From Algoriphagus aquimarinus (GTDB lineage Bacteria; Bacteroidota; Bacteroidia; Cytophagales; Cyclobacteriaceae): a DNA stretch of 64,000 nt. How positions within the stretch are numbered: position 1 is the first letter of the stretch; each line of letters starts with the position of its first letter. The position numbers and the translations under genes are program-made. The stretch lies in contig NZ_FOKK01000001.1 in NCBI RefSeq assembly GCF_900112005.1, positions 62,001 through 126,000 of the forward strand, read 5' to 3'. Of this stretch, positions 1 through 64,000 are shown piece after piece. Under the pieces are notes generated by a model. The model was not told the DNA's origin. It worked only from the letters and a program-made list of their open reading frames with translations, and ran no database searches.

Positions 1-285
1 ACGGAAATATTGACCATCCTTTTCGAATGAGGTATTGGTAGACTGAAATTGCTCCTGATTGGCCATGTAAGGTGCCGAAAGCGGGATTTCAAGAACCATC
101 TCATGACCTTCAACTGAATTTTCTCCATAAATAATATCTTCCCACTTACTCTCAAGGTGCTGATTATAGGAAAAATAGAATGCATAGTAGCCAAAATGAT
201 AAATGGCAAAACAAACAAAAAGGAATATGGAAAGGGCTTTCTTCAATTCTGGATTTATTACAATTCGAAAAGTATTAAAATTCAA
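1..285 (-). CDS. Partial membrane-anchored protein of unknown function (C-terminus beyond the window edge)
   Basis: Reading frame open from the left edge, about 95 residues visible. It begins at a possible TTG (283-285); an in-frame stop lies upstream at 331-333, and no ATG is available near the N-terminus. The start has a basic segment, then one hydrophobic membrane segment (residues about 16-37, rich in Phe, Tyr and Ala), then an extracytoplasmic part with many Glu, Ser and Gln. I do not recognise the family. The hydrophobic pattern and the long open frame support a real gene; the start codon is uncertain, and a CTG or other start up to position 330 is possible. Confidence 0.55.
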   Translation of the reverse strand, partial: MNFNTFRIVINPELKKALSIFLFVCFAIYHFGYYAFYFSYNQHLESKWEDIIYGENSVEGHEMVLEIPLSAPYMANQEQFQSTNTSFEKDGQYFR

Positions 286-361
286 TTTGTAAAACCAGTG
301 CTCAATTAAATAATATTTTACCAGATCACACTACGACCAAATAATCATTCAATAGATCGGC

Positions 362-559
362 TTATTTAAAATAATATTCAAATATTTTCAAAAAAACCAG
401 AATAATGAGGGAAGTTACCCCGTAGATTTTTAAGACTTTAATGCGGTTCATCCTGTCCATAAACCACAGCACCACTACTGGACTTATTAACCCTACAACC
501 AGGCTGACAAGGCAGAAATAGAACAGAATCCAAAGCAGTATTAAAATAGCGGGCATCAT
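362..559 (-). CDS. Small two-helix membrane protein, hypothetical
   Basis: 65 residues, mostly hydrophobic: a first membrane segment at about residues 4-33, a short basic loop (DRMNRIK), and a second segment at about 44-62. It starts 14 nt beyond the infB terminator on the same strand, so it would need its own promoter or read-through. No recognisable family and no purine-rich ribosome site. The two clean transmembrane segments with a positively charged loop argue for a real small membrane protein, but a chance frame cannot be excluded. Confidence 0.5.
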   Translation of the reverse strand: MMPAILILLWILFYFCLVSLVVGLISPVVVLWFMDRMNRIKVLKIYGVTSLIILVFLKIFEYYFK

Positions 560-572
560 AGGGTAAAACTAA

Positions 573-599
573 AAAAGGAACAGCAATGCTGTTCCTTTT
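573..599 (-). terminator. Intrinsic terminator after infB
   Basis: Perfect 12-bp inverted repeat (573-584 with 588-599) with a 3-nt loop. It begins 23 nt past the infB stop, and the stem ends in A/T runs that give U-rich RNA in the minus direction. Confidence 0.8.
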
Positions 600-621
600 C
601 ATTAATATATCTAAGCGAGAA

Positions 622-3537
622 TTACTTCTTACGCTTGATCTCTTTCATCTCGTAACCTTCAATCGTATCCTCAATTTCAATGTTATTGAAATTCTTGATT
701 GAGATACCACACTCATATCCAGCTTTCACTTCAGCTACATCGTCTTTGAATCTCTTCAATTGATCGATTTCGCCTTCATGAATTACGATACCGTCTCTGA
801 TCACACGGATCTTGTTCTTTCTGGTAATGAAACCATCTGTAACATACGAACCTGCGACAGTTCCGATCTTCGTGATTTTGAAGACTTCTCTTACTTGGAT
901 ATTACCAGTAATGATTTCTTCAAATGTAGGCTCCAACATACCCTCAATAGCATCTTTGATCTGGTTGATCGCATCATAGATGATAGAGTAATGTCTGATT
1001 TCAATTTCTTCTTGCTCTGCCAATTTCTTAGCGTTAGAAGATGGTCTAACCTGGAATCCAAGGATAATCGCATCAGAAGCAGAAGCTAGCAAGACATCAG
1101 ATTCAGAGATCTGACCCACACCTTTGTGGATAATGCTCACTTTCACTTCGTCCTTAGAAAGCTTCAATAGTGAATCAGAAAGTGCTTCAACTGATCCATC
1201 CACATCACCTTTGATGATTATATTCAATTCCTTAAATGAACCGATTGCTAAACGACGACCGATCTCATCCAATGTAATATGTTTCTTAGTTCTTAAGCTT
1301 TGCTCTCTCTGTATTTGCTCTCTAGAGTTAGCAATGTCTCTTGCTTCACGCTCAGTACCATAAACTTTTATGATATCACCCGCTTGTGGAGCTCCACCAA
1401 GACCTAACACCTGTACAGGTGTAGATGGTCCAGCTTCTTTTAGCTTTTTACCTTTATGATCAAACATCGCTTTCACACGACCGTGATGCTGACCTGCAAG
1501 AATGATATCTCCTACTCTCAACGTACCAGCCTGAACCATTATAGTAGAGACATATCCACGTCCTTTATCCAAGGAAGCTTCTATAACTGTACCAGCAGCA
1601 TTTTTATCTGGATTAGCAGTAAGCTCTAATACTTCAGCTTCAAGGAGTACTTTTTCTAGAAGGTCATCGATACCCTCACCTGTTTTTGCAGAGATATCTT
1701 GAGATTGATATTTTCCACCCCACTCTTCAATCAAGAGATTCATATTAGCCAGCTCTTCTTTGATCTTGGCAGGGTTGGCGTTTGGTCTGTCTATTTTGTT
1801 GATCGCAAAGATCATAGGGACACCTGCCACTTGTGCGTGGTTGATGGCTTCCTTAGTCTGAGGCATGATGTTATCATCAGCTGCAATCACAATAATTGCG
1901 ATATCCGTGATTTTTGCACCACGTGCACGCATCGCTGTAAACGCTTCGTGACCTGGAGTATCTAGGAATGCAATCTTGTTACCAGTCTTAGTCATTACAT
2001 CGTAAGCACCGATGTGCTGGGTGATTCCTCCTGCCTCATCTGCAGTCACTTTAGACATACGGATGTAATCAAGCAAGGAAGTTTTACCGTGATCGACGTG
2101 ACCCATGATGGTAACGATAGGAGCTCTTTCTAGAAGTTCCTCTGGAGAATCTGGCTCCTCAACCTCAATTTCATCTTCGATTGATTTGGTGAATTCTACT
2201 TCATATCCAAATTCGTCAGCGATGATAGTAATCGCTTCAGCATCCAATCTCTGGTTGATGGAAACAAACATACCTAGTGACATACAAGCGGAGATAACCT
2301 GATTGACAGACAAATCCATCAATGCAGCTAAATCATTTGCAGAAATAAATTCAGTAACCTTTAAGATTTTAACCTCGTCCGTTTCAAAATCTACATCTCT
2401 AACTCTTTCAGCTTTCTTATCTCTTCGGCTCTTGCCTTTTCCTCCTCCAGCGCTCTTACCCTGAAGACGGGCTAGAGTTTGCTTGATTTGATCTTGAATC
2501 TCTTTCTGAGTAGGCTCAGCTTTCTGAACTCTAACTGGAGGTCCACTTCTTTGATTTCCACCTGGACGATTACCTGCAGGATGAGGACGATTACCAGGTC
2601 CACCGCCTGGACGGTTTCCTTGACCAGGTCCTCCTGGCTTGTCAATACGCTTGCGTGGTCGTTTTTTATCTCTTCCTCTTTCATCAGAAGAAGCAACTGG
2701 ACCTCCCTTTTTCTTAGGGCGATCTGCTGGAAGTTCTATTTTACCTAAAACCGTAAGTCCTTTAAGTGAATCTGCCTTTGCAGCGATTACTTGATCCTTA
2801 GGTGCAGGTGGAACTGGAGTACTTGGCTGTACAGGAGAACTCGGCTGTTGTGGCGCAGGCTTCGGCTGTTCTTTTTTCACCTGAGGTGCAGGCTGAACAT
2901 TAGGCTTTCTATCTTCCTGAGCCGGTCTTGGCTGAGGTTTAGATTGCTGGCCAGACTGAGGCTTCTTCGAATCCCCATGCTTTTGACCATACTTATTTTG
3001 ACCATGCTGCTGCTTATGCTTAGGGCCAGAAGCAACATTTTTGCTCAAGTCAATTTTACCCAATACTTTAATACCCTCTAATTTAGGAGGTTCAGTAGAA
3101 ATTTTCTCTGGCTCGGCAGGCGGAGAAGGTGTAGAAGACGGCGCTGGCTTTGGCTCTTCGGCTGCTTTTGGAGCAGGCGCGGGAGTCGGAGGAGTAGCAG
3201 CTGCTGGCTTTGGCTCTTCCACTGCTTTTGGAGCAGGAGTAGGAGCTGGCGCTGGCGCTGGTGGTGCTACTGGCTTTGGCTCCTCTTTTGGAGTTTCTGG
3301 CTCCATAGAAATAGGCTCATGGCGCTTCCCTATGGAGAGGTGCGATGCCTCCTCTTTATCTAGGGCAGAAGATTTGAATTCCTTATTCAGCATCTCAACT
3401 TGATTCATGTTGATTTTTGAATTAGGATTATTCTCCACCTCATAGCCCTTTTTAGCCAATGACTCAACTATGGTTGCCGTACCCACGTTGAGTTTTCTGG
3501 CTATTTGGCCTAAACGCATCATTTTTTCTTCTGACAT
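622..3537 (-). CDS. infB: Translation initiation factor IF-2
   Basis: GTPase that brings fMet-tRNA to the 30S subunit and promotes 50S joining. The N-terminal IF2_N helix domain covers residues 1-55. It is followed by a long Pro/Ala/Glu/Lys-rich disordered stretch (about 70-330) and a basic Gly/Arg-rich stretch before the second IF2_N domain. The G domain starts near residue 478 with GHVDHGKT, then DTPGHE and NKID near 580; domains II-IV fill the rest to about 971 residues. The ATG at 3537 ([10 protein letters not shown]) is preferred over a TTG two codons upstream. Two copies of an L-x-G-x-x-VLGKI-x-L peptide lie inside the low-complexity part. Third gene of the rimP-nusA-infB operon. Confidence 0.97.
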
Positions 3538-3599
3538 AAGCAAAAATTTCTTTCGAAATCTTAAATAATTAGGGTATTAAACGGGGATTATTTCCCGAT

Positions 3600-4844
3600 T
3601 TATTGATCAAATTCTTGTCCGAGTATCCTGAATATCTCATCAACAGTTTCTTCTTCAAGCTCTGTTCTTCGAGTCAGGTCCTCTTTAGTCAAGCTCAATA
3701 CGCTTTTAGCCGTATCTAAACCTGTCTTCTTTAATTCGTCGATGATCCAGCTGTCGATTTCATCAACAAACTCCATCAAGTCGACATCTTCTTCTTCGCT
3801 TTCGTTCAACTCACGGAAAACGTCAATTTCATAACCTACCAATCTACTGGCAAGTTTGATGTTGTATCCACCTTTACCGATAGCCAGAGATACCTGGTCT
3901 GGCTTAAGGAATACGGATAATCTTTTTGTTTCCTCATTCGCAGTGATAGAAGAAACCTTGGCTGGACTCAATGCGCGAGTGACATACAAATCCAAATTTT
4001 CTGTGAAGTTGATTACATCAATATTTTCATTCTGCAATTCTCTTACCACAGCATGAATTCTTGATCCTTTCATTCCCACACAAGCTCCTACTGGATCAAT
4101 ACGATCATCGTAAGATTCCACAGCAACTTTTGCTCTTTCGCCTGGCTCTCTCACAATCTTAATAATTGTAATCAATCCATCGTATACTTCAGGAACTTCG
4201 TTTTCGAACAAACGTTCCAAGAAAACTGGAGAAGTTCTAGAAAGAATAATCTTTGGGTTGCCATTAGACATATCCACTCGGTGAACAATAGCCTTCACGG
4301 TATCACCTTTTCTGAAGCGATCTTTAGAGATCTGTTCTGCTTTCGGTAAAATTAGCTCGTTGCCATCACCATCCATAAGAAGTATCTCTCTTCCTAGAAT
4401 CTGGTAAACCTCTGCACTTACAATTTCACCTACTAACTCTTCATACTTAGTATATAGAATATCTTTCTCAAGATCCTTGATTCTCTGGATCAATGTCTGA
4501 CGAGCCATTTGTACAGCACGTCTTCCAAAAGCTTCCAGTTCAATTTTCTCGTAAACTTCTTCTCCTATTTCAAAATCTGGTTCGATTTTGCGGGCTTCCG
4601 CAAAGCTGATTTTGTCTAAATCCCAAATATCCTCAGAGTTGTCGTCGACAATCTCGCGGATACGGAATATCTCAAGGTCACCTTGATCAGCGTTAATAGT
4701 CACATCGAAGTTCTCATCAGTTTCAAACTTCTTACGAATCATCGCTCTGAACACATCTTCCAAGATACGGATCATCGTAGGTCGATCCACATTTTTAGAT
4801 CTCGCAAATTCAGCGAAGGATTCTATTAAGACTTTGGCATCCAT
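3600..4844 (-). CDS. nusA: Transcription termination/antitermination factor NusA
   Basis: RNA polymerase-binding elongation factor acting in pausing, termination and antitermination. 414 residues: N-terminal polymerase-binding domain (about 1-125), S1 domain (about 130-200), then two KH domains. The second KH carries the IGKGG loop in the segment SLAIGKGGYNIKLASRLVG. A short C-terminal helix-hairpin-helix-like tail (about 350-414) is very acidic. Starts 5 nt after the rimP stop and is followed by infB after 62 nt, the usual bacterial order. Length fits Bacteroidota NusA, which lacks the long duplicated C-terminal repeats of Escherichia coli. Confidence 0.96.
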   Translation of the reverse strand: MDAKVLIESFAEFARSKNVDRPTMIRILEDVFRAMIRKKFETDENFDVTINADQGDLEIFRIREIVDDNSEDIWDLDKISFAEARKIEPDFEIGEEVYEKIELEAFGRRAVQMARQTLIQRIKDLEKDILYTKYEELVGEIVSAEVYQILGREILLMDGDGNELILPKAEQISKDRFRKGDTVKAIVHRVDMSNGNPKIILSRTSPVFLERLFENEVPEVYDGLITIIKIVREPGERAKVAVESYDDRIDPVGACVGMKGSRIHAVVRELQNENIDVINFTENLDLYVTRALSPAKVSSITANEETKRLSVFLKPDQVSLAIGKGGYNIKLASRLVGYEIDVFRELNESEEEDVDLMEFVDEIDSWIIDELKKTGLDTAKSVLSLTKEDLTRRTELEEETVDEIFRILGQEFDQ

Positions 4845-4849
4845 TTGAT

Positions 4850-5326
4850 TTATTTAAAAGATACTTGTACAATTGATTTCTTCATCTCTTCGAAAGGAAG
4901 AGAAATTTCCTCCTCTGTGGCTTTTTTGCCTTTTTCCTTTTTCTTTTTCACCAGTAGTTTCACACCGGTTTCTGATACTTCCAGTAGTTTACCTTCAATC
5001 TCCTCTCCCGAGGTCAAAGAAATCTTTAGCTCCCTGTTGATATTTTTCTGAAATTGTCTTCTACTGCTCAAAGGAAAATCCAATCCTGGGGAAGAAACCT
5101 CAAGAATATAAGCTTCAGGCATCATTTCTTTTGCCTCAAGTTCTTCAGAAACTGCCCTGCTTAACTTTGCGCAAGCTCGGATAGTCACACCTTCATCAGC
5201 GTCCAGAAGGATGTTAAGAAGCTTTTTGCCTGATTTCTCAGACATCTTCACTTCTACAATGAAATGATTTTCATCCGGAAGATGCTTCTCTACAATCTCT
5301 TCGATAGCTTGTTTCAATTCAGTCAT
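4850..5326 (-). CDS. rimP: Ribosome maturation factor RimP
   Basis: Assists maturation of the 30S subunit. The N-terminal alpha/beta domain contains the LLDADEGVTIRACAKLSR segment and the C-terminal SH3-like domain follows YILEVSSPGLDFPL, both typical of RimP. I chose the ATG at 5326 (MTELKQ), giving 158 residues; in-frame ATGs at 5335 and 5353 exist, but the outermost lies inside a leader hairpin. First gene of rimP-nusA-infB, with a promoter about 60-90 nt upstream. Confidence 0.93.
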   Translation of the reverse strand: MTELKQAIEEIVEKHLPDENHFIVEVKMSEKSGKKLLNILLDADEGVTIRACAKLSRAVSEELEAKEMMPEAYILEVSSPGLDFPLSSRRQFQKNINRELKISLTSGEEIEGKLLEVSETGVKLLVKKKKEKGKKATEEEISLPFEEMKKSIVQVSFK

Positions 5327-5343
5327 AGTATGCATAATGAAAG

Positions 5344-5365
5344 AGGGGACCATATGGTGTCCCCT
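5344..5365 (-). promoter_or_regulatory. Hairpin in the rimP-nusA-infB leader
   Basis: Seven-base GC-rich stem (5344-5350 with 5359-5365) enclosing CATATGGT. It lies between the predicted transcription start near 5381 and the rimP start, so it would form in the 5' leader. The loop carries an in-frame ATG (5353). No U-run follows, so it is not a simple terminator. Confidence 0.6.
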
Positions 5366-5387
5366 CCAGAAACTTTCGAATACGACG

Positions 5388-5417
5388 CAAAGGTAAATAT
5401 TTTTGTAGTAAAAACAA
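5388..5417 (-). promoter_or_regulatory. Promoter of rimP-nusA-infB (Bacteroidota sigma-A type)
   Basis: On the minus strand, TTG (5415-5417), a 19-nt spacer, then TACCTTTG (5388-5395). This matches the Bacteroidota primary sigma consensus TTTG-N19-TAnnTTTG. The predicted start near 5381 gives a leader of about 55 nt. Confidence 0.8.
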
Positions 5418-5558
5418 TGAGCCCCCTAAATCAAGAAATAGAGTTGATTAGGTTTTTTTTCTTCGAAAAAACTTCAACAAACTAAAGCCACCTGAGAATC
5501 ATTTAATTTTGTTATTAAAAAATATCCCGTTTCTATCAAATTTGTCCCATTAAGATAA

Positions 5559-5566
5559 TAATTTTG
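5559..5566 (+). promoter_or_regulatory. Probable -7 element of the mreB operon promoter
   Basis: TAATTTTG matches the TAnnTTTG element. No clear -33 TTG lies at 19 nt. It would give a leader of about 72 nt before mreB. Confidence 0.5.
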
Positions 5567-5644
5567 CCCACCTCCGTTTAATATGAGTGCGCAGCATAGT
5601 ATATTAAACTCCTAACTCCAGTAAATTACAATCAATACCTAAAA

Positions 5645-6673
5645 ATGGGATTATTTGACTTTTTCTCAAGTGATATTGCAATCGACCTCGGTACCGCAAA
5701 TACCCTGATCATTCATAAAGATAAAATTGTAGTAGACGAACCTTCTATCATCGCAATCGACAAGACCACCAATCGTGTATTGGCAGTCGGACGTGAAGCA
5801 ATGAACATGCATGAGAAAACGCATGAGAATATAAAAACTATCCGTCCTTTGAAAGATGGAGTAATCGCAGATTTCTACGCCGCGGAGCAAATGATCAGAG
5901 GTTTGATCAAAATGATCCCAGGTCAGAAAAAAGGTTTATTCCCGCAGTCTCACCGCATGGTGATCTGTATTCCTTCTGGAATCACCGAGGTAGAAAAAAG
6001 AGCGGTGCGTGACTCTGCAGAGCATGCTGGCGCCAAAGAAGTATATATGATTTTCGAACCGATCGCTGCGGCCATCGGTATCGGGATCGACATCGAAAAA
6101 CCAATGGGATCCATGATCGTGGATATCGGAGGTGGTACAACTGAAATCGCACTTATCGCGCTTTCAGGTATCGTTGCTGATCAATCTATCCGTGTGGCTG
6201 GTGATACGTTTACCAAAGACATTTTGGATTACATGCGTCGCCAGCACAACTTGCTGATCGGTGAGAGATCTGCCGAGAAAGTCAAAATTGCTATTGGTTC
6301 CGCCTTGACAGAGCTCGATGATCCCCCTGAAGATTACGAAATCAGAGGACGTGATTTGATGACTGGTATTCCTAAAGTGATCAAAGTATCTTACTCTGAG
6401 ATTGCATTCTCTTTAGATAAATCCGTTTCGAAAATCGAAGAAGCCGTGCTAAAAGCATTGGAAATATCTCCACCGGAACTATCTGCTGATATCTACGACA
6501 ATGGTATTCACCTTACAGGTGGTGGCGCTTTGCTGAAAGGTCTTGACAAAAGACTTCATCAGAAGACAAAACTTCCGATTCACATTGCTGAAGATCCGCT
6601 ACGTGCTGTAGTAAGAGGAACAGGTACAGCCTTGAAAAACGTACAAAATTTCCGAACAGTATTGATGACATAA
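5645..6673 (+). CDS. mreB: Rod shape-determining actin-like protein MreB
   Basis: Bacterial actin that organises lateral peptidoglycan synthesis at the inner membrane. 342 residues with the full actin-fold ATPase pattern: phosphate-1 loop DLGTANTLI at about 15-23, phosphate-2 DIGGGTTEIA near 162, and the adenosine-loop GGGALLKG near 290. The amphipathic N-terminus MGLFDFFS is likely membrane-binding. First gene of mreBCD-mrdA-rodA; mreC follows after 7 nt. Length is normal for the family. Confidence 0.97.
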   Translation: MGLFDFFSSDIAIDLGTANTLIIHKDKIVVDEPSIIAIDKTTNRVLAVGREAMNMHEKTHENIKTIRPLKDGVIADFYAAEQMIRGLIKMIPGQKKGLFPQSHRMVICIPSGITEVEKRAVRDSAEHAGAKEVYMIFEPIAAAIGIGIDIEKPMGSMIVDIGGGTTEIALIALSGIVADQSIRVAGDTFTKDILDYMRRQHNLLIGERSAEKVKIAIGSALTELDDPPEDYEIRGRDLMTGIPKVIKVSYSEIAFSLDKSVSKIEEAVLKALEISPPELSADIYDNGIHLTGGGALLKGLDKRLHQKTKLPIHIAEDPLRAVVRGTGTALKNVQNFRTVLMT

Positions 6674-6680
6674 ACTCCGA

Positions 6681-7517
6681 ATGCTACGCATCCTTCAATT
6701 CCTTTATAGCCTAAGGTCTTTTCTATTATTTGTTTTGCTTGAAGTATTGGCGATAGGATTAATTGTCTCCAATAATTCACCTCAGGGTGCAGCTTTCTTC
6801 AATAGTTCCAATGCAGTAACCGGATCCGTTCTTAAGACCCGCTCAGACGTCGTCGATTTCTTTTCACTCGCGGAAGCTAATGAAGCGCTCCTTGTGGAAA
6901 ATGCCGCACTGTTGGAGCATCTTAAAACTTTGAATTCTATACCTGATAGTATTTCTATCCAGTTGGATTCCGCATTGGAAGCTCAGTTTACTTTCAAAGG
7001 CGCTCGAATTATTAGCAATTCCTTACGTTTTTCTCAAAATCATATAACCCTTAACAAAGGGTCTAAAGATGGAGTCAAACCTGGAATGGGAGTATTTAAC
7101 GAAGAAGGAGTCATTGGAAGAATAAAGTCAGTATCTGAAAATTACTCAGTGGCTTTTTCTTTACTAAACACGGAGCTTAAACTTTCCTCTAAAATCAAGA
7201 CCAATAATTCATTTGGAACGACGAAATGGGACGGTAAGGACTCCGAAAAATCGAAGCTTCTGTATGTTCCCCGTCACGTAACAGCTAATCCTGGTGACAC
7301 CATCGTCACAACTGGATTTAGTGCAGTTTTCCCAGAGGGAATTATAATCGGAATTATAGAAAGTGTGAATCAAGGAGAAGACCCTAACTTTCTGGACATT
7401 GTAATAAAACTAAGCACAGATTTCAGCAAGGCGCATTATGTCTATTTAGTAGAAAATGCTCGATTAGATGAAATTGATTCTCTACATATGAATTCAGATA
7501 TAGAAAATGAATTTTAA
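6681..7517 (+). CDS. mreC: Rod shape-determining protein MreC
   Basis: Bitopic inner-membrane protein that activates the PBP2/RodA synthase from the periplasm. 278 residues: one N-terminal membrane helix (about 8-31), a short coiled coil rich in Glu/Ala/Leu (about 65-90), then the two beta domains with the conserved LNKGSKDGVKPGMGV and GVIGRI segments. The C-terminus overlaps mreD by 11 nt, as expected for translationally coupled partners. Position and domain order make the call firm although sequence conservation is modest. Confidence 0.93.
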   Translation: MLRILQFLYSLRSFLLFVLLEVLAIGLIVSNNSPQGAAFFNSSNAVTGSVLKTRSDVVDFFSLAEANEALLVENAALLEHLKTLNSIPDSISIQLDSALEAQFTFKGARIISNSLRFSQNHITLNKGSKDGVKPGMGVFNEEGVIGRIKSVSENYSVAFSLLNTELKLSSKIKTNNSFGTTKWDGKDSEKSKLLYVPRHVTANPGDTIVTTGFSAVFPEGIIIGIIESVNQGEDPNFLDIVIKLSTDFSKAHYVYLVENARLDEIDSLHMNSDIENEF

Positions 7518-8028
7518 GAGTCTGATTACTTACGTATTCTTGGTGATTTGCTTGTGCCTGGTGCAGATTTTACTGCTGAAAAACCTCGCGCTTTTTGGTG
7601 TGGCTTTCTGCTTCATATACCTACTGGCTATATTGAGTTTCCCTATCACCATGCGTGGCTTTCCCTTGATCTTAATCAGTTTTGGCATTGGACTACTGAT
7701 AGATGTATTTTACGACACACTTGGTCTTCATGCTTCGGCGGTTACACTTTTGGCTTTCTTACGCCCTTTTTGGCTCAAAGCCATCAGTCCAAATGGTGGT
7801 TATGACGATGCTAATATCCCCACCCTTCCTGAAATGGGAATTGGATGGTACATCAGCTATACTTTACCTTTAGTTTTTGTCTTCTCACTCATGTTTTTCA
7901 TTGCCGATCAATGGGGAACAGGGGGATTATTTGGCGTATTAAACAAAAGCTTTTTCTCCTCGATATTTACAGTCTTTATGGCTATAATTGTACAACTACT
8001 GTTCTTCAAACGCAGGAGAGGAATCTAA
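7507..8028 (+). CDS. mreD: Rod shape-determining membrane protein MreD
   Basis: 173-residue polytopic protein with about five hydrophobic segments, the short Bacteroidota form of MreD. Conserved features include the segment GFGIGLLIDVFYD-like region near residues 55-68 (here SFGIGLLIDVFYDTLG), which is typical of MreD. It couples MreC to the elongasome. The start overlaps mreC and its stop overlaps the mrdA start (TAATG), indicating translational coupling along the operon. Confidence 0.9.
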   Translation: MNFKSLITYVFLVICLCLVQILLLKNLALFGVAFCFIYLLAILSFPITMRGFPLILISFGIGLLIDVFYDTLGLHASAVTLLAFLRPFWLKAISPNGGYDDANIPTLPEMGIGWYISYTLPLVFVFSLMFFIADQWGTGGLFGVLNKSFFSSIFTVFMAIIVQLLFFKRRRGI

Positions 8029-9830
8029 TGAACGACCAAAGGCCCGTAGTAATAATCATCTTTGTTTTCGTGATTGGTTTGGTGCTTTTAACCAAGCTTT
8101 TTATGATCCAAGTGATGGACGACAGCTTTATCCGAAAAGCTGAGCGGAATGCCATTCAACGAGTGGTAGATCACCCCTATCGAGGATTAGTCTACGACCG
8201 CAATGGTAAATTGCTCGTTTATAACAATCCAATTTTTGATTTGATGATAGTCCCAAAGGAATTTGAAGTAGGGGATACTACTCGTTTCTTAAATCTTTTT
8301 GGGATTACAAAAGAGCACTTGATCGAATCATATCAGGCAGCAAGAAAATATTCTTATGTAAAGCCTTCTACTTTTATCAAGCAGATATCTACCAATGATT
8401 TTGCTAAAATTCAAGACTTTCTAATCGATTACCCAGGCTTGTTTATTATGACTCGCTCAGTGCGCTCTTATCCAGAGCCAGTGGCTTCCCATGCCTTGGG
8501 GTATATTGGTGAGATCAGCGGGAGACAACTTGAACGTGACAGCTCAGGCTATTATGTACAGGGGGACTATGTAGGACTGAGTGGAATGGAACGCTTCTAT
8601 GAAGATCAGATGAGGGGAACCAAAGGCGTGAAATACAAAATGGTCAATGTAAGGGGAATAGACAAAGGTCCCTTCAAAGACGGTGAATATGATACCGCTT
8701 CGGTAGCAGGTAGCAATATTACTTCTTCAATTGACATGGAGTTACAGAAATATGGCGAATTGCTAATGCAAGGAAAAACAGGTTCTGTAGTAGCTATTGA
8801 GCCAAAGACTGGGGAAATCCTAAGTATGATTTCTGCGCCATTCTATGATCCTAATTCCTTGACAGGCGCAGAATTCAGTAAAAGCTACAGAGCTTTGAAT
8901 TCCTTAGAGACTAAGCCTTTGTTTAATCGTCCAATCATGGCGACTTATCCTCCAGGATCAATTTTTAAAATAGTGCAAAGTCTCATCGGTCTGCAAGAAG
9001 GTATTTTGACTCCTGAAACCACTTTTGCTTGTAATAAGTCTTTGGTGGCTTGTCACAATCACCCTTCTCCAGTCAATCTTTTTGGAGCAATCCGTAATTC
9101 CTGTAACCCATATTATCACCAAGCTTTCAGACAAATCATCAATCAGGAAGTATCAAGTAATACCTATAAGGATACCGAGATAGGATTAAATGCATGGCGG
9201 GAACATGTATTGAAATTCGGATTAGGCGGTACTTTGGGTGTAGATATGCCCAATGAAAAGAAAGGGCTAGTGCCTAATAGCGGATACTATGATCACTATT
9301 ATGGTAACGGTCGTTGGAAATATTCCACCATCTATTCTCTTTCTATTGGCCAAGGAGAACTGCTTGTGACACCACTTCAAATGGCTAATCTAGCAGCCAT
9401 TTTTGCAAATAAAGGATACTATTACACGCCTCATTTAGTAAAAGCTATTGACGGGGACAAAAGTCAGATTCCGCAGGAATATCTTACCAAACATGAAGTA
9501 GGTGTAGATGCACACCACTTTGATATGGTACAGGATGCGATGGTTCAGGCTCTATACGGGACTGCTCAGCGAGCTATCATGAAGGATATTCAGATCGCTG
9601 GAAAAACTGGAACTGCCCAAAATCCTCACGGAGAAGATCACTCTGTGTTCATTGCTTTTGCACCAAAGGACAATCCTCAAATAGCCATTGTGGTGTACGT
9701 GGAAAATGCAGGTTGGGGTGGAAGAGCTGCGGCGAGTACAGCATCTCTTATGATTGAAAAATACCTTAAAGACAGTATCTCAAGACCTGATCTTGAGAAA
9801 TATGTCATAACAGGAAACTTCATTTATTAA
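8028..9830 (+). CDS. mrdA: Penicillin-binding protein 2, elongasome transpeptidase
   Basis: Class B PBP that cross-links peptidoglycan made by RodA during elongation. About 600 residues: membrane anchor (about 7-27), PBP dimerisation domain, then the transpeptidase domain with the SxxK nucleophile SIFK (near 310), SCN (near 358) and KTG (near 525). The ATG at 8028 overlaps the mreD stop; upstream in-frame codons lie inside mreD and are rejected. The chain ends with TAATG, sharing a base with the rodA start. Length and motifs are complete, so the enzyme should be active. Confidence 0.96.
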   Translation: MNDQRPVVIIIFVFVIGLVLLTKLFMIQVMDDSFIRKAERNAIQRVVDHPYRGLVYDRNGKLLVYNNPIFDLMIVPKEFEVGDTTRFLNLFGITKEHLIESYQAARKYSYVKPSTFIKQISTNDFAKIQDFLIDYPGLFIMTRSVRSYPEPVASHALGYIGEISGRQLERDSSGYYVQGDYVGLSGMERFYEDQMRGTKGVKYKMVNVRGIDKGPFKDGEYDTASVAGSNITSSIDMELQKYGELLMQGKTGSVVAIEPKTGEILSMISAPFYDPNSLTGAEFSKSYRALNSLETKPLFNRPIMATYPPGSIFKIVQSLIGLQEGILTPETTFACNKSLVACHNHPSPVNLFGAIRNSCNPYYHQAFRQIINQEVSSNTYKDTEIGLNAWREHVLKFGLGGTLGVDMPNEKKGLVPNSGYYDHYYGNGRWKYSTIYSLSIGQGELLVTPLQMANLAAIFANKGYYYTPHLVKAIDGDKSQIPQEYLTKHEVGVDAHHFDMVQDAMVQALYGTAQRAIMKDIQIAGKTGTAQNPHGEDHSVFIAFAPKDNPQIAIVVYVENAGWGGRAAASTASLMIEKYLKDSISRPDLEKYVITGNFIY

Positions 9831-11104
9831 TGCGTGAGAAGGATATTAACATAAGTCGGGTGGATTGGATCACCGTTATGATCTATTTCGTATTAGTAAT
9901 GATAGGCTGGTTCAATATCTACGCCGCAGTCTACGATGGGCAAGTGGACAAAAGTATTTTCGATACTTCAATCAATTCCGGTATTCAACTAGTCTGGATA
10001 GGGACCGCGATAGCGATCATTATCGTAATCATGGCGGCAGATTACCGTCTATTCGAAAATTTAGCAATTCCTATATATCTGGTAATGCTGGTATTACTAC
10101 TACTGACTCCTTTTATAGGAAAAGAAGTAAATGGACAGATACTTACCATTGGATTCGGTTCTTTCCGTATACAACCCGGAGAGTTTGCCAAATTTGCGAC
10201 AGCCCTAGCGCTAGCCAAGTTTATGGAAAGACCCACCTTTGATCTCTCCAAAACCAAATATCAATTACAGGCATTTGGAGTGCTCTTACTACCGATAGTA
10301 CTGATCATTCTTCAGCCAGATACTGGTACTGCCATGGTATATTTTGCCATGCTGATCATGTTCTATCGTGAAGGGCTTCCACAAAAGTTCTATGTGCTTG
10401 GCATCGGTATAATTGCAATAGCTTTATTGGCACTAGGTATAGAAAACAATCTCTATTTAGCGGGTGCTATTGTGGTGATTGTTGCCATCCTGATTATGAT
10501 GGGAAAAAAGACACCTCAGCAAATAATTGCTTTCAGTGTAATAGGAATCGCATTAATAGCATTTACCTATAGCCTTGACTTTGTAGTCTCTAAACTTCCT
10601 GAGCACCAGCAAAATAGAATCATGGTGCTTTTCAATCCAGACCTAGACCCGCTTGGTGTTGGATGGAATGTTACACAATCCAAAATTGCTATCGGCTCAG
10701 GTGGACTTGCAGGAAAAGGCTATTTACAAGGCACGCAGACGAAGTTTGACTTTGTTCCTGAGCAACACACAGATTTTATATTTTGTACGCTAGGAGAAGA
10801 GTTTGGCTGGCTAGGCAGCTTTGTTGTCATTTCATTGTTTGTAGCCATGATTACCCGATTGGTGCTCATGGCGGAGCGTCAAAAAAACAGGTTTAATAGA
10901 ATATATGGCTATTGTGTGATTTCGATTCTGATGTTTCACTTCATGATCAATATCGCCATGACCATTGGATTATTTCCTGTGGTAGGAATTCCTTTGCCTT
11001 TCTTTAGCTATGGAGGATCCTCTCTATGGTCGTTTACAATTCTGCTCTTCGTCTTCATCAAAATGGATAGTGCCAGAGCATTGCAACTTGGAAGAATGGG
11101 CTAA
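9830..11104 (+). CDS. rodA: Peptidoglycan glycosyltransferase RodA (SEDS family)
   Basis: Polymerises lipid II into glycan strands together with PBP2. 424 residues with about ten membrane helices. The catalytic Asp lies in LQPDTGTAMVYF, and the SEDS signatures VPEQHTDFIF and FFSYGGSS are present. Overlaps mrdA by one base. Its stop overlaps the stop of the convergent HD gene (CTAA at 11101-11104), leaving no room for a terminator between them. Confidence 0.96.
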   Translation: MREKDINISRVDWITVMIYFVLVMIGWFNIYAAVYDGQVDKSIFDTSINSGIQLVWIGTAIAIIIVIMAADYRLFENLAIPIYLVMLVLLLLTPFIGKEVNGQILTIGFGSFRIQPGEFAKFATALALAKFMERPTFDLSKTKYQLQAFGVLLLPIVLIILQPDTGTAMVYFAMLIMFYREGLPQKFYVLGIGIIAIALLALGIENNLYLAGAIVVIVAILIMMGKKTPQQIIAFSVIGIALIAFTYSLDFVVSKLPEHQQNRIMVLFNPDLDPLGVGWNVTQSKIAIGSGGLAGKGYLQGTQTKFDFVPEQHTDFIFCTLGEEFGWLGSFVVISLFVAMITRLVLMAERQKNRFNRIYGYCVISILMFHFMINIAMTIGLFPVVGIPLPFFSYGGSSLWSFTILLFVFIKMDSARALQLGRMG

Positions 11105-11676
11105 GAAGCTAGTAGCTTTTTTAGCCAGATTTGCTTCTGTGGCTCTCTATTCTTTATGGCAAAAGGCGTATGGTATTGATGCGCTTTCAAAAAATTAATC
11201 TGCAGATCCTTCCACTGCTGAGGGGTTGAGATCACATTCATGTTCTTCAGTTCCTCAAATAATTTCTCACTTATTTCAGGATAATCCTGTCTACCTAAGT
11301 AATCCAAATCTGCATCGCAAATAATGCGTTGCAGATGATTTTTAGGGCTTTGAGGGATTTTAGTAGCCATTACCAAACCTTTCACTTGCTCAATGGCTTT
11401 TGGTTTTACACCCAAATCCTTCATAATAATTTCAGCCATACCAGCACCTACTTCTTCATGATTTGAAGATCCTTTTAGAAAACCCATATCGTGTACTATC
11501 GCACCCATTCTTAGTAGATATCGATCTTCTTCAGAAAGCTTTTCCCGCCTTATATATTGATTACACACATTCAACACGTCCAGCGTGTGATCTAGAGCAT
11601 GATAAGTCAGAGACTTGGGCAAATTAGCCTCAAGATTAGATAAAACTCGTTTTCGAAGAGTACGATATCCTTGCAT
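11101..11676 (-). CDS. HD-domain metal-dependent phosphohydrolase
   Basis: 191 residues, essentially one HD domain. Visible ligands are the His residues in the YHALDHTLDV segment (about 25-34), the His-Asp pair in IVHDMGF (about 61-67), a second His in SSNHEEVG, and Asp in CDADLDYLG. HD enzymes cleave phosphoesters of nucleotides or cyclic nucleotides; the substrate here cannot be read from the sequence. It follows a PycTM-like membrane gene by 21 nt on the same strand. In several Bacteroidota these two domains occur as one fused protein (family knowledge), so I infer joint action. Confidence 0.85.
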   Translation of the reverse strand: MQGYRTLRKRVLSNLEANLPKSLTYHALDHTLDVLNVCNQYIRREKLSEEDRYLLRMGAIVHDMGFLKGSSNHEEVGAGMAEIIMKDLGVKPKAIEQVKGLVMATKIPQSPKNHLQRIICDADLDYLGRQDYPEISEKLFEELKNMNVISTPQQWKDLQINFLKAHQYHTPFAIKNREPQKQIWLKKLLAS

Positions 11677-11697
11677 GGGATGAAACAGGGCTGTTGG

Positions 11698-12258
11698 CTA
11701 AAAGGCCGTTTTTATTGCGTAGTACAAAATAAAAACAAACACTAAGCCAATGTTAAATGATAAGTATCGAACGGATAGGTTGACATTCTTGAATTTCTCA
11801 GCAGTGATCTTTGCATTAATGAATACCTGCTCTCCCAACTGATCAAAGAGTGGGCGTCTATTGGTACTCACTTTTTCCAATTCTTTTACATAGTCTTTAA
11901 TCGGGCCATAAGACGAAATAATATTCCCAAAAAAGAATACGCTCTTGTCAAAATTGGTCTCAATCTGAGGCATAAAACATCTGAAACTATAATAAATAGA
12001 GATGACGCTGAATACAAACCATAACCCCATAAAGCCATAAGTCAGTAAATCAGAGGCTGCCAGTTCTATCAAATGCTCATAAAATTGGAAAAACACATTC
12101 ATCAATAAGCCATAGAAGGACAACACTAAGCCAGCTTTGATCTCAGAAGCTTTAATTAAATCACGTAGGTACATGATTAGATACCAATAGTTATCCACGG
12201 CATCAATGCCGGGTTCTAAGGGTGGGAGGTCTTTTAGGTCTTGAAGTTTCTTACGCAT
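11698..12258 (-). CDS. PycTM-like membrane protein (Pycsar effector / DUF5706 family)
   Basis: 186 residues: cytoplasmic N-terminus, membrane segments at about 43-60 and 72-92, a central helical region with FDQLGEQVFINAKITAEKF, and a last membrane helix at about 165-183. This layout, two helices, a helical middle and a C-terminal helix, is that of the Pycsar membrane effector family. In Pycsar defence such proteins respond to cyclic pyrimidine nucleotides and damage the membrane. No cyclase gene is nearby; an HD hydrolase is the next gene. The family call is from recall of the fold and sequence style, so moderately sure. Confidence 0.75.
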   Translation of the reverse strand: MRKKLQDLKDLPPLEPGIDAVDNYWYLIMYLRDLIKASEIKAGLVLSFYGLLMNVFFQFYEHLIELAASDLLTYGFMGLWFVFSVISIYYSFRCFMPQIETNFDKSVFFFGNIISSYGPIKDYVKELEKVSTNRRPLFDQLGEQVFINAKITAEKFKNVNLSVRYLSFNIGLVFVFILYYAIKTAF

Positions 12259-12276
12259 TGATTAAAAAAGTTGACT

Positions 12277-12284
12277 CAAAAATA
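12277..12284 (-). promoter_or_regulatory. Probable -7 element upstream of the PycTM/HD pair
   Basis: TATTTTTG on the minus strand, 18 nt before the start codon, matching TAnnTTTG. No TTG at the optimal -33 spacing. Confidence 0.4.
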
Positions 12285-12361
12285 TCAACATGTAAAAACA
12301 AGATAATCTGTGAATTAAGCAATTCCTATGAATTAAGGAGATTTCATTTTACAAAAAGAAA

Positions 12362-12384
12362 AAAGAGCTAGAAACCAGCTCTTT
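12362..12384 (-). terminator. Intrinsic terminator of the 370-aa gene
   Basis: Stem of 8 bp (12362-12369 with 12377-12384) with a 7-nt loop. On the minus strand it is followed by a T-rich run (complement of the A-rich 12350-12361). Confidence 0.75.
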
Positions 12385-12406
12385 GATTCTTCAAAATATC
12401 CGAAGT

Positions 12407-13519
12407 CTATACCTCAAACTTCCTATAAACTAGCAACAGGAACTCTTGCACAGGCTCGGATTCTGACTTCCATCCTAGCTCACCTGCAAAACGAGTGTTT
12501 ACCAATCCAATCGCTTCATCAAATGAGTCACATTTATCGATGGATTTTAGTGCATGCTTGAGTAGATCTGCATTTCCGTCAAAAAGCTCTTTGGTAAACA
12601 TAAAGCGCTGATTGATAGCAAGACTTTCGGCAAGTTCTCCCATTACTCCTTTCATGCCTTTATAAGAGAGCGTTTCAAATCTCGCCTTCAAACTACTTGA
12701 ATTAAAAGCATGCTCTGCTCCATTTGTATAACTAGGTTGTACTGCTTTCACCGGCTCATGCTCAACTGTTCTCACTGGCTCAGGAGCCGAATTTCTACTA
12801 GTTGATTCTTCCATTTCTACCTGATCAAAGAATGAGCTTTTAGATTCCTGCTCCCTACTTGATTCCGGTATTGAAGTTGGTACAGGCTCTGGAGTATCCT
12901 GAACTATATAAGCGTCTAAATCAAATGGTTTTATATCTCCGAGTGTAGCCAAAAGCAAATTCACCGATTCTAAGGATTCATTTATCGCCTGATAATTAGC
13001 TGCGATTGCCCGTAGATAAGCACTTTCATCATGTCCAAAACCTGCCTTGTCTACTAAAAACGTGATCGCTTGGTCATGCCATTTGTAGTATTTCTTATTT
13101 TCCTTCAGGAATTCATTAATCTGACCTGATGGGGCTTTGGTTATCTCATTTTGGTAAAATGTAACCGGATCCGTGGCAAGTTGGATTGCTTGCTCCACCG
13201 CAGTCCTTAACAAAGGCTGTAGCTGCTCTCTTTCTATCTTGATTCTCTTAGAAAGCACATTCATGAACTCCGTGAGAGCTTCGTGCACAGAAATATCCCG
13301 ATAATCAAAATAAGGATTGCTCTTTAGCTTTGCGAGCTCTTGCTGCCACAATTCGAAAAGCCTTTTGATAATGAAGAAATTCACCTGAGTGCTATTGGTA
13401 AGCTGAACAATGTCCTGCCCCGTCATGTATTGTTTGGAGGAGAAAAACTGCCCACAAACAATCGCGGAATAGTCTTCGGCGTATTTTTCTAAATAATTGC
13501 TGTTAATTTGAGTTGTCAT
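12407..13519 (-). CDS. Conserved hypothetical protein of unknown function
   Basis: About 370 residues from the ATG at 13519; a longer frame to 13561 would run into the ferredoxin gene. The first about 205 residues are helical, with aromatic and Lys/Gln-rich segments. A Pro/Glu/Ser-rich linker (about 210-285) leads to a C-terminal helical block of about 85 residues. No signal peptide, membrane segment or catalytic motif is visible. It is divergent from the ferredoxin gene with only 33 nt between start codons. I do not recognise the family; its own strong terminator and long clean frame support a real gene. Confidence 0.8.
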   Translation of the reverse strand: MTTQINSNYLEKYAEDYSAIVCGQFFSSKQYMTGQDIVQLTNSTQVNFFIIKRLFELWQQELAKLKSNPYFDYRDISVHEALTEFMNVLSKRIKIEREQLQPLLRTAVEQAIQLATDPVTFYQNEITKAPSGQINEFLKENKKYYKWHDQAITFLVDKAGFGHDESAYLRAIAANYQAINESLESVNLLLATLGDIKPFDLDAYIVQDTPEPVPTSIPESSREQESKSSFFDQVEMEESTSRNSAPEPVRTVEHEPVKAVQPSYTNGAEHAFNSSSLKARFETLSYKGMKGVMGELAESLAINQRFMFTKELFDGNADLLKHALKSIDKCDSFDEAIGLVNTRFAGELGWKSESEPVQEFLLLVYRKFEV

Positions 13520-13552
13520 TGAAGAGTGGTGTTTACAAAAGTCAACGAACAA

Positions 13553-13879
13553 ATGCCTCAAATCGTCATAGAAAATCTATTTAATCTGAGGATTAATTCT
13601 ATTAGCATTCATCGTAAAGTTATCGAAATTATTCATGAAAATGGTATCGATTGGATGCATGCTTGTGGGAAAAAAGGTAGGTGTACTACCTGTAAAATCA
13701 TCCTGAAATCCGGTGAAGACAATCTTTCACCTCCTACTAAGTCCGAACTTGATTTTCTAGAACAAGGCCGATTAAAAGCGGGAGAAAGATTGGCTTGTCA
13801 GGCGGAACTTCCAGCAGGAGAGATTGTTGTCCGAGTGGGCAAATTCAATAAGTTCCCACATATAGAATATAGCGAATAG
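13553..13879 (+). CDS. 2Fe-2S ferredoxin
   Basis: About 108 residues. The plant-type cluster motif is [11 protein letters not shown] (Cys-x5-Cys-x2-Cys, about residues 38-46), with the fourth Cys in RLACQAEL near 81. It carries single electrons for a redox partner that is not evident here. The ATG at 13553 (MPQIVIEN) is chosen; a GTG 27 nt upstream is in frame but adds residues without family support. Followed by tdk after 8 nt, so the two are probably co-transcribed, without an obvious functional link. Confidence 0.9.
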
Positions 13880-13887
13880 CATCAAGC

Positions 13888-14472
13888 ATGTTTATAGAAC
13901 CTTCAATTGGTAGACAAAAGTCCTCAGGAAACAGAGGTCAGATCGAAGTGATTTGTGGCTCAATGTTTTCCGGAAAAACAGAAGAATTGATTCGTAGACT
14001 TAATCGCGCCAAAATTGCCAAGCAAAAAGTGGAAATTTTCAAGCCGTCGATAGATAAGCGATATGACGAAAATGCTGTTGTTTCTCACAATGATAACTCG
14101 ATCCGATCAACACCGGTAAATTTTGCAAATGACATCTTATTATTAAGTGGGGATTGCGACGTAGTGGGGATTGATGAGGTTCAATTTTTCGATGAGCAAA
14201 TCGTTCCAGTAGCTCAAAAGCTAGCCAATCAAGGAAAACGCGTGATTTTGGCAGGTTTAGACATGGATTTCGAAGGAAATCCATTCGATCCTATGCCAAA
14301 GCTCATGGCAATTGCTGAGTATGTCACTAAAGTAAATGCTATATGCATGAAATGTGGAGACTTGGCGGCATTCTCATTTAGATTGTCTGATGCAAAAGAA
14401 AAAGTGGTTTTGGGTGAAAAAGAAAGTTATGAGGCTCGGTGCAGAAAGTGTTTCAATGAGGATAAGAAATAG
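13888..14472 (+). CDS. tdk: Thymidine kinase
   Basis: Phosphorylates thymidine to dTMP with ATP for nucleoside salvage. 194 residues with the type II fold: P-loop [14 protein letters not shown] (about 28-41), the Walker B-like DEVQFFD near 95, the GLDMDF segment, and a zinc-binding set formed by CMKCG and CRKC near the C-terminus. The lasso region lies in between. Length matches bacterial type II enzymes. Confidence 0.95.
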
Positions 14473-14474
14473 AA

Positions 14475-14523
14475 AGATGTGGGATGTTAGGTGACCGATG
14501 TTTTGGGAGACAAAGAGCAAAGA
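14475..14523. repeat. Degenerate heptad repeat in the tdk-recO spacer
   Basis: Seven consecutive 7-nt units with shared letters in phase: GATGT recurs at 7- and 14-nt steps, then the paired units ACAAAGA and GCAAAGA. The rest of the 146-nt spacer (14473-14618) holds nothing else recognisable. Confidence 0.5.
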
Positions 14524-14618
14524 CTACCATTAAATAAGGAAGGCCGAATGATGAAGTCAACTCCACTAGCACTTAATTCCTAACTGAAACACCGAAGCCA
14601 GACAACTACATCAAAAAT

Positions 14619-15308
14619 ATGCTTAAAAAGACCCAAGGGATAGTTCTAGGTGCCATTCGATACAAGGAAACGAGTATAATCGTGAAGATCTTTACTAGGG
14701 AACTTGGCCTTAAATCCTATTTGGTAAACGGAGTACGTACTCAGGGAAATAAATCCAAAATTGCTTTATATCAACCATTAACATTGCTGGAACTGGTTGT
14801 TTACGATAAGGATACAGCTGGCTTGCAGCGTATCTCCGAAGCACAATTACACAGAGCTCACCAGCTTATTCCTTTTGATTTTACTAGAACAGGGATTGCA
14901 CTTTTTATCACAGAAGTAATCAGTAAGTCTATCTATGAAAATTACCAGAACGAATCCCTATTTGATTTTCTCAAAGAATGTATCATTCATCTAGATAGCA
15001 AAGAGGTACACCTCGGCCAATTCCCATTAGTATTCTTAATCGAAAAAGCCAGCTATTTAGGCTTTGCTCCTCAGGAAGCCCTTGGTTTTTTGTCAGAAAG
15101 CCGTTCACAACCCTTTTCTGTTTTGGAACTCACTCAAGCCGAAAATTACCTGGCAGCCCTCATGAGTTCCTCTTTTTCCAATGAAGCCAAAATAGGAAAA
15201 ATATTGCGCCAAAAGCTTTTGGATCACCTGCTTGACTTTTATAGTCAGCACCTGGACAATCCTGGAAACTGGAAATCTTTGGTGATTCTTAGGCAATTAA
15301 ATGGTTAA
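14619..15308 (+). CDS. recO: DNA repair protein RecO
   Basis: Mediator that helps load RecA onto gapped DNA. 229 residues with the RecO N-terminal OB-fold: KKTQGIVLGAIRYKETSIIVKIFTREL-type start, here with GIVLGAIRYKET at about 6-17, then FTRELGLKSYLVNGVR. A helical C-terminal domain follows. The zinc-binding Cys cluster of some RecO proteins is absent, as in other Bacteroidota. No close operon partner; rho lies 206 nt downstream. Confidence 0.9.
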   Translation: MLKKTQGIVLGAIRYKETSIIVKIFTRELGLKSYLVNGVRTQGNKSKIALYQPLTLLELVVYDKDTAGLQRISEAQLHRAHQLIPFDFTRTGIALFITEVISKSIYENYQNESLFDFLKECIIHLDSKEVHLGQFPLVFLIEKASYLGFAPQEALGFLSESRSQPFSVLELTQAENYLAALMSSSFSNEAKIGKILRQKLLDHLLDFYSQHLDNPGNWKSLVILRQLNG

Positions 15309-15514
15309 AGCCAGCTAATTGATTGAAATTACCTTCTATCCAGAATAAATATTTGGTTAATACAAACACATGGGTTAATATTGTGACATCACCGTGAATG
15401 AGCAAGTCAGCCCACTTTGACTTGAGTATTTCCTGCAGATCTTTTTTGCTCAGAAAATCATCCACGATCTCAAATACCGCATTTACTACATTTTATTTAT
15501 TTCATACCCTCTTT

Positions 15515-17323
15515 ATGTACAACATAGAAGAACTCAGAGTCAGGTTATTGTCTGAACTGAAGGAAATCGCTGAGGAGCTAGGTGTTAAAAGCCATAAATC
15601 TCTAAAGAAAGACGAACTCGTCTATGCAATCCTTGACCAGCAAGCTATCACCCCAGAGCAAGCCTTGCCAAAAAAGAAGCCTTCAGCAGCCACAGAGCCA
15701 GCTAAAGCACCGGAAAATTCAGCAGAAGCACCAAAGCCTGCTCCAGTAAAAGCTCCTGAAGAGCCAGAATACAAGCCAAAATTCAAGAGACAAAACGTAA
15801 CAGCGGTACCGGAAGCAACCGAAGCACCTGCTACTACTCCTGCTCCAGAATCAAAAAATACTGCAGAGGCTCCTAAGCCAAAAGAGAATAAACCGGACTG
15901 GAAAGCTAAAAAAGAAGCCCAACCAGAGAAAGTAGAAAGAAAGCCTTTACCAAAGTCTGAGCCTGTAGGCGAAGAGCCAAAGACCTTCAGACCAAGACGT
16001 AAAGTCTTTGAAGAAGCAGAAACTACTACAGAAGCTAAAAAGGAAGAAAAGCCAGCAAGTGCACCTGCGCAGACTCAAGCTAAACCTGAGCAAGAAGCAG
16101 AACTTCCAAGAAGAAGAAACTTCAAGTCACCCGATGAGGTGATGGCTCCAGCAGCTGAGACAGTTCCTCATTCCAATCGAAGACGACCAGGCGTAAATCC
16201 TCGTGAATTCGATGGAGTTATCGACAATGAAGGGGTTTTGGAAATGATGCAAGAAGGCTACGGCTTCCTTCGTTCATTGGACTACAATTACCTTGCTTCT
16301 CCAGATGATATCTATGTATCACCAAGTCAAGTAAAACTTTTCGGACTAAAAACCGGCGATCATATCAAAGGATCTATTCGTCCTCCTAAAGAAGGTGAAA
16401 AGTATTTTGCACTTTTGAAAATTGCTACCGTCAACGGTAAAACTACAGATGAAATCAGGGACCGTGTTCCTTTCGAATATCTAACTCCTCTTTTCCCAGA
16501 AGAAAGATTAAATCTATCTACCACAGGAGATAAATTCTCCACACGAGTAGTAGATCTATTTGCTCCTATAGGTAAAGGCCAAAGAGGCATGATCGTAGCT
16601 CAGCCAAAAACTGGTAAGACAGTATTGCTACAGCAGATCGCGAATGCGATTACAAAAAATCACCCTGAAGTTCACTTGATGATCTTACTGATCGATGAGC
16701 GACCTGAGGAAGTGACGGATATGGCTCGCTCGGTAAATGCAGAAGTGATTTCTTCTACATTCGATGAGACTGCCGACAGACACGTGAAAGTTTCTAATAT
16801 CGTTTTGGAAAAAGCAAAGCGCATGGTGGAAGTTGGTCATGATGTGGTAATCCTATTGGACTCTATCACTAGACTTGCCAGAGCACACAATACAGTGGTA
16901 CCAAGCTCAGGAAAGATCCTTTCTGGTGGTGTGGATGCTAATGCACTTCATAAGCCAAAGCGTTTCTTCGGTGCGGCTCGTAATGTAGAGAATGGTGGTT
17001 CATTGACTATCATCGCTACAGCCTTAGTAGAAACTGGTTCTAAAATGGATGAAGTGATCTTTGAAGAATTCAAAGGAACTGGTAACATGGAACTTGCGCT
17101 AGATCGTAAACTTGCCAACAGAAGAATCTATCCTTCTATCGATGTGCTTAACTCAGGTACTCGTCGTGAAGACCTATTGATGGATAAGGAAGAAATGCAA
17201 CGTGTGTGGATCCTTCGTAAGCTTATGAGTGACATGAACTCTCAGGAGTCTATGGAATTCTTGCTACAGCGTATGAAAGGAACTCGCGACAATGCTGAGT
17301 TCTTGATCAGCATGAATAGTTAA
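15515..17323 (+). CDS. rho: Transcription termination factor Rho with a long disordered insert
   Basis: Hexameric RNA helicase that ends transcription. The ATG at 15515 gives 602 residues; an upstream GTG-started extension is rejected because it lacks Rho similarity. Residues 1-47 form the N-terminal helix domain. About 48-230 are Pro/Ala/Glu/Lys/Arg-rich and predicted disordered. The RNA-binding domain follows with [15 protein letters not shown]. The ATPase core carries QPKTGKT (near 366) and [11 protein letters not shown]. Long inserts of this kind are known in Bacteroidota Rho, where one has been linked to phase separation. Confidence 0.96.
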
Positions 17324-17329
17324 AAAATA

Positions 17330-17371
17330 AAGTGTCTTTTCCTTAAGTGAAAACTATAGGAAAAGACACTT
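17330..17371 (+). terminator. Hairpin immediately after rho
   Basis: 14-bp stem (17330-17343 with 17358-17371) starting 7 nt after the rho stop. It is A/T-rich in the middle, without a strong U-run, and probably acts together with the next hairpin. Confidence 0.6.
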
Positions 17372-17380
17372 CAGTAAAAC

Positions 17381-17413
17381 AACAAAGCCTTCTGAAGTTC
17401 AGAAGGCTTTGTT
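17381..17413. terminator. Bidirectional terminator between rho and metK
   Basis: 15-bp perfect stem (17381-17395 with 17399-17413), extendable outward by A/T pairs, followed by T-runs on both strands. It serves the convergent rho (+) and metK (-) genes. Confidence 0.85.
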
Positions 17414-17417
17414 GTTT

Positions 17418-18671
17418 TTATAGATCAAATGCTTTTTTGATTCTATCTACGTAGTCTAGTTTTTCCCAGGTGAATAACTCTACCTCAAGTTTAATTTCGT
17501 CTCGGTATGGAGAATAGAAAGTCTTAGTGACCACTTCATTTGTTCTCCCCATGTGGCCGTAAGCAGCAGTTTCCTCATAGATAGGATTGCGAAGCTTCAA
17601 ACGCTGCTCGATAGCATAAGGACGCATATCGAATAGCTCTTCAATTTTCTTCGCTATGTCACCGTCGTGCATATCCACTTTAGCCGTGCCATATGTATTG
17701 ATATAAATCCCCATTGGCTTAGCAACTCCAATTGCATAAGAAACCTGCACCAAAACCTCATCAGCAAGACCAGCAGCAACCATGTTTTTTGCAATGTGTC
17801 GCGTAGCATAAGCTGCAGAACGGTCAACCTTGGAAGGATCTTTTCCTGAGAAAGCTCCTCCACCGTGGGCACCTTTTCCACCGTAAGTATCTACGATTAT
17901 TTTTCTTCCTGTCAAACCAGTGTCACCATGTGGTCCACCGATCACAAACTTGCCCGTTGGATTGATATGATATTTGATTTCAGAAGTGAAAAGCTTCTGT
18001 ATTTCTGGCTTCAACTTCGCAACTACTCTTGGGATCAAGATCGAAATGATATCCGACTTGATTTTTGCAAGCATTTTACCTTCCTCGTCAAAATCATCGT
18101 GCTGCGTAGAAACTACAATTGCTTCAATACGCTGAGGCACATTATCGTCACTGTACTCGATAGTGACTTGAGCCTTAGAATCAGGACGGATATACGTAAT
18201 GTCTTTATTTTCTCTTCTCAAAGCCGCCAATTCACGAAGGATCATATGAGAAAGATCCAAAGCCAAAGGCATGAAATTTTCAGTTTCGTTGGTTGCATAA
18301 CCAAACATCATCCCCTGATCACCTGCGCCTTGCTCCTCTGGATTTTGACGAACTACGCCTTGATTAATTTCAGAAGACTGCTCATGGATAGCAGAAAGTA
18401 CTCCGCAAGAATTACCCTCAAACATATACTCACTCTTAGTATAACCGATTCGATTGATCACATCACGGGCAATTTTCTGCACATCAAGGTAGATGTCAGA
18501 ATTCACCTCTCCCGCCAAAAACACCTGCCCAGTAGTCACAAGAGTCTCACAGGCTACTTTGGAATTTGGATCAAACGCTAAAAAATTATCAATTAACGCG
18601 TCAGAAATTTGGTCTGCGATTTTATCTGGATGCCCCTCAGAAACGGATTCTGAGGTAAATAGATATGCCAT
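17418..18671 (-). CDS. metK: S-adenosylmethionine synthetase
   Basis: Makes SAM from methionine and ATP. 417 residues with the family landmarks: [15 protein letters not shown] near residues 11-25, the [10 protein letters not shown] region, [10 protein letters not shown] near 118, and the phosphate loop [19 protein letters not shown] near 270. Single-gene unit with its own -7 element. I looked for a SAM riboswitch in the 190-nt upstream region and saw none. Confidence 0.97.
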
Positions 18672-18707
18672 AAATATAAGTTGGTAATGAGTATTTTAAA
18701 GGAAGTC

Positions 18708-18715
18708 CAAAAATA
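18708..18715 (-). promoter_or_regulatory. Probable -7 element of metK
   Basis: TATTTTTG on the minus strand, 36 nt before the start codon. The triplet at -33 spacing is TTT rather than TTG. Confidence 0.45.
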
Positions 18716-18860
18716 CGGGAACTAGGTGAAATAAAAAACTGAAGTGTTATGATAAGCTTTTGTTAGATTGAGTATCGGCGAGTAAAATCAGTTTTAAACC
18801 AAAATAACCTGTAAAATGGCGTAATTTGAATTTTCCACCTAAAAATTAAACCCTAATCAG

Positions 18861-19178
18861 ATGACTTCAAAAATTAAGCTCTTCGAGTATGAATCCAGCA
18901 GTATCATAATTATGCTATCTATTTTTTTCAACGAAGAGAACCACTTGATATTTGAAGGAACTGAATTTGGCAAAAAAAAGGGTGGCACTGACCATGTATA
19001 TTCTTACATAATTAACCCTATTCAAATAAGCTTACTAGCAAAGGTTCTAAAAGTGAAAGAACCTCAATCAGAAAAGCTGCTCGTATCTATCAGAGATCGA
19101 TTTGAGGGAAAGGACGCGTATCGTCAGTTTGCTGCATTCATGGATGAAAATAAGATTGAATTCACCAAACTTTCTTGA
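18861..19178 (+). CDS. Hypothetical protein
   Basis: 105 residues, soluble in appearance, with a hydrophobic patch (about 14-24), a basic GKKKGGTDH turn near 41-48, and an amphipathic C-terminal half with DRFEGKDAYRQFAAFMDE. No family recognised. It stands alone between metK (divergent) and sirC (convergent) without a clear promoter match or terminator. Codon use looks like its neighbours. The start could also be the Met at residue 18. Confidence 0.65.
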   Translation: MTSKIKLFEYESSSIIIMLSIFFNEENHLIFEGTEFGKKKGGTDHVYSYIINPIQISLLAKVLKVKEPQSEKLLVSIRDRFEGKDAYRQFAAFMDENKIEFTKLS

Positions 19179-19271
19179 GGATAAGAGCTTCAGGATGTCA
19201 TCACATACTGAGAACCTGAATCGTACAATTTTTTACATAATCTGAACTTAACGCGTCTTCGCAAAAAAAAA

Positions 19272-19877
19272 TTAAGATTTGTTATATGCTAAATTTTTGA
19301 TCTCTCCCTTCTTCACTAATCCTTCTGTGATCTCATTCATAGCCTTCACTTTATATTCAAAGTCCCCTTTCAGCGTATCTCTGTAGGCATTGAGATTGTC
19401 TAACAAATCATCAATTTCTTCGGGAAGAACTTCTTCCAAAAGCTGACGAAGACGCTTTGCTGCCGTTGGCGATTTGCCATTGGTACTGATTGCGATCTTC
19501 AAGTTTCCTTTCGTCACAATCCCTCCAAGGTAGAAATCACAGAGATCTGGCGTATCAGCTACGTTTACTAAGAGGAACCGCTCTTTTGCTTCATCACGAA
19601 CCTGCCGATTGACTAGTTTGTCATCCGTCGCAGCGATTACAATATGCTTTCCTCCAAGGTATTTTTCATGATACACATCCTCAATCACAGTCACAGTATC
19701 TGTCGTGGAAGCTAGATCCAAAAAGTCTTGAGAGAATTCCCTCGAAACTGCAGTCACCTGCGCATTTGGACTTGACTTCAACAAAAACTGAAGCTTCTCC
19801 GTACCTACATTTCCTCCACCGATCAGGAGTACGTTGAGTTCGTGAACTTTGAGAAATATAGGGTATAAGTGGTTCAT
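19272..19877 (-). CDS. Precorrin-2 dehydrogenase / sirohydrochlorin ferrochelatase (siroheme synthase N-domain)
   Basis: Converts precorrin-2 to sirohydrochlorin and, in bifunctional members, inserts iron to give siroheme. 201 residues: Rossmann NAD site LLIGGGNVGTEKLQFLL (about 16-32), the Asn-Val-Ala-Asp segment LLVNVADTPDLCDFYLGG, and STNGKSPTAAKRLRQLLEE in the dimerisation part. It equals the Met8/CysG-N module. Last gene of the sulfate reduction block, after cobA; the two supply siroheme for the sulfite reductase. Confidence 0.92.
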   Translation of the reverse strand: MNHLYPIFLKVHELNVLLIGGGNVGTEKLQFLLKSSPNAQVTAVSREFSQDFLDLASTTDTVTVIEDVYHEKYLGGKHIVIAATDDKLVNRQVRDEAKERFLLVNVADTPDLCDFYLGGIVTKGNLKIAISTNGKSPTAAKRLRQLLEEVLPEEIDDLLDNLNAYRDTLKGDFEYKVKAMNEITEGLVKKGEIKNLAYNKS

Positions 19878-19881
19878 TTTT

Positions 19882-19979
19882 TTAGAATCAAGATGTTAGA
19901 ATCAAGACAATAGACTCGGGGAATTCTGTACTTCGATATTCCGAATTCATCATTCGGTCTTGGATATTACGTTGGAAAG
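19882..19979. repeat. Heptad tandem array in the cobA-sirC spacer
   Basis: Fourteen 7-nt units in constant phase. The unit TTAGAAT recurs 14 nt apart, alternating with CAAGATG and CAAGACA; later units begin ATTC (ATTCATC, ATTCGGT). The reverse complement of 19928-19954 equals 25500-25519 apart from one 7-nt insertion. Confidence 0.7.
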
Positions 19980-20047
19980 TAACCAAAGCTTTTCTGTCGT
20001 GGAGCATTTCAAAGTCTTAAAACTGAAAAAATTCTTGTGCTTTTTTT

Positions 20048-20082
20048 CTTCGGTCTTCCGTCTATCGTCTTCCAGCTACTGT
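20048..20082. repeat. Heptad repeat at the 3' end of cobA
   Basis: Five units in phase beginning CTTCGGT and CTTCCGT. It runs across the cobA stop, so the last cobA codons are part of the array. Confidence 0.6.
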
Positions 20083-20838
20083 AACCACTTCTCGATATAC
20101 CTCTGCCAACTTCATGCTTTCTCGCACTACCTCACCAATGATGATGATTGCAGGAGCTTCCACTTTTGCTTCGGTAGCTTTTTGCTCTATATCTGAAATA
20201 TAACCTGCTACGATCTTTTCTTCGCGCGTGGTACCACTTTGAATAATCGCTATTGGTAAATCAGCTTTTCCAAACTTACTATAAACCCTCGAAATCTCTG
20301 CTAATTTCCTAGTACCCATAAGCACAACGACAGTCGCCGTGGACTGTGCTGCCAAAGCTAGATCTCTGGAAAGTTCTCCAGCAGAAGTAGTACCTGTCAC
20401 TACCCAAAAACTTTCAGAAATCCCTCTCTTCGTTACTGGAATTCCAGCCGAAGCAGGAACTGCAATCGCCGAAGTAATCCCGGGAATCATTTCAGTGCTG
20501 ATGCCAAATGCTTCTATGTATTCGATCTCTTCCGATCCCCGTCCGAAGACAAATGGATCTCCGCCTTTCAAACGAACCACATGACCATGCTTTTTGGCTA
20601 GACTGACGCAAAGTTGATTCGTGTCTTCTTGTGGCTGCGAATGCTTTCCTACCCGCTTGCCAACAAAGATCTTAAGTGCAGTTTCTGGTGCATGCTCAAG
20701 CAAAACAGGATCGATCAGCGCATCATACAAGACCACATCGGCCTTGTTCAGCGCCAAAACGGCCTTGAGTGTGATCAATTCAGGATCACCTGGACCAGCT
20801 CCGACCAGTGTTACTTTTGGTTGATTTATACGTTTCAT
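20062..20838 (-). CDS. cobA: Uroporphyrinogen-III C-methyltransferase
   Basis: SAM-dependent double methylation of uroporphyrinogen III to precorrin-2, the first step to siroheme. 258 residues with VGAGPGDPELITLKA near 12-26, DALIDPVLL near 42, and the LKGGDPFVFGRGSEE loop near 93-107. It has only the methyltransferase domain; the dehydrogenase/chelatase is the separate downstream gene. The ATG overlaps the sulfite reductase stop (ATGA), indicating translational coupling. The very C-terminus lies within a heptad repeat. Confidence 0.95.
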   Translation of the reverse strand: MKRINQPKVTLVGAGPGDPELITLKAVLALNKADVVLYDALIDPVLLEHAPETALKIFVGKRVGKHSQPQEDTNQLCVSLAKKHGHVVRLKGGDPFVFGRGSEEIEYIEAFGISTEMIPGITSAIAVPASAGIPVTKRGISESFWVVTGTTSAGELSRDLALAAQSTATVVVLMGTRKLAEISRVYSKFGKADLPIAIIQSGTTREEKIVAGYISDIEQKATEAKVEAPAIIIIGEVVRESMKLAEVYREVVTVAGRR

Positions 20839-22934
20839 GCAGTCACCTCTTCCTCACGGTAGCTTTTCAGCAAACCATAAATATCCAAAGCCTGCTTAGC
20901 ATATGCGTTTGCGAATTCTTCAGTAGGCTCGTTCTGATTGATCTGGTAGATTTTCTCTGCGAATGTTCCACCCAAATCGATTTTTCCACTTGCTACAAAA
21001 GCTTCGTCAAACTGAGAAATGATATTCGCGTAAGAATTTGCACTCAAGCTTTCGCTTAGCAAAATTGCTTTCGCAGCATTGATCAATCCTGCATAGTGAT
21101 GATAGATGCTATCTGACCAGCGTCCTTCTTCCAGACATTTCTGAGCGATGTCGATTTTCTCTTTTGCTTCCAAAAGCAAGGTAGCTACCAAGTCAAGCAC
21201 CACACCGGCACATTCTCCTACTCCCACTGCAATTTTATATTCTTCTGTATTTCCCCAATCCACATAATCGGCTGGAGTCACCGTAGAAGCATCGCCTAAT
21301 TCTTTCAATAAATCATAGAAATAGATCTGCCCTTTTTCATCGTAATAGCTTAAGAAATCAAGGCCATTTGCATTTGCTTCGAAATCATCCAGCAAAACTC
21401 TCAAAGCCTGAGGACCTCGTTTACTTGGGATTTTTGTAACTTTATCTGCAAAGCGTCCATTTCCATCGCCCATATTTCCTCCACCAAGAAGTACTTGAAG
21501 TGCTGGAACTACTATTTTCCCAGCTTTCATAGACATTCCTTGGAAACCAATATGAGCCATGTTATGCTGACCACAGGCATTCATACATCCAGAAATTTTG
21601 ATTACCAACTCTTGGTTTTTCAGGTATTGTGGATACTCAGCAAGAATTACTTTTTCCAATTCTGCAGCAATTCCAGTAGAACTTGCAATTCCAAGATTAC
21701 AGGTATCTGTACCCGGACAAGCTGTGATATCACCCAAAGAATTATAGCCACCAGATGCCAAACCCAAGTCCTTCAGCTCTTTGTAGAAATAAGGAACTAA
21801 GTCCTCACGAACATCACGAATCAGGAAGTTTTGGCGAAGTGTAAAACGTACTTCTCCACTTGCGTATTTCTCTACTAAATCCGCTAGTTTTCTAGCTTGA
21901 TCTGTGTAGAAATCTCCAAGTGAAACTCTTACGCCCACAGATACAAATCCCTTTTGTTTTTGAGGTAAAACATTCGTGAGTTTGAAATGCTCAAAATCCA
22001 ACCCAAGCTCTTCTTCTACTGTCGCAGTAGGAGCATCAGGTAGCTTTTGCGAAGCTTCATACGCTTCAAAATCGATAGGATAAGACTTGAAGGGAAGTGC
22101 TTTTTTCTCCTTTTCGACCAATTCCAAGAAGGTTTCAAGGCCTATGTCTTTGATCAAAAACTTCATTCTGGCCTTCATACGCTTAGCACGCTCGCCATGA
22201 CGGTCAAAGATTCTGATCACAGCTTCCCCAAATGGAATGATCTGATCAGCAGTAATGAAATCAGTGTACAATTCCGCATGCCTTGGCTGAGATCCCAGAC
22301 CTCCACCAAGCATCACTTTGAATCCACGAACTTCCTGACCATCAATAATTTTAACTTTTGGGATAAAACCCAAATCATGCAAGTAGCTTAAGCCTGTGTC
22401 TTCATCAGAAGAGGAAAAGGAAATTTTGAATTTCCTACCCATTTCCTGAGAGATAGGATTTCTCAAAAAGTATTTGAAAACAGCATCCGCATAAGGAGTC
22501 ACGTCAAATGGCTCATTTGGATCGATTCCGGCAGTTTCTGAAGCAGTGACATTCCTTACTGTATTTCCACAAGCTTCACGGATAGTCACATCATCACGTT
22601 CCAATTCCGCCCAAAGCTCAGGAGTTCTATCCAAACTCACGTAGTGAATCTGAATATCCTGACGAGTTGTTATGTGCAATCTTCCCGTAGAATATTCATC
22701 CGAAACCTTGCAAACCCTGCGAAGTTGATCTGAAGAAACACGGCCATATGGCAGTTTGATCCGGATCATCTGCACACCTGGCTGACGCTGGCCATAAATA
22801 CCGCGGGCCAGACGAAGGCTGCGGAATTTTTCCTCGTCTATATTACCACCGTTGAAAAGCGCAATTTTCTTTTCTAAATCGATGATGTCTTGTTCTACTA
22901 TAGGATTTTCTAGTTCGGTTCTAAAGCTTTGCAT
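20835..22934 (-). CDS. Siroheme-Fe4S4 sulfite reductase with C-terminal HEPN domain
   Basis: Six-electron reduction of sulfite to sulfide (nitrite reductases share the fold; context favours sulfite). About 699 residues. Residues 1-560 are the two-repeat reductase with N-terminal ferredoxin-like halves. The cluster and siroheme ligands are CPGTDTCNLG and KISGCMNACGQHNMAH, i.e. Cys-x5-Cys and Cys-x3-Cys, near 405-455. The last about 120 residues are a helical HEPN-like domain with YHHYAGLINAAKAILLS. This tail is absent from classical CysI and NirA. Starts 72 nt after the cysN stop. Confidence 0.92.
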   Translation of the reverse strand: MQSFRTELENPIVEQDIIDLEKKIALFNGGNIDEEKFRSLRLARGIYGQRQPGVQMIRIKLPYGRVSSDQLRRVCKVSDEYSTGRLHITTRQDIQIHYVSLDRTPELWAELERDDVTIREACGNTVRNVTASETAGIDPNEPFDVTPYADAVFKYFLRNPISQEMGRKFKISFSSSDEDTGLSYLHDLGFIPKVKIIDGQEVRGFKVMLGGGLGSQPRHAELYTDFITADQIIPFGEAVIRIFDRHGERAKRMKARMKFLIKDIGLETFLELVEKEKKALPFKSYPIDFEAYEASQKLPDAPTATVEEELGLDFEHFKLTNVLPQKQKGFVSVGVRVSLGDFYTDQARKLADLVEKYASGEVRFTLRQNFLIRDVREDLVPYFYKELKDLGLASGGYNSLGDITACPGTDTCNLGIASSTGIAAELEKVILAEYPQYLKNQELVIKISGCMNACGQHNMAHIGFQGMSMKAGKIVVPALQVLLGGGNMGDGNGRFADKVTKIPSKRGPQALRVLLDDFEANANGLDFLSYYDEKGQIYFYDLLKELGDASTVTPADYVDWGNTEEYKIAVGVGECAGVVLDLVATLLLEAKEKIDIAQKCLEEGRWSDSIYHHYAGLINAAKAILLSESLSANSYANIISQFDEAFVASGKIDLGGTFAEKIYQINQNEPTEEFANAYAKQALDIYGLLKSYREEEVTA

Positions 22935-22981
22935 GGCTGTAATAGGTTTAATGGCTGTGGCTGGAAGTGAGAAGACTGTTG

Positions 22982-23001
22982 CCCTGAGCTAAGTCGAAGG
23001 G
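22982..23001. repeat. Dispersed palindromic repeat (CCCT-GAGC/TCGA-AGGG type)
   Basis: Imperfect palindrome of 20 nt in the cysN-sir spacer, with CCCT and AGGG ends. Its reverse complement reads CCCTTCGAC and ends GCTCAGGG, a short extragenic word that I recall as dispersed in many bacterial genomes. Confidence 0.5.
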
Positions 23002-23006
23002 TTTAA

Positions 23007-24263
23007 TCATTCAATAAATCCAACCGAAACGGTATCGTATTCTCCTTCTTCAATTAGGATAAAACTCCCGTTCGCTTTATTTTCTTTGTAAGTATCAAAG
23101 TGGATCGGCTTGCTCAAGCGGAAATGCACTCGTCCGATGTCATTCAATTTCAATTGATCTGCCGTTTCAGTTCCGGTAAAATCAGTATGAATTCTAGATT
23201 CAATCTGATCGACCTTTGCTAGCACACGATTCACACCGTGTTGCAAAATATATTTTCCACCAACTTTCAGTGGCTTACTATTTACCTGACAAATCGTTGC
23301 TGTAAGTTGCTTTTCACTGCGTGGCACAGAAGAGCTTTTTACCAACATATCTCCGCGACTTAGATCCACTTCTGTATCCAAAGTAATGGCGATGGAACTT
23401 CCTGGAGCAGCTTCTTGGATTTCTTGATCGAAATAGTGAATGCTTTTGATCGTGGAAGTATTCATAGAAGGCAATAGCGTTACCTCATCACCTACTTTTA
23501 AATTCCCTCCGTAAAGCATTCCAGAGAAACCTCTGAAGTCATGCCAAGCTTCTGTCTTAGGACGAATCACATATTGCACCGGGAATCTAGCCACAGAACT
23601 TGGCTCCAAGTCGGCTGGTTCAAGTACTTCCAGATGATCTAAAAGTGTGTTGCCAACATACCAAGGCATCTCTTCAGATTTCCTAGCGATGTTTTCGCCT
23701 TTCAAAGCAGATACAGGAATGAAAGTGATCTGATCTTCTGTGAAATCTGATTTTGCCACCAAGGCGTCAAAATCAGCTTTGATTTTCAAATACACTTCCT
23801 CGTCATAGTTGACCAAATCCATCTTATTGACAGCTACAACCACATGACTGATGCGCAATAAATTGGAAATAAAGAAGTGACGGTAAGTTTGCTCAATCAC
23901 ACCTTTTCTGGCATCGATCAAGATGATCGCTACCTGAGAGGTAGAAGCACCTGTCACCATGTTTCGAGTGTACTCCACGTGACCAGGAGTATCAGCTACG
24001 ATGAAATTTGTCTTATCTGTATTGAAATAAATATGCGCTACGTCAATCGTGATTCCTTGCTCACGCTCAGCTACCAATCCGTCAGTGGCCAAGGAGAAAT
24101 CCAGGTAATCGTAACCACGTTGCTTGGAGCTACGCTCGATTGCTTCGATTTTATCAGTTGTCAGCGATTTGGTATCGTATAGTAATCGACCGATCAGCGT
24201 GCTCTTGCCATCATCGACAGAACCTGCAGTAGCGATTTTTATAAGTTTTCTATTTTCAGACAT
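23007..24263 (-). CDS. cysN: Sulfate adenylyltransferase subunit 1 (GTPase)
   Basis: GTP-driven regulatory subunit of ATP sulfurylase, activating sulfate to APS with CysD. 418 residues: EF-Tu-like G domain with GSVDDGKST (about 15-23), DTPGH near 92 and NKMD near 147, then two beta-barrel domains. There is no fused APS kinase (CysC) at the C-terminus, consistent with direct APS reduction. The cysD-cysN gap of 163 nt holds an inverted repeat and a heptad array. Confidence 0.95.
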   Translation of the reverse strand: MSENRKLIKIATAGSVDDGKSTLIGRLLYDTKSLTTDKIEAIERSSKQRGYDYLDFSLATDGLVAEREQGITIDVAHIYFNTDKTNFIVADTPGHVEYTRNMVTGASTSQVAIILIDARKGVIEQTYRHFFISNLLRISHVVVAVNKMDLVNYDEEVYLKIKADFDALVAKSDFTEDQITFIPVSALKGENIARKSEEMPWYVGNTLLDHLEVLEPADLEPSSVARFPVQYVIRPKTEAWHDFRGFSGMLYGGNLKVGDEVTLLPSMNTSTIKSIHYFDQEIQEAAPGSSIAITLDTEVDLSRGDMLVKSSSVPRSEKQLTATICQVNSKPLKVGGKYILQHGVNRVLAKVDQIESRIHTDFTGTETADQLKLNDIGRVHFRLSKPIHFDTYKENKANGSFILIEEGEYDTVSVGFIE

Positions 24264-24286
24264 GTTGTTTCTAGTTTTCAGTTGTT

Positions 24287-24367
24287 CTGCTTCTCCAGAA
24301 GCTGGACTTGGCTTGACTCTGATAATGAGAGTTTAAAGTTTGATCAATGCTGCTTCTGGAGAAGCAG
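24287..24367. repeat. Inverted repeat of self-palindromic arms between cysD and cysN
   Basis: 24287-24302 and 24352-24367 are exact reverse complements (16 nt), 49 nt apart. Each arm also folds on itself (GCTTCT with AGAAGC). No U-run follows on the minus strand. Confidence 0.7.
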
Positions 24368-24378
24368 CATAACGACAT

Positions 24379-24427
24379 AGTTGCCGAGTCTACTTGATAC
24401 TTTGTACTTGTGACCTTGTACTTTTTC
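24379..24427. repeat. Heptad tandem array between cysD and cysN
   Basis: Seven 7-nt units in constant phase built on CTTGTA, for example CTTTGTA and CCTTGTA. It abuts the cysD stop. Confidence 0.65.
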
Positions 24428-25326
24428 TAAAAGTATCCGACTTTCTTTCTTTTCTCCATCGCAGCTTCGGATCGTTTGTCATCGATTCTGGCACCACGTT
24501 CGGAGATAGAAGAATCTCTGATTTCTCCGACTACATCTTCCAGTGATACTGCTTCCGAAAACACAGCTGCGGTACAGGTCATATCACCTACAGTTCTGAA
24601 TCGTACCATTTTTACCAATACTTCTTCGTGGGCTTCTCTAAACACATGCTCATTGGCAGTCCATATCATCCCGTCACGTAAGAATACCTCGCGCTCATGC
24701 GCAAAGTAGATTGAAGGGATTTCGATATCTTCCGTTTTGATATATTCCCAAACGTCTAATTCGGTCCAGTTAGAAATAGGGAAACAACGCACATTTTGGC
24801 CATTATGGATTTTACCATTTAGCATATCAAAAAGCTCTGGTCGCTGATTTTTCTCATCCCACTGACCGAAGTCATCTCTTACTGAGAATACTCTTTCTTT
24901 CGCTCTAGCTTTTTCCTCATCTCTTCTTGCTCCACCTATACATGCATCAAATTTGAATTCTTCGATTGCATCCAACAGCGTAGTAGTCTGAAGAGAATTT
25001 CTGCTGGAATACCTTCCTCGCTCTTCACGAACTTTACCTTGATCAATTGAATCCTGCACATTGCGCACGATCAATTCCAGTCCAAGCTCTTCTACAAGCT
25101 TGTCTCTGAATGCGATGGTCTCAGGGAAATTATGCCCTGTGTCCACATGCAATAATGGGAAAGGAATTTTCGCTGGGTAAAAAGCCTTTTGCGCCAATCT
25201 AACTAGCGTAATCGAGTCTTTTCCTCCAGAAAAAAGCAAAACCGGACGCTCAAACTGCGCTGCCACTTCACGAATGATATGGATCGATTCTGCTTCTTTT
25301 GGATTAGGTATTAATAGGTTGTTCAT
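24427..25326 (-). CDS. cysD: Sulfate adenylyltransferase subunit 2
   Basis: Catalytic ATP sulfurylase subunit. 299 residues with the PP-loop LLFSGGKDSITLVRLAQKA (about 30-48), HVDTGHNFPE near 69, and the IGGARRDEEKARAKERVFS block near 133. The C-terminus has DDKRSEAAMEKRKKVGYF-type basic residues, typical for CysD. Works with CysN, encoded next. Full length and all motifs present. Confidence 0.96.
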   Translation of the reverse strand: MNNLLIPNPKEAESIHIIREVAAQFERPVLLFSGGKDSITLVRLAQKAFYPAKIPFPLLHVDTGHNFPETIAFRDKLVEELGLELIVRNVQDSIDQGKVREERGRYSSRNSLQTTTLLDAIEEFKFDACIGGARRDEEKARAKERVFSVRDDFGQWDEKNQRPELFDMLNGKIHNGQNVRCFPISNWTELDVWEYIKTEDIEIPSIYFAHEREVFLRDGMIWTANEHVFREAHEEVLVKMVRFRTVGDMTCTAAVFSEAVSLEDVVGEIRDSSISERGARIDDKRSEAAMEKRKKVGYF

Positions 25327-25340
25327 TTCTTTACTATTTA

Positions 25341-25548
25341 TGTCTTCGAATGGACTTCATTATTCGTAATTCGGTATTCGTCATTCTTAATTAATCTTCT
25401 AATGTCGAATGTAAAATGCTGAATAATGAATGTTGAAGTTCTAATGTCTTGTATCTAAAATCTTATGTCTTAATTCTTATTTTTTAATGTAGAATGCTAA
25501 ATGATGAATATCGAAGTACTAGTCTTCGGTCTCCTGTCTTCAGTCTCA
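25341..25548. repeat. Long heptad tandem array filling the cysH-cysD spacer
   Basis: About thirty 7-nt units without loss of phase. Sub-blocks share unit types: ATTCGTA then ATTCGGT; GTCGAAT then GTAAAAT; TGCTAAA then TGATGAA; TCTTCGG and TCTCCTG near the end. The array runs from just upstream of cysD to the last codon of cysH. It is A/T-rich and holds no gene. Confidence 0.8.
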
Positions 25549-26250
25549 CCTAGCATGCAGCCCACACTCCTTCTTCGAATCTTCCCACCACCAACGGCCT
25601 GCTCGGGCATCTTCTCCTTCCATAATCGCGCGAGTACAAGGTGCACAGCCTATGCTGATGAAACCTTTATCATGAAGCGGATTATATGGAATATTCTTTT
25701 CGTCTATGAATGCGAGCATCTGATCAAAAGTCCAATCCAACAAAGGATTATACTTAATGATCTGATTGGCTTCATCCCATTCGATGCGCTTCATATCGCT
25801 TCGATTAGCAGATTGCTCAGCACGAAGCCCAGTAATCCAAATTTCATTTCCTGCTAAAGCTCTTCTAAGAGGTTCCACTTTGCGTACAAAGCAGCAAGAC
25901 TTTCTATTCTCTACTGAGTCATAAAATCCGTTGATTCCAATATCAGAAACCAGTTTCTCTACAGAATCAGTAGTAGGATAATATACTTTGATGATTTGCT
26001 TGTATTTAGCTTCAGTTCTAGATAGCAAGTCTAAAGTCTCTGAAAAAAGTCTCCCTGTGTCCAGAGAAAAGATCTTCACAGGAATGTTCCCACTTGCGAT
26101 CAACTGTGTAATCACCTGATCTTCCTGACCTAAAGACGTAGAAAAAGTGACTTTCCCTGGAAATAAATCCGCGATCAAAGCCAACCCTTCCTGTGCGCTC
26201 AGTTGCTCCAACTGAGCTTCTAACTCATGCAAATTCTTTCTTTGTGTCAT
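25546..26250 (-). CDS. cysH: Adenylyl-sulfate (APS/PAPS) reductase, Fe-S type
   Basis: Reduces activated sulfate to sulfite. 234 residues: PP-loop-like N-terminus with FSTSLGQEDQVIT (about 37-49). Two Cys pairs occur, SCCFVRK near 118 and CAPCTRA near 207, plus a C-terminal ECGLH. The CC...CxxC set binds a 4Fe-4S cluster and marks the assimilatory APS-reductase type. No APS kinase gene is present, which agrees with APS as substrate. The start overlaps the DUF2061 gene by 26 nt. Confidence 0.93.
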   Translation of the reverse strand: MTQRKNLHELEAQLEQLSAQEGLALIADLFPGKVTFSTSLGQEDQVITQLIASGNIPVKIFSLDTGRLFSETLDLLSRTEAKYKQIIKVYYPTTDSVEKLVSDIGINGFYDSVENRKSCCFVRKVEPLRRALAGNEIWITGLRAEQSANRSDMKRIEWDEANQIIKYNPLLDWTFDQMLAFIDEKNIPYNPLHDKGFISIGCAPCTRAIMEGEDARAGRWWWEDSKKECGLHAR

Positions 26251-26497
26251 TGGATTCTACTTTTGAGACGCTTTCCCATGCACGCTCATGGAAATAATAC
26301 AGGATGATTTTAGAGAAGACTTCGACAGAACCAATGGACAGTGCCATCACTAACTGACCCGTCACGAAATACGAAATGATGATCGTATCGATCGTACCGA
26401 CGATTCTCCAAGAGATCGACTTAAGCATGCTCTTCGCATTGCTATCTTTTCCCGGCTTGCTGGCAAAAAGCTTTTTGAGTGGTTGGTCTAAAATCAT
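26225..26497 (-). CDS. DUF2061 small membrane protein
   Basis: 90 residues. The core, KSISWRIVGTIDTIIISYFVTGQ followed by SIGSVEVFSKIILYYFHERAW, is the DUF2061 pattern: two short membrane helices and a conserved Trp-Arg start with a His-Glu-Arg-x-Trp end. Function is unknown, but the family is often found next to sulfate assimilation genes (recalled, not checked). Its 3' end overlaps cysH by 26 nt, so it is the first translated gene of the cys transcript. Confidence 0.88.
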   Translation of the reverse strand: MILDQPLKKLFASKPGKDSNAKSMLKSISWRIVGTIDTIIISYFVTGQLVMALSIGSVEVFSKIILYYFHERAWESVSKVESNDTKKEFA

Positions 26498-26522
26498 ACT
26501 GGTTTCATACGAGTTTGAAACC

Positions 26523-26530
26523 CAAAAGTA
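26523..26530 (-). promoter_or_regulatory. Probable -7 element of the cys operon
   Basis: TACTTTTG on the minus strand, 25 nt before the DUF2061 start. It lies directly downstream of a palindrome that would cover the -33 region. Confidence 0.5.
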
Positions 26531-26531
26531 T

Positions 26532-26560
26532 ACAAACCCTATTTAATTTATAGGGTTTGT
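26532..26560. promoter_or_regulatory. Palindromic candidate operator of the cys operon
   Basis: 11-bp perfect arms (26532-26542 with 26550-26560), core ACCCTAT...ATAGGGT, between rrf2 and DUF2061. It abuts the -7 element, a position suited to a repressor. It could alternatively be the rrf2 terminator, but the stem is A/T-rich with no U-run. Confidence 0.55.
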
Positions 26561-26572
26561 TATAAAAAAATT

Positions 26573-26989
26573 TTACTCTTCTTTTAAAATATCTTCTAAA
26601 CTCTTGTTTTCCAGTATCTTAAGAGTCTCGTCTCTGACTTGGATCATCACCCGATTTATACCACAAACCGCCTCATTTTTACATTCATCGCATGGTTCAT
26701 AGTAATTCAAACTCACACAAGGAAGCATAGCAATCGGCCCATCAAGCAATCGAATCACCTTAGAAAGAGGGATGTCTTTAGGTTCTTTGATCAGATAATA
26801 CCCTCCACCTTTTCCTTTTTTACTTCCAAGCATTCCTGCTTTTTTCAGTTCAAGTAAGATGTTCTCCAAGAATTTATGAGAAATCCCATGCTCTTCGGCG
26901 ATCTCTTGGATCAGAACAGTTTTCTGATCTTTATGCTTACCTAGGTAGGTCAAGGCATGCAGGGCGTATTTTGTCTTTTTAGAAAGCAT
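26573..26989 (-). CDS. Rrf2-family transcriptional regulator
   Basis: 138 residues. Winged-helix start MLSKKTKYALHALTYLG, recognition region HGISHKFLENILLELKKAGML, and wing GKGGGYYL, all typical of Rrf2. Four Cys in a C-x8-C-x2-C-x5-C pattern (about 92-110) could hold an Fe-S cluster, as in several Rrf2 members. At the head of the sulfate reduction genes it probably controls them, like CymR-type regulators do for sulfur genes; this is inference from position. Palindromes sharing ACCCTA half-sites lie beside two promoters here. Confidence 0.92.
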   Translation of the reverse strand: MLSKKTKYALHALTYLGKHKDQKTVLIQEIAEEHGISHKFLENILLELKKAGMLGSKKGKGGGYYLIKEPKDIPLSKVIRLLDGPIAMLPCVSLNYYEPCDECKNEAVCGINRVMIQVRDETLKILENKSLEDILKEE

Positions 26990-26992
26990 TTA

Positions 26993-27000
26993 CAAAAATA
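26993..27000 (-). promoter_or_regulatory. Probable -7 element of rrf2
   Basis: TATTTTTG on the minus strand, only 3 nt before the ATG, which would make the transcript nearly leaderless. Confidence 0.4.
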
Positions 27001-27009
27001 AGCTTTTTC

Positions 27010-27033
27010 GGGTAATACCCTAGTACGGGGGTA
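27010..27033. promoter_or_regulatory. Candidate autoregulatory operator upstream of rrf2
   Basis: GGGTA-A-TACCC palindrome (27010-27020) overlapping a second inverted pair TACCC-N8-GGGTA. It shares the ACCCTA half-site with the palindrome at 26532-26560 and lies just upstream of the rrf2 -7 element. Confidence 0.45.
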
Positions 27034-27210
27034 GGCTTTAATATATAGGTTCTACCACGAATTAAAGGATGCCTTACAATGAAAATCTGGCCAGTAGTTG
27101 AAATCCCTTTATAGGGCGAAGTTATTAAGCCTTAAAATGCTCACAATTGTTTGTCCAATTGTATTTGACCCTAAAAACAATGTTTTCCATTAACTTAAGA
27201 GTACCACTAT

Positions 27211-27549
27211 TTATAACGAATCAACAGCAGGACAAGACCCAATCCCCATCTTAACCTTAGCTTTAGGGTCATAATCCCTGAAGAAATAAACGCAATTATC
27301 ATTTTCAATGAAATTAAGAGTAGCAAGGTTAGATCCAACTTCCGAAGAAAATCTTACTTGCAAGGTTCGAACTTTCCCCGTATCAAAATATGAAACATAC
27401 AAAATCTTCATTTCTATACCTCTCTCTTTAGCTATAGTTACATATTCACTTATCTGATCTTTGGTAGTATTCTTATCAATTTTAATTTCAAACTTGTTTG
27501 GAAATATATAAAGAATGGAAATATAGAATAACAACAGGATTTTAATCAT
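27211..27549 (-). CDS. Small exported protein, possibly related to the C-terminal domain of BlaR1-like proteins
   Basis: 112 residues with an N-terminal hydrophobic segment (about 2-16). The segment FEIKIDKNTTKDQISEYVTIAKERGI resembles the C-terminal alpha/beta repeat often seen in Bacteroidota M56/BlaR1-like proteins; this likeness is from memory and weak. Two Cys (near 85 and 106) could pair outside the cytoplasm. Its start overlaps the stop of the propeller lipoprotein gene by 4 nt, so they are coupled. Function unknown. Confidence 0.75.
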   Translation of the reverse strand: MIKILLLFYISILYIFPNKFEIKIDKNTTKDQISEYVTIAKERGIEMKILYVSYFDTGKVRTLQVRFSSEVGSNLATLNFIENDNCVYFFRDYDPKAKVKMGIGSCPAVDSL

Positions 27550-28685
27550 TTCAATTTATATCTTATTAAAACTGGATTTGAATTTTTATCTACAAACTCT
27601 TTTGACCGAAATATAACACTATTTTTATCCATTGAATTAATATTAGCAAACCACGATAGCGACTCTTCAGAATACCAACCTAATAAAAACCCACCAGAAA
27701 CAACTCTTGGCCAAGGCAAAACATCACTACTATTTTTAAGTTTTATTGGATCGACTATCGCTACATTATTATTTGCTACATTAATTGCTGCACATTTAAT
27801 TTTGTCTTTATCATAATAATTAAATAAAACATAATCATTAAAAGAAATTAAATTTGATAAACCCCAAGAAAAATCAGACTGTAAAATAGGTAATAATGAA
27901 TTTAAAGCAACATCAGGATAATCACTAAATCTAAATGTAGGATTTTTAAATGAAACTTTTAAATAATTAGCTTTTCCTATAGGACTGACATTATAAATAG
28001 TATCTCCTGTTAAACTCGCGAATAATAATTTATCAGAAGTTGTAAAAGTATGATCCATGGCTAGCCTAACATTTTGAGAATATTCAGGAATAGAAAAAGC
28101 ATCAAACTTACTTACTAGCTCAAAATTAACATTATACACAATAAAATCAAAAAGAAGCGAATCTGCTTGATTATTAATTCCTCGTTTATTAGAATGAAAA
28201 TAAATGTTATTCTCAAAATAAGCCACCTCAGCTGCTTTAAAAGGTAATTCATACATTTTCTCTACAGAAAGATCATTTTTTAACACAAAACAATTATTAA
28301 ACTTATCAAGAACAAGGAGTTTATCGCCTGTAAATTCAGAAACACTCTCAATATTATAATTCCTATATTCAAACTCAATAGATTCAATTGACCCTCTAAA
28401 TTTACCCGTCCCGTCAAATTTCTTTATTGATTTCATATTTGAAATGTCAGAATCAATAACAAAAAAATCACTCCCTATAGTTACAACATCCCTAATTGAA
28501 AGCACTAAACTTTCAAAACCATTATACTCTAATGGAATGATTTCTATGTCACTGGAATTTTCAAGTAACCAATTGTCAACAGAATTAACCTCAGACAGGT
28601 TTAATGAGAGTTCTTCTTTAGCTTCGTGATTACACCCTAGCACTATTAAAATAAATGGTAGGTATAGTATTTTAATTCTTTTCAT
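27546..28685 (-). CDS. 6-bladed beta-propeller lipoprotein
   Basis: About 379 residues from the ATG at 28685 (MKRIKI); a start nine codons earlier is possible. Signal peptide with lipobox IVLGC, Cys near residue 18. The body has repeated beta-strand blocks with Asp/Asn turns and segments such as FFVIDSDISNMKSIKKFDGTG, the style of Bacteroidota 6-bladed propeller lipoproteins, which often accompany small secreted peptides. A/T content is clearly higher than in flanking genes, suggesting acquisition. Coupled to the 112-aa gene downstream; preceded by a Cys-rich peptide gene. Confidence 0.82.
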   Translation of the reverse strand: MKRIKILYLPFILIVLGCNHEAKEELSLNLSEVNSVDNWLLENSSDIEIIPLEYNGFESLVLSIRDVVTIGSDFFVIDSDISNMKSIKKFDGTGKFRGSIESIEFEYRNYNIESVSEFTGDKLLVLDKFNNCFVLKNDLSVEKMYELPFKAAEVAYFENNIYFHSNKRGINNQADSLLFDFIVYNVNFELVSKFDAFSIPEYSQNVRLAMDHTFTTSDKLLFASLTGDTIYNVSPIGKANYLKVSFKNPTFRFSDYPDVALNSLLPILQSDFSWGLSNLISFNDYVLFNYYDKDKIKCAAINVANNNVAIVDPIKLKNSSDVLPWPRVVSGGFLLGWYSEESLSWFANINSMDKNSVIFRSKEFVDKNSNPVLIRYKLK

Positions 28686-28734
28686 TTTTATTAAATAACC
28701 CACAGCCAGCAAATATGCTGACTGTGGAAATTGA

Positions 28735-29004
28735 TTACTCTAAACCAGGGGCACTTATGCAACTGGCAGATCCCTCTCCTGACCATATATCTATATTACA
28801 ACATGAGTAATAACCTGTTCCACAAGTTGTTTCATAAGTAATCGTTGTTGTACCACCAGCTGGACCCGCTTGTACTGCAAACGTTTTTGAAACAGAACAT
28901 GATGTAGATCCAACTCCACCTGATTGACAATCTTCTAAGGCCCAAGAAATCTCAGGACTAAATAGTGTCAAACTTAACGCAAAAATTGCAATTCTTTTTT
29001 TCAT
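28735..29004 (-). CDS. Cys-rich secreted peptide precursor
   Basis: 89 residues. Classical signal peptide MKKRIAIFALSLTLFSPEIS with a likely cut after the Trp-Ala near residue 22. The mature part of about 67 residues is Gly/Ser/Thr-rich with six Cys, including an adjacent CC pair near 68-69. It recalls the short peptides (NVEALA-like) encoded next to propeller lipoproteins in Bacteroidota, though I do not see that exact motif. Same strand as the lipoprotein, 49 nt upstream of it. Confidence 0.78.
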   Translation of the reverse strand: MKKRIAIFALSLTLFSPEISWALEDCQSGGVGSTSCSVSKTFAVQAGPAGGTTTITYETTCGTGYYSCCNIDIWSGEGSASCISAPGLE

Positions 29005-29294
29005 TCTATTTATTTAATAAAGTTCAAACAGAACATACCGAACCTTTCGGCACATCATCAAATTAAAAATTACCGGTAAAAATAAATTGTGCTTAAACAT
29101 ACCCCCCCTTATTAATAAATCCAAATATTAGTTTGAATATTTTTTAGAAGATTAGTTGAAGTACTGATGATCAGATAATTTATTTTTAGTTCATAGAATA
29201 ATTACATTCACAACCATCTATATTTCAATTATTTATCTATCTTCAAATTATTAGTTTCAAACAACTAAAAAATTGATTTGAAATGCTTAAAATA
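29005..29294. other. Gene-free A/T-rich spacer between htpG and the peptide cassette
   Basis: About 290 nt before the htpG terminators. It shows a short hairpin (CCGAA/TTCGG, 29038-29050) in the likely leader of the peptide gene, a C-run near 29102, and otherwise low-complexity A/T sequence. No gene or TAnnTTTG promoter seen. Confidence 0.6.
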
Positions 29295-29325
29295 AAAAAA
29301 TCCCCGAATTTCTCGGGGATTTTTT
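29295..29325 (-). terminator. Second terminator downstream of htpG
   Basis: 13-bp stem (29295-29307 with 29313-29325) with a CCCC/GGGG core flanked by A/T runs, so it can work on both strands. Confidence 0.8.
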
Positions 29326-29333
29326 GGTAATCA

Positions 29334-29366
29334 AACTCTCCAAGGGTTCAGAACCCTTGGAGAGTT
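29334..29366 (-). terminator. First hairpin downstream of htpG
   Basis: 16-bp perfect stem (29334-29349 with 29351-29366) with a single central base, 12 nt after the htpG stop. It lacks its own U-run and stands in tandem with the next hairpin. Confidence 0.65.
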
Positions 29367-29377
29367 ACCTGTAGTTA

Positions 29378-31264
29378 TTAAAGCAATTCCACACTTCTCT
29401 TTACAAAGGCAGTCAAGTCTTTGCCTGTTAGCAAGCCTTGGGAAAGAAGAGCCAAATCAAATGACTGTTTAGCTATTTTGATCTTTTCTTCTTCGGTTTC
29501 TGCTTTCAGGACTTTGTCCACTGCAGGGTGATTTCCGTTGATGGCTACTTTGTAAGCATCTGGAAGTGAACCATAGAAGCCCATTCCTCCGCCGCCAGTT
29601 GCAGCCATTTCCTTCATTCTGCGCATGAATTCCTCCATAGTGATCGTCACAGGAAGTTCTTCTGGACTCAAGCCTTCCACTTCTACTGTGTACGTCTTGT
29701 TGTTGATCGCTTTGTCAAAGATTTCCTTCACTTCCTTGCTCTGATCTTCAGTGAGCAAGTTTGCGTAAGTCTCGTCCTTCTGGATCAACTTCTCAGCCAC
29801 ATCAGCATCCACACGCTTCAGCTGAGTTTTCTCCAGTTTGGATTCCAAGTTTTGGATAAAGTGACTATCAATCGGTGAATCCATCACCAAGACATCGTAG
29901 TCTTTCTTATTGGCAGATTGAATAAAACTATCCTGCTTATCCAAATCAGTTGCATATAAGATGACCGCTTGATCATTCTTATCTGTTTGGTTCGGCTTTA
30001 TTTTAGACTGGTATTCTTCGATAGTGAAGAACTCGCCATTGGTATTCTTAAGCAAAGCGAAGTCTTTACCTTTTTCGTAGAATTTGTCCTCGGAGATCAT
30101 TCCGTATTTCACGAAAAGTCCAACATCACCCCATTTCTGCTCGTATGCTTTTCTGTCTTTTTTGTAAAGCTCAGCAAGCTTATCCGCTACTTTCTTGGTG
30201 ATGTAAGAATTGATTTTCTTCACGTTAGAATCCGCCTGTAGGAAGCTTCTAGATACGTTGAGAGGAATGTCCGGAGAGTCAATTACTCCATGAAGCAACA
30301 TCAAGAACTCAGGAACGATGTCTTTCACTTCGTCCGTGATAAATACCTGACGACTGTAAAGCTTGATCTTATTTCGCTGAAGCTCAAATTCGTTTTTCAC
30401 CTTCGGGAAATACAAAACTCCTGTCAAGTTGAACGGATAATCCACGTTCAGGTGAATCCAGAAGAGTGGATCCTCAGACATTGGATACAGCTCCTTATAG
30501 AATTTCAAGTAATCTTCATCTGTCAACTCACCTGGAGACTTAGTCCAGATCGGAGCAGTCGTGTTGATGAAATTGTCAACTTCTACAGACTTCCATTTTT
30601 TCTCATCTTTCTCATCAACTCCATCTTCTACAGATTCAGTTTTTGTACCAAACTTGATCGGAACTGGAAGGAATTTAGCGTATTTGTCAAGGATTCCCTG
30701 AAGCTTCCATTTATCAAGGAATTCTTCAGAATCGCTATTGACATGAAGGATAATAGTCGTTCCACGCTCCTGTCTAGTTCCTTCAGTGATCTCAAAAGAA
30801 GTAGAACCATCACAAGTCCATTTAGCAGCTTCCGCTCCTTCTTGGTATGAAAGTGTATTGATTTCTACGGTGTCAGCGACCATGAAAGCCGAGTAGAAAC
30901 CAAGGCCGAACTTACCGATGATCTCATTGGCATCTTTGGCGTCTTTGAATTTCTCTACAAATTCCTCCGCTCCTGAGAAAGCCACTTGATTAATGTACTT
31001 TTTGATTTCCTCAGCAGTCATCCCTAGACCGTGATCAGAGATGGTGATGGTTTTCTTTTCAGCATCAAAACTTACTTCCACCGTAGTGTCACCAAGTTCG
31101 CCTGTGTACTGACCTAATGTCGCTAAACGCTTGATTTTTTGAGTCGCATCGACTGCGTTAGAAACAAGTTCTCTTAGAAAAATCTCGTTATCAGAATAGA
31201 GAAACTTCTTGATAATCGGGAAAATGTTCTCGGTATGGATCGAGATCGTGCCTTTTTCCTGCAT
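29378..31264 (-). CDS. htpG: Molecular chaperone HtpG (Hsp90)
   Basis: ATP-dependent chaperone of the cytoplasm. 628 residues in the usual order: N-terminal GHKL ATPase with ELVSNAVDATQKI near 34-46, SDHGLGMT near 77, and GKFGLGFYSAFMV near 116-128; middle domain; C-terminal dimerisation domain. The charged linker after the ATPase domain is short, as in other bacterial members. Single-gene unit with two downstream hairpins. No CIRCE-like element seen upstream. Confidence 0.96.
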   Translation of the reverse strand: MQEKGTISIHTENIFPIIKKFLYSDNEIFLRELVSNAVDATQKIKRLATLGQYTGELGDTTVEVSFDAEKKTITISDHGLGMTAEEIKKYINQVAFSGAEEFVEKFKDAKDANEIIGKFGLGFYSAFMVADTVEINTLSYQEGAEAAKWTCDGSTSFEITEGTRQERGTTIILHVNSDSEEFLDKWKLQGILDKYAKFLPVPIKFGTKTESVEDGVDEKDEKKWKSVEVDNFINTTAPIWTKSPGELTDEDYLKFYKELYPMSEDPLFWIHLNVDYPFNLTGVLYFPKVKNEFELQRNKIKLYSRQVFITDEVKDIVPEFLMLLHGVIDSPDIPLNVSRSFLQADSNVKKINSYITKKVADKLAELYKKDRKAYEQKWGDVGLFVKYGMISEDKFYEKGKDFALLKNTNGEFFTIEEYQSKIKPNQTDKNDQAVILYATDLDKQDSFIQSANKKDYDVLVMDSPIDSHFIQNLESKLEKTQLKRVDADVAEKLIQKDETYANLLTEDQSKEVKEIFDKAINNKTYTVEVEGLSPEELPVTITMEEFMRRMKEMAATGGGGMGFYGSLPDAYKVAINGNHPAVDKVLKAETEEEKIKIAKQSFDLALLSQGLLTGKDLTAFVKRSVELL

Positions 31265-31357
31265 GGCTATAAATTAGTTTAGTTAAACACTTGTTTGTCG
31301 GACACAGAATTGCAACTGTTGTTCCAAAGAAGTTTTGGTGTCAATTTGGCAGGGTGT

Positions 31358-31392
31358 GATTTACGATTTCAGATTTACGATTTCAGATTTTC
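31358..31392. repeat. Heptad repeat upstream of ccmB
   Basis: Alternating 7-nt units GATTTAC and GATTTCA, twice each, then GATTTTC. The 285-nt spacer 31265-31549 holds this, a second heptad run and the ccmB inverted-repeat arm, and no gene. Confidence 0.7.
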
Positions 31393-31449
31393 TTCCAAAA
31401 TGGCTATCTGCTCAAAATGGACTTACCAGATACCCACGCTTTACATCTC

Positions 31450-31491
31450 TTCGATTTCTAGACTCTCGTCTCTCAAGTGCTCAGTGTGACC
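31450..31491. repeat. Second heptad run upstream of ccmB
   Basis: Six 7-nt units in phase, for example TCTCGTC and TCTCAAG. Confidence 0.5.
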
Positions 31492-31504
31492 CAATGGAAT
31501 TTTT

Positions 31505-31533
31505 CAATTTTTCAATCTTATAATTTTTCAATC
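31505..31533. repeat. Left arm of the inverted repeat bracketing ccmB
   Basis: 29 nt, matching the reverse complement of 32216-32244 at 25 of 29 positions. It is built of 8-nt subunits and A/T-rich, and ends 16 nt before the ccmB start. Confidence 0.6.
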
Positions 31534-31537
31534 CCCC

Positions 31538-31545
31538 TATCTTTG
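31538..31545 (+). promoter_or_regulatory. Probable -7 element of ccmB
   Basis: TATCTTTG, 4 nt before the ATG; transcription would start at or next to the start codon. Confidence 0.4.
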
Positions 31546-31549
31546 ACCC

Positions 31550-32215
31550 ATGTGGAAAGAAATCTCAGTTTTGATCAGTAAGGAAGTCACGCTGGAGTGG
31601 CGACAGAAATTCGCGCTGAATGGGATTTTGCTTTATGTAGTTTCGGCAGTCTTCATCACCTATTTAAGTGTAGGAGCAAAGCAAGGAAACATTTCCGCCC
31701 CCACTTGGAATGCCTTGTATTGGATTATTATCCTTTTCTCGGTTGTAAATGCAGTAGCCAAAAGCTTTGTGCAAGAGCATCAAGGTCGTCAGCTCTATTA
31801 TTACATGATTGCTTCTCCTGAGGCAATTATCCTTTCCAAAATCATTTACAATACCGGCCTTACGCTGATCTTAGCACTTTTGGGCTATGGAGTTTTTTCA
31901 GTGATTCTGGGAAATCCCATTCAAGATCAAGGTTTGTTTATCCTGAATTTAGTCTTGGGAGCGATGGGTTTTTCGGCCAGTTTGACTATGGTAAGCGGTA
32001 TCGCATCCAAAGCAGGTAATAATGCGACGCTGATGGCGATTCTGAGCTTTCCGGTTATTATCCCGATTTTGCTCATGGCAATCCGTATTTCCAAAAATGC
32101 AATGGATGGACTGGATTGGAGCGTTAGTGCAGATAAACTGTTGACACTTTTAGCGATCAATGCCATAGTCGCCGTGACTGGATATATTTTGTTTCCTTAT
32201 TTGTGGAGGTCTTGA
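31550..32215 (+). CDS. ccmB: Heme exporter membrane protein CcmB
   Basis: Membrane subunit of the CcmABC transporter used in system I cytochrome c maturation. 221 residues with six membrane helices. The start EISVLISKEVTLEWRQKFALNG carries the conserved charged motif of CcmB, and FVQEHQGRQLYYYMIASPEAIILSK resembles the cytoplasmic loop. No CcmA ATPase gene lies nearby; it may be elsewhere. First of ccmB-C-D-E-F on this strand, but separated from ccmC by 189 nt. Confidence 0.9.
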   Translation: MWKEISVLISKEVTLEWRQKFALNGILLYVVSAVFITYLSVGAKQGNISAPTWNALYWIIILFSVVNAVAKSFVQEHQGRQLYYYMIASPEAIILSKIIYNTGLTLILALLGYGVFSVILGNPIQDQGLFILNLVLGAMGFSASLTMVSGIASKAGNNATLMAILSFPVIIPILLMAIRISKNAMDGLDWSVSADKLLTLLAINAIVAVTGYILFPYLWRS

Positions 32216-32244
32216 GATTGGAAAACTGTAAGATTGGAAAATTG
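32216..32244. repeat. Right arm of the inverted repeat bracketing ccmB
   Basis: Begins on the base after the ccmB stop. Contains the 8-nt unit GATTGGAA twice, 16 nt apart. Confidence 0.6.
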
Positions 32245-32293
32245 ACTCCATAGAAAGTTTAGAGTTTAGTAAAAAAGCTTGAAGTTATTACAA

Positions 32294-32328
32294 TCCCGTA
32301 AGTCGTATTTCCTATATCGTACTTCCCT
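32294..32328. repeat. Heptad repeat upstream of ccmC
   Basis: Five 7-nt units in phase around CGTA, for example AGTCGTA and TATCGTA. Confidence 0.5.
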
Positions 32329-32372
32329 TTAAAAGACTTCACAAAAAGCGCCGTTTTCATGAACTTATGCCT

Positions 32373-32380
32373 TATTTTTG
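32373..32380 (+). promoter_or_regulatory. Probable -7 element of ccmC
   Basis: TATTTTTG, 24 nt before the ATG. No TTG at -33 spacing. Confidence 0.45.
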
Positions 32381-32404
32381 CATTTGAATTAGCAAAAATA
32401 CCCT

Positions 32405-33079
32405 ATGCGCCAATCCTGGTGGAAAATTCTTGCAATCGCCCTGCTGCTGTACACGCTAATCGCAGGCTTGCTGATGGAAGCGCCACGACTTCCTATCCTC
32501 AACGAAACTATCCGTGCCCTTCATTTTCACGTGACCATGTGGTTCGGTATGATACTCATGCTGGTAGTGGCTGTGTACTACAGCATCAAATACCTTCGAA
32601 CCAATGACATTAGAAATGATGATTTGGCGATAGAATTCACCAACTCAGCAATTCTATTTGGTGTACTTGGAATAGTAACCGGCATGCTATGGGCGAAGTT
32701 TACTTGGGGAGATTACTGGAGTGGTGATCCAAAGCAGAACGCTGCAGCCATCGGGATTTTGATGTATTTCGCATATTTAATTCTAAGAAATTCACTGACA
32801 GATTCTCAGCAGAGAGCCCGTATCGGAGCCATCTATAACATTTTCGCATTCGCAGCTTTTATTCCTCTTATCTTCGTATTACCAAGATTAACAGACAGTT
32901 TGCACCCAGGAAATGGTGGAAACCCAGGTTTCAATGCCTATGACTTGGACTCCAAGCTTCGCGCAGTGTTCTACCCAGCGATTATTGGTTGGACACTTTT
33001 GGGCTGCTGGATCGCAACTGTACGCGTCAGAATGCGTAGGGTGGAGAGGACAATTGAAGACAGAATGATTAATTCATAA
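32405..33079 (+). CDS. ccmC: Heme-handling membrane protein CcmC
   Basis: Presents heme to CcmE at the periplasmic face. 224 residues with six membrane helices. The tryptophan-rich heme motif is AKFTWGDYWSGDPKQNAA (about 99-116). His residues ALHFHVTMWFG near 38-48 and the DSLHPGNGGNPGF loop near 163 are candidate heme ligands. ccmD follows after 2 nt. The family is shared with CcsA/CcmF; size and operon order fix it as CcmC. Confidence 0.92.
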   Translation: MRQSWWKILAIALLLYTLIAGLLMEAPRLPILNETIRALHFHVTMWFGMILMLVVAVYYSIKYLRTNDIRNDDLAIEFTNSAILFGVLGIVTGMLWAKFTWGDYWSGDPKQNAAAIGILMYFAYLILRNSLTDSQQRARIGAIYNIFAFAAFIPLIFVLPRLTDSLHPGNGGNPGFNAYDLDSKLRAVFYPAIIGWTLLGCWIATVRVRMRRVERTIEDRMINS

Positions 33080-33081
33080 AC

Positions 33082-33324
33082 ATGAAAAAATTACTTACAA
33101 TAGCTCTTTTGGTTTTCAGTCTTTCTGCTTTGGCACAAGAGAAAATCCCCGTCACTGATGCTGACTACACCAATAGCTCAGTGGAAATGGCAGATGTCAT
33201 GCGTTCCAATGGCAAAATTTATGTTTTGGTAGGTGTCATCGTAATCATATTCGCTGGCATCACATTTTACCTAATCGGGACAGAACGTAAGATCAGCAAA
33301 ATTGAAAAGAATCTTCATTCCTAA
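33082..33324 (+). CDS. CcmD-like small membrane protein
   Basis: 80 residues: N-terminal signal-like helix ending SLSALAQ (about 4-19), a short polar stretch, then one membrane helix (about 47-66) and a basic tail. This is the Bacteroidota CcmD-family layout; CcmD releases holo-CcmE from CcmC in the classical system. Position between ccmC (2 nt gap) and ccmE supports it. The signal-like N-terminus is longer than in Escherichia coli CcmD. Confidence 0.8.
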   Translation: MKKLLTIALLVFSLSALAQEKIPVTDADYTNSSVEMADVMRSNGKIYVLVGVIVIIFAGITFYLIGTERKISKIEKNLHS

Positions 33325-33334
33325 AATTCAAAAC

Positions 33335-33401
33335 TTATGAAATCGAGCATGAATCAGTACAACACTTTGGGCTGATTATCTACAATGCGAGATTCCATGT
33401 G
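33335..33401 (+). repeat. Palindromic leader-like element, copy A (upstream of ccmE)
   Basis: 67 nt: box TTATGAAATCGAGCAT, a 35-nt variable middle with its own AATCAG/CTGATT hairpin, then box TGCGAGATTCCATGTG. The boxes pair imperfectly with a tandem G-A/A-G internal loop. It ends 23 nt before the ccmE ATG. Both boxes recur exactly at 40012-40074. Confidence 0.8.
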
Positions 33402-33424
33402 ACCGCTTTAAACATTTATAACAC

Positions 33425-33841
33425 ATGAAAAAAGGACATCTCTTAGGACTAGGAATCATTGCGATCGCCATTGTCATTATTATGACTTCGATCGGTGACG
33501 CAAGTAGCTATGAAAGCTTCTCAACGGCAAAAGAAATGAAGCAGAGCGGAGAGGATAACGCTATCCACGTGGTAGGTCATCTAAAGAAAGATGCGAGTGG
33601 AGAAGTGACAGGCTTAAATGTAAGGGAAGACAAAGTATCCTTCACTTTCATGCTTGTAGACAATGAAGGAGTAGAGCAAGAAGTATTTTACAATGAGCCA
33701 GTACCTGCAGATTTCACACGCTCGGAATCTGTGGTGGTTATAGGTTCTTATAAGAATGATGAAATATTTATTGCCGATAAAATACTAATGAAATGCCCGT
33801 CTAAATACCAGGAAACGGAAGTGCAGTCAGCAGGTATGTGA
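33425..33841 (+). CDS. ccmE: Cytochrome c maturation heme chaperone CcmE, CxxxY type
   Basis: Periplasmic, membrane-anchored carrier that binds heme covalently and hands it to CcmF. 138 residues: anchor helix (about 6-24), then the OB-fold with HVVGHLKKDASGEVTGLNV. Classical CcmE binds heme through His in an HxxxY motif. Here the corresponding place reads CPSKY (Cys124, Tyr128), the CxxxY variant known from archaea and some anaerobes. A palindromic leader element precedes the gene. Confidence 0.93.
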   Translation: MKKGHLLGLGIIAIAIVIIMTSIGDASSYESFSTAKEMKQSGEDNAIHVVGHLKKDASGEVTGLNVREDKVSFTFMLVDNEGVEQEVFYNEPVPADFTRSESVVVIGSYKNDEIFIADKILMKCPSKYQETEVQSAGM

Positions 33842-33867
33842 GTTAGAGCAGTTACAATAAAAAATCC

Positions 33868-36390
33868 ATGATCAATACCTTTATCGGTAATCTTGGCCAC
33901 ATGATGACAATCGTGGCCTTTGTCAGTGCACTGACTACCGCATACGCTTATATTCAGTATTTCCGCGCAAACGAACTAGAGAAAGCCAGTTGGAAAAGAT
34001 TCAGTAGAATCAGCTTCACAATTCACGGCATGTCTGCAGTTATGATTGCTGTGTCGCTTTTTGAAATTATCTACAATCACCGGTTCGAATACTATTACGC
34101 GTATTCCCACAGTTCCGAAGCACTACCAGTTCATTATATGGTTTCCAGCTTTTGGGAAGGTCAAGAAGGAGCTTTTATCCTTTGGATCTTTTGGAATGTG
34201 GTACTGGGTACAATATTGATTTTCACGAATAAGTTCTGGGAAGCCCCTGTAATGATTGTATTTGCACTCGTTCAGGCTTTCTTGGTTTCCATGATTTTGG
34301 GCGTCGTGATTGGTGATTTGAAAATCGGTAGTTCTCCGTTTATTCTGTTGAGAGATGCCACTCAGGCACCTATTTTCCAGATGAACCCTGATTTCGTACC
34401 AGAAGATGGAACAGGTTTAAATCCGCTTCTACAGAACATCTGGATGGTAATTCACCCTCCTACCTTATTCTTAGGTTATGCTTCTACCTTGGTTCCATTC
34501 GCCTTCTTGATGGGGGGGTTAGTAACCAAAAAATACACTGAATGGATTCGTCCTGCTTTACCTTGGGCTATTTTTTCAGCCATGATACTGGGGATGGGAA
34601 TCATTATGGGAGCTTACTGGGCTTATGTGACGCTGAATTTTGGCGGATATTGGAACTGGGATCCTGTAGAAAATGCTGTGTATGTACCTTGGCTTATATT
34701 AGTAGCTGCCATTCACTGTATGATTACCTTTAAGAAGAGTGCTACAGCACTGAAGACTTCAATAGTCTTAGTCATCATGACTTTCATCTTGGTACTTTAC
34801 GCTACATTCTTAGTAAGATCTGGTGTTTTGGGAGATGCATCAGTTCACTCATTCACAGATCTTGGTCTCTCTGGTCAGTTGCTGATCTACATGTTATTCT
34901 TCCTTGTGGTTGCAGTAGTTCTCTGTGTGATCAACTGGAAACACATACCCACTTCAGAGAAAGAAGCTTCAGTTTATTCCCGCGAATTCTGGGTGTTTAT
35001 AGGCGCTACTACTCTTTCACTAATGGCCTTTCAAGTGATTCTTCCTACTTCCATTCCTGCTTGGAATGCTGTAGTAGAAAGTTTCGGAGGCATATCAAAT
35101 ATGGCTCCTCCAGCCGATCAGGTAGAGTTTTACACAAAATTCCAACTTTGGTTTGGAGTCGCATTGGCGATGCTCACTGCCGTAGGACAGTTTTTCTGGT
35201 GGCAAAAAATGGATAAAAAGGCATTGAAGGATGCTCTTTTGACTCCATACATTATTTCCTTGTTGTTGTCTGCAGCTATTATTGTTCTTGCCAAAGTGTA
35301 TGATTGGCAGTACATCATTGTAGTTCTAGCAGCCACATTTACAATCACTGCTAACTCGGTGATTTTAGCCAAAATCCTGAAAAAATCAACCTTCAAACTA
35401 GCTGGTGGTTCTTTGGCACATATCGGCTTGGGTATGATTTTAATCGGAATCATGTTCAGCTCAGGTTATTCAGACACTATTTCTATCAATATGTCGGGCT
35501 TGACATACAGCAATAGCTGGGAGGACGAATTGAACAAAGAGCACGTACTGCTTTGGATCAACAAGCCTACACAAATGAAAGACTATACCGTAATTTACCG
35601 GGGACGTCAGAAGAAAGTTAAAGGCATTTCTGAGAATGTGCCGGCCAAAATTTTACAATCTACAGGTAAGGTCAATGAAGCCATCGCATTGGAAGATTAT
35701 AAGGATTACTTCAAGAAAGGTGATAAAGTAGATATTGTACTGGAAGAGAATGATTATTTCCAGATCGAATATTATCAAAATGAAGTACTGAAATTCTCAT
35801 TAAGCCCAATGTCTCAGTTTAATGAGGGCATGGGAGGCTTGATCTCATCGCCAGCTTCTAGAATCTTTATTGACAAGGATCTTTATACCTATGTAGCAGC
35901 GATGAATGATCCAGAGGATCCAGACTGGAAAGAGGATGAGACTTATGAGGTTGCCCCAGGTGAACAGTTCCATGTGGCAGATTATGTGACTTATTTTGAC
36001 GGAGCAGATGTGCTGCAGGAGTTAGACGGCTATGTACTACAAGAAGGTGATGTAGCGGTAAGGGCGAACCTTAGAATCCTTGATTACGACGTGGAGAAAC
36101 TGCTTCAGCCAACTTTTATTATCCGTAATAATCAAGTAGGTAAGCTACCTGTCATTGACAATGAGTTGGGCATTAAGATTAGCTTGGAAAACATACTGCC
36201 TGAAGAAAACAAGTTTGTCTTCAAAGTAAACCAATACCAAAAAGACTACGTGGTGATGAAGGCAATTGTAAAGCCTTATATCAACATACTTTGGATCGGG
36301 ACAATTATTATGCTCGCGGGCTTCACTGTAGCGATAATAAGAAGATTTGATGAATTCAAAAAGATGAGAGACAAAGGACTGGAAGTCTAA
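33868..36390 (+). CDS. ccmF: Cytochrome c heme lyase subunit CcmF
   Basis: Attaches heme from CcmE to apocytochrome c. 840 residues with about 14-15 membrane helices. The WWD-type motif is WAYVTLNFGGYWNWDPVENA (about 249-268). His residues in NPLLQNIWMVIHPPTLFLGY and near DASVHSFTDLG are likely heme ligands. A large extracytoplasmic domain lies between about 545 and 805 before the last helix. Longer than proteobacterial CcmF (about 650), as in other Bacteroidota. No CcmG or CcmH gene follows. Confidence 0.94.
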   Translation: MINTFIGNLGHMMTIVAFVSALTTAYAYIQYFRANELEKASWKRFSRISFTIHGMSAVMIAVSLFEIIYNHRFEYYYAYSHSSEALPVHYMVSSFWEGQEGAFILWIFWNVVLGTILIFTNKFWEAPVMIVFALVQAFLVSMILGVVIGDLKIGSSPFILLRDATQAPIFQMNPDFVPEDGTGLNPLLQNIWMVIHPPTLFLGYASTLVPFAFLMGGLVTKKYTEWIRPALPWAIFSAMILGMGIIMGAYWAYVTLNFGGYWNWDPVENAVYVPWLILVAAIHCMITFKKSATALKTSIVLVIMTFILVLYATFLVRSGVLGDASVHSFTDLGLSGQLLIYMLFFLVVAVVLCVINWKHIPTSEKEASVYSREFWVFIGATTLSLMAFQVILPTSIPAWNAVVESFGGISNMAPPADQVEFYTKFQLWFGVALAMLTAVGQFFWWQKMDKKALKDALLTPYIISLLLSAAIIVLAKVYDWQYIIVVLAATFTITANSVILAKILKKSTFKLAGGSLAHIGLGMILIGIMFSSGYSDTISINMSGLTYSNSWEDELNKEHVLLWINKPTQMKDYTVIYRGRQKKVKGISENVPAKILQSTGKVNEAIALEDYKDYFKKGDKVDIVLEENDYFQIEYYQNEVLKFSLSPMSQFNEGMGGLISSPASRIFIDKDLYTYVAAMNDPEDPDWKEDETYEVAPGEQFHVADYVTYFDGADVLQELDGYVLQEGDVAVRANLRILDYDVEKLLQPTFIIRNNQVGKLPVIDNELGIKISLENILPEENKFVFKVNQYQKDYVVMKAIVKPYINILWIGTIIMLAGFTVAIIRRFDEFKKMRDKGLEV

Positions 36391-36410
36391 CGTCTGAAAG
36401 CATATAACAC

Positions 36411-36444
36411 AAATAAGCCCGGCGATTAATCGTCGGGCTTATTT
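36411..36444. terminator. Terminator after ccmF
   Basis: 15-bp stem (36411-36425 with 36430-36444, one G-T pair) with A/T ends on both sides, suitable for both the plus-strand ccmF and the convergent gene. Confidence 0.8.
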
Positions 36445-36466
36445 GTTAGTGGTTATTTGTATGAGA

Positions 36467-36820
36467 TTAATCCGCTTTGAATTTATCTACGATGTAGAGA
36501 AAAATATTAAAAGACAAAGTAGATGGTGCTGGTTCAGCTTTTTTTCCTTCTCCACTTAATAAGTTATCCTTTTTTAAAGGAGAAATTTTACTCGTTGTTA
36601 CAGTTACACCAGAAGAACTAGGACTGCCCAATAAGTGATTATCATTCAGAATATCAGTATGATTTTCCATTAATGGCTTATCAATAGGCTTTACATTATC
36701 CATCTCTGATTTCTCTTTTTCACTTTGAGCCATAGTATCTCCTGCATAAGCACACATTCCCAACACAGAAATGCCGAAAAAGATGATTTTTTTAAAAGAA
36801 ACTTTGGAACTTGCTATCAT
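36467..36820 (-). CDS. Secreted hypothetical protein
   Basis: 117 residues. N-terminal signal peptide (about 10-30, ending CAYAGDTMAQ), then a Lys/Ser/Glu/Pro-rich stretch without clear fold, and a hydrophobic C-terminal patch LSFNIFLYIVDKF. No family recognised. It is a single gene between convergent ccmF and divergent CsaA-like. The exported start and coding length support reality; function cannot be said. Confidence 0.62.
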   Translation of the reverse strand: MIASSKVSFKKIIFFGISVLGMCAYAGDTMAQSEKEKSEMDNVKPIDKPLMENHTDILNDNHLLGSPSSSGVTVTTSKISPLKKDNLLSGEGKKAEPAPSTLSFNIFLYIVDKFKAD

Positions 36821-36894
36821 AGTTAGAAGAGGTTACCTTATATCTTACTTTGGGTTCTTGTAAAAGGTTCCTAAAATTAGGAAAAAAAACCACT

Positions 36895-37233
36895 ATGCAA
36901 ACGATTGAGTACAAAGAATTTGACAAAATAGAATTGCGTGTAGGCACTATTCTGAGAGCCGAACCGTTTGAAAAAGCGCGAAAACCTGCCTATAAAATTT
37001 GGGTTGACTTAGGAGATGAGATTGGAGTAAGGAAATCTTCTGCTCAAATCACGGTTCATTATCAGCCTGAGGATTTAATTGGGCGTCAAGTTGTATGTGT
37101 TTGTAATTTTATGCCCCGGCAAATAGCTGATTTTATGTCTGAGATATTGATCACAGGATTCAGCGATGAGGAAGGAAATATTATTCTGACCTCCGTGGAA
37201 AGAACAGTGCCAAACGGAGCTTTACTACACTAG
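36895..37233 (+). CDS. CsaA-like tRNA-binding protein
   Basis: 112 residues, a single tRNA-binding OB-fold as in CsaA and the MetRS C-terminus. Signatures are FDKIELRVGTILRAEPF (about 8-24), the ARKPAYKIWVDLG block, SSAQITVHY, and VCNFMPRQIADFMSEILITGF. CsaA proteins have export-linked chaperone activity in Bacillus; here only the fold is certain. The ATG at 36895 fits the family; 15 upstream codons are rejected. Its stop shares the palindrome CTAG (37230-37233) with the convergent gene. Confidence 0.92.
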   Translation: MQTIEYKEFDKIELRVGTILRAEPFEKARKPAYKIWVDLGDEIGVRKSSAQITVHYQPEDLIGRQVVCVCNFMPRQIADFMSEILITGFSDEEGNIILTSVERTVPNGALLH

Positions 37234-38057
37234 CTTTCTCTAGAATATGGAAAATCCAGAGGGTTAGGATATTCGAATTCAAAGCCTGTATGGAGGATTT
37301 TATCTCCAGAAACTACGCGATCATCGTCATCTGAAGCAATTTGGTAGCTTTTAGGCGGCTCAAATCCCAACTCCTGCACATTTTGTTCATAGACATCTTT
37401 GCGTAGCACATGCATAGGCGCTACTCCATTATAGACTTCATTCCAAAGTTCTTTCTCGATGATCCAAGCTAGCATTCTTGCAGCATCATTTCTATAAATG
37501 AAGTTTACCCTAGTATGACCAGTGATATTTTCTTTGCCAGCTACATATTTACCAGGAATCCGCTCATCACCAAGTAGCCCTCCAAATCTAACAATGGTAA
37601 GATCAAAATCCCTATCCTCAGAGAACATCAATTCACTTTTGAAAATGGTCTCATTTCCAGTAAGACCTTTGTCAAGGTATTCACCTTCCGTATAGGCAGC
37701 TTTTCTATTTGCGTCAGGATATACCCCGGTGCTAGACACGAATAATACCTTCTTGATCGAAGATTGGTCCACCATACTGCGCAAAAACTTGATCTGCTCT
37801 AAATAAAATTCACCAGTCGAGGTCCGTGAGCGTGGAGGGATATTGATCACCATTATTTCGCTAGCGAGCAATTTCTGAAAGCCTTTTCCTTGAGGAAAAG
37901 GGACCAGTGCAAATTGAATTGCATTAATTCCTTCATTTTGAAGGCTAGCTGCTTTGTCTGCTGAAGTGGTGCTACCGCACACGCTATGCTCCTGTGAGAG
38001 GATTTTTGCCAAAGGCAAACCAATCCATCCTAAACCGATAATTGATATTTTGCTCAT
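37230..38057 (-). CDS. NAD(P)-dependent epimerase/reductase-like protein (YeeZ type)
   Basis: 275 residues from the ATG at 38057 (MSKISIIGLGWIGLPLAKIL), a Rossmann fold with GLGWIGLPLA (about 7-16). Further marks are SSTGVYPD near 116 with a YTEGEYLD segment, and FGGLLGDERIPGKYVAG near 171-187. The extended-SDR active Tyr-x-x-x-Lys is not clear, as in YeeZ-like members. Substrate unknown. A start nine codons upstream would cross the terminator of the hydroxylase gene and is rejected. Confidence 0.85.
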   Translation of the reverse strand: MSKISIIGLGWIGLPLAKILSQEHSVCGSTTSADKAASLQNEGINAIQFALVPFPQGKGFQKLLASEIMVINIPPRSRTSTGEFYLEQIKFLRSMVDQSSIKKVLFVSSTGVYPDANRKAAYTEGEYLDKGLTGNETIFKSELMFSEDRDFDLTIVRFGGLLGDERIPGKYVAGKENITGHTRVNFIYRNDAARMLAWIIEKELWNEVYNGVAPMHVLRKDVYEQNVQELGFEPPKSYQIASDDDDRVVSGDKILHTGFEFEYPNPLDFPYSRES

Positions 38058-38074
38058 AGAAAAGGTCAGAAAAA

Positions 38075-38098
38075 AACCTCCCAAAAATATGGGAGGTT
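38075..38098 (-). terminator. Terminator of the fatty acid hydroxylase gene
   Basis: 8-bp stem (38075-38082 with 38091-38098) followed on the minus strand by a six-T run (complement of 38071-38076). Confidence 0.75.
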
Positions 38099-38106
38099 GG
38101 TGATAG

Positions 38107-38733
38107 TTATTCCTTCTTAGGGATAGTCCCTAGAATATAATCCCATAATGGTGTACTAACACCAAACGCAACATCGGGATCTTTGTAGTGATGGATAGCA
38201 TGATGAACCCAGAGTACTTTCATGAAATTCTTTGGCGGCTGAACGGCATGTACCAAATAGTGAATCCCCAAATACAAGGCATATCCTAGTAAAAAACCGG
38301 GTAAGAAGTAGTAAGCTAAATCCCCCATAGTTAATTTGAATATTAGGTAAAGGATTGCAGCATACGCAGCACTCACAAATGGAGGCATAGCCAATCTATC
38401 TTTATCCTTAGGATAATCATGGTGAATTCCATGAACCGTGTACTGCAATTTGTCCTTAATAGGCGTATTTGGCTCCATATGGAAAAAATGCTTGTGCATC
38501 ATATATTCGACTAAGGTGAAACCAATGTATCCTACTACAAATAGGAGAAGCGCTGTTCCTATACCCACAGATGTTTTTTGAATTCCGAAATAAATTGAAA
38601 TTACTCCAAGAATGATAAACATACTGATTGGTACTAATATATTGGTTCTTGAAATTTTCTCAAGAATTGGGTTCGAGAAAATTTGGGCTGTGCCAAAGTT
38701 ATCCGGCTTATCCAATCTTCCTATCTTTTTCAT
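38107..38733 (-). CDS. Fatty acid hydroxylase / sterol desaturase family membrane enzyme
   Basis: 208 residues, di-iron membrane oxygenase. Four membrane segments and the His clusters HKHFFH (near 74-79), HGIHHDYP (near 94), HYLVHAVQ (near 158) and HHAIHHYKDP (near 176). This pattern fits fatty acid 2-hydroxylase relatives, which act on sphingolipids or other lipids; Cytophagales make sphingolipids, so that substrate is plausible but inferred. Own terminator and -7 element; monocistronic. Confidence 0.88.
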   Translation of the reverse strand: MKKIGRLDKPDNFGTAQIFSNPILEKISRTNILVPISMFIILGVISIYFGIQKTSVGIGTALLLFVVGYIGFTLVEYMMHKHFFHMEPNTPIKDKLQYTVHGIHHDYPKDKDRLAMPPFVSAAYAAILYLIFKLTMGDLAYYFLPGFLLGYALYLGIHYLVHAVQPPKNFMKVLWVHHAIHHYKDPDVAFGVSTPLWDYILGTIPKKE

Positions 38734-38788
38734 ATGCTACTGATTCTAATTTTACTAAGCTTTCTAAAATTTAATTTAGAATTTCATA

Positions 38789-38796
38789 CAAAGGTA
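38789..38796 (-). promoter_or_regulatory. Probable promoter of the fatty acid hydroxylase gene
   Basis: TACCTTTG on the minus strand, with GTG in place of TTG at exactly 19 nt upstream. Same -7 element as the rimP promoter. Leader about 50 nt. Confidence 0.55.
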
Positions 38797-38849
38797 ATTC
38801 AAAACGACCTTTCGACACTGAGAAATTCATGACAATAATCACATTTTAA

Positions 38850-39986
38850 TCAAATCTGTGCCATTGTGGACTCAATAGTCTTTTGATAATAAGAGACATA
38901 ATGTGGTAGAATATTGGAAATATCGAACTCCTTAGCTCTTGCAAGGGCATTTTCCTTGAAGGTTGGAAGATTAGCATCATCAAGTATAAATAGTGCCTTA
39001 TCCTTCATCGCTTGTATATCTCCAATATTACAAACGAAACCAGTCACTCCATCAACGTTCAATTCGGGGATTCCTCCTGCATTAGAAGATAGAACTGGGA
39101 CTTCACATGCCATTGCTTCCAATGCCGCAAGGCCAAAACTTTCTTTTTCTGAAGGCATCAAAAATAGATCTGCAACTGAAAGCACTTCCTCTACTGCATC
39201 CAACTTGCCTAGGAAACGTACATCATCACAAGTTCCTAATTCACGACAAAGTCTCTCCATTCTATCTCGCTCTGGACCATCTCCCACCAAAAGTAATTTT
39301 GCGGGGATTTCTTTTCGGACTTCATAAAATACTTGAATTACATCCTCCACCCGTTTTACTTTCCTGAAATTGGATGTATGCACCATCAACTTTTCGTCAT
39401 TCGGGCAAATAGCCAATTTGAAATGTTCTTTCTTTTGCCTTTTGAAACGATCCAAGTCGATGAAGTTAGGAATCACTTCGATTTCGCGCTGGATATCGAA
39501 GAAACCATACGTCTCTTTCCTTAAATCTTCCGAAACAGCCGTCACTCCATCTGATTGATTAATACTAAATGTGACAACAGGCTCATAACTAGGATCTTTG
39601 CCCACCAATGTAATATCGGTACCGTGAAGTGTGGTCACTACTGGTATTTGGATTCCTTGTGTTTTCAGAATTTGCTTAGCCATATACGCTGCAGAAGCAT
39701 GCGGAATGGCATAATGAACATGAAGCAGATCAAGCTTTTCGTATTTTACAACACTCACCATCTTACTAGCCAAAGCCAGTTCATAAGGAGCATGCTCAAA
39801 GAGAGGATAGCTTTTAATGTCAACCTCATGGTAATAAAGATTCTCGCTAAAAAAATCTAAACGGCTTGGCTGCTTATATGTGATGAAGTGAACCTCATGA
39901 CCAATTTTTGCAAGACCTTTACCTAGTTCTGTCGCTACTACTCCACTACCTCCGAAGGTCGGGTAGCAAACAATGCCTATTTTCAT
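38850..39986 (-). CDS. bshA: Bacillithiol biosynthesis glycosyltransferase BshA
   Basis: Joins UDP-GlcNAc and L-malate, the first step to bacillithiol. 378 residues, GT4 GT-B fold: MKIGIVCYPTFGGSGVVATELG start, TLHGTDITLVGKDPSY near 120, the C-terminal EKESFGLAALEAMACEVPVL near 290 with the E-x7-E donor motif. The ATG at 39986 matches the family start; ten upstream codons reach into a palindromic element whose second box contains the other ATG. bshB and bshC are not in the window. Confidence 0.95.
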   Translation of the reverse strand: MKIGIVCYPTFGGSGVVATELGKGLAKIGHEVHFITYKQPSRLDFFSENLYYHEVDIKSYPLFEHAPYELALASKMVSVVKYEKLDLLHVHYAIPHASAAYMAKQILKTQGIQIPVVTTLHGTDITLVGKDPSYEPVVTFSINQSDGVTAVSEDLRKETYGFFDIQREIEVIPNFIDLDRFKRQKKEHFKLAICPNDEKLMVHTSNFRKVKRVEDVIQVFYEVRKEIPAKLLLVGDGPERDRMERLCRELGTCDDVRFLGKLDAVEEVLSVADLFLMPSEKESFGLAALEAMACEVPVLSSNAGGIPELNVDGVTGFVCNIGDIQAMKDKALFILDDANLPTFKENALARAKEFDISNILPHYVSYYQKTIESTMAQI

Positions 39987-40011
39987 GTGCAGATAATTTT
40001 CAATATAAGGC

Positions 40012-40074
40012 CACATGGAATCTCGCAGTTATTAAAATCTTCCGAGAAGGATTGGGGAATGCTCGATTTCATAA
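40012..40074 (-). repeat. Palindromic leader-like element, copy B (upstream of bshA)
   Basis: 63 nt on the minus strand with the same two 16-nt boxes as 33335-33401. The 31-nt middle is unrelated in sequence but again folds (AATCcTTC with GAAgATT). It ends 25 nt before the bshA ATG, in the same orientation as the gene. Confidence 0.8.
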
Positions 40075-40228
40075 TATTTTTGGCTGGTTTATAAACCTGT
40101 TTTTTAACACGCATTAACTCCTGTTTTGTTCAATTTCGAAGTTAATTATCCAATTATTAAAGAATATTGAGTGAAAAGCACTGAAAACCAATCCTTTTTA
40201 CATTTTTTTTATTACTGTTCAAACGCAA

Positions 40229-40263
40229 AAAACCCTTGGAAGAAATCTTTTTCCAAGGGTTTT
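40229..40263 (-). terminator. Terminator of the fucosidase-sulfatase-dehydrogenase operon
   Basis: 13-bp perfect stem (40229-40241 with 40251-40263) with A/T ends, 23 nt past the GMC gene stop. Confidence 0.82.
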
Positions 40264-40286
40264 CACAAGATAAGTCACTAAATAAG

Positions 40287-42005
40287 TTATCCCTTTTTGC
40301 TTTCGTTTACCGCATGATGCGCCGCTCTAGCTGCAAAAGCCATGTAAGTCAATGTAGGATTCTGAGTAGAAGTAGAAGTCATCGAAGCTCCGTCAGTGAC
40401 GTACACATTTGGGACAGCATGAAGCTGATGGTTTCCATTGAGCATGGAAGTTTTTGGATCTTTACCCATTCTTACTCCACCCATTTCGTGAATATCCAAG
40501 CCAGGCACTCGATGATCATCCCTAACAGAAATATCCGTGAAACCTGCCTTCGAAAACATTTCTGAGATTTGCTCCTGATAATCGATGATCATTTTCTCAT
40601 CGTTGTCATCATAATCCACATTGAATTTTAAGGTTGGAAGACCGTAAGGATCTAGTTTGTCTTTGTCTAAGGCGATGTAATTGGATTCTTTTGGAATCGT
40701 CTCTCCCATCATATGCGAACCTACTCTCCATGGACCATCAGGCGCTGGACGATTAAGCATGCTATTTTTTAAATCCATTCCTACTCTTGCGTCAGCCACA
40801 TAGCCACCACCTCGATATGCGCTAAAACCTCCAGCATAACCACGAAGAAAATCAGTTTCCTGCTTTTTCACATTTCTGAAACGTGGAATGTAACCACTAG
40901 TAGGGCGGCCACCAGAGGTAGTGTATTCCATAAACCCATCATAAGAAGCACTTACACCTGCTCTATAATTATGGAATGCGAAATATTTACCTAAAACTCC
41001 ACTGTCATTTCCAAGCCCATTAGGAAATCTAGCGGAAGTAGAATTCATCAAAATAGCGTTGGAATTGATCGCAGCGGCATTGATGAAGATAACATCAGCA
41101 TAAAATTCTTCCACTTCCTTAGTATGAGCATCTATCATTCTTACTCCAGTCGCTTTGCCTTTTTCATCATCATATATCACGGAGTGAACAACCGAATCTG
41201 GTCTCAAAGTCACATTTCCACTTTTCAAAGCCCATGGAATGGTAGAAGAGTTACTACTAAAATATCCTCCAAAAGGGCAACCTCGCTGACAAAGATTTCT
41301 GTTTTGGCAGGATGCACGGCCTTGGGCAGTAAATTCCGGTCTTGGTTCATGTATATGTGCACAACGAGAGGAGATCATATGTCGGTCTCCACCATAAGTT
41401 TCTTTCAGCTTTTGAGCGAAGTGCTTCTCTACGATATTCAAATCATAGGCTGGCAAAAACTCTCCGTCAGGAAGTGTATCAAGGCCATCCTTATTTCCTG
41501 AAACTCCAGCAAATTTTTCCACATGGCTGTACCAAGGCGCCATATCCTTGTAGCGTATTGGCCAATCTACCGCAAAACCATCTCTAGCCGGTCCTTCGAA
41601 ATCATAATCTGACCATCGCTGCACTTGCCTTGCCCATAGTAAAGATTTCCCTCCAACTTGATAGCCTTTGATCCAATCAAATGGCTTTTCTTGGATATAA
41701 GGTTGCTCCGCATCTTTCGCAAAAAAGTGCTCAGAATCCTCTCCAAAAGCATAACATTTAGCTACGATTGGGTTTTCATCCAATACTGCCTGTGGAAGTT
41801 TTCCTCTATGCTTGAATTCATAAGGAAGCATATTGGTCGTAGGATAATCCTTGATATGCTTTACGTCTCTTCCCCTTTCTAGTAAAAGTGTTTTCACTCC
41901 TAGGTCACCAAACTCCTTGGCTGCCCATCCGCCGCTGGCTCCTGAACCAACGACAATGGCTTGATATGTTCGTTCTTGTTTGTTTCGAATATTCAGGTTA
42001 GCCAT
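40287..42005 (-). CDS. GMC-family FAD dehydrogenase, catalytic subunit
   Basis: 572 residues. FAD site VVGSGASGGWAAKEF (about 18-32) and LLERGRD. The C-terminal active site has His in DIHEMGG (near 511) and Asn in TSTQNPTLT. Three Cys in CQNRNLCQRGC (about 232-242) resemble the 3Fe-4S ligands of bacterial FAD-glucose dehydrogenase. With the small subunit encoded upstream (8-nt overlap) it matches sugar dehydrogenases that oxidise glucosides or aldoses in the periplasm. Substrate is inferred; next to a fucosidase, a fucoside or sugar is likely. Confidence 0.88.
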   Translation of the reverse strand: MANLNIRNKQERTYQAIVVGSGASGGWAAKEFGDLGVKTLLLERGRDVKHIKDYPTTNMLPYEFKHRGKLPQAVLDENPIVAKCYAFGEDSEHFFAKDAEQPYIQEKPFDWIKGYQVGGKSLLWARQVQRWSDYDFEGPARDGFAVDWPIRYKDMAPWYSHVEKFAGVSGNKDGLDTLPDGEFLPAYDLNIVEKHFAQKLKETYGGDRHMISSRCAHIHEPRPEFTAQGRASCQNRNLCQRGCPFGGYFSSNSSTIPWALKSGNVTLRPDSVVHSVIYDDEKGKATGVRMIDAHTKEVEEFYADVIFINAAAINSNAILMNSTSARFPNGLGNDSGVLGKYFAFHNYRAGVSASYDGFMEYTTSGGRPTSGYIPRFRNVKKQETDFLRGYAGGFSAYRGGGYVADARVGMDLKNSMLNRPAPDGPWRVGSHMMGETIPKESNYIALDKDKLDPYGLPTLKFNVDYDDNDEKMIIDYQEQISEMFSKAGFTDISVRDDHRVPGLDIHEMGGVRMGKDPKTSMLNGNHQLHAVPNVYVTDGASMTSTSTQNPTLTYMAFAARAAHHAVNESKKG

Positions 42006-42570
42006 TGATGCGAGGTTTTTGAATTTCTGAGATTAAAGCTGAACCATTGTAAGGGCCAGGAATAAGTGAGTAAGGAATTACTTCTGTCTGAATGTACTCA
42101 GAAGCCATGTAGCCTTGCATCGTAAGTCGTTTGGTTGTATTCAAGAAATATGAAACAGCTTTGTCCTTCTCTCCTTCTGGAGTCTCTGTTGGCTTGAGAT
42201 CTATACCTGTTTGAATCAGGTCTTCTTTCTCCTTTGTACTAAGCTGATCAAATTTTTTCCCCGCAGTGTTTTTGGCAAAGTCAGAGAAAGCAGATAGTCC
42301 TGTGCTGAATAGCACTTGATTTTCACTAGTCATGCAATCATTAACCATCACTAAAATGAAATCAGGCACTTCTAATTCAAGTGCTCCTTTTAATTCTCCT
42401 GCTGGTATAATTGTATCTGAGATTGCTCCCAAGAGTTGCTTTTGCGAAGCTGTAACCTTGAGGTTCTCATATGCGGCTAAGATATCATCTGAACTGAAAT
42501 CGCAGGACGGAATGAGAGCCAGTCCACCAGAAATCAATGCAAGATGCCTTAGGGCGATTCTTCTATTCAT
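41998..42570 (-). CDS. Gluconate 2-dehydrogenase subunit 3-like small subunit
   Basis: 190 residues with an exported N-terminus: MNRRIALRHLALISGGLAL followed by IPSC, a possible lipobox near residue 23. The body has the family segments ISDTIIPAGELKGALELEVPDF and VMVNDCMT. Such subunits help export and mature the partnered GMC dehydrogenase. The twin Arg at 3-4 could support Tat export of both subunits. Overlaps the catalytic gene by 8 nt; sulfatase lies upstream. Confidence 0.85.
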   Translation of the reverse strand: MNRRIALRHLALISGGLALIPSCDFSSDDILAAYENLKVTASQKQLLGAISDTIIPAGELKGALELEVPDFILVMVNDCMTSENQVLFSTGLSAFSDFAKNTAGKKFDQLSTKEKEDLIQTGIDLKPTETPEGEKDKAVSYFLNTTKRLTMQGYMASEYIQTEVIPYSLIPGPYNGSALISEIQKPRING

Positions 42571-42624
42571 GGTTTTATAGGTTTTGGGTTATAAATCGGG
42601 GCTTTAATGTAGGCAAATCAATGT

Positions 42625-44031
42625 TTAATTACCATTTAATTTTGATCGGTTGTCTAGAACATCTTTTAGCCAATCTTCATGGAGCATCATCAATTCAGCT
42701 GCTACTTCTGGATGTTCCATTCTCAGATTTTTAGACTCGGTGCTATCTTGAGACAGGTTAACTAGATATAGCTTATCGTCTTCAGTAAAGGTCAATTTCT
42801 TTGCTGGATCTTGTGGATTGCCAAGCAGTTTCCAAGGACCTTTTCGCACTGCCCAAGAGTTAGTCGTCGCTTCAGGATTTCCAGTAGCCCAGTGCATCAC
42901 ATCGTGACCCGAAGCCGCATTATTATAGATCACATCTCTCAAACTGATGCCATCCATCTCCGTAGGGTTTGGTATATCCACTCCTGTCAGATCGGCAAGT
43001 GTAGGAAACCAATCCACACTGCCAGCCCATTGATTACGCACTTCACCTTTTGGAAGGTCACCTCCAGGCCACGAGATTATAGCCGGTACGCGAATTCCAC
43101 CTTCCAGCATACTGAATTTGGCACCATTGAATGGACCTGCATTTCCTCCACCAAAATATGCTCGCTCCTCTGTGCTATGTCCATGATCAGATTGGAAAAC
43201 GATAATCGTATTTTCCAATTGACCTGTTTGCTCCAAATGATCCAATACATTTCCTACCAGTTCATCCAAGGTGGAAATGAACGCCGCGAATTCTCTGCGA
43301 GGACTAGGCATGTCCTTATAATGCTCCAACCAACCTGGTCTGCCTTGATAAGGATAATGAGGCATATTGATAGCCCAATAGATGAAAAAAGGATCAGCAG
43401 ACGGCTGGGAAAATTGCTTTACTTCGTCCACCATCAAGTCTCCAAAGAATTCGCCTGGTCTATAGATTTCTTTATCATTTTGATACAAATCATGAAGGTT
43501 TGGCCCACTCCAGAAGAAATAATGAGAGTAATTATCGATACAGCCTCTTTGGTGACCAAAGAAATAATCGAAACCCTGACCATTCGGAAGTTTTTCTGGC
43601 GAATGTCCCAAATGCCACTTTCCAATCGTAGCCGTTCTATATCCTGCAGGTTTAAATAGCTCCGCCATAGTAATTTGCTCCGTAGGCATTCCAGATTTCC
43701 CCTCTGGATCATGGTCAGGGATATCTACATTCCCATAAAGGCCAGCATTATAATTATATCTACCTGTCAAAAGTCCCGCTCTCGAAGGAGAACAAACTGG
43801 AGCTACGGCATAGAACTGTGTGAATCGAACGCCAGAAGTGGCTAATCTATCCAAGTTTGGAGTTTCCAAATCAGTTGACCCATAGCTATTCAAATCCAAG
43901 GTGCCTTGATCATCCGAAAGAATGATCAGGACATTTGGTTTAGATGGTGTAGCCGTGGTAAACTGCTCCTCCTTTTGACAAGAGGAAAGAAGAATAACTG
44001 ACCCGATTAAGGCTAATACTTTGTGGTTCAT
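42625..44031 (-). CDS. Arylsulfatase-type sulfatase, lipoprotein
   Basis: Hydrolyses sulfate esters, here probably on sulfated sugars. 468 residues: signal peptide with lipobox LSSC (Cys near 18), metal-binding DDQGTLDLNSYG near 41, and the maturation motif CSPSR (Cys near 79), where Cys becomes formylglycine. GKWHLGHSPE and the YPYQGRPGW region follow, then SDHGHSTEE. No sulfatase-maturing enzyme lies in the window. Encoded 55 nt after the fucosidase and co-oriented with the dehydrogenase pair. Confidence 0.93.
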   Translation of the reverse strand: MNHKVLALIGSVILLSSCQKEEQFTTATPSKPNVLIILSDDQGTLDLNSYGSTDLETPNLDRLATSGVRFTQFYAVAPVCSPSRAGLLTGRYNYNAGLYGNVDIPDHDPEGKSGMPTEQITMAELFKPAGYRTATIGKWHLGHSPEKLPNGQGFDYFFGHQRGCIDNYSHYFFWSGPNLHDLYQNDKEIYRPGEFFGDLMVDEVKQFSQPSADPFFIYWAINMPHYPYQGRPGWLEHYKDMPSPRREFAAFISTLDELVGNVLDHLEQTGQLENTIIVFQSDHGHSTEERAYFGGGNAGPFNGAKFSMLEGGIRVPAIISWPGGDLPKGEVRNQWAGSVDWFPTLADLTGVDIPNPTEMDGISLRDVIYNNAASGHDVMHWATGNPEATTNSWAVRKGPWKLLGNPQDPAKKLTFTEDDKLYLVNLSQDSTESKNLRMEHPEVAAELMMLHEDWLKDVLDNRSKLNGN

Positions 44032-44086
44032 ACTGTCTTTGAGGATTCGAATTACCTCGATTCGAATGATTTTTGAAAGAGTTAAA

Positions 44087-46135
44087 TTAACGAGTCAAAA
44101 CACCTATTTCTGCGAAAGTTGCTGGATTACCATCAGCAGTTTTCGATGCTTTCAAGCGAATAAACTTAGCTTTTACCTCATCAAAACGAATAGTTTGCTC
44201 TACTGGACTATTGACAATATTTGAAAATTCCCCAGCCGAGACTTTCGACCAAGATTTACCATTCTGGCTCACTTCAAATACATAATTGGTAATGAATCCA
44301 CTTGGATATCTTCCTTGCATTGGGAGATATGTAAATCCTTTCAGAGAAACAGACTCGCCTAGATCAACAGTCACGGTATTATCCTCACTGGTAAAGTAAG
44401 ATCCTGCATTTTCATCAATTGCTTTCATGGACTGCTTCAAAGTCCCAATCCATTTTGCTTTAGATAAGTCGACGTCTATTCTAAGAGCCTCACTTACCTT
44501 TCCTGACGCTGGATCTACAGAAATGGCCTGTAACGTTCTTGCATTATCTATAAGAAAAGGCTTCAAGTATTTCTGACTTTCAGAACTAGCTTCTGATCCA
44601 TCTAGAGTATAAAAAACTTCCAAACCTTCATCCGGAGAATTCAAGGTCACTTCTCCAGTCGTAGCTCTAGAATAGCTAGGTGGAAGCATAAGCTTAGGCG
44701 CATTGTAAATTCCGACCTTGGAGATCACCGGAATATCCTTTCCGTCAGTAAATTTAACTCGTATTTTGGATGCTGCAACATCAGCAAATCTCAAGATTCT
44801 TTTATGTCCAACGGTTGTCCCTTCCGCGATTTTCTCCCAGTTTCCATTCACTTCTTTTTCCAGAACAAAAGACTTCACACGTTGACCTAATGGCGTATAT
44901 TCTTGAATCAGAAGTCTATTGAAAGTAGTCTCAGTGCCAAAATCAATCGTGATTTCACCAGTTTTCCCACCATCAGGAGTAGTCCAATAGGTTTCGTAGT
45001 CTTCGTCTAGCACGTTTTCTACCTCATAACCTCTGCCACGATCAGCATTGGCCCTTGCCACTGCTTGAGCCGCCAGATTCACAGCAAAATCTTCCTTCAC
45101 CTTTTCACCAAACTTCATAATCGCCTCCACATCGTTTTCATGGATCAAACCTCGGGTGTCCACAGGAAAGTTGATTAGCAAGGAGGCGTTTCTACCAATG
45201 CTTTTGTAATAGATTTCTAGGAGTTGAGGAAGTGTACGCACTTTGTGATCTTCATATTTATGGTAATACCACCCTGGACGAATAGACACATCCGCTTCAG
45301 CCGGAACCCAATGGGTCCCATTCTCTTGGCCAGTGGCATATTTTTCAGGATACTCAGGCATCCCAGCGTAAACAGAATCACGCATAAGGTTAGACCAGGT
45401 AGATTCGTAAGCAAATCCATGCTCATTTCCAACCCAACGAACATCAGGCCCACCGTCGCTGAATAACATCGCTCCAGGCTGCAATTCACGCACGAGCTTG
45501 TACATGTTTGGCCAATCGTAATAAGTCAGTTTATCTACTTTTCGAGCTTCATTTGCTCCACCATAATAGCCATCCCCGCCATTTGCTCCGTCAAACCAAA
45601 CTTCGAAAATATCACCATAATTGGATAGCAATTCTGTCAGCTGATTCCTCATATAAGTGATGTATTCGGGCTTGCCGTAGTCTGGATGATTTCTATCCCA
45701 TGGGGAATAATAAATCCCAAACTTCAATCCATATTCCTTACATGCTTCAGCAAGCTCTTTTATCAAATCTCCTTTCCCATCCTTCCAAGGGCTGTTTTTG
45801 ACCGAATGTTCGGTGTAAGCGGAAGGCCAAAGTACAAACCCATCGTGGTGTTTTGCGGTGATGATTAGGCCTTTCATTCCAGCTTCCGAGGCTACTTTAG
45901 CCCATTGTCTTGGCTGAAGATCAGAAGGATTGAACATCTCAGGTTTCTCATCGCCAAAGCCCCATTCTCTATCAGAGAATGTATTCATATTGAAATGTAC
46001 AAAGCCGTAATATTCAAGTTCCTGCCATGCAATTTGTTTGGCGTCAGGAATAGGTAATACAGGAGATGGTGGTGCTACTTTTTCTTGACAGAAGGTAAGA
46101 ATCAACAAAAGTGCTGGCCAAAGTATTTTTTTCAT
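44087..46135 (-). CDS. Alpha-L-fucosidase (GH29) with C-terminal discoidin-like domains
   Basis: Exo-hydrolase of alpha-L-fucosides. 682 residues: lipobox LTFC near residue 16; the GH29 barrel with HFNMNTFSDREWG, TAKHHDGFVLWPS near 95 and EVWFDGANGG with the nucleophile Asp near 183. After about 350 come an F5/8 discoidin-like domain, a chitobiase-type CHB_HEX stretch (VTLNSPDEGLEVFYTLDGS) and a second discoidin-like domain at the end. These extra domains probably bind glycans. First gene of the operon with sulfatase and the FAD dehydrogenase. Confidence 0.93.
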   Translation of the reverse strand: MKKILWPALLLILTFCQEKVAPPSPVLPIPDAKQIAWQELEYYGFVHFNMNTFSDREWGFGDEKPEMFNPSDLQPRQWAKVASEAGMKGLIITAKHHDGFVLWPSAYTEHSVKNSPWKDGKGDLIKELAEACKEYGLKFGIYYSPWDRNHPDYGKPEYITYMRNQLTELLSNYGDIFEVWFDGANGGDGYYGGANEARKVDKLTYYDWPNMYKLVRELQPGAMLFSDGGPDVRWVGNEHGFAYESTWSNLMRDSVYAGMPEYPEKYATGQENGTHWVPAEADVSIRPGWYYHKYEDHKVRTLPQLLEIYYKSIGRNASLLINFPVDTRGLIHENDVEAIMKFGEKVKEDFAVNLAAQAVARANADRGRGYEVENVLDEDYETYWTTPDGGKTGEITIDFGTETTFNRLLIQEYTPLGQRVKSFVLEKEVNGNWEKIAEGTTVGHKRILRFADVAASKIRVKFTDGKDIPVISKVGIYNAPKLMLPPSYSRATTGEVTLNSPDEGLEVFYTLDGSEASSESQKYLKPFLIDNARTLQAISVDPASGKVSEALRIDVDLSKAKWIGTLKQSMKAIDENAGSYFTSEDNTVTVDLGESVSLKGFTYLPMQGRYPSGFITNYVFEVSQNGKSWSKVSAGEFSNIVNSPVEQTIRFDEVKAKFIRLKASKTADGNPATFAEIGVLTR

Positions 46136-46268
46136 AAGAAGTAAATTATGCTAGAAAATTAGGGCTTTTGCCTTAGGATTGAAAGAAGTATCTAATCTAA
46201 AGACTTTAGAAATGAGTTTTGGTGGAATGTCAATGTTATCTTCGGGCGAAAGACTTTAATTTGCGAAT

Positions 46269-48512
46269 ATGAATAGAATTTTTACACTAATACTAGTACT
46301 GATTTCCACTTTGGTTGAAGCTCAGATCCAGATCAAAGTTGTAGATGCAGGCTCACGCCAACCTATCGAAATGGTGCGAGCCAATTCCAATGGCACTTAC
46401 TTAGCTACGAGTAATACAGCAGGGGAAATAAAAATTTCTTCGGCTGAGAAAATGCTTATCGTTTTCAATGTGGAAGGTTATGAGCAAGTAACTAGGGAGA
46501 TTAATCCCGGTAAGCTTTCAATTATTACGCTTACCAAAGAAATCATAAATCTTTCAGAAATAACAGTTTCGGCATTTGAATCAGAGCGCCCACTTTTGGA
46601 GCAATCAGCTGCAATCGCTGTAGTATCAGAACAAGATTTCAACCGCTTCAATGAAACATCCATAGTCAATTCATTCAATACAAAACCAGGCATCCGTATA
46701 GAGGAGCGAGCACCTGCCAGTTATAGAATTTCTATCCGTGGGAGTTCACTCCGGGCTCCATTTGGAGTGAGAAATGTAAAAGTGTATTGGAATGAAGTTC
46801 CATTCACATCGCCTGATGGGACGACGGCATTGAACCTACTAGATCTTTCCAATATCAAGAATGCCGAGGTCATCAAAGGCCCATCGGGAAGTATCTATGG
46901 CGCTGGAAATGGTGGTGTAGTAAATCTTTACAGTCCTGCTAGCCCAAATGGAGGAAGAGTGTCTGCAGATTTTATGGCAGGAGATTTTGGCATGACTCGC
47001 TATAGATTGGGAGTATCTCAGCAAGTAGGAAATGGTGGATTTGAGGCTTCTTATGTCAGCCAAAAAGCAGATGGCTATAGAGAACATTCTGCTATGGATA
47101 GGCAAGTGTTTCAATTAGGGGGATTTTTCTCCATTTCGGATAAGCAGGAACTCAGAACTCAGCTATTGATTTCTGATCTAAATTACCAGATTCCAGGAGC
47201 GCTCAATGCTGATCAGTTAGCCGAAGTCCCAACTAAAGCTAGATCCGGATCAGTAAACCAAAACAGCTCAATTTCCCAGCAATCTGTCTTCGCTTCGATC
47301 GGGCATTTGTATAGATTCACCTCAACAATAAAAAACTCTACTACGCTTTATCTGAACACAAATGACTTCGAAAATCCTTTCATTTTGGATTACAAAAAAG
47401 AATTGGGCTTTGGTTTTGGGGGAAGAACAAAATTCACTTTTGATGGTAAACTAGCGGGTAGGGACATTAGAATAATCGCTGGAGGAGAATATCAAATTAG
47501 TTTAACTGATGCGCAGAATTTTGGAAACGTCAATGGCGTAGCTGATACGGTGAGATTTGCTGATAAACTTCGAGCAACTCAGGGATTTGCATTTCAGCAG
47601 GCAGAATGGGATTTGATGGAAAACTTTATGCTGACTTTCGCGCTTAGCGAGAATTTCAGCAGTCTAGAGATCGATCGCCAAATCGATGCTTCTGGAGGAA
47701 CCACGGGTTTGCAGACAAGAAAATTCGATCCAATTGTAGTTCCGCGTTTTGCACTGAATTATCAGTTCAATGATTATTCAGGAATTTATGGAAGTATAAG
47801 CAGTGGCTTTTCTCCACCGACCATCGATGAAGTACGTACGAATGAGGGAAGTTTAAATCTTGATCTGGAGGCCGAAAAAGGCTTGAATTATGAACTGGGC
47901 TATAGAAGAGGTAAAGGAAAGTTGAATCTAGACTTGACCGCTTTTTACTTCAAACTCGATCAAACCATCACGACGTACACGAATCCTCAGGGTGTAGTAC
48001 TTTTCAGAAATGCAGGCTCCACTGATCAAAAAGGAATAGAGGCGGCAATTGATTATGCGTTGATAAGAAACGAAATTGCTTTTGTTCGTGATTTGAAAAT
48101 CGGAACAGCATTCACTGGGAATTATTTCACATTTAATGATTATCAGAAAGGAGATAATGATTTCTCTGGAAATGACTTGACCGGTGTTTCGCCAAACACC
48201 TTGGTTACCCGCTTGGATCTTCGAACGTCACCTGGGTTTTACTTGAATCTCACCCACCAATATGTAGATGAAATTCCTCTCAACGATGCTAACAGCGTTT
48301 ATCAGGATGCCTATAATTTGGTGAATATGAGATTTGGCTGGGCGAAAAGCTTTGCTGGAAAATGGGAATTAGAAGCCTTTGCTGGTGCGGACAATTTGCT
48401 TGATGAAAGCTACTCACTTGGAAATGATCTCAATCCATTTGGTGGAAGATACTATCAACCTGCTCCGATTAGGAACTGGTATGGAGGAGTAAAAGTGGCA
48501 TTTGTTTATTAA
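46269..48512 (+). CDS. TonB-dependent outer membrane receptor
   Basis: 747 residues. Signal peptide (about 1-18), carboxypeptidase-like regulatory domain (about 20-100), plug with FNTKPGIRIEERAPASYRISIRGSS near 138-162, and a beta-barrel ending in a C-terminal aromatic residue (GGVKVAFVY). The architecture is that of the iron-complex/siderophore or vitamin type rather than SusC, which is longer and paired with SusD; no SusD gene is here. Divergent from the fucosidase operon with a 133-nt shared region, so a joint role is possible but unproven. Confidence 0.92.
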   Translation: MNRIFTLILVLISTLVEAQIQIKVVDAGSRQPIEMVRANSNGTYLATSNTAGEIKISSAEKMLIVFNVEGYEQVTREINPGKLSIITLTKEIINLSEITVSAFESERPLLEQSAAIAVVSEQDFNRFNETSIVNSFNTKPGIRIEERAPASYRISIRGSSLRAPFGVRNVKVYWNEVPFTSPDGTTALNLLDLSNIKNAEVIKGPSGSIYGAGNGGVVNLYSPASPNGGRVSADFMAGDFGMTRYRLGVSQQVGNGGFEASYVSQKADGYREHSAMDRQVFQLGGFFSISDKQELRTQLLISDLNYQIPGALNADQLAEVPTKARSGSVNQNSSISQQSVFASIGHLYRFTSTIKNSTTLYLNTNDFENPFILDYKKELGFGFGGRTKFTFDGKLAGRDIRIIAGGEYQISLTDAQNFGNVNGVADTVRFADKLRATQGFAFQQAEWDLMENFMLTFALSENFSSLEIDRQIDASGGTTGLQTRKFDPIVVPRFALNYQFNDYSGIYGSISSGFSPPTIDEVRTNEGSLNLDLEAEKGLNYELGYRRGKGKLNLDLTAFYFKLDQTITTYTNPQGVVLFRNAGSTDQKGIEAAIDYALIRNEIAFVRDLKIGTAFTGNYFTFNDYQKGDNDFSGNDLTGVSPNTLVTRLDLRTSPGFYLNLTHQYVDEIPLNDANSVYQDAYNLVNMRFGWAKSFAGKWELEAFAGADNLLDESYSLGNDLNPFGGRYYQPAPIRNWYGGVKVAFVY

Positions 48513-48527
48513 GCTTTAGACGCTATA

Positions 48528-48569
48528 GCCAAGAATCAGATCGGAGCAACTGCCCATTGGATTCTTGGC
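48528..48569 (+). terminator. Terminator of the TonB receptor gene
   Basis: 10-bp perfect arms (48528-48537 with 48560-48569), a 22-nt loop, followed by CTTTTT. Confidence 0.65.
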
Positions 48570-48728
48570 ACTTTTTGAAAACGAATTTTCAATATGAGGG
48601 AACGGGGAGCTTTTTATAAAGCACTATCCTACTTTTTAATTTAATGTTCGCACCTGATGATTTGGTGTTCACAATCGTACATATATTTAGCCTTGTTTTC
48701 TATTAACCTTCTATAATTCAATAAGTTG

Positions 48729-48736
48729 TAATTTTG
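48729..48736 (+). promoter_or_regulatory. Probable -7 element of the 73-aa gene
   Basis: TAATTTTG, 53 nt before the ATG. No TTG at the -33 spacing. The rest of the spacer 48513-48789 shows only the receptor terminator. Confidence 0.35.
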
Positions 48737-48789
48737 GGTCGCTTTTTGGCATATAGAGAATATAGAATTTAAACTAAAATATTACTGCC

Positions 48790-49011
48790 ATGTTATCTTC
48801 ACTATTTTCCCAGAAAAATATTTGTGCTGCATTGGGCTTCTTTATGGCAATTACGATTGTTTGGAAAGCAACAGTAGAAACAAAACTAGCTAATCATACT
48901 GCCCTTATTGAATATACTGAACCAACTTACAATACAGGCGAGAACACATTTCAAAAAGCTGATCAAGCTTATGAGCAACGACAATTAAAGCCCAGAATAA
49001 CGGTCTTTTAA
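48790..49011 (+). CDS. Small membrane-anchored hypothetical protein
   Basis: 73 residues with one N-terminal hydrophobic helix (about 11-26) and a polar, Thr/Glu/Gln-rich remainder. No family recognised. It is a single gene with a -7-like element upstream and a strong terminator downstream, which supports it being transcribed. Confidence 0.6.
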   Translation: MLSSLFSQKNICAALGFFMAITIVWKATVETKLANHTALIEYTEPTYNTGENTFQKADQAYEQRQLKPRITVF

Positions 49012-49086
49012 CAAGCTAACAGGAAGCAATTCCTTAAGACAACCTTCGTAAGGGTTAATTTGGTTGATTGTTTGGTTAAACTAAAG

Positions 49087-49110
49087 AGGCGGGTTATTAC
49101 CCGCCTTTTT
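49087..49110. terminator. Terminator between the 73-aa gene and the LytTR regulator
   Basis: 8-bp GC-rich stem (49087-49094 with 49099-49106), 4-nt loop, then T4. It lies between convergent genes. Confidence 0.85.
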
Positions 49111-49114
49111 GTAT

Positions 49115-49870
49115 TTAACTTTCTGTGATGGTACTTAGTTTCGCTAGGAAACTGTTGTAGTACTGTCTGCCTACTTGTACCATAGCTCCGGATTGGAGCG
49201 TAATTTCTTTAGTATTGAAGCTTTCCACTTGTCCTAGATGTACAATGAAAGACTTTTGCACACGAAGGAATAATTGAGAAGGGAGAATTTCCTCGATCTC
49301 TTTCATTGATTTCCGGATATTATAGTCTCTATTTTTTGTAAAAATAGTCACCATGTTTCCGTTAGCTTCTATATAATATATATCGTCGTAGGCTACACGT
49401 TCAAAAGCATTGTCAGCTTTGATGAACACAGCATCAGTTACTAGATACGGACTGTCGTTTGAGGTGGTAACTGCTGCAGCTTCAGTTGTCGGCTTTGTAC
49501 GCTTATTATAAAGTACAATCTCTACAATAGCATGAATATCATTTGTATTGAATGGCTTTACAATAAATCCAGCTGGATTTATCCTCTTAGCTCGCTCAAT
49601 TATAGTGGGATCTGAATATGATGTCACATAAACAAGCGGTGCATCCACCATTTGCTTTACGATCTCACCAAGTTCAATTCCATCTTTGTCCCCTTTGAGT
49701 TTGATATCCATGAATATCAAATCGGGACGATATTTTTTGATTATTTTAATACACTGATTAGCAGAATTAGCGATATCAGTATTGACATAGCCAAGGAGTT
49801 CTAAAATCTCCTGAATATTTTCTGCGATACTTACATCGTCTTCGACGATTAGAATCCGCTCTTCTTTCAT
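49115..49870 (-). CDS. LytTR-type response regulator
   Basis: 251 residues. Receiver domain (1-120) with acidic pocket EDD (10-12), phosphoacceptor Asp55 in FMDIKLKG, Thr in VTSYSD and Lys in VKPFN. A Thr/Ala linker leads to a LytTR DNA-binding domain (about 148-250) with IYYIEANGNMVTIFT and FLRVQKSFIVHL. The receiver is of the CheY-like kind often paired with hybrid or orphan kinases. It lies 123 nt beyond the other regulator and has its own terminator. Confidence 0.93.
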   Translation of the reverse strand: MKEERILIVEDDVSIAENIQEILELLGYVNTDIANSANQCIKIIKKYRPDLIFMDIKLKGDKDGIELGEIVKQMVDAPLVYVTSYSDPTIIERAKRINPAGFIVKPFNTNDIHAIVEIVLYNKRTKPTTEAAAVTTSNDSPYLVTDAVFIKADNAFERVAYDDIYYIEANGNMVTIFTKNRDYNIRKSMKEIEEILPSQLFLRVQKSFIVHLGQVESFNTKEITLQSGAMVQVGRQYYNSFLAKLSTITES

Positions 49871-49993
49871 AATTAGCTAGCAGATGTTGCGTTTTAGGGG
49901 TGTAAACTAATAATTGAGACTACTTTTAGCAATTATTCTCTAGTTACAGATTTTCTCAGTGAAATCAAATGCTTTTATTTGGTCATGAAATAA

Positions 49994-50728
49994 TTAAAGA
50001 CTCATCATTTCCTTAAATCTCGCTGCCTGTCTTCTGCTAACTTCTATTCTATCTCCACCTTTGAGTGTCACTACAAGTCCTCCATTGAACCATGGTTCGA
50101 TTCCTTCCACCCATCCTAAATTGATGATGTGTTTTCTACTAGCACGGAAGAAAGATTTCTCGTCCAGACGCTCATCCAGTGCATTGAGAGATTTATGAAT
50201 CATCGGTTTAAAGTTGTCAAAATAAACTTTGATGTAATTACCGTCAGACTCAAATAATCGGACATTCGATAACCTCACAAACCAACAACGATCACCATCT
50301 TTGACAAATACTTGGTCGTCAAGAGTTAGTTTCTTATGGTTAAAAGTAGACGGATTCTCCTCGTTTTTGGTAAAACCATCGATCTTTCCCTGAAGTTTGG
50401 TGATTGCTTCTTCCAAACGCTTTGGCTCGATTGGCTTCAAAAGATAATCCAGTGCATTAACCTGAAAGGCTTTCAAAGCATATTCATCATAAGCAGTGGT
50501 AAATATCACATGAGGCACATTATCCAGTTCTTCCAAAAGTTCAAAACCGGTTTTCTCAGGCATTTGGATGTCCAGAAAAATCACATCAGGATTCAGTTGT
50601 TCAATTTTTTCTTTTGCATCATCCACGTTGACCGCTTCACCTACTACTTCTACACTTTCAAGTTGATTTAATAGGGTGATTAGTTCTTTCCGTGCTAATC
50701 TTTCATCATCAATTACAATGGCTCGCAT
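49994..50728 (-). CDS. LytTR-type response regulator, partner of the LytS-like kinase
   Basis: 244 residues: receiver (1-120) with IDDERLAR at the start, phosphoacceptor Asp53 in IFLDIQMPEKTG, TAYDEYALKAF and the LLKPI Lys; then LytTR domain (about 138-240) with RLFESDGNYIKVYF and FFRASRKHIINL. It follows the kinase gene by 14 nt, so the pair forms one unit. Target promoters cannot be read from the window. Confidence 0.95.
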   Translation of the reverse strand: MRAIVIDDERLARKELITLLNQLESVEVVGEAVNVDDAKEKIEQLNPDVIFLDIQMPEKTGFELLEELDNVPHVIFTTAYDEYALKAFQVNALDYLLKPIEPKRLEEAITKLQGKIDGFTKNEENPSTFNHKKLTLDDQVFVKDGDRCWFVRLSNVRLFESDGNYIKVYFDNFKPMIHKSLNALDERLDEKSFFRASRKHIINLGWVEGIEPWFNGGLVVTLKGGDRIEVSRRQAARFKEMMSL

Positions 50729-50742
50729 TTTTGTTGAGTTGG

Positions 50743-51795
50743 TTATTCGAATGTAACTTTTTGTTTTGGAATCTTTATTTCAGTAATAACGAATTGATTT
50801 CCTGAGTTAAAGATACGGAAGCTTGCCTTATCACCATAAATAAGCTTAAGTCTTTGTACTGTATTACTTAGTCCATGACCTTGTTCATCCTTTGATTTCA
50901 GAGATGGAGGGTGTGTAAGCTGTCCACTATTCTTTACTTGAATGTACAAATCGTCATGGAGGCCCTCCCTACATTTGATCTCTATCACACCGCCTTTCAC
51001 CAGATTTGATACACCGTGTTTAATTCCATTTTCTACGATCGTTTGAAGCATCATGGGAGGAATCTTATAGCTATATGACTCATCTTCAATATGGTAAACA
51101 ACTTCGAGTCTTTCCTCAAAACGAATCGATTCAAGTTCTAAGTAGTCTTTAACTGTATTAAGTTCATCCCCAAATTCTATGGTTTGTTTTTTATCCATCA
51201 TCAGCGAAAAGCGTAGCATATTCGAGATTCTAGTGATAGCAGTTTTTGCTTTGATCGGATCCTCATCCACTAGCGCTCTGACGCTGTTAAGAGCATTGAA
51301 AATGAAATGAGGGTTCAGTTGGCTTTTCAGGTGATTGAGCCTAATCTCATTTATCTTAGCTTCATATTTCAGCGTGGAATTGTAATTGTCCAGAAAGTGG
51401 ACCAAAAAATACACTAGAAACCAAAGGGAGAAGAGCAAAATTGCTTGAAAGAGATTAGCTAAAATCACCAATATCTTAAAGTCAAGTGCGGGACTTAAGG
51501 TGCCAAAAGCAATGTTGATAAAAATCTGGGCGACAATATTGACAAATGACAAAGCTATAATTGCCAAAAAAGATTGGAACAAAAGCTGAGGAATGCTCAT
51601 CTTAAACCAATTGTATGTTTTGACTATGTAGCGAAGAAAATGAGTGGAAATTAGATTGGTCGCCGCTAGCACAATGAAAGCCCAAATTTGTACAGCAGTA
51701 ACTCCCCTGGAAAGAGAAGCTAGGAAAATACTCACCAAGGCAAATCCACCCCATCCAAGTACTTGCAATAACCAATACAACTTAATTCTGTTCAT
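50743..51795 (-). CDS. LytS-family sensor histidine kinase
   Basis: 350 residues. Four membrane helices in the first about 135 residues, no large sensor domain, a short coiled coil, then the His_kinase domain with His163 in LNPHFIFNALN. The GHKL ATPase has PPMMLQTIVENGIKHGV and GHGLSNTVQRL. Signals are probably sensed within the membrane. Phosphorylates the regulator encoded next. Confidence 0.95.
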   Translation of the reverse strand: MNRIKLYWLLQVLGWGGFALVSIFLASLSRGVTAVQIWAFIVLAATNLISTHFLRYIVKTYNWFKMSIPQLLFQSFLAIIALSFVNIVAQIFINIAFGTLSPALDFKILVILANLFQAILLFSLWFLVYFLVHFLDNYNSTLKYEAKINEIRLNHLKSQLNPHFIFNALNSVRALVDEDPIKAKTAITRISNMLRFSLMMDKKQTIEFGDELNTVKDYLELESIRFEERLEVVYHIEDESYSYKIPPMMLQTIVENGIKHGVSNLVKGGVIEIKCREGLHDDLYIQVKNSGQLTHPPSLKSKDEQGHGLSNTVQRLKLIYGDKASFRIFNSGNQFVITEIKIPKQKVTFE

Positions 51796-51802
51796 AATCG
51801 CT

Positions 51803-51810
51803 CAAAGTTA
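51803..51810 (-). promoter_or_regulatory. Probable -7 element of the kinase-regulator unit
   Basis: TAACTTTG on the minus strand, 7 nt before the ATG, which would place the transcript start next to the start codon. Confidence 0.4.
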
Positions 51811-51875
51811 AATAACCAGATTGTATCCCCATTTTTAATTTGATAAAAGGAGGATAGCCTTGATTTTTACCCTTG

Positions 51876-54707
51876 TTAGCTATTTAATTCCATTTTAAGG
51901 AATTTACCTGTGTAGCTTTTTGCTGTGGCAGCGACCTTCTCAGGTGTCCCCTGCACCACGATTGTTCCACCTTTATTTCCTCCTTCAGGGCCCAAATCAA
52001 CTATATGATCTGCCATCTTGATCACATCCATATTATGTTCAATGATCAAAACAGTGTTACCTTTTGACACTAATCCATTGACCACTAGCATCAATAATTC
52101 TATGTCTTGGAAATGGAGTCCAGTAGTCGGCTCATCAAGTATATAGAAGGTCTTTCCAGTATCTTTTTTAGAAAGTTCTGTTGCTAATTTGACACGCTGA
52201 GCTTCTCCACCAGAAAGAGTCGTAGCATGCTGGCCAAGAGTAATGTAACCTAACCCTACATCATTTAGCGTCTTTATTTTCCTCAGGATTTTTGGTAGCT
52301 TATCGAAGAATTCTACCGCCTGCTCCACAGTCATATCGAGCACATCGGAAATCGATTTTCCTTTGTATCGAATCTCTAAGGTTTCTCTATTGTAGCGCTT
52401 GCCTTTGCATGTTTCACAAGGCACATGTACATCTGGCAAGAAATCCATTTCTATCAGTTTCATTCCTGCACCTTCACAATCCTCGCATCTTCCTCCTTTT
52501 ACATTGAAAGAAAAACGACCAGGTTTATAGCCTCTGATTTTGGCTTCTGGGAGTTCTGTGAAAAGTGTTCTGATATCCGAAAATACCCCTGTATACGTAG
52601 CTGGATTAGAACGTGGAGTTCTACCAATCGGCGATTGATCTACCTCAATTACTTTATCCAAATGTTCCAAACCGCTTACACTCTCGTAAGGCATAGGGTT
52701 CTTCTTGGAATGGTAAATTTGCTGATTCAGAATAGGGTAAAGTGTCTCGTGGATCAAGGTACTTTTTCCAGATCCAGAAACTCCTGTAATACAAATCAGC
52801 GTGCCTAGAGGTAGCTTAAGATCAATATTCTTAAGATTGTTCCCTGTTGCTCCTTTGATTAGTAGTTCTAATCCTTTCCCATCTCTTCGCTCTTTTGGAA
52901 CTGGCAATCCTAGCTTTCCGGATAGATATCTGGCCGTGACACCCTCTGTTTTTAATATTTCTTTTGGAGTACCATCAGCCACAATATGTCCACCATGACG
53001 CCCAGCTCCAGGACCCATGTCTAGTAAATAATCTGAAGCTAACATCATGTCTTTGTCATGCTCCACGACCAACACAGAATTGCCCAGATCCCGCAAACTT
53101 TGAAGTGCATGAATTAGCTTTTCATTGTCACGCTGGTGAAGTCCAATGCTTGGCTCGTCCAAAATATAAAGCACCCCGACCAGCTGAGTACCTATCTGTG
53201 TAGCCAGTCTAATCCGCTGAGCTTCCCCACCAGAAAGAGTTCGTAACGGCCTATTGAGTGATAAATAATCCAAGCCTATATCTAGTAGAAATCCGATTCT
53301 CTTTCGAATTTCTTTCAGCACTTCTGATGCAATAATATTTTGCTTTTCTGAGAGTCTACTTTCCAGTCCAACAAACCATTCTCCTAGCGAACGAATATCC
53401 ATCAACGCTAACTGCCCAATGTGTTTTTCATCGATTTTGATGTGGAGAGCTTCTTTTTTTAGACGATAACCATCACATTCTGGGCAGGTTTGAATAATGG
53501 TAAATTCACTTATCCAATCCTGTATTTTATCCGAACTTCCTTCCTGATACTTCTTGAGGAAATTGATAATCCCTTCAAAGGTCGTATGCCATTTTGTGCC
53601 AGGATGCTTCACCGAATCAACAGCCACCTCTATTTTATCTCCATTAAGAAGGATCTCCACGACATTATCCGGAAGATCTTTGATAGGCGTACTCATGCTA
53701 CACTTATAGTGCTTGAGAATAGCTTCTATTTTCTTGAAAATCCAAATATCTCTATACTCACCCAAAGGAGCGATTCCACCTCTAGTGATGCTAAGATTTG
53801 GATCAGGAATGATACTCTCTCGTGTGATTTCTTCAGTAACTCCTAAACCATTACAGGTTGGGCAAGCTCCATAGGGGCTATTGAAAGAAAATGTATTTGG
53901 TGCTGGTTCGTCATAAGACAAGCCAGTTTCTGGATCCATGAGGTACTTGGAAAAATGATGAATTTCACCCTCTTCGTCCCGAATCATAAGAACTCCCTTA
54001 CCATGCTGCAATGCAGATTTGAGAGATTGTGTAATGCGGAATCGGTCGGATTCTTCAGCTACGATTCGATCAATTACAATCTCTATATCGTGGATTTTGT
54101 ATCGATCCACTTGCATTTTGGGCACCATCTCCATCACCACTCCATCTACACGAACCTTAGAAAATCCCATTTTTCGGATCTGCTCAAATAGTTCTCTGTA
54201 ATGTCCCTTTCTGCCTTTAACTACTGGAGCCAGGACGTATAGCTTTTGGTCCAAAAAGTTAGTAAACAACAAATCGATAATCTGATCTTCTGTTTGTCTC
54301 ACCATTTTCGATCCAGTGAGGTAAGAGTAAGCATCTCCAGCCCTTGCATAAAGCAAACGCATGAAATCGTAAATCTCCGTTACCGTGCCCACAGTAGAGC
54401 GTGGATTTTTGGAAGTGGTCTTTTGCTCTATGGCAATAACAGGTGAAAGCCCATTAATTTTGTCCACATCAGGACGCTCCATACCGCCGAGAAATGATCT
54501 GGCGTAAGCTGAAAACGATTCCATATATCGGCGCTGACCTTCGGCATAGATCGTGTCAAAAGCCAACGAGCTTTTGCCACTACCACTCAGACCGGTAATT
54601 ACCACAAGCTTATTGCGGGGAATCTTCAGGTCTAAGTTTTTAAGATTATGCTCTCGGGCTCCAAAAATCTCTATGTATTCTTCCTGTGCAGGAGTGACTT
54701 TACTCAT
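51876..54707 (-). CDS. uvrA: Excinuclease ABC subunit A
   Basis: Damage-recognition ATPase of nucleotide excision repair. About 943 residues with two ABC modules: Walker A GLSGSGKSSLAFDT (near 40) and GVSGSGKSTLIHET (near 637), signatures LSGGEAQRIRLA and LSGGEAQRVKLA. Zinc fingers are CPTCNGLG, CPECDGYR, and CEDCEGAG with CETCKGKRYN. The ATG at 54707 (MSKVTPAQEE) is preferred to one nine codons upstream. Single gene behind a TACCTTTG element. Confidence 0.97.
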   Translation of the reverse strand: MSKVTPAQEEYIEIFGAREHNLKNLDLKIPRNKLVVITGLSGSGKSSLAFDTIYAEGQRRYMESFSAYARSFLGGMERPDVDKINGLSPVIAIEQKTTSKNPRSTVGTVTEIYDFMRLLYARAGDAYSYLTGSKMVRQTEDQIIDLLFTNFLDQKLYVLAPVVKGRKGHYRELFEQIRKMGFSKVRVDGVVMEMVPKMQVDRYKIHDIEIVIDRIVAEESDRFRITQSLKSALQHGKGVLMIRDEEGEIHHFSKYLMDPETGLSYDEPAPNTFSFNSPYGACPTCNGLGVTEEITRESIIPDPNLSITRGGIAPLGEYRDIWIFKKIEAILKHYKCSMSTPIKDLPDNVVEILLNGDKIEVAVDSVKHPGTKWHTTFEGIINFLKKYQEGSSDKIQDWISEFTIIQTCPECDGYRLKKEALHIKIDEKHIGQLALMDIRSLGEWFVGLESRLSEKQNIIASEVLKEIRKRIGFLLDIGLDYLSLNRPLRTLSGGEAQRIRLATQIGTQLVGVLYILDEPSIGLHQRDNEKLIHALQSLRDLGNSVLVVEHDKDMMLASDYLLDMGPGAGRHGGHIVADGTPKEILKTEGVTARYLSGKLGLPVPKERRDGKGLELLIKGATGNNLKNIDLKLPLGTLICITGVSGSGKSTLIHETLYPILNQQIYHSKKNPMPYESVSGLEHLDKVIEVDQSPIGRTPRSNPATYTGVFSDIRTLFTELPEAKIRGYKPGRFSFNVKGGRCEDCEGAGMKLIEMDFLPDVHVPCETCKGKRYNRETLEIRYKGKSISDVLDMTVEQAVEFFDKLPKILRKIKTLNDVGLGYITLGQHATTLSGGEAQRVKLATELSKKDTGKTFYILDEPTTGLHFQDIELLMLVVNGLVSKGNTVLIIEHNMDVIKMADHIVDLGPEGGNKGGTIVVQGTPEKVAATAKSYTGKFLKMELNS

Positions 54708-54731
54708 AAATCGGCGGGCAATTTTAAACGG

Positions 54732-54739
54732 CAAAGGTA
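54732..54739 (-). promoter_or_regulatory. Probable -7 element of uvrA
   Basis: TACCTTTG on the minus strand, 24 nt before the uvrA ATG, identical to the rimP -7 element. -33 not clear. No LexA-like box recognised. Confidence 0.5.
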
Positions 54740-54887
54740 CGGATTTTCAACCGCACCCAGTAGTAAACTTCAAAGAGTATAACCCAAGAAGGAAAGATTG
54801 GTTCATTGATGGTCAAGGACTGGGCACTGGAGTAAATGTCACTTAGTGGGAATGCCAATTTTAAAAATCTTCTTTACTCAAAGAAAA

Positions 54888-55094
54888 CTAGGACTTCAGA
54901 AACCAATGCACGTAACCACATTTGTCACAAATCAGATTCTGAGCTGATTTATTTGCCCAGTCCAATTTGAAAAAAGTCATTCCCTTGGTATTCATCAATG
55001 TTTCCCGCTCCCAAAACTTATCATTTTTGCAGACAGCGCAGATAAGCTTGTTTCCAAGGATCATTCTTTCAGTTGCAATTAACTTGCTTCCCAT
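54888..55094 (-). CDS. Small zinc-ribbon protein (DUF2082-like)
   Basis: 68 residues. Two CxxC pairs, CAVC (near 19-22) and CDKC (near 56-59), frame a beta-rich middle with TLMNTKGMTFFKLDWANK. This is the layout of the short nucleic-acid-binding zinc ribbon family annotated as DUF2082. Function unknown. The start could also be the Met at residue 11. Same strand as the transglycosylase gene upstream, 20 nt away. Confidence 0.78.
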   Translation of the reverse strand: MGSKLIATERMILGNKLICAVCKNDKFWERETLMNTKGMTFFKLDWANKSAQNLICDKCGYVHWFLKS

Positions 55095-55114
55095 AGTGAG
55101 TATAGTTTTTGAAA

Positions 55115-56053
55115 TTACTCCGGCAGCATAATCTCATACGTTTTACCTCGTCTTACATTCAAATCTTTATCCCGAAGCCAAGGATTATAAAGCTTCAGAT
55201 CCTTATAAGTATTTCCTTGCTGCTTGGCCCAATTGGCGAGATTTTTAATATCGGAATCTACCTTTATATATTTGAAATTAGGGTTTTCATAGTAATCTGA
55301 TTCTCTCAAATGAAAGCCAAATTCTCCTGGGTTTTCGAAAATCACTTTAAATGCTAAAATCCGAAAAAGGTATCGACTAGTCTCGTCATTGAGGTAGAGA
55401 TCATAATAATTGAGGGCTAACTGATCATCTTGTCTTCTGGCAAATCCGGACTGTCCCATATTATAACTGGCAGCCACCGCAGTCCAATCTCTGAATTTCG
55501 CATGTGCCTTATTGAGGTATTTTGCAGCTGCAAAAGTTGCCTTTTCTAAGTGATAACGTTCGTCCACATCCTTTGAAATTTCCAGTCCGTATTCTTCACC
55601 TGTAGACTCCATAATCTGCCAAAAACCCTTTGCTCCTGCAGGAGATGCTACATTCATAAGCGCCGACTCAGCCATTGCCAGATATTTGAAATCATCAGGA
55701 ATTCCATTTTCCTTCAACCATTGTTCTATTTCAGGCAGAAACTTAGAAGAACGTTTCATTAGGAGGATCATATTAGACTGCCAATAGGCATTCACATAGA
55801 TCTCCCGCTCAAGTCGCTCTTTTACATCTTCGATTTCCAATGGGACTTTCTCACCCGCAAAGGTCAATTCTTTAGGAATATTAAAAAGTCGAACAGTATC
55901 CCTAGACGGAAGTGGCATAGTCTCCAGCAACTGAACATCGGCAACTCCAGGCACTTCGGTGACTTCACTTGGGGTTCTCCATATGGCATAGCTAGCCATT
56001 GCAAGGCAAAGAACTATAAGGACGTAAAGAGGTACTAGGTGAGATTTATTCAT
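55115..56053 (-). CDS. Membrane-anchored lytic transglycosylase (MltD-like)
   Basis: Cleaves glycan strands of peptidoglycan. 312 residues: N-terminal anchor (about 6-25), then the SLT domain with catalytic Glu129 in YLAMAESALMN, the SPAGAKGFWQIM loop, and AAASYNMGQSGF. The C-terminal about 45 residues resemble one LysM-like unit with LKLYNPWLRDKDLNVRRGKTYEIMLP. Only one such unit is present, where MltD often has several. Confidence 0.9.
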   Translation of the reverse strand: MNKSHLVPLYVLIVLCLAMASYAIWRTPSEVTEVPGVADVQLLETMPLPSRDTVRLFNIPKELTFAGEKVPLEIEDVKERLEREIYVNAYWQSNMILLMKRSSKFLPEIEQWLKENGIPDDFKYLAMAESALMNVASPAGAKGFWQIMESTGEEYGLEISKDVDERYHLEKATFAAAKYLNKAHAKFRDWTAVAASYNMGQSGFARRQDDQLALNYYDLYLNDETSRYLFRILAFKVIFENPGEFGFHLRESDYYENPNFKYIKVDSDIKNLANWAKQQGNTYKDLKLYNPWLRDKDLNVRRGKTYEIMLPE

Positions 56054-56114
56054 TTAATAAAATTAAGTTTCTTAAGAGCAACAAGCTTCCATTGCTCCAC
56101 ACAATGAGGTAAGC

Positions 56115-56837
56115 TTAGAAGTTTGGACTTAGTAGGTATTTGTTATAGAAGTCATCTATAACTTTCACTGCCTCAGTTGCATCTTCAACGACAGAGAATA
56201 ATTCCAAGTCTACTTCATTGATATAATGGTGGCTAAGGAGTGTTTTTCTGATCCAATCTACCAATCCTGACCAGTAATCCTTACCTACCAATACAATGGG
56301 GAATTTCCCGATTTTATTGGTTTGGATTAATGTCAATGCTTCGAAAAACTCATCCATGGTACCAAAACCACCAGGAAGGACTACAAATCCTTGAGAATAT
56401 TTGATAAACATCACTTTGCGCACAAAGAAGTAATCAAAGGTCATCAACTTATCTCGATCAATGTAAATATTATCAAATTGCTCAAAGGGCAAAACGATAT
56501 TTAATCCTACGGATTTCCCTCCCTCAGAATGAGCTCCTTTGTTACCGGCTTCCATGATACCCGGTCCTCCACCAGTGATCACTCCGTAACCGTGGCGGAC
56601 AAGTTTTGCAGCTATATCCTCAGCCATTTTATAGTGATGGTGATCTCTAGGAGTACGTGCTGAACCGAAAATTGAAACGCAAGGGCCGATTTTAGCTAGC
56701 TTTTCGAATCCTTCCACAAATTCTGACATGACCTTAAAAATTACCCAGGAATCGGCACTTTTAATTTCACTCCAATCTCGCTCTTTGAAAGCTAACCGGA
56801 TTTTATCCTCTGCATTTGTATTTTCTAGATTGCTCAT
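56115..56837 (-). CDS. LOG-family protein (nucleoside monophosphate phosphoribohydrolase-like)
   Basis: 240 residues with the LOG signature: GSARTPRDHHHYKMAEDIAAKL, GGGPGIMEAGNKGA (near 92-105) and PGGFGTMDEFFEALTL (near 155-170). The family (TIGR00730) releases bases from nucleoside 5'-monophosphates; in plants it activates cytokinins. In bacteria it probably serves in nucleotide salvage. The transglycosylase gene follows 61 nt downstream on the same strand, without a functional link visible. Confidence 0.92.
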   Translation of the reverse strand: MSNLENTNAEDKIRLAFKERDWSEIKSADSWVIFKVMSEFVEGFEKLAKIGPCVSIFGSARTPRDHHHYKMAEDIAAKLVRHGYGVITGGGPGIMEAGNKGAHSEGGKSVGLNIVLPFEQFDNIYIDRDKLMTFDYFFVRKVMFIKYSQGFVVLPGGFGTMDEFFEALTLIQTNKIGKFPIVLVGKDYWSGLVDWIRKTLLSHHYINEVDLELFSVVEDATEAVKVIDDFYNKYLLSPNF

Positions 56838-56979
56838 ATCCTGTTTTTTATTAAAGAAAACGATCTCTTCGCTGAAATGGACGCTGTATTACTGACTATT
56901 CATCTTGAATACTGGTAAACAGCTGACTTTCAATATAAAAAAATACTTGCATACGAGAATCAAACGACAAAGTCTGGTG

Positions 56980-56987
56980 TAGTTTTG
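56980..56987 (+). promoter_or_regulatory. Probable -7 element of the YkgJ-like gene
   Basis: TAGTTTTG, 22 nt before the ATG. No TTG at the -33 spacing. Confidence 0.45.
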
Positions 56988-57009
56988 CGCACTATTTGAA
57001 ATATAAGAG

Positions 57010-57609
57010 ATGAATCTCGTAGAAAAATCTCAAGCTACGCTGGACGTGTTCAGTGAGCTCGAGTCAGAAACAAAGCAATTTGCATCTGAAAGTGGGTTAA
57101 GCTGTGTATCAGGATGTGGTTTCTGCTGCGCAAATCCTAAAGTACCAGCCTCCCCGTTAGAATTTCTTCCATTGGCCTTTGACCTCTATGATAAAGGATT
57201 GGCCGAATCAACCCTGGCAACATTAGAAAGCAAGGATGAAGGAGACAGTTGTGTCATCTACAAACCTCAGTCAGAAGATGGCAAAAAGGGATTTTGCGGA
57301 AATCACACCAAAAGAGGCATGATCTGCCGATTATTTGCTGCCTCAGCTCGAAGGACCAAATATGGCAAAAAAGACCTCATTATCTGCAAAGTTTTGAAGG
57401 AGGAAAAGACTGAGGAATTTCTAAAAGCTAGCGAAAGAATTAATAATGACATGGATATTCCGCTTGCAACGGCTTTCTATTCACGTTTAGATGAAATAGA
57501 CCAATCCCTCTGTCAACAATTTACAATAAATGAGGCGATCGCTTTTGCGTTGGAATTAGTTTTGAGATATAAGTTCTACGAAGAGCAAGAAGTTGATGTG
57601 ATCGCATAA
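57010..57609 (+). CDS. YkgJ-family cysteine cluster protein
   Basis: 199 residues. Cys ligands CVSGCGFCC (about 31-39), then CVIY near 81, CGNHTKRGMICRLF near 98-111 and CKVL near 128: the pattern of the CxxxCxxCC zinc or Fe-S cluster family. Some members are linked to flagellar or oxidase maturation, most are unknown. Followed after 70 nt by a co-oriented membrane-protein and GGGP synthase cluster; a link is possible but not shown. Confidence 0.88.
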   Translation: MNLVEKSQATLDVFSELESETKQFASESGLSCVSGCGFCCANPKVPASPLEFLPLAFDLYDKGLAESTLATLESKDEGDSCVIYKPQSEDGKKGFCGNHTKRGMICRLFAASARRTKYGKKDLIICKVLKEEKTEEFLKASERINNDMDIPLATAFYSRLDEIDQSLCQQFTINEAIAFALELVLRYKFYEEQEVDVIA

Positions 57610-57679
57610 TTTTTTTGCTCCTGTCAATTGAAGTATATTGTGTCATATTTCAAGGGTAACCTCTCACAAGTTTTTAATT

Positions 57680-58045
57680 ATGCTAAAAATCGGAGAAATA
57701 GTACAGACTGTCAAAGGGATAGTAGAGACCAAAATAGATATGGTCAAACTGGATATTCAGGATCAGATATCAGGGATCCTATCTCGTCTGGTTATTTTAA
57801 TTTTGATGGGAGGGAGTCTTCTCTTGGTTCTATTGTTTTTGAGTTTGTCTCTAGCCTTTTTTCTAAGTCAATATTTCGAATCCCCGCATATGGGATTCCT
57901 ACTAGTTGGGTTATTGTATCTATTAATCTTATTTATTCTATACCTAATAAGAGATAATGATTCTACCCAGGATCAAATGCAGAAAGGTTTAAAGGGTTTT
58001 ATATTCAGGGCAAGAATTTTCAAAAAACGTCGAGAAAATGAGTAA
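57680..58045 (+). CDS. Phage holin superfamily III-like small membrane protein (DUF1469-like)
   Basis: 121 residues from the ATG at 57680 (MLKIGEIVQTV). An amphipathic helix (about 5-30) is followed by two membrane helices (about 34-58 and 66-88) and a basic tail. The layout fits the putative Actinobacteriophage holin III / DUF1469 family, which in most bacteria is not a phage lysis protein. Its stop overlaps the next gene by 8 nt. Likely membrane-organising; function unknown. Confidence 0.8.
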   Translation: MLKIGEIVQTVKGIVETKIDMVKLDIQDQISGILSRLVILILMGGSLLLVLLFLSLSLAFFLSQYFESPHMGFLLVGLLYLLILFILYLIRDNDSTQDQMQKGLKGFIFRARIFKKRRENE

Positions 58046-58424
58046 GGACTTGGAAAAAAAAGAAGAAGAGCTAGAACAAACACTGGCTAGACAGCTTGAG
58101 CTTTTTAAAGCAGAATCTGAAGACTGGTTAAAAATCGGTGGTGTAGTTTTAGCCGGGGGATTGATCGCATTTGCGATCGTTAAAACTCGAGGTAAACGCA
58201 AAGATCGAAAAACTGAAGAAGCACTGGCAGTTCTCGAAAGAGAGGGGCTTCTTACCAAAGACATAGAGAAAAAACTCACTGAAAGAGGTTCTAATTCCTC
58301 TTTTTGGCCAAGCATGGGTCAGCGTCTATTGATTTTAGGTCTTGCATTTGCGAAAGAGAAGTTTCTTCCTAATTTATTTACTGCTGACCCAGAAGATGCC
58401 AAAGTCGAAGAACAGAGTCGGTAA
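58038..58424 (+). CDS. Small membrane-associated hypothetical protein
   Basis: 128 residues. Charged coiled-coil start rich in Glu (1-30), one membrane helix (about 33-49), a basic patch GKRKDRK, and a second hydrophobic stretch (about 90-105). No family recognised. Overlaps the upstream membrane gene by 8 nt and the GGGP synthase by 29 nt, so the three genes are translationally linked. Confidence 0.85.
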   Translation: MSKDLEKKEEELEQTLARQLELFKAESEDWLKIGGVVLAGGLIAFAIVKTRGKRKDRKTEEALAVLEREGLLTKDIEKKLTERGSNSSFWPSMGQRLLILGLAFAKEKFLPNLFTADPEDAKVEEQSR

Positions 58425-59175
58425 GATTTTAAAGGATTATCATAAGACAGGCAGAAAAGGTTTGGCATGGCTGGTTGATCCAGACAAGTTTAAAAATGCA
58501 GCTCTTTTCGAGGAAGAACATGCTTGGGTTAAGGATTCCGATTTAGATTTAATTTTTGTAGGAGGAAGCCAACTTAGCCGAGATAATTTTAAAGAAGTAG
58601 TCATTTCACTTAAGAAAATTTCAGGAGAAATTCCAGTTGTAATCTTCCCTGGCTCACAAATGCAGTTGGCGGAAGAGGCAGATGCAATTTTATTTTTATC
58701 CTTAATCTCTGGAAGGAACCCTGAATACCTTATCGGTCATCAAGTGCTGGCGGCTCCTATAGTTAGAAAAATGAAATTGGAAGCCCTTCCAACAGCATAC
58801 ATGCTAGTAAATGAAGGTGAGATAACAAGTGTTCAATACGTAAGTCAAACAATACCTTTGCCGAATTCTAAACCGAATCTTGCTAGAGCTACCGCACTTG
58901 CAGGGCTATACTTGGGTATGAAGTTTTTCTATATGGACGCAGGAAGCGGTGCAAAATCTCCTGTGTCGGCGGAGGTGATCGCTTCGGTAAAATCTGTCAC
59001 CAATAATCCTATCATAGTAGGTGGCGGTTTAGATTCTTTAGCAAAAGTAAAAACTGCCTATGAAAACGGTGCAGACTTACTAGTTATCGGTAATGCTATA
59101 GAAAAAAACCCCAGCTTTTTGGCCGAGGTCTTAGAGTATAAAATGCTGTTGAATATTTCCTTAAACGTTAATTAA
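58396..59175 (+). CDS. Geranylgeranylglyceryl/heptaprenylglyceryl phosphate synthase
   Basis: Joins a polyprenyl diphosphate to sn-glycerol-1-phosphate, an ether-lipid step best known from archaea; a Bacteroidota clade also has it. About 259 residues, TIM barrel: AWLVDPDKF (about 24-32), VGGSQLSRDNF near 56, FPGSQMQL near 83, YMDAGSGAKSPVS near 180, and VGGGLDSLAK with the G-N-A-I phosphate site near 237. The ATG at 58396 lies within the preceding gene. The 3' end overlaps the AraC gene tail by 15 nt. Confidence 0.92.
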   Translation: MPKSKNRVGKILKDYHKTGRKGLAWLVDPDKFKNAALFEEEHAWVKDSDLDLIFVGGSQLSRDNFKEVVISLKKISGEIPVVIFPGSQMQLAEEADAILFLSLISGRNPEYLIGHQVLAAPIVRKMKLEALPTAYMLVNEGEITSVQYVSQTIPLPNSKPNLARATALAGLYLGMKFFYMDAGSGAKSPVSAEVIASVKSVTNNPIIVGGGLDSLAKVKTAYENGADLLVIGNAIEKNPSFLAEVLEYKMLLNISLNVN

Positions 59176-60087
59176 GGATTCCCTTCTCCTCATTTTTCCA
59201 GCGGGAACTCCATACATCATCTTGAATCTACGGCAGAAATAGGCAGTGTCCTTATAGCCTACTTCTTTTCCTATGTCGCGAATTGATTTTTTAGTAGTTC
59301 TCAATAACTCCACCGCAGCTTCCATCCGTTGGTATTCAATGTAATCTTGTGGATTAATTCCAGTCAGCATTTTGAAATACTGTCCTACATAATCTTCAGA
59401 CACATTAGCAACCTTAGCAAGAATCTTATTAGATAGATCACCTCCCAAGTTCGACTTTATGTAGTTGAATAAATCTATCAGTCTTGGATCCTTGAAATAG
59501 GTTGCATTAGTGGAGAGCTCCTCTAAGAATAATCTATTCTTCAGAATATGACGAAGCAGCTCAATTACTAAAAGTTCTGTATGGGATTTTAAGGCTCTTT
59601 CTTTACCTACATTGCTTACTTCTACTTCCTTCATTAGATCCTCCATAATCGTAGCCAGACGATCGTTGAATCGAATGATGAATGGAGGGATATCTAACGA
59701 GTTAAAAAAGTTAACGACATCAAATACCTTAGACTCAAAGCCAACCACAGAAATACAGTCATCTTCTGTGCTCTTGATTTCTCTGAAGCTTAAACTCTGA
59801 AGATATTTTTTCTTGTTTTCCTGAAATTGTTCTTTTGAAATTTCTCCTTTTTTGGCGCTACCACCAATCGTTAATTTCGTTTTTTGTTCAGCGGGAAGAA
59901 AAAGCACTTCACCTTCATTGAGTAGCTCTTGATCTTCTCCGAATTTAAGAGTACCATGATGTAGAAGAATCAGAGTATTATCAGATTCCGTATAATCATT
60001 CACTGAGATTGGCTTCTCTACTCGAAAATTATTTCCTCGAATAAACCTAACATTGACTGATTCTATAACCTTGTTGTAATATTCCAT
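59161..60087 (-). CDS. AraC-family transcriptional regulator
   Basis: 308 residues. An N-terminal cupin-like ligand domain (about 25-100) with LLHHGTLKFGEDQ and a middle helical part lead to the double helix-turn-helix (about 205-305). This has KVANVSEDYVGQYFKMLTGINPQDYIEYQRM and IGKEVGYKDTAYFCRRFKMMYG. Target unknown; acyl-CoA dehydrogenase is its upstream neighbour on the same strand but is separated by a terminator. Confidence 0.93.
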   Translation of the reverse strand: MEYYNKVIESVNVRFIRGNNFRVEKPISVNDYTESDNTLILLHHGTLKFGEDQELLNEGEVLFLPAEQKTKLTIGGSAKKGEISKEQFQENKKKYLQSLSFREIKSTEDDCISVVGFESKVFDVVNFFNSLDIPPFIIRFNDRLATIMEDLMKEVEVSNVGKERALKSHTELLVIELLRHILKNRLFLEELSTNATYFKDPRLIDLFNYIKSNLGGDLSNKILAKVANVSEDYVGQYFKMLTGINPQDYIEYQRMEAAVELLRTTKKSIRDIGKEVGYKDTAYFCRRFKMMYGVPAGKMRRRESLINV

Positions 60088-60113
60088 GAATAAGTAGCAT
60101 AAAAATAGAGGGG

Positions 60114-60121
60114 CAAAAATA
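60114..60121 (-). promoter_or_regulatory. Probable -7 element of the AraC gene
   Basis: TATTTTTG on the minus strand, 26 nt before the ATG, downstream of the acyl-CoA dehydrogenase terminator. Confidence 0.45.
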
Positions 60122-60174
60122 TGATTTTTCTAACGATAATTCATGAATTTTCTATAGATGGTGTTAAAAAAATA

Positions 60175-60210
60175 AAAAAGGGTATAGTTTTATTTAACTA
60201 TACCCTTTTT
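60175..60210. terminator. Terminator of the acyl-CoA dehydrogenase gene
   Basis: 15-bp perfect stem (60175-60189 with 60196-60210) with A5/T5 ends, 15 nt after the stop. Confidence 0.85.
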
Positions 60211-60225
60211 CAAACAAATTAAATG

Positions 60226-61365
60226 CTACCGAAGGATACCTCTAGATATAACTATTTTCTGAATTTCCGAAGTCCCTTCATAAATCTGAGTAATCTTAGC
60301 ATCTCTCATCAAACGTTCTACGTGGTATTCTCTTACATATCCGTATCCACCATGTATTTGAACTGCCTCGATACTTACATCCATCGCAACTTGCGAGGCA
60401 TATAGTTTTGCCATAGCGGATGCATGTGAATAATCTTCACCTTGATCTTTCAACCATGCAGCTTTGTAAACCAATAGCCTCGCAGCTTCAATGGTAGTCG
60501 CCATGTCTGCCAGTTTAAACTGAATTGCCTGATGTTGGCAGATTGGCTTGCCAAAGGTTTTACGTTCTTTTGAATAAGCTACTGCAAACTCATACGCTCC
60601 AGCCGCAATACCAAGGGCTTGGGCTGCAATCCCGATTCTCCCTCCATTCAAGGTTTCCATGGCATACTTGAACCCAAAGCCTTCTTCTCCTATTCTATTC
60701 TCAACTGGCACTTTCACATCTGTAAACATCAGTGAGGTGGTATCCGAAGCTCTGATACCCAGCTTATCTTCTTTGTGGCCAGGAGTGAATCCTTCCCACC
60801 CTTTTTCTACTATAAAAACTGAAATCCCTTTGTGCCCTTTGCTATTGTCTGTTTGAGCAAAAACAAGGTATGTATCAGCTTTTGAACCATTGGTAATCCA
60901 GTTCTTCGTACCATTTAACACATAGTGATCCCCTTCTAGGTACGCTTCCGTTTTTTGCGAAGTAGCATCTGAACCCGCTTCTGGTTCAGACAAAGCAAAA
61001 GCACCAAGTTTTTGTCCCGAAGCCAATGGCTTAAGATATTTTTCCTTTTGGTCCTCTGAAGCATATTTTTCCATCCCCCAACATACCAGTGAATTGTTCA
61101 CTGACATGGCCACAGATGCTGACGCATCAATCTTCGATAGTTCCTCCATCGCTAGGACGTAGGAGACCGTGTCCATTCCTCCTCCGTTATATTTAGGGTC
61201 GATCATCATGCCCATGAAGCCGAGTTCTCCCATTTTTTTAATCTCTTCAGCCGGAAATCTCGATTCGATATCTCGTTGTATTACTCCAGGAAGCAGCTCA
61301 TTTTTTGCAAAATCTCTCGCCGCCTCTTGCACTGCGCGATGCTCTTCTGTTAATTCAAAATGCAT
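60226..61365 (-). CDS. Acyl-CoA dehydrogenase
   Basis: FAD enzyme that introduces a trans-2 double bond into acyl-CoA. 379 residues from the ATG at 61365 (MHFELTEEHRAV); a 38-codon upstream extension overlaps a terminator and is rejected. Motifs are AFALSEPEAGSDATS (near 120), GTKNWITNGS (near 147), GGRIGIAAQALGIA, and the catalytic Glu in IYEGTSEIQ near 367. The sequence is of the short/medium-chain type. Single gene with its own terminator. Confidence 0.95.
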   Translation of the reverse strand: MHFELTEEHRAVQEAARDFAKNELLPGVIQRDIESRFPAEEIKKMGELGFMGMMIDPKYNGGGMDTVSYVLAMEELSKIDASASVAMSVNNSLVCWGMEKYASEDQKEKYLKPLASGQKLGAFALSEPEAGSDATSQKTEAYLEGDHYVLNGTKNWITNGSKADTYLVFAQTDNSKGHKGISVFIVEKGWEGFTPGHKEDKLGIRASDTTSLMFTDVKVPVENRIGEEGFGFKYAMETLNGGRIGIAAQALGIAAGAYEFAVAYSKERKTFGKPICQHQAIQFKLADMATTIEAARLLVYKAAWLKDQGEDYSHASAMAKLYASQVAMDVSIEAVQIHGGYGYVREYHVERLMRDAKITQIYEGTSEIQKIVISRGILR

Positions 61366-61415
61366 AATATTCTCTTTGGGTTTAGCTATCTGCGAGGAAT
61401 ATATGGCAAAAAAAG

Positions 61416-61440
61416 AAGAGGGACAACGCTTGCCCCTCTT
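61416..61440 (-). terminator. Terminator of the pan-flippase-peptidase gene run
   Basis: 7-bp GC-rich stem (61416-61422 with 61434-61440) extended across one mismatch to the CGC loop, with A4 at 61411-61414 giving a T-run on the minus strand. Confidence 0.75.
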
Positions 61441-61462
61441 CCGATATTTTATTTGATCTGGA

Positions 61463-62155
61463 TCAATCCCTATTTCCAAAGAAGATGAAAATATAATAGG
61501 CTAATGTTGCCATAGAGGCAAGAGCTGCCACTACATATGTCATTGCCGCCCATTTAAGCGAGTCTTTCGACATAGCATATTCATCGGGAGTCACTATGTT
61601 TCTGGTCTTTATCCAAGCAAGAGCACGATTACTTGCATCAAATTCTACTGGCAGAGTGATGATGGTAAATAGGGTCATGACGCTATATGCACCTACTACT
61701 ATATACCCTACCCATTCGTAAGGAAGTCCTAGTGCAAAACCCCCAAACAAAGATGCAATCAATACAATATTAAGGATTTTACCAGAGGCATTCTGAATAG
61801 GCACTAAGGCAGATCGGAGATTAAGCCAAGCATACGATGTCGCATGCTGTACCGCGTGACCACACTCGTGGGATGCAACAGCAGCTGCTGCTGCATTTCT
61901 ACCATAGAAAACATCTGGACTTAGATTGACTGTTTTGTTGGCAGGATTGTAATGATCTGTCAATTGTCCTTCAACGGAAAGAACCTGAACGTCTGAGATA
62001 TTATTATCTGCAAGCATAAGCTTAGCTATTTCCGCTCCCGAAAGGTTTGCTTTTAGAGCTACCTGAGAATATTGTTTGAATTTGCTTTTGAGCCTTCTGC
62101 TCACTAGAAATCCAGCTAGGGCGAATACGACGACGATTAAAATAAGGAGTATCAT
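61463..62155 (-). CDS. Membrane-embedded zinc metallopeptidase (YugP / DUF family PF04298)
   Basis: 230 residues with the zinc motif HECGH (near 98-102) in AASHECGHAVQHA, membrane segments at about 2-17, 115-140, 145-165 and 205-225, and the conserved VEFDASNRALAWI segment near 170. Substrates are unknown. Start 31 nt after the flippase-like gene on the same strand. Confidence 0.9.
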   Translation of the reverse strand: MILLILIVVVFALAGFLVSRRLKSKFKQYSQVALKANLSGAEIAKLMLADNNISDVQVLSVEGQLTDHYNPANKTVNLSPDVFYGRNAAAAAVASHECGHAVQHATSYAWLNLRSALVPIQNASGKILNIVLIASLFGGFALGLPYEWVGYIVVGAYSVMTLFTIITLPVEFDASNRALAWIKTRNIVTPDEYAMSKDSLKWAAMTYVVAALASMATLAYYIFIFFGNRD

Positions 62156-62186
62156 AAGTTATTGTGTTTGCAGGATTGAATACGTT

Positions 62187-63191
62187 TTAACCTTCCGCAG
62201 GTTTTGTCCAAGAGGGTAATTTCATCATTATTAACCAGCTTACAAGGCCAGCTACTAAGACAATAATTACTTGTGTCCCATGGATAATAGCGGCGAAGAT
62301 TTTACCATCTACTTCCGATATGCCCAACTGTATCAAAATGAAGGCCACCAGTGCATGGAAGGTTCCAATCCCCCCTTGTACAGGCGCGATCATGCCAATA
62401 CTACCCATTACCATGACTAAGAGCACTTCTCCTGAAGACAAATTGGCAGTGCTCGGTATCCCTAAAGAAATGGTGTACATGGTCATAAAATAAAAAAACC
62501 AAAGCAAAATTGAGCTTATCCAAAAGCCCGCTGGATTGGATAGTCGACCTATTCGGTTGAATCCCGAAAGGATTTCTCGGAAAAAATGTTGGGCCTTATT
62601 GATCAATCCATTGTCACGAAATCTCCTCAATACATAGGCAATCAACAGAGCAAGAATTGCCATGCCTCCTATTATAATTGGAAGATTGGAGAGGGCAATT
62701 TGCCATAAAAATCTCAAATCTACCAACTGGCTAGCCAGATTTAGAAAGAGATCCTTTTCTACAAGAAAAGCTAACAAAATTATAGAGATAAGGCAGAGTA
62801 AATCAACACTTCGCTCTACGATTACTGTCCCAATTAAATAGCCAATGGACACCCCATTTGTACGTGTAAGCACCCCGCATCGAGCTACTTCCCCTGCTCG
62901 CGGTATTAGCATGTTTACTAAATTACCAATCATAACAGCGTGGTAAGCTCTAGTAAGAGACACTGGCTTTCCTTCTTCTGTATCGATGAGTAGAGTCCAG
63001 CGCCAGCTTCTCACTAGGTATGCAAGCATCGAAATAGACAGGGACAATAATATCCAGGCCCAATTACTTGACTTAACTTGATCAAGCAAGGAATCAAATG
63101 CAATATCCTTATACAAAAACCAAAAAATCCAGACTGCAATTCCCAATGAAATTACAATCTGGATAAATTGCTTAATGTTTTTCCTTCCCAT
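62187..63191 (-). CDS. Lysylphosphatidylglycerol synthetase/UPF0104-family integral membrane protein
   Basis: 334 residues with eight membrane helices. Family marks include RSWRWTLLID near 61, the MIGNLVNMLIPRAGEVARCGVLTR block near 87-110, and GSIGMIAPVQGGIGTFHAL near 262. These belong to the MprF-N/YbhN group, thought to move or modify lipids; no catalytic domain is attached. Its start shares one base with the panD stop (63191), so it is coupled to pantothenate genes without an obvious metabolic reason. Confidence 0.88.
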   Translation of the reverse strand: MGRKNIKQFIQIVISLGIAVWIFWFLYKDIAFDSLLDQVKSSNWAWILLSLSISMLAYLVRSWRWTLLIDTEEGKPVSLTRAYHAVMIGNLVNMLIPRAGEVARCGVLTRTNGVSIGYLIGTVIVERSVDLLCLISIILLAFLVEKDLFLNLASQLVDLRFLWQIALSNLPIIIGGMAILALLIAYVLRRFRDNGLINKAQHFFREILSGFNRIGRLSNPAGFWISSILLWFFYFMTMYTISLGIPSTANLSSGEVLLVMVMGSIGMIAPVQGGIGTFHALVAFILIQLGISEVDGKIFAAIIHGTQVIIVLVAGLVSWLIMMKLPSWTKPAEG

Positions 63192-63538
63192 CAGATGAGT
63201 TTGTTTTGCTCGTCTGGGAATATCAAAACAGGCTTGAATTTTTTAGCTTCCTCTAGTTCCATGCCCGCATAAGAAATGATGATTATAATATCTCCTACCT
63301 GCACTTTTCGCGCAGCTGGACCATTCATACATACTTGTCCAGTACCTCTTTCGCCTGTAATCACGTATGTTTCCAGACGCTCACCGTTATTGACATTTAC
63401 GATTTGCACTTTTTCGTTTTCGATAAGATTAGCAGCGTCCATTAGATCTTCATCTATTGTGATGGAGCCTACATAGTGCAATTCCGCCTGAGTAATTTTC
63501 ACCCGGTGGATTTTGGATTTCAGTACCTGAATTTGCAT
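63191..63538 (-). CDS. panD: Aspartate 1-decarboxylase precursor
   Basis: Makes beta-alanine for pantothenate. 115 residues; self-cleaves at Gly24-Ser25 in HYVGSITID to form the pyruvoyl group. Further marks are [17 protein letters not shown] and the [17 protein letters not shown] block. Lies 21 nt after panC on the same strand, so beta-alanine supply and its use are encoded together. Confidence 0.96.
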
Positions 63539-63559
63539 TGGTTTAATTTTGCGGCGAAA

Positions 63560-64000
63560 TTAAGGAATTATTGGCAGGTTGTCGATTAATCTAATTTTTC
63601 CTAGATAAGCGGCTACGCAAATTGATGATTTCTGACTCGCATCAAATTCACGATAACTTGCAAAACTCTCGGGGTGAATTAATTCGAAATACTCTAAACT
63701 TGCCAATGGCATTTCCTCAAAATCACATTTGATTTGATTCTGCACTTCAAACCATGCCTTCCCAGTTAAAAGTTCCTCCTTAGCTTTAGTCAAACTGTCA
63801 ATTAAAATCAAAGCTTGCTCTCTTTCTTCTGCAGAAAGACGAACGTTTCTAGATGACATTGCCAATCCATCTTCTTCGCGTCTTGTGGGCACAATTTCCA
63901 ATTGGACATCCATAGAAAGGTCTTTGACTAGCCTTCTTATAATCCCAGTTTGTTGGAGGTCTTTTTGACCAAAAAATGCTTTATGTGGTTTGATTATGTT
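63560..64000 (-). CDS. panC: Pantothenate synthetase, C-terminal part
   Basis: Condenses pantoate with beta-alanine using ATP. The frame stays open to the window edge; about 146 residues are visible. FFGQKDLQQ followed by IIRRLV (at 63915-63990), then GLAMSSRNVRLS with the KMSKS-like loop, and the small C-terminal dimer domain identify it. The N-terminal half with the HIGH motif lies outside the window. Confidence 0.95.
   Translation of the reverse strand, partial: NIIKPHKAFFGQKDLQQTGIIRRLVKDLSMDVQLEIVPTRREEDGLAMSSRNVRLSAEEREQALILIDSLTKAKEELLTGKAWFEVQNQIKCDFEEMPLASLEYFELIHPESFASYREFDASQKSSICVAAYLGKIRLIDNLPIIP

What the first reader, a model, noticed from the sequence alone, without database searches (positions are those of the whole stretch)
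27211..29004. AT-rich cassette: Cys-rich secreted peptide, propeller lipoprotein and small exported protein
An 89-aa precursor with six Cys in its mature part is followed by a lipoprotein with a 6-bladed propeller look and a coupled 112-aa exported protein. The whole stretch is clearly richer in A/T than its neighbours. Related peptide/propeller pairs occur in Bacteroidota with no known role. A secreted peptide with a surface or periplasmic binding partner is a reasonable idea, for signalling or competition.
Basis: partly seen in the sequence, partly recalled or inferred. Interest (0 to 1): 0.55.

Follow-up and report, generated by a model that had tools for sequence, protein, structure and literature searches.

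The report
Swappable secreted-peptide and propeller gene cassette
Three small genes for exported proteins (a cysteine-rich peptide, a propeller-type lipoprotein and a helper) sit as one interchangeable cassette at a spot where related bacteria carry other peptide/propeller cassettes or nothing, which looks like a gene set for competing with or recognising close relatives, though nobody has tested it.

Summary
In detail: peptide (89 aa, six Cys), propeller lipoprotein (379 aa) and 112-aa exported protein, minus strand, 27211-29004, 30.3% G+C against at least 36.0% in equal stretches elsewhere in the window. A complete copy lies at another site in same-genus G689, with pN/pS 0.25-0.38 for the three genes. 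The peptide belongs to an unnamed Cys-domain family. Of 16 loci with an intact standalone peptide, 15 also carry a propeller lipoprotein; several propellers survive without the peptide. New here: the hsp90-rrf2 interval is a swap site. In 41 same-genus genomes it is empty in 16, occupied in 22, undetermined in 3, while rrf2-cysH is 323-331 bp in 25 of 25 measured. Occupants are mostly different exported-peptide/propeller pairs (19 peptides in 15 clusters, 23 propeller-type lipoproteins in 7); five genomes hold hsp90 and/or rrf2 fragments inside their arrays. Best reading: exported effector peptide plus protective or binding lipoprotein, exchanged by recombination in the flanking genes. Function and secretion route are untested.

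The parts
28735..29004 (-). 89-aa precursor: Sec-type leader (by eye) plus mature domain with six Cys (C26, C36, C61, C68, C69, C82)
   Evidence: motif family; AF2 model with four strands, block pLDDT 87-95 over residues 31-80; pN/pS 0.38 against the G689 copy
27546..28685 (-). 379-aa lipoprotein of the PF17170-type 6-bladed beta-propeller group
   Evidence: relatives L004, L005, L008, L014 match PF17170 above cut-off, the window protein itself does not; profile A2 covers residues 14-291 of solved chain 4raa, E 5.6e-7; VLGC by pattern
27211..27549 (-). 112-aa exported protein, 4-nt overlap with the lipoprotein gene
   Evidence: homologues in the same place in G128, G070 and G689; weaker relatives as small exported proteins and as N-terminal part of ~400-aa proteins; AF2 mean pLDDT 85, strand-helix-five strands after the leader
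29005..29140 (-). upstream stretch conserved with the G689 copy (possible promoter/operator region)
   Evidence: blastn 69% over window 29140-28760; alignment; the Bacteroidota promoter pattern tried has no match here
27048..29377 (.). inserted segment: stands in place of about 61 bp between rrf2 and hsp90 in the empty site of G227 (L094)
29378..31264 (-). hsp90 (htpG) flank of the swap site; named by eye from its sequence
26573..26989 (-). Rrf2-type regulator flank of the swap site; named by eye from its sequence

Best explanation
The three genes are one allele of a swappable cassette. Shown: the cassette sits in the hsp90-rrf2 interval, which in the same genus is empty or filled with other cassettes, mostly an exported peptide plus a propeller-type lipoprotein; some stacked cassettes are separated by pieces of the flanking genes, which suggests that alleles join and swap by recombination there. 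Inferred: the peptide is exported by Sec, folds as a disulfide-bonded beta domain and leaves the cell (or sits on its surface) as an effector acting on close relatives; the lipoprotein is its cognate protective or binding partner in the envelope, kept when the peptide is lost; the 112-aa exported protein (in other cassettes a ~235-aa, DUF3738-like protein) helps folding, display or transport. It would work like an effector-immunity module with a propeller lipoprotein as the immunity part. I hold the anatomy and the swap site at about 95% and the effector/protector reading at about 45%.
For: Empty sites, insert borders and the length-invariant neighbouring interval. Other peptide/propeller cassettes at the same site: 19 listed peptides fall into 15 clusters. 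Fragments of hsp90 and rrf2 between cassettes in L129, L135, L139, of rrf2 in L165 and of hsp90 in the G701 array. In G725 the rrf2-side propeller, 84% identical to a paired one of G684, has no peptide; about 300 bp upstream of it begins a scar. Propellers without a usable peptide: G070, G038, G169 C18, G273 C18, G267, G725, G198 (second cassette), G130. The same site also carries lipoproteins with odd C-termini next to small membrane-type ORFs (by eye) or an Rce1-like protease, and such small ORFs occur without the lipoprotein in L116, L138 and L130. Purifying selection on the peptide.
Against: No activity, secretion or binding data. The peptide scaffold is conserved across Bacteroidota and occurs as part of longer proteins, mostly at their C-terminus, with no propeller hit in the held stretch (21 of 21 such loci), once before what looks by eye like a T9SS tail (L045): this suits a structural or binding domain as well as a toxin. 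No known toxin, immunity or transport family was hit by the cassette proteins or the peptide relatives above chance level, nor by the odd lipoproteins of the site (the neighbouring Rce1-like protease is the one family match there). No route across the outer membrane is encoded in the cassette. Propellers of these families also stand outside such cassettes (G234; that they are common is recalled). The selection estimate rests on one genome pair.
Confidence: 0.45

Rival explanations
1. Self-recognition or signalling: the peptide is a secreted ligand and the lipoprotein its surface or periplasmic receptor; diversity comes from selection for specificity, not killing.
For: Small regulators precede the peptide in some relatives: Crp-like in G114 (Pfam cNMP_binding) and G273, LuxR-HTH-like in G384 and G561, HTH-like in G118 (by eye). 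Confident fold and purifying selection. One propeller cluster goes with several peptide types.
Against: No regulator in the window cassette, and none seen by eye in the 22 occupied sites (a LytTR-like gene only in the undetermined L119). Propellers without peptide are frequent, less expected for a receptor without its ligand.
Confidence: 0.2
2. Envelope or capture module: the peptide domain is a surface-binding or structural element held by the propeller lipoprotein (for a nutrient, metal or matrix), and the interval is merely a permissive site that gathers AT-rich exported genes.
For: Same domain built into lipoproteins and a protein with an apparent T9SS tail; one such protein lies next to a TlpA-like protein with a part matching the third-gene profile (L036, E 1.3e-6); propellers are general binding scaffolds (recalled).
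Against: 18 of 22 occupied sites hold propeller-type lipoproteins (14 with a Pfam-linked one), not a random sample of genes; peptide diversity at one site in one genus.
Confidence: 0.25
3. Relic of a mobile element with cargo of no use to the host.
For: Sporadic presence: peptide family in 4 of 72 genus genomes; AT-rich.
Against: No transposase-like ORF and no clear terminal repeat in the insert; pN/pS 0.25-0.38 for the three genes in one pair; the scars consist of flanking core genes.
Confidence: 0.05

Closest known systems
Vibrio cholerae T6SS effector-immunity modules and orphan immunity arrays (PMC5361080; abstract and passages seen)
   Same: Alternative modules at one locus, successive addition, loss of the old effector with retention of its partner, a role for homologous and homology-facilitated recombination
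   Different: No T6SS gene in the cassette; Sec-type exported peptides and lipoproteins; killing not shown here
Bacteroidetocins (PMC6671954; passages seen)
   Same: Small Cys-containing exported peptides of Bacteroidota
   Different: Bacteroidetocins have a 15-aa double-glycine leader, four Cys, a thiol oxidoreductase gene and no immunity protein; here a Sec-type leader, six Cys and a propeller lipoprotein
PF17170 6-bladed propeller lipoproteins beside Cys-rich peptides (NVEALA-type pairs, recalled)
   Same: Propeller family and the pairing with a small exported Cys-rich peptide
   Different: The peptide matches no such Pfam or NCBIfam family; the term NVEALA gave 0 papers and I found no account of the swap site in searches
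Lipoprotein immunity of lantibiotic producers (LanI type; recalled, not tested)
   Same: Idea of a membrane-anchored lipoprotein that binds and neutralises the cell's own exported peptide
   Different: Gram-positive, unrelated protein, modified peptide (all recalled)

Membership tests
PF17170 6-bladed beta-propeller lipoproteins | Profile match above the curated cut-off | tested here: inconclusive
   Window protein: no PF17170 match at E<=1. Relatives at 28-31% identity match it: L004 90.3 bits, L005 56.4, cut-off 22.9; L003 (37%) and L006 do not. hhalign of the swap-site cluster with A2 gives 99.9%, but both hold the window protein
PF17170 6-bladed beta-propeller lipoproteins | Lipoprotein signal | tested here: met
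   VLGC ending at residue 18, by pattern only
NVEALA-type peptides | Family profile match or NVEALA motif | tested here: not met
   No such match for the window peptide or 10 relatives in Pfam or NCBIfam at E<=1; motif absent from the sequence. That these libraries hold the family is recalled
Bacteroidetocins | Double-glycine leader | tested here: not met
   Leader is a hydrophobic Sec-type one by eye; criterion from passages of PMC6671954
Effector-immunity module (as a working kind) | Locus with alternative modules and retained orphan partners | tested here: met
Effector-immunity module (as a working kind) | Toxicity of the effector and protection by the partner | not testable with these tools
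   needs experiments
DUF3738 (third gene of other cassettes) | Profile match above cut-off | tested here: inconclusive
   L076 protein 21.9 bits against cut-off 22.0 over 19-187/190; L065 13.9; the other eight tested: none. The window's 112-aa protein: none
Shiga toxin Stx1 B subunit (weak NCBIfam listing) | Score above curated cut-off | tested here: not met
   16 bits against 175, residues 3-47, about half of it the leader; only 1 of 11 family members listed: chance

The most novel reading that the evidence does not exclude
Bacteroidota carry an undescribed class of antagonism modules: Sec-exported, disulfide-rich effector peptides of many unrelated families, each neutralised by its own 6-bladed-propeller lipoprotein, stored as alleles at dedicated chromosomal swap sites (here hsp90-rrf2) and exchanged by recombination in the flanking genes, with orphan propellers giving protection against displaced effectors.
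Probability: 0.35. Interest if true: 0.85.

Novelty: new variant of a known kind. Interest (0 to 1): 0.62.

Why it matters
Peptide/propeller pairs have, as far as I know, no known role. A single site at which sister species carry different pairs, bear scars of exchange and keep the lipoprotein after losing the peptide makes the role directly testable: strains with, without and with orphan copies are natural test pairs. If the effector/protector reading is right, a large family of lipoproteins annotated only as propellers gains a function, and a new source of narrow-spectrum peptides opens.

Tried and rejected
Known peptide family: none in Pfam or NCBIfam; weak Stx1 B-subunit, Sushi, LIC11742 and BimD listings, each for one member, are taken as chance.

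Known fold for the peptide: Foldseek found nothing at E<=0.001, VIA-align best Z 2.2 (9btq); this does not show a new fold. Foldseek likewise found nothing at E<=0.001 for the 112-aa model.

The 112-aa protein as a C-terminal domain of M56/BlaR1 proteins (a recalled idea): profile A3 gave no support in the three M56 proteins of the own genome. A 120-aa neighbour in L055 looked similar by eye but hhalign gave 0.9% probability: dropped.

Plasmid carriage of the propeller: no match. Bacteroidota promoter pattern: 3 matches in the window against 3.8 in shuffles, none upstream of the peptide. Mobile-element signatures: none seen.

Propeller status of the swap-site lipoproteins: 18 of 23 fall in clusters with a Pfam member (PF17170, PF15869, PF13970); that PF13970 (DUF4221) is a propeller is recalled. 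G214/G701c have 93% hhalign probability with A2 over 137 columns; G293, G701a and G701b stay unassigned. Of the 15 propellers beside standalone peptides, 5 are rows of profile A2 itself, 10 were found by it.

flags a stop in the G689 peptide; reading the frame showed it is the natural stop.

Rows left out: of 72 genus genomes, searched 60; 7 of these had only a distant Rrf2 (best hit 56-59% identity) and 12 none; these 19 were not examined. Of the 41 used, L119 and L131 run to contig ends with other genes and L169 holds 292 bp: undetermined. The rrf2-cysH control used the 25 loci given. The peptide list for the swap site leaves out a second, similar 94-aa ORF in G701. Six weak hits (E 0.001-0.01) and G239 were not followed; G169 C19 has a peptide-like frame without start codon beside a propeller and is not counted as intact.

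Literature: 9 searches. NVEALA, DUF4221 and 'TolB-like 6-blade propeller' gave 0 papers each; those on propeller lipoproteins with peptides or bacteriocins and on the locus gave nothing on this system (listings and abstract openings seen). PMC10434189 names one 6-bladed propeller gene (BT0664) in an iron-response table (one passage). PMC12204202 was not opened.

Full report
Observation. The stretch is 30.3% G+C against 40.0% for the window; outside it no equal-length stretch is below 36.0%. The peptide has six Cys after its leader. The window lipoprotein has no PF17170 match, but four relatives do (L004, L005, L008, L014; of six tested, L003 and L006 do not), and the family profile covers a solved exported protein, 4raa (E 5.6e-7).

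Homologues. Each gene has one copy in its genome. In 295 sampled genomes of the family the lipoprotein query hit 8 and the peptide profile 14, weak and fused forms included. The complete triad occurs in G128. In the whole genus (72 genomes) the peptide family occurs in 4: the window genome, G689, G701 and G273. G689 carries a full triad at another chromosomal site, with 62%, 56% and 65% identity and pN/pS 0.38, 0.35 and 0.25 for peptide, lipoprotein and third protein (dS saturated for the last two). About 135 bp upstream of the peptide are conserved too. G701 has peptide, propeller and the other type of third gene, at a site other than hsp90-rrf2.

The peptide family. Members share C-x3-GG-x-G-x3-C, then C-x2-G-x-Y-x-CC and a last Cys, with exceptions. 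One scan of named genomes gave 29 loci in Balneolaceae, Flavobacteriaceae, Saprospiraceae, Chitinophagaceae, Cyclobacteriaceae, Muribaculaceae and others (MAG titles such as Phycisphaerales, Acidobacteria and Clostridium may be binning errors). There are two architectures. Intact standalone forms: 16 loci in all (window, G128, G192, G114, G056, G118, G237, G384, G561, G701, G689, L043, L054, L064, L067, L046). Of these, 15 have a propeller lipoprotein on the same strand close by; L046 does not. L046 and L054 show no leader from their first ATG. Domain inside longer proteins, mostly at the C-terminus: 21 of the 29 loci, none with a propeller hit in the held stretch. AlphaFold2 gives four strands, with block pLDDT 87-95 over residues 31-80. 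In G237 the first Cys and the first of the CC pair are missing together, which suggests, from one case, that they bond. No Pfam or NCBIfam family matched above chance level.

Third gene. The window type also occurs in G128, G070 and G689. Several other cassettes have a ~230-250-aa exported protein; one member reaches 21.9 bits for DUF3738 against a cut-off of 22.0.

Peptide loss. Propeller intact but peptide absent: G070, G038. Peptide interrupted: G169 C18, together with the third gene, and G273 C18, a TGA where relatives have a Cys.

The swap site. Searching 60 of the 72 genus genomes with the neighbouring Rrf2 gene gave 41 with a close orthologue, the window's included. I read the hsp90 side of all 41 as far as the contigs or the fetched stretches go. 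The hsp90-rrf2 gap is 104-316 bp in 16, the site is occupied in 22 including the window, and undetermined in 3. The interval on the other side of rrf2, to cysH, is 323-331 bp in all 25 loci measured. In the window the insert runs from about 27048 to 29377 and stands in place of about 61 bp of the empty site of G227.

What the other occupants are. 18 of the 22 occupied sites hold one or more propeller-type lipoproteins, 14 of them one from a Pfam-linked cluster; the 18 include the window and a partial gene at a contig end (L167, by eye). The other four are L114, L116, L117 and L138. I listed 23 such lipoproteins: 10 in the PF17170 cluster with the window, 3 TolB_like, 5 DUF4221, 5 without Pfam evidence. 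19 small ORFs with a leader by eye lie next to and upstream of them, in 15 sequence clusters; 18 of 19 have at least 2 Cys beyond residue 20. Where propellers are 51-59% identical (G689, G702, G707) the peptides do not align by BLAST at E 1e-3. The peptide and propeller genes listed run in the direction of hsp90 and rrf2; of the ORFs of at least 48 aa in the occupied sites only a few short ones, probably not genes, run the other way (L129 146 aa, L137 53 aa, two of 53 aa in L165). Other sets are proteins with unusual C-termini followed by 56-82-aa membrane-type ORFs (L117, L125, L129, L137; by eye) or by an Rce1-like protease (L114 and, by eye, the G701 array); the small ORFs also occur alone (L116, L138) or beside a propeller only (L130).

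Exchange scars. Between stacked cassettes lie about 175 bp of the hsp90 3' end followed by about 95-130 bp of the rrf2 5' end in L129, L135 and L139. G707 (L165) has two further rrf2 fragments, one between cassettes and one near the contig end, and G701 an hsp90 fragment inside an array that, from the coordinates, spans about 9.6 kb. L116, L117 and L119 hold 24-39 bp of the hsp90 end. The hsp90-then-rrf2 order is what two alleles of the site joined end to end would leave. In G725 the rrf2-side propeller has no peptide, and a scar begins about 300 bp upstream of it, while its 84%-identical relative in G684 has a peptide there. In G198 the second peptide is shifted out of frame at its end while its propeller is intact; G267 and G130 also have propellers without a peptide; the G706 contig ends within what looks like the peptide gene. 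The window site itself has no such scar.

Reading. The pattern resembles the one described for V. cholerae effector-immunity arrays, where new modules displace old effectors and leave their immunity genes (PMC5361080, abstract and passages). By analogy the peptide is the effector and the propeller its protector. This is inference. The conserved scaffold, its use inside longer proteins and the lack of a visible outer-membrane exit speak for caution, and a ligand/receptor or capture role remains possible.

Taxonomy. No tool names the window's organism. Two genomes of its family have contigs of the same length as named records: Marinoscillum furvescens (180,581) and a Cyclobacteriaceae MAG (3,067), so the family is most likely Cyclobacteriaceae.

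Noticed in passing
L114 569-2239; L117 6547-7274; L125 735-1811; L129 4100-4998; L137 2169-3129: At the same hsp90-rrf2 site other genomes carry precursor-like genes with Gly-rich, cationic or Cys-containing C-termini followed by a small membrane-type ORF or an Rce1-like protease: bacteriocin-like sets, matching no family apart from the protease.
   Followed up: partly
L045 3581-4393: In Flavobacterium urocaniciphilum the Cys domain is followed by what looks, by eye, like a type 9 secretion sorting tail, which would put the domain on the cell surface.
   Followed up: no
L062 1467-2099: The two halves of the Cys domain appear in swapped order in a protein from a MAG titled Phycisphaerales (same isolate series as the Cyclobacteriaceae MAG of L065, so binning is doubtful).
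   Followed up: no
L043 2190-8187; L073 1097-1315; L075 2151-4187: Further small exported Cys peptides of other sequence types lie beside propeller or propeller-like lipoproteins, in L075 with a thioredoxin-like gene (by eye): the pairing is wider than one peptide family.
   Followed up: partly
L151-L157, L159 and L161: A domain related to the 112-aa protein lies in open frames of 387-465 aa in one other genus (g56); in the three read (L151, L152, L155) it is N-terminal to a barrel-like part.
   Followed up: partly
27208-27226: The end of the 112-aa gene resembles, over about 18 bp, the stretch just before hsp90 in the empty site of L094; possible microhomology at the insertion, not tested.
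   Followed up: no
15501-16000: AT skew of 0.41, the strongest in the window table.
   Followed up: no
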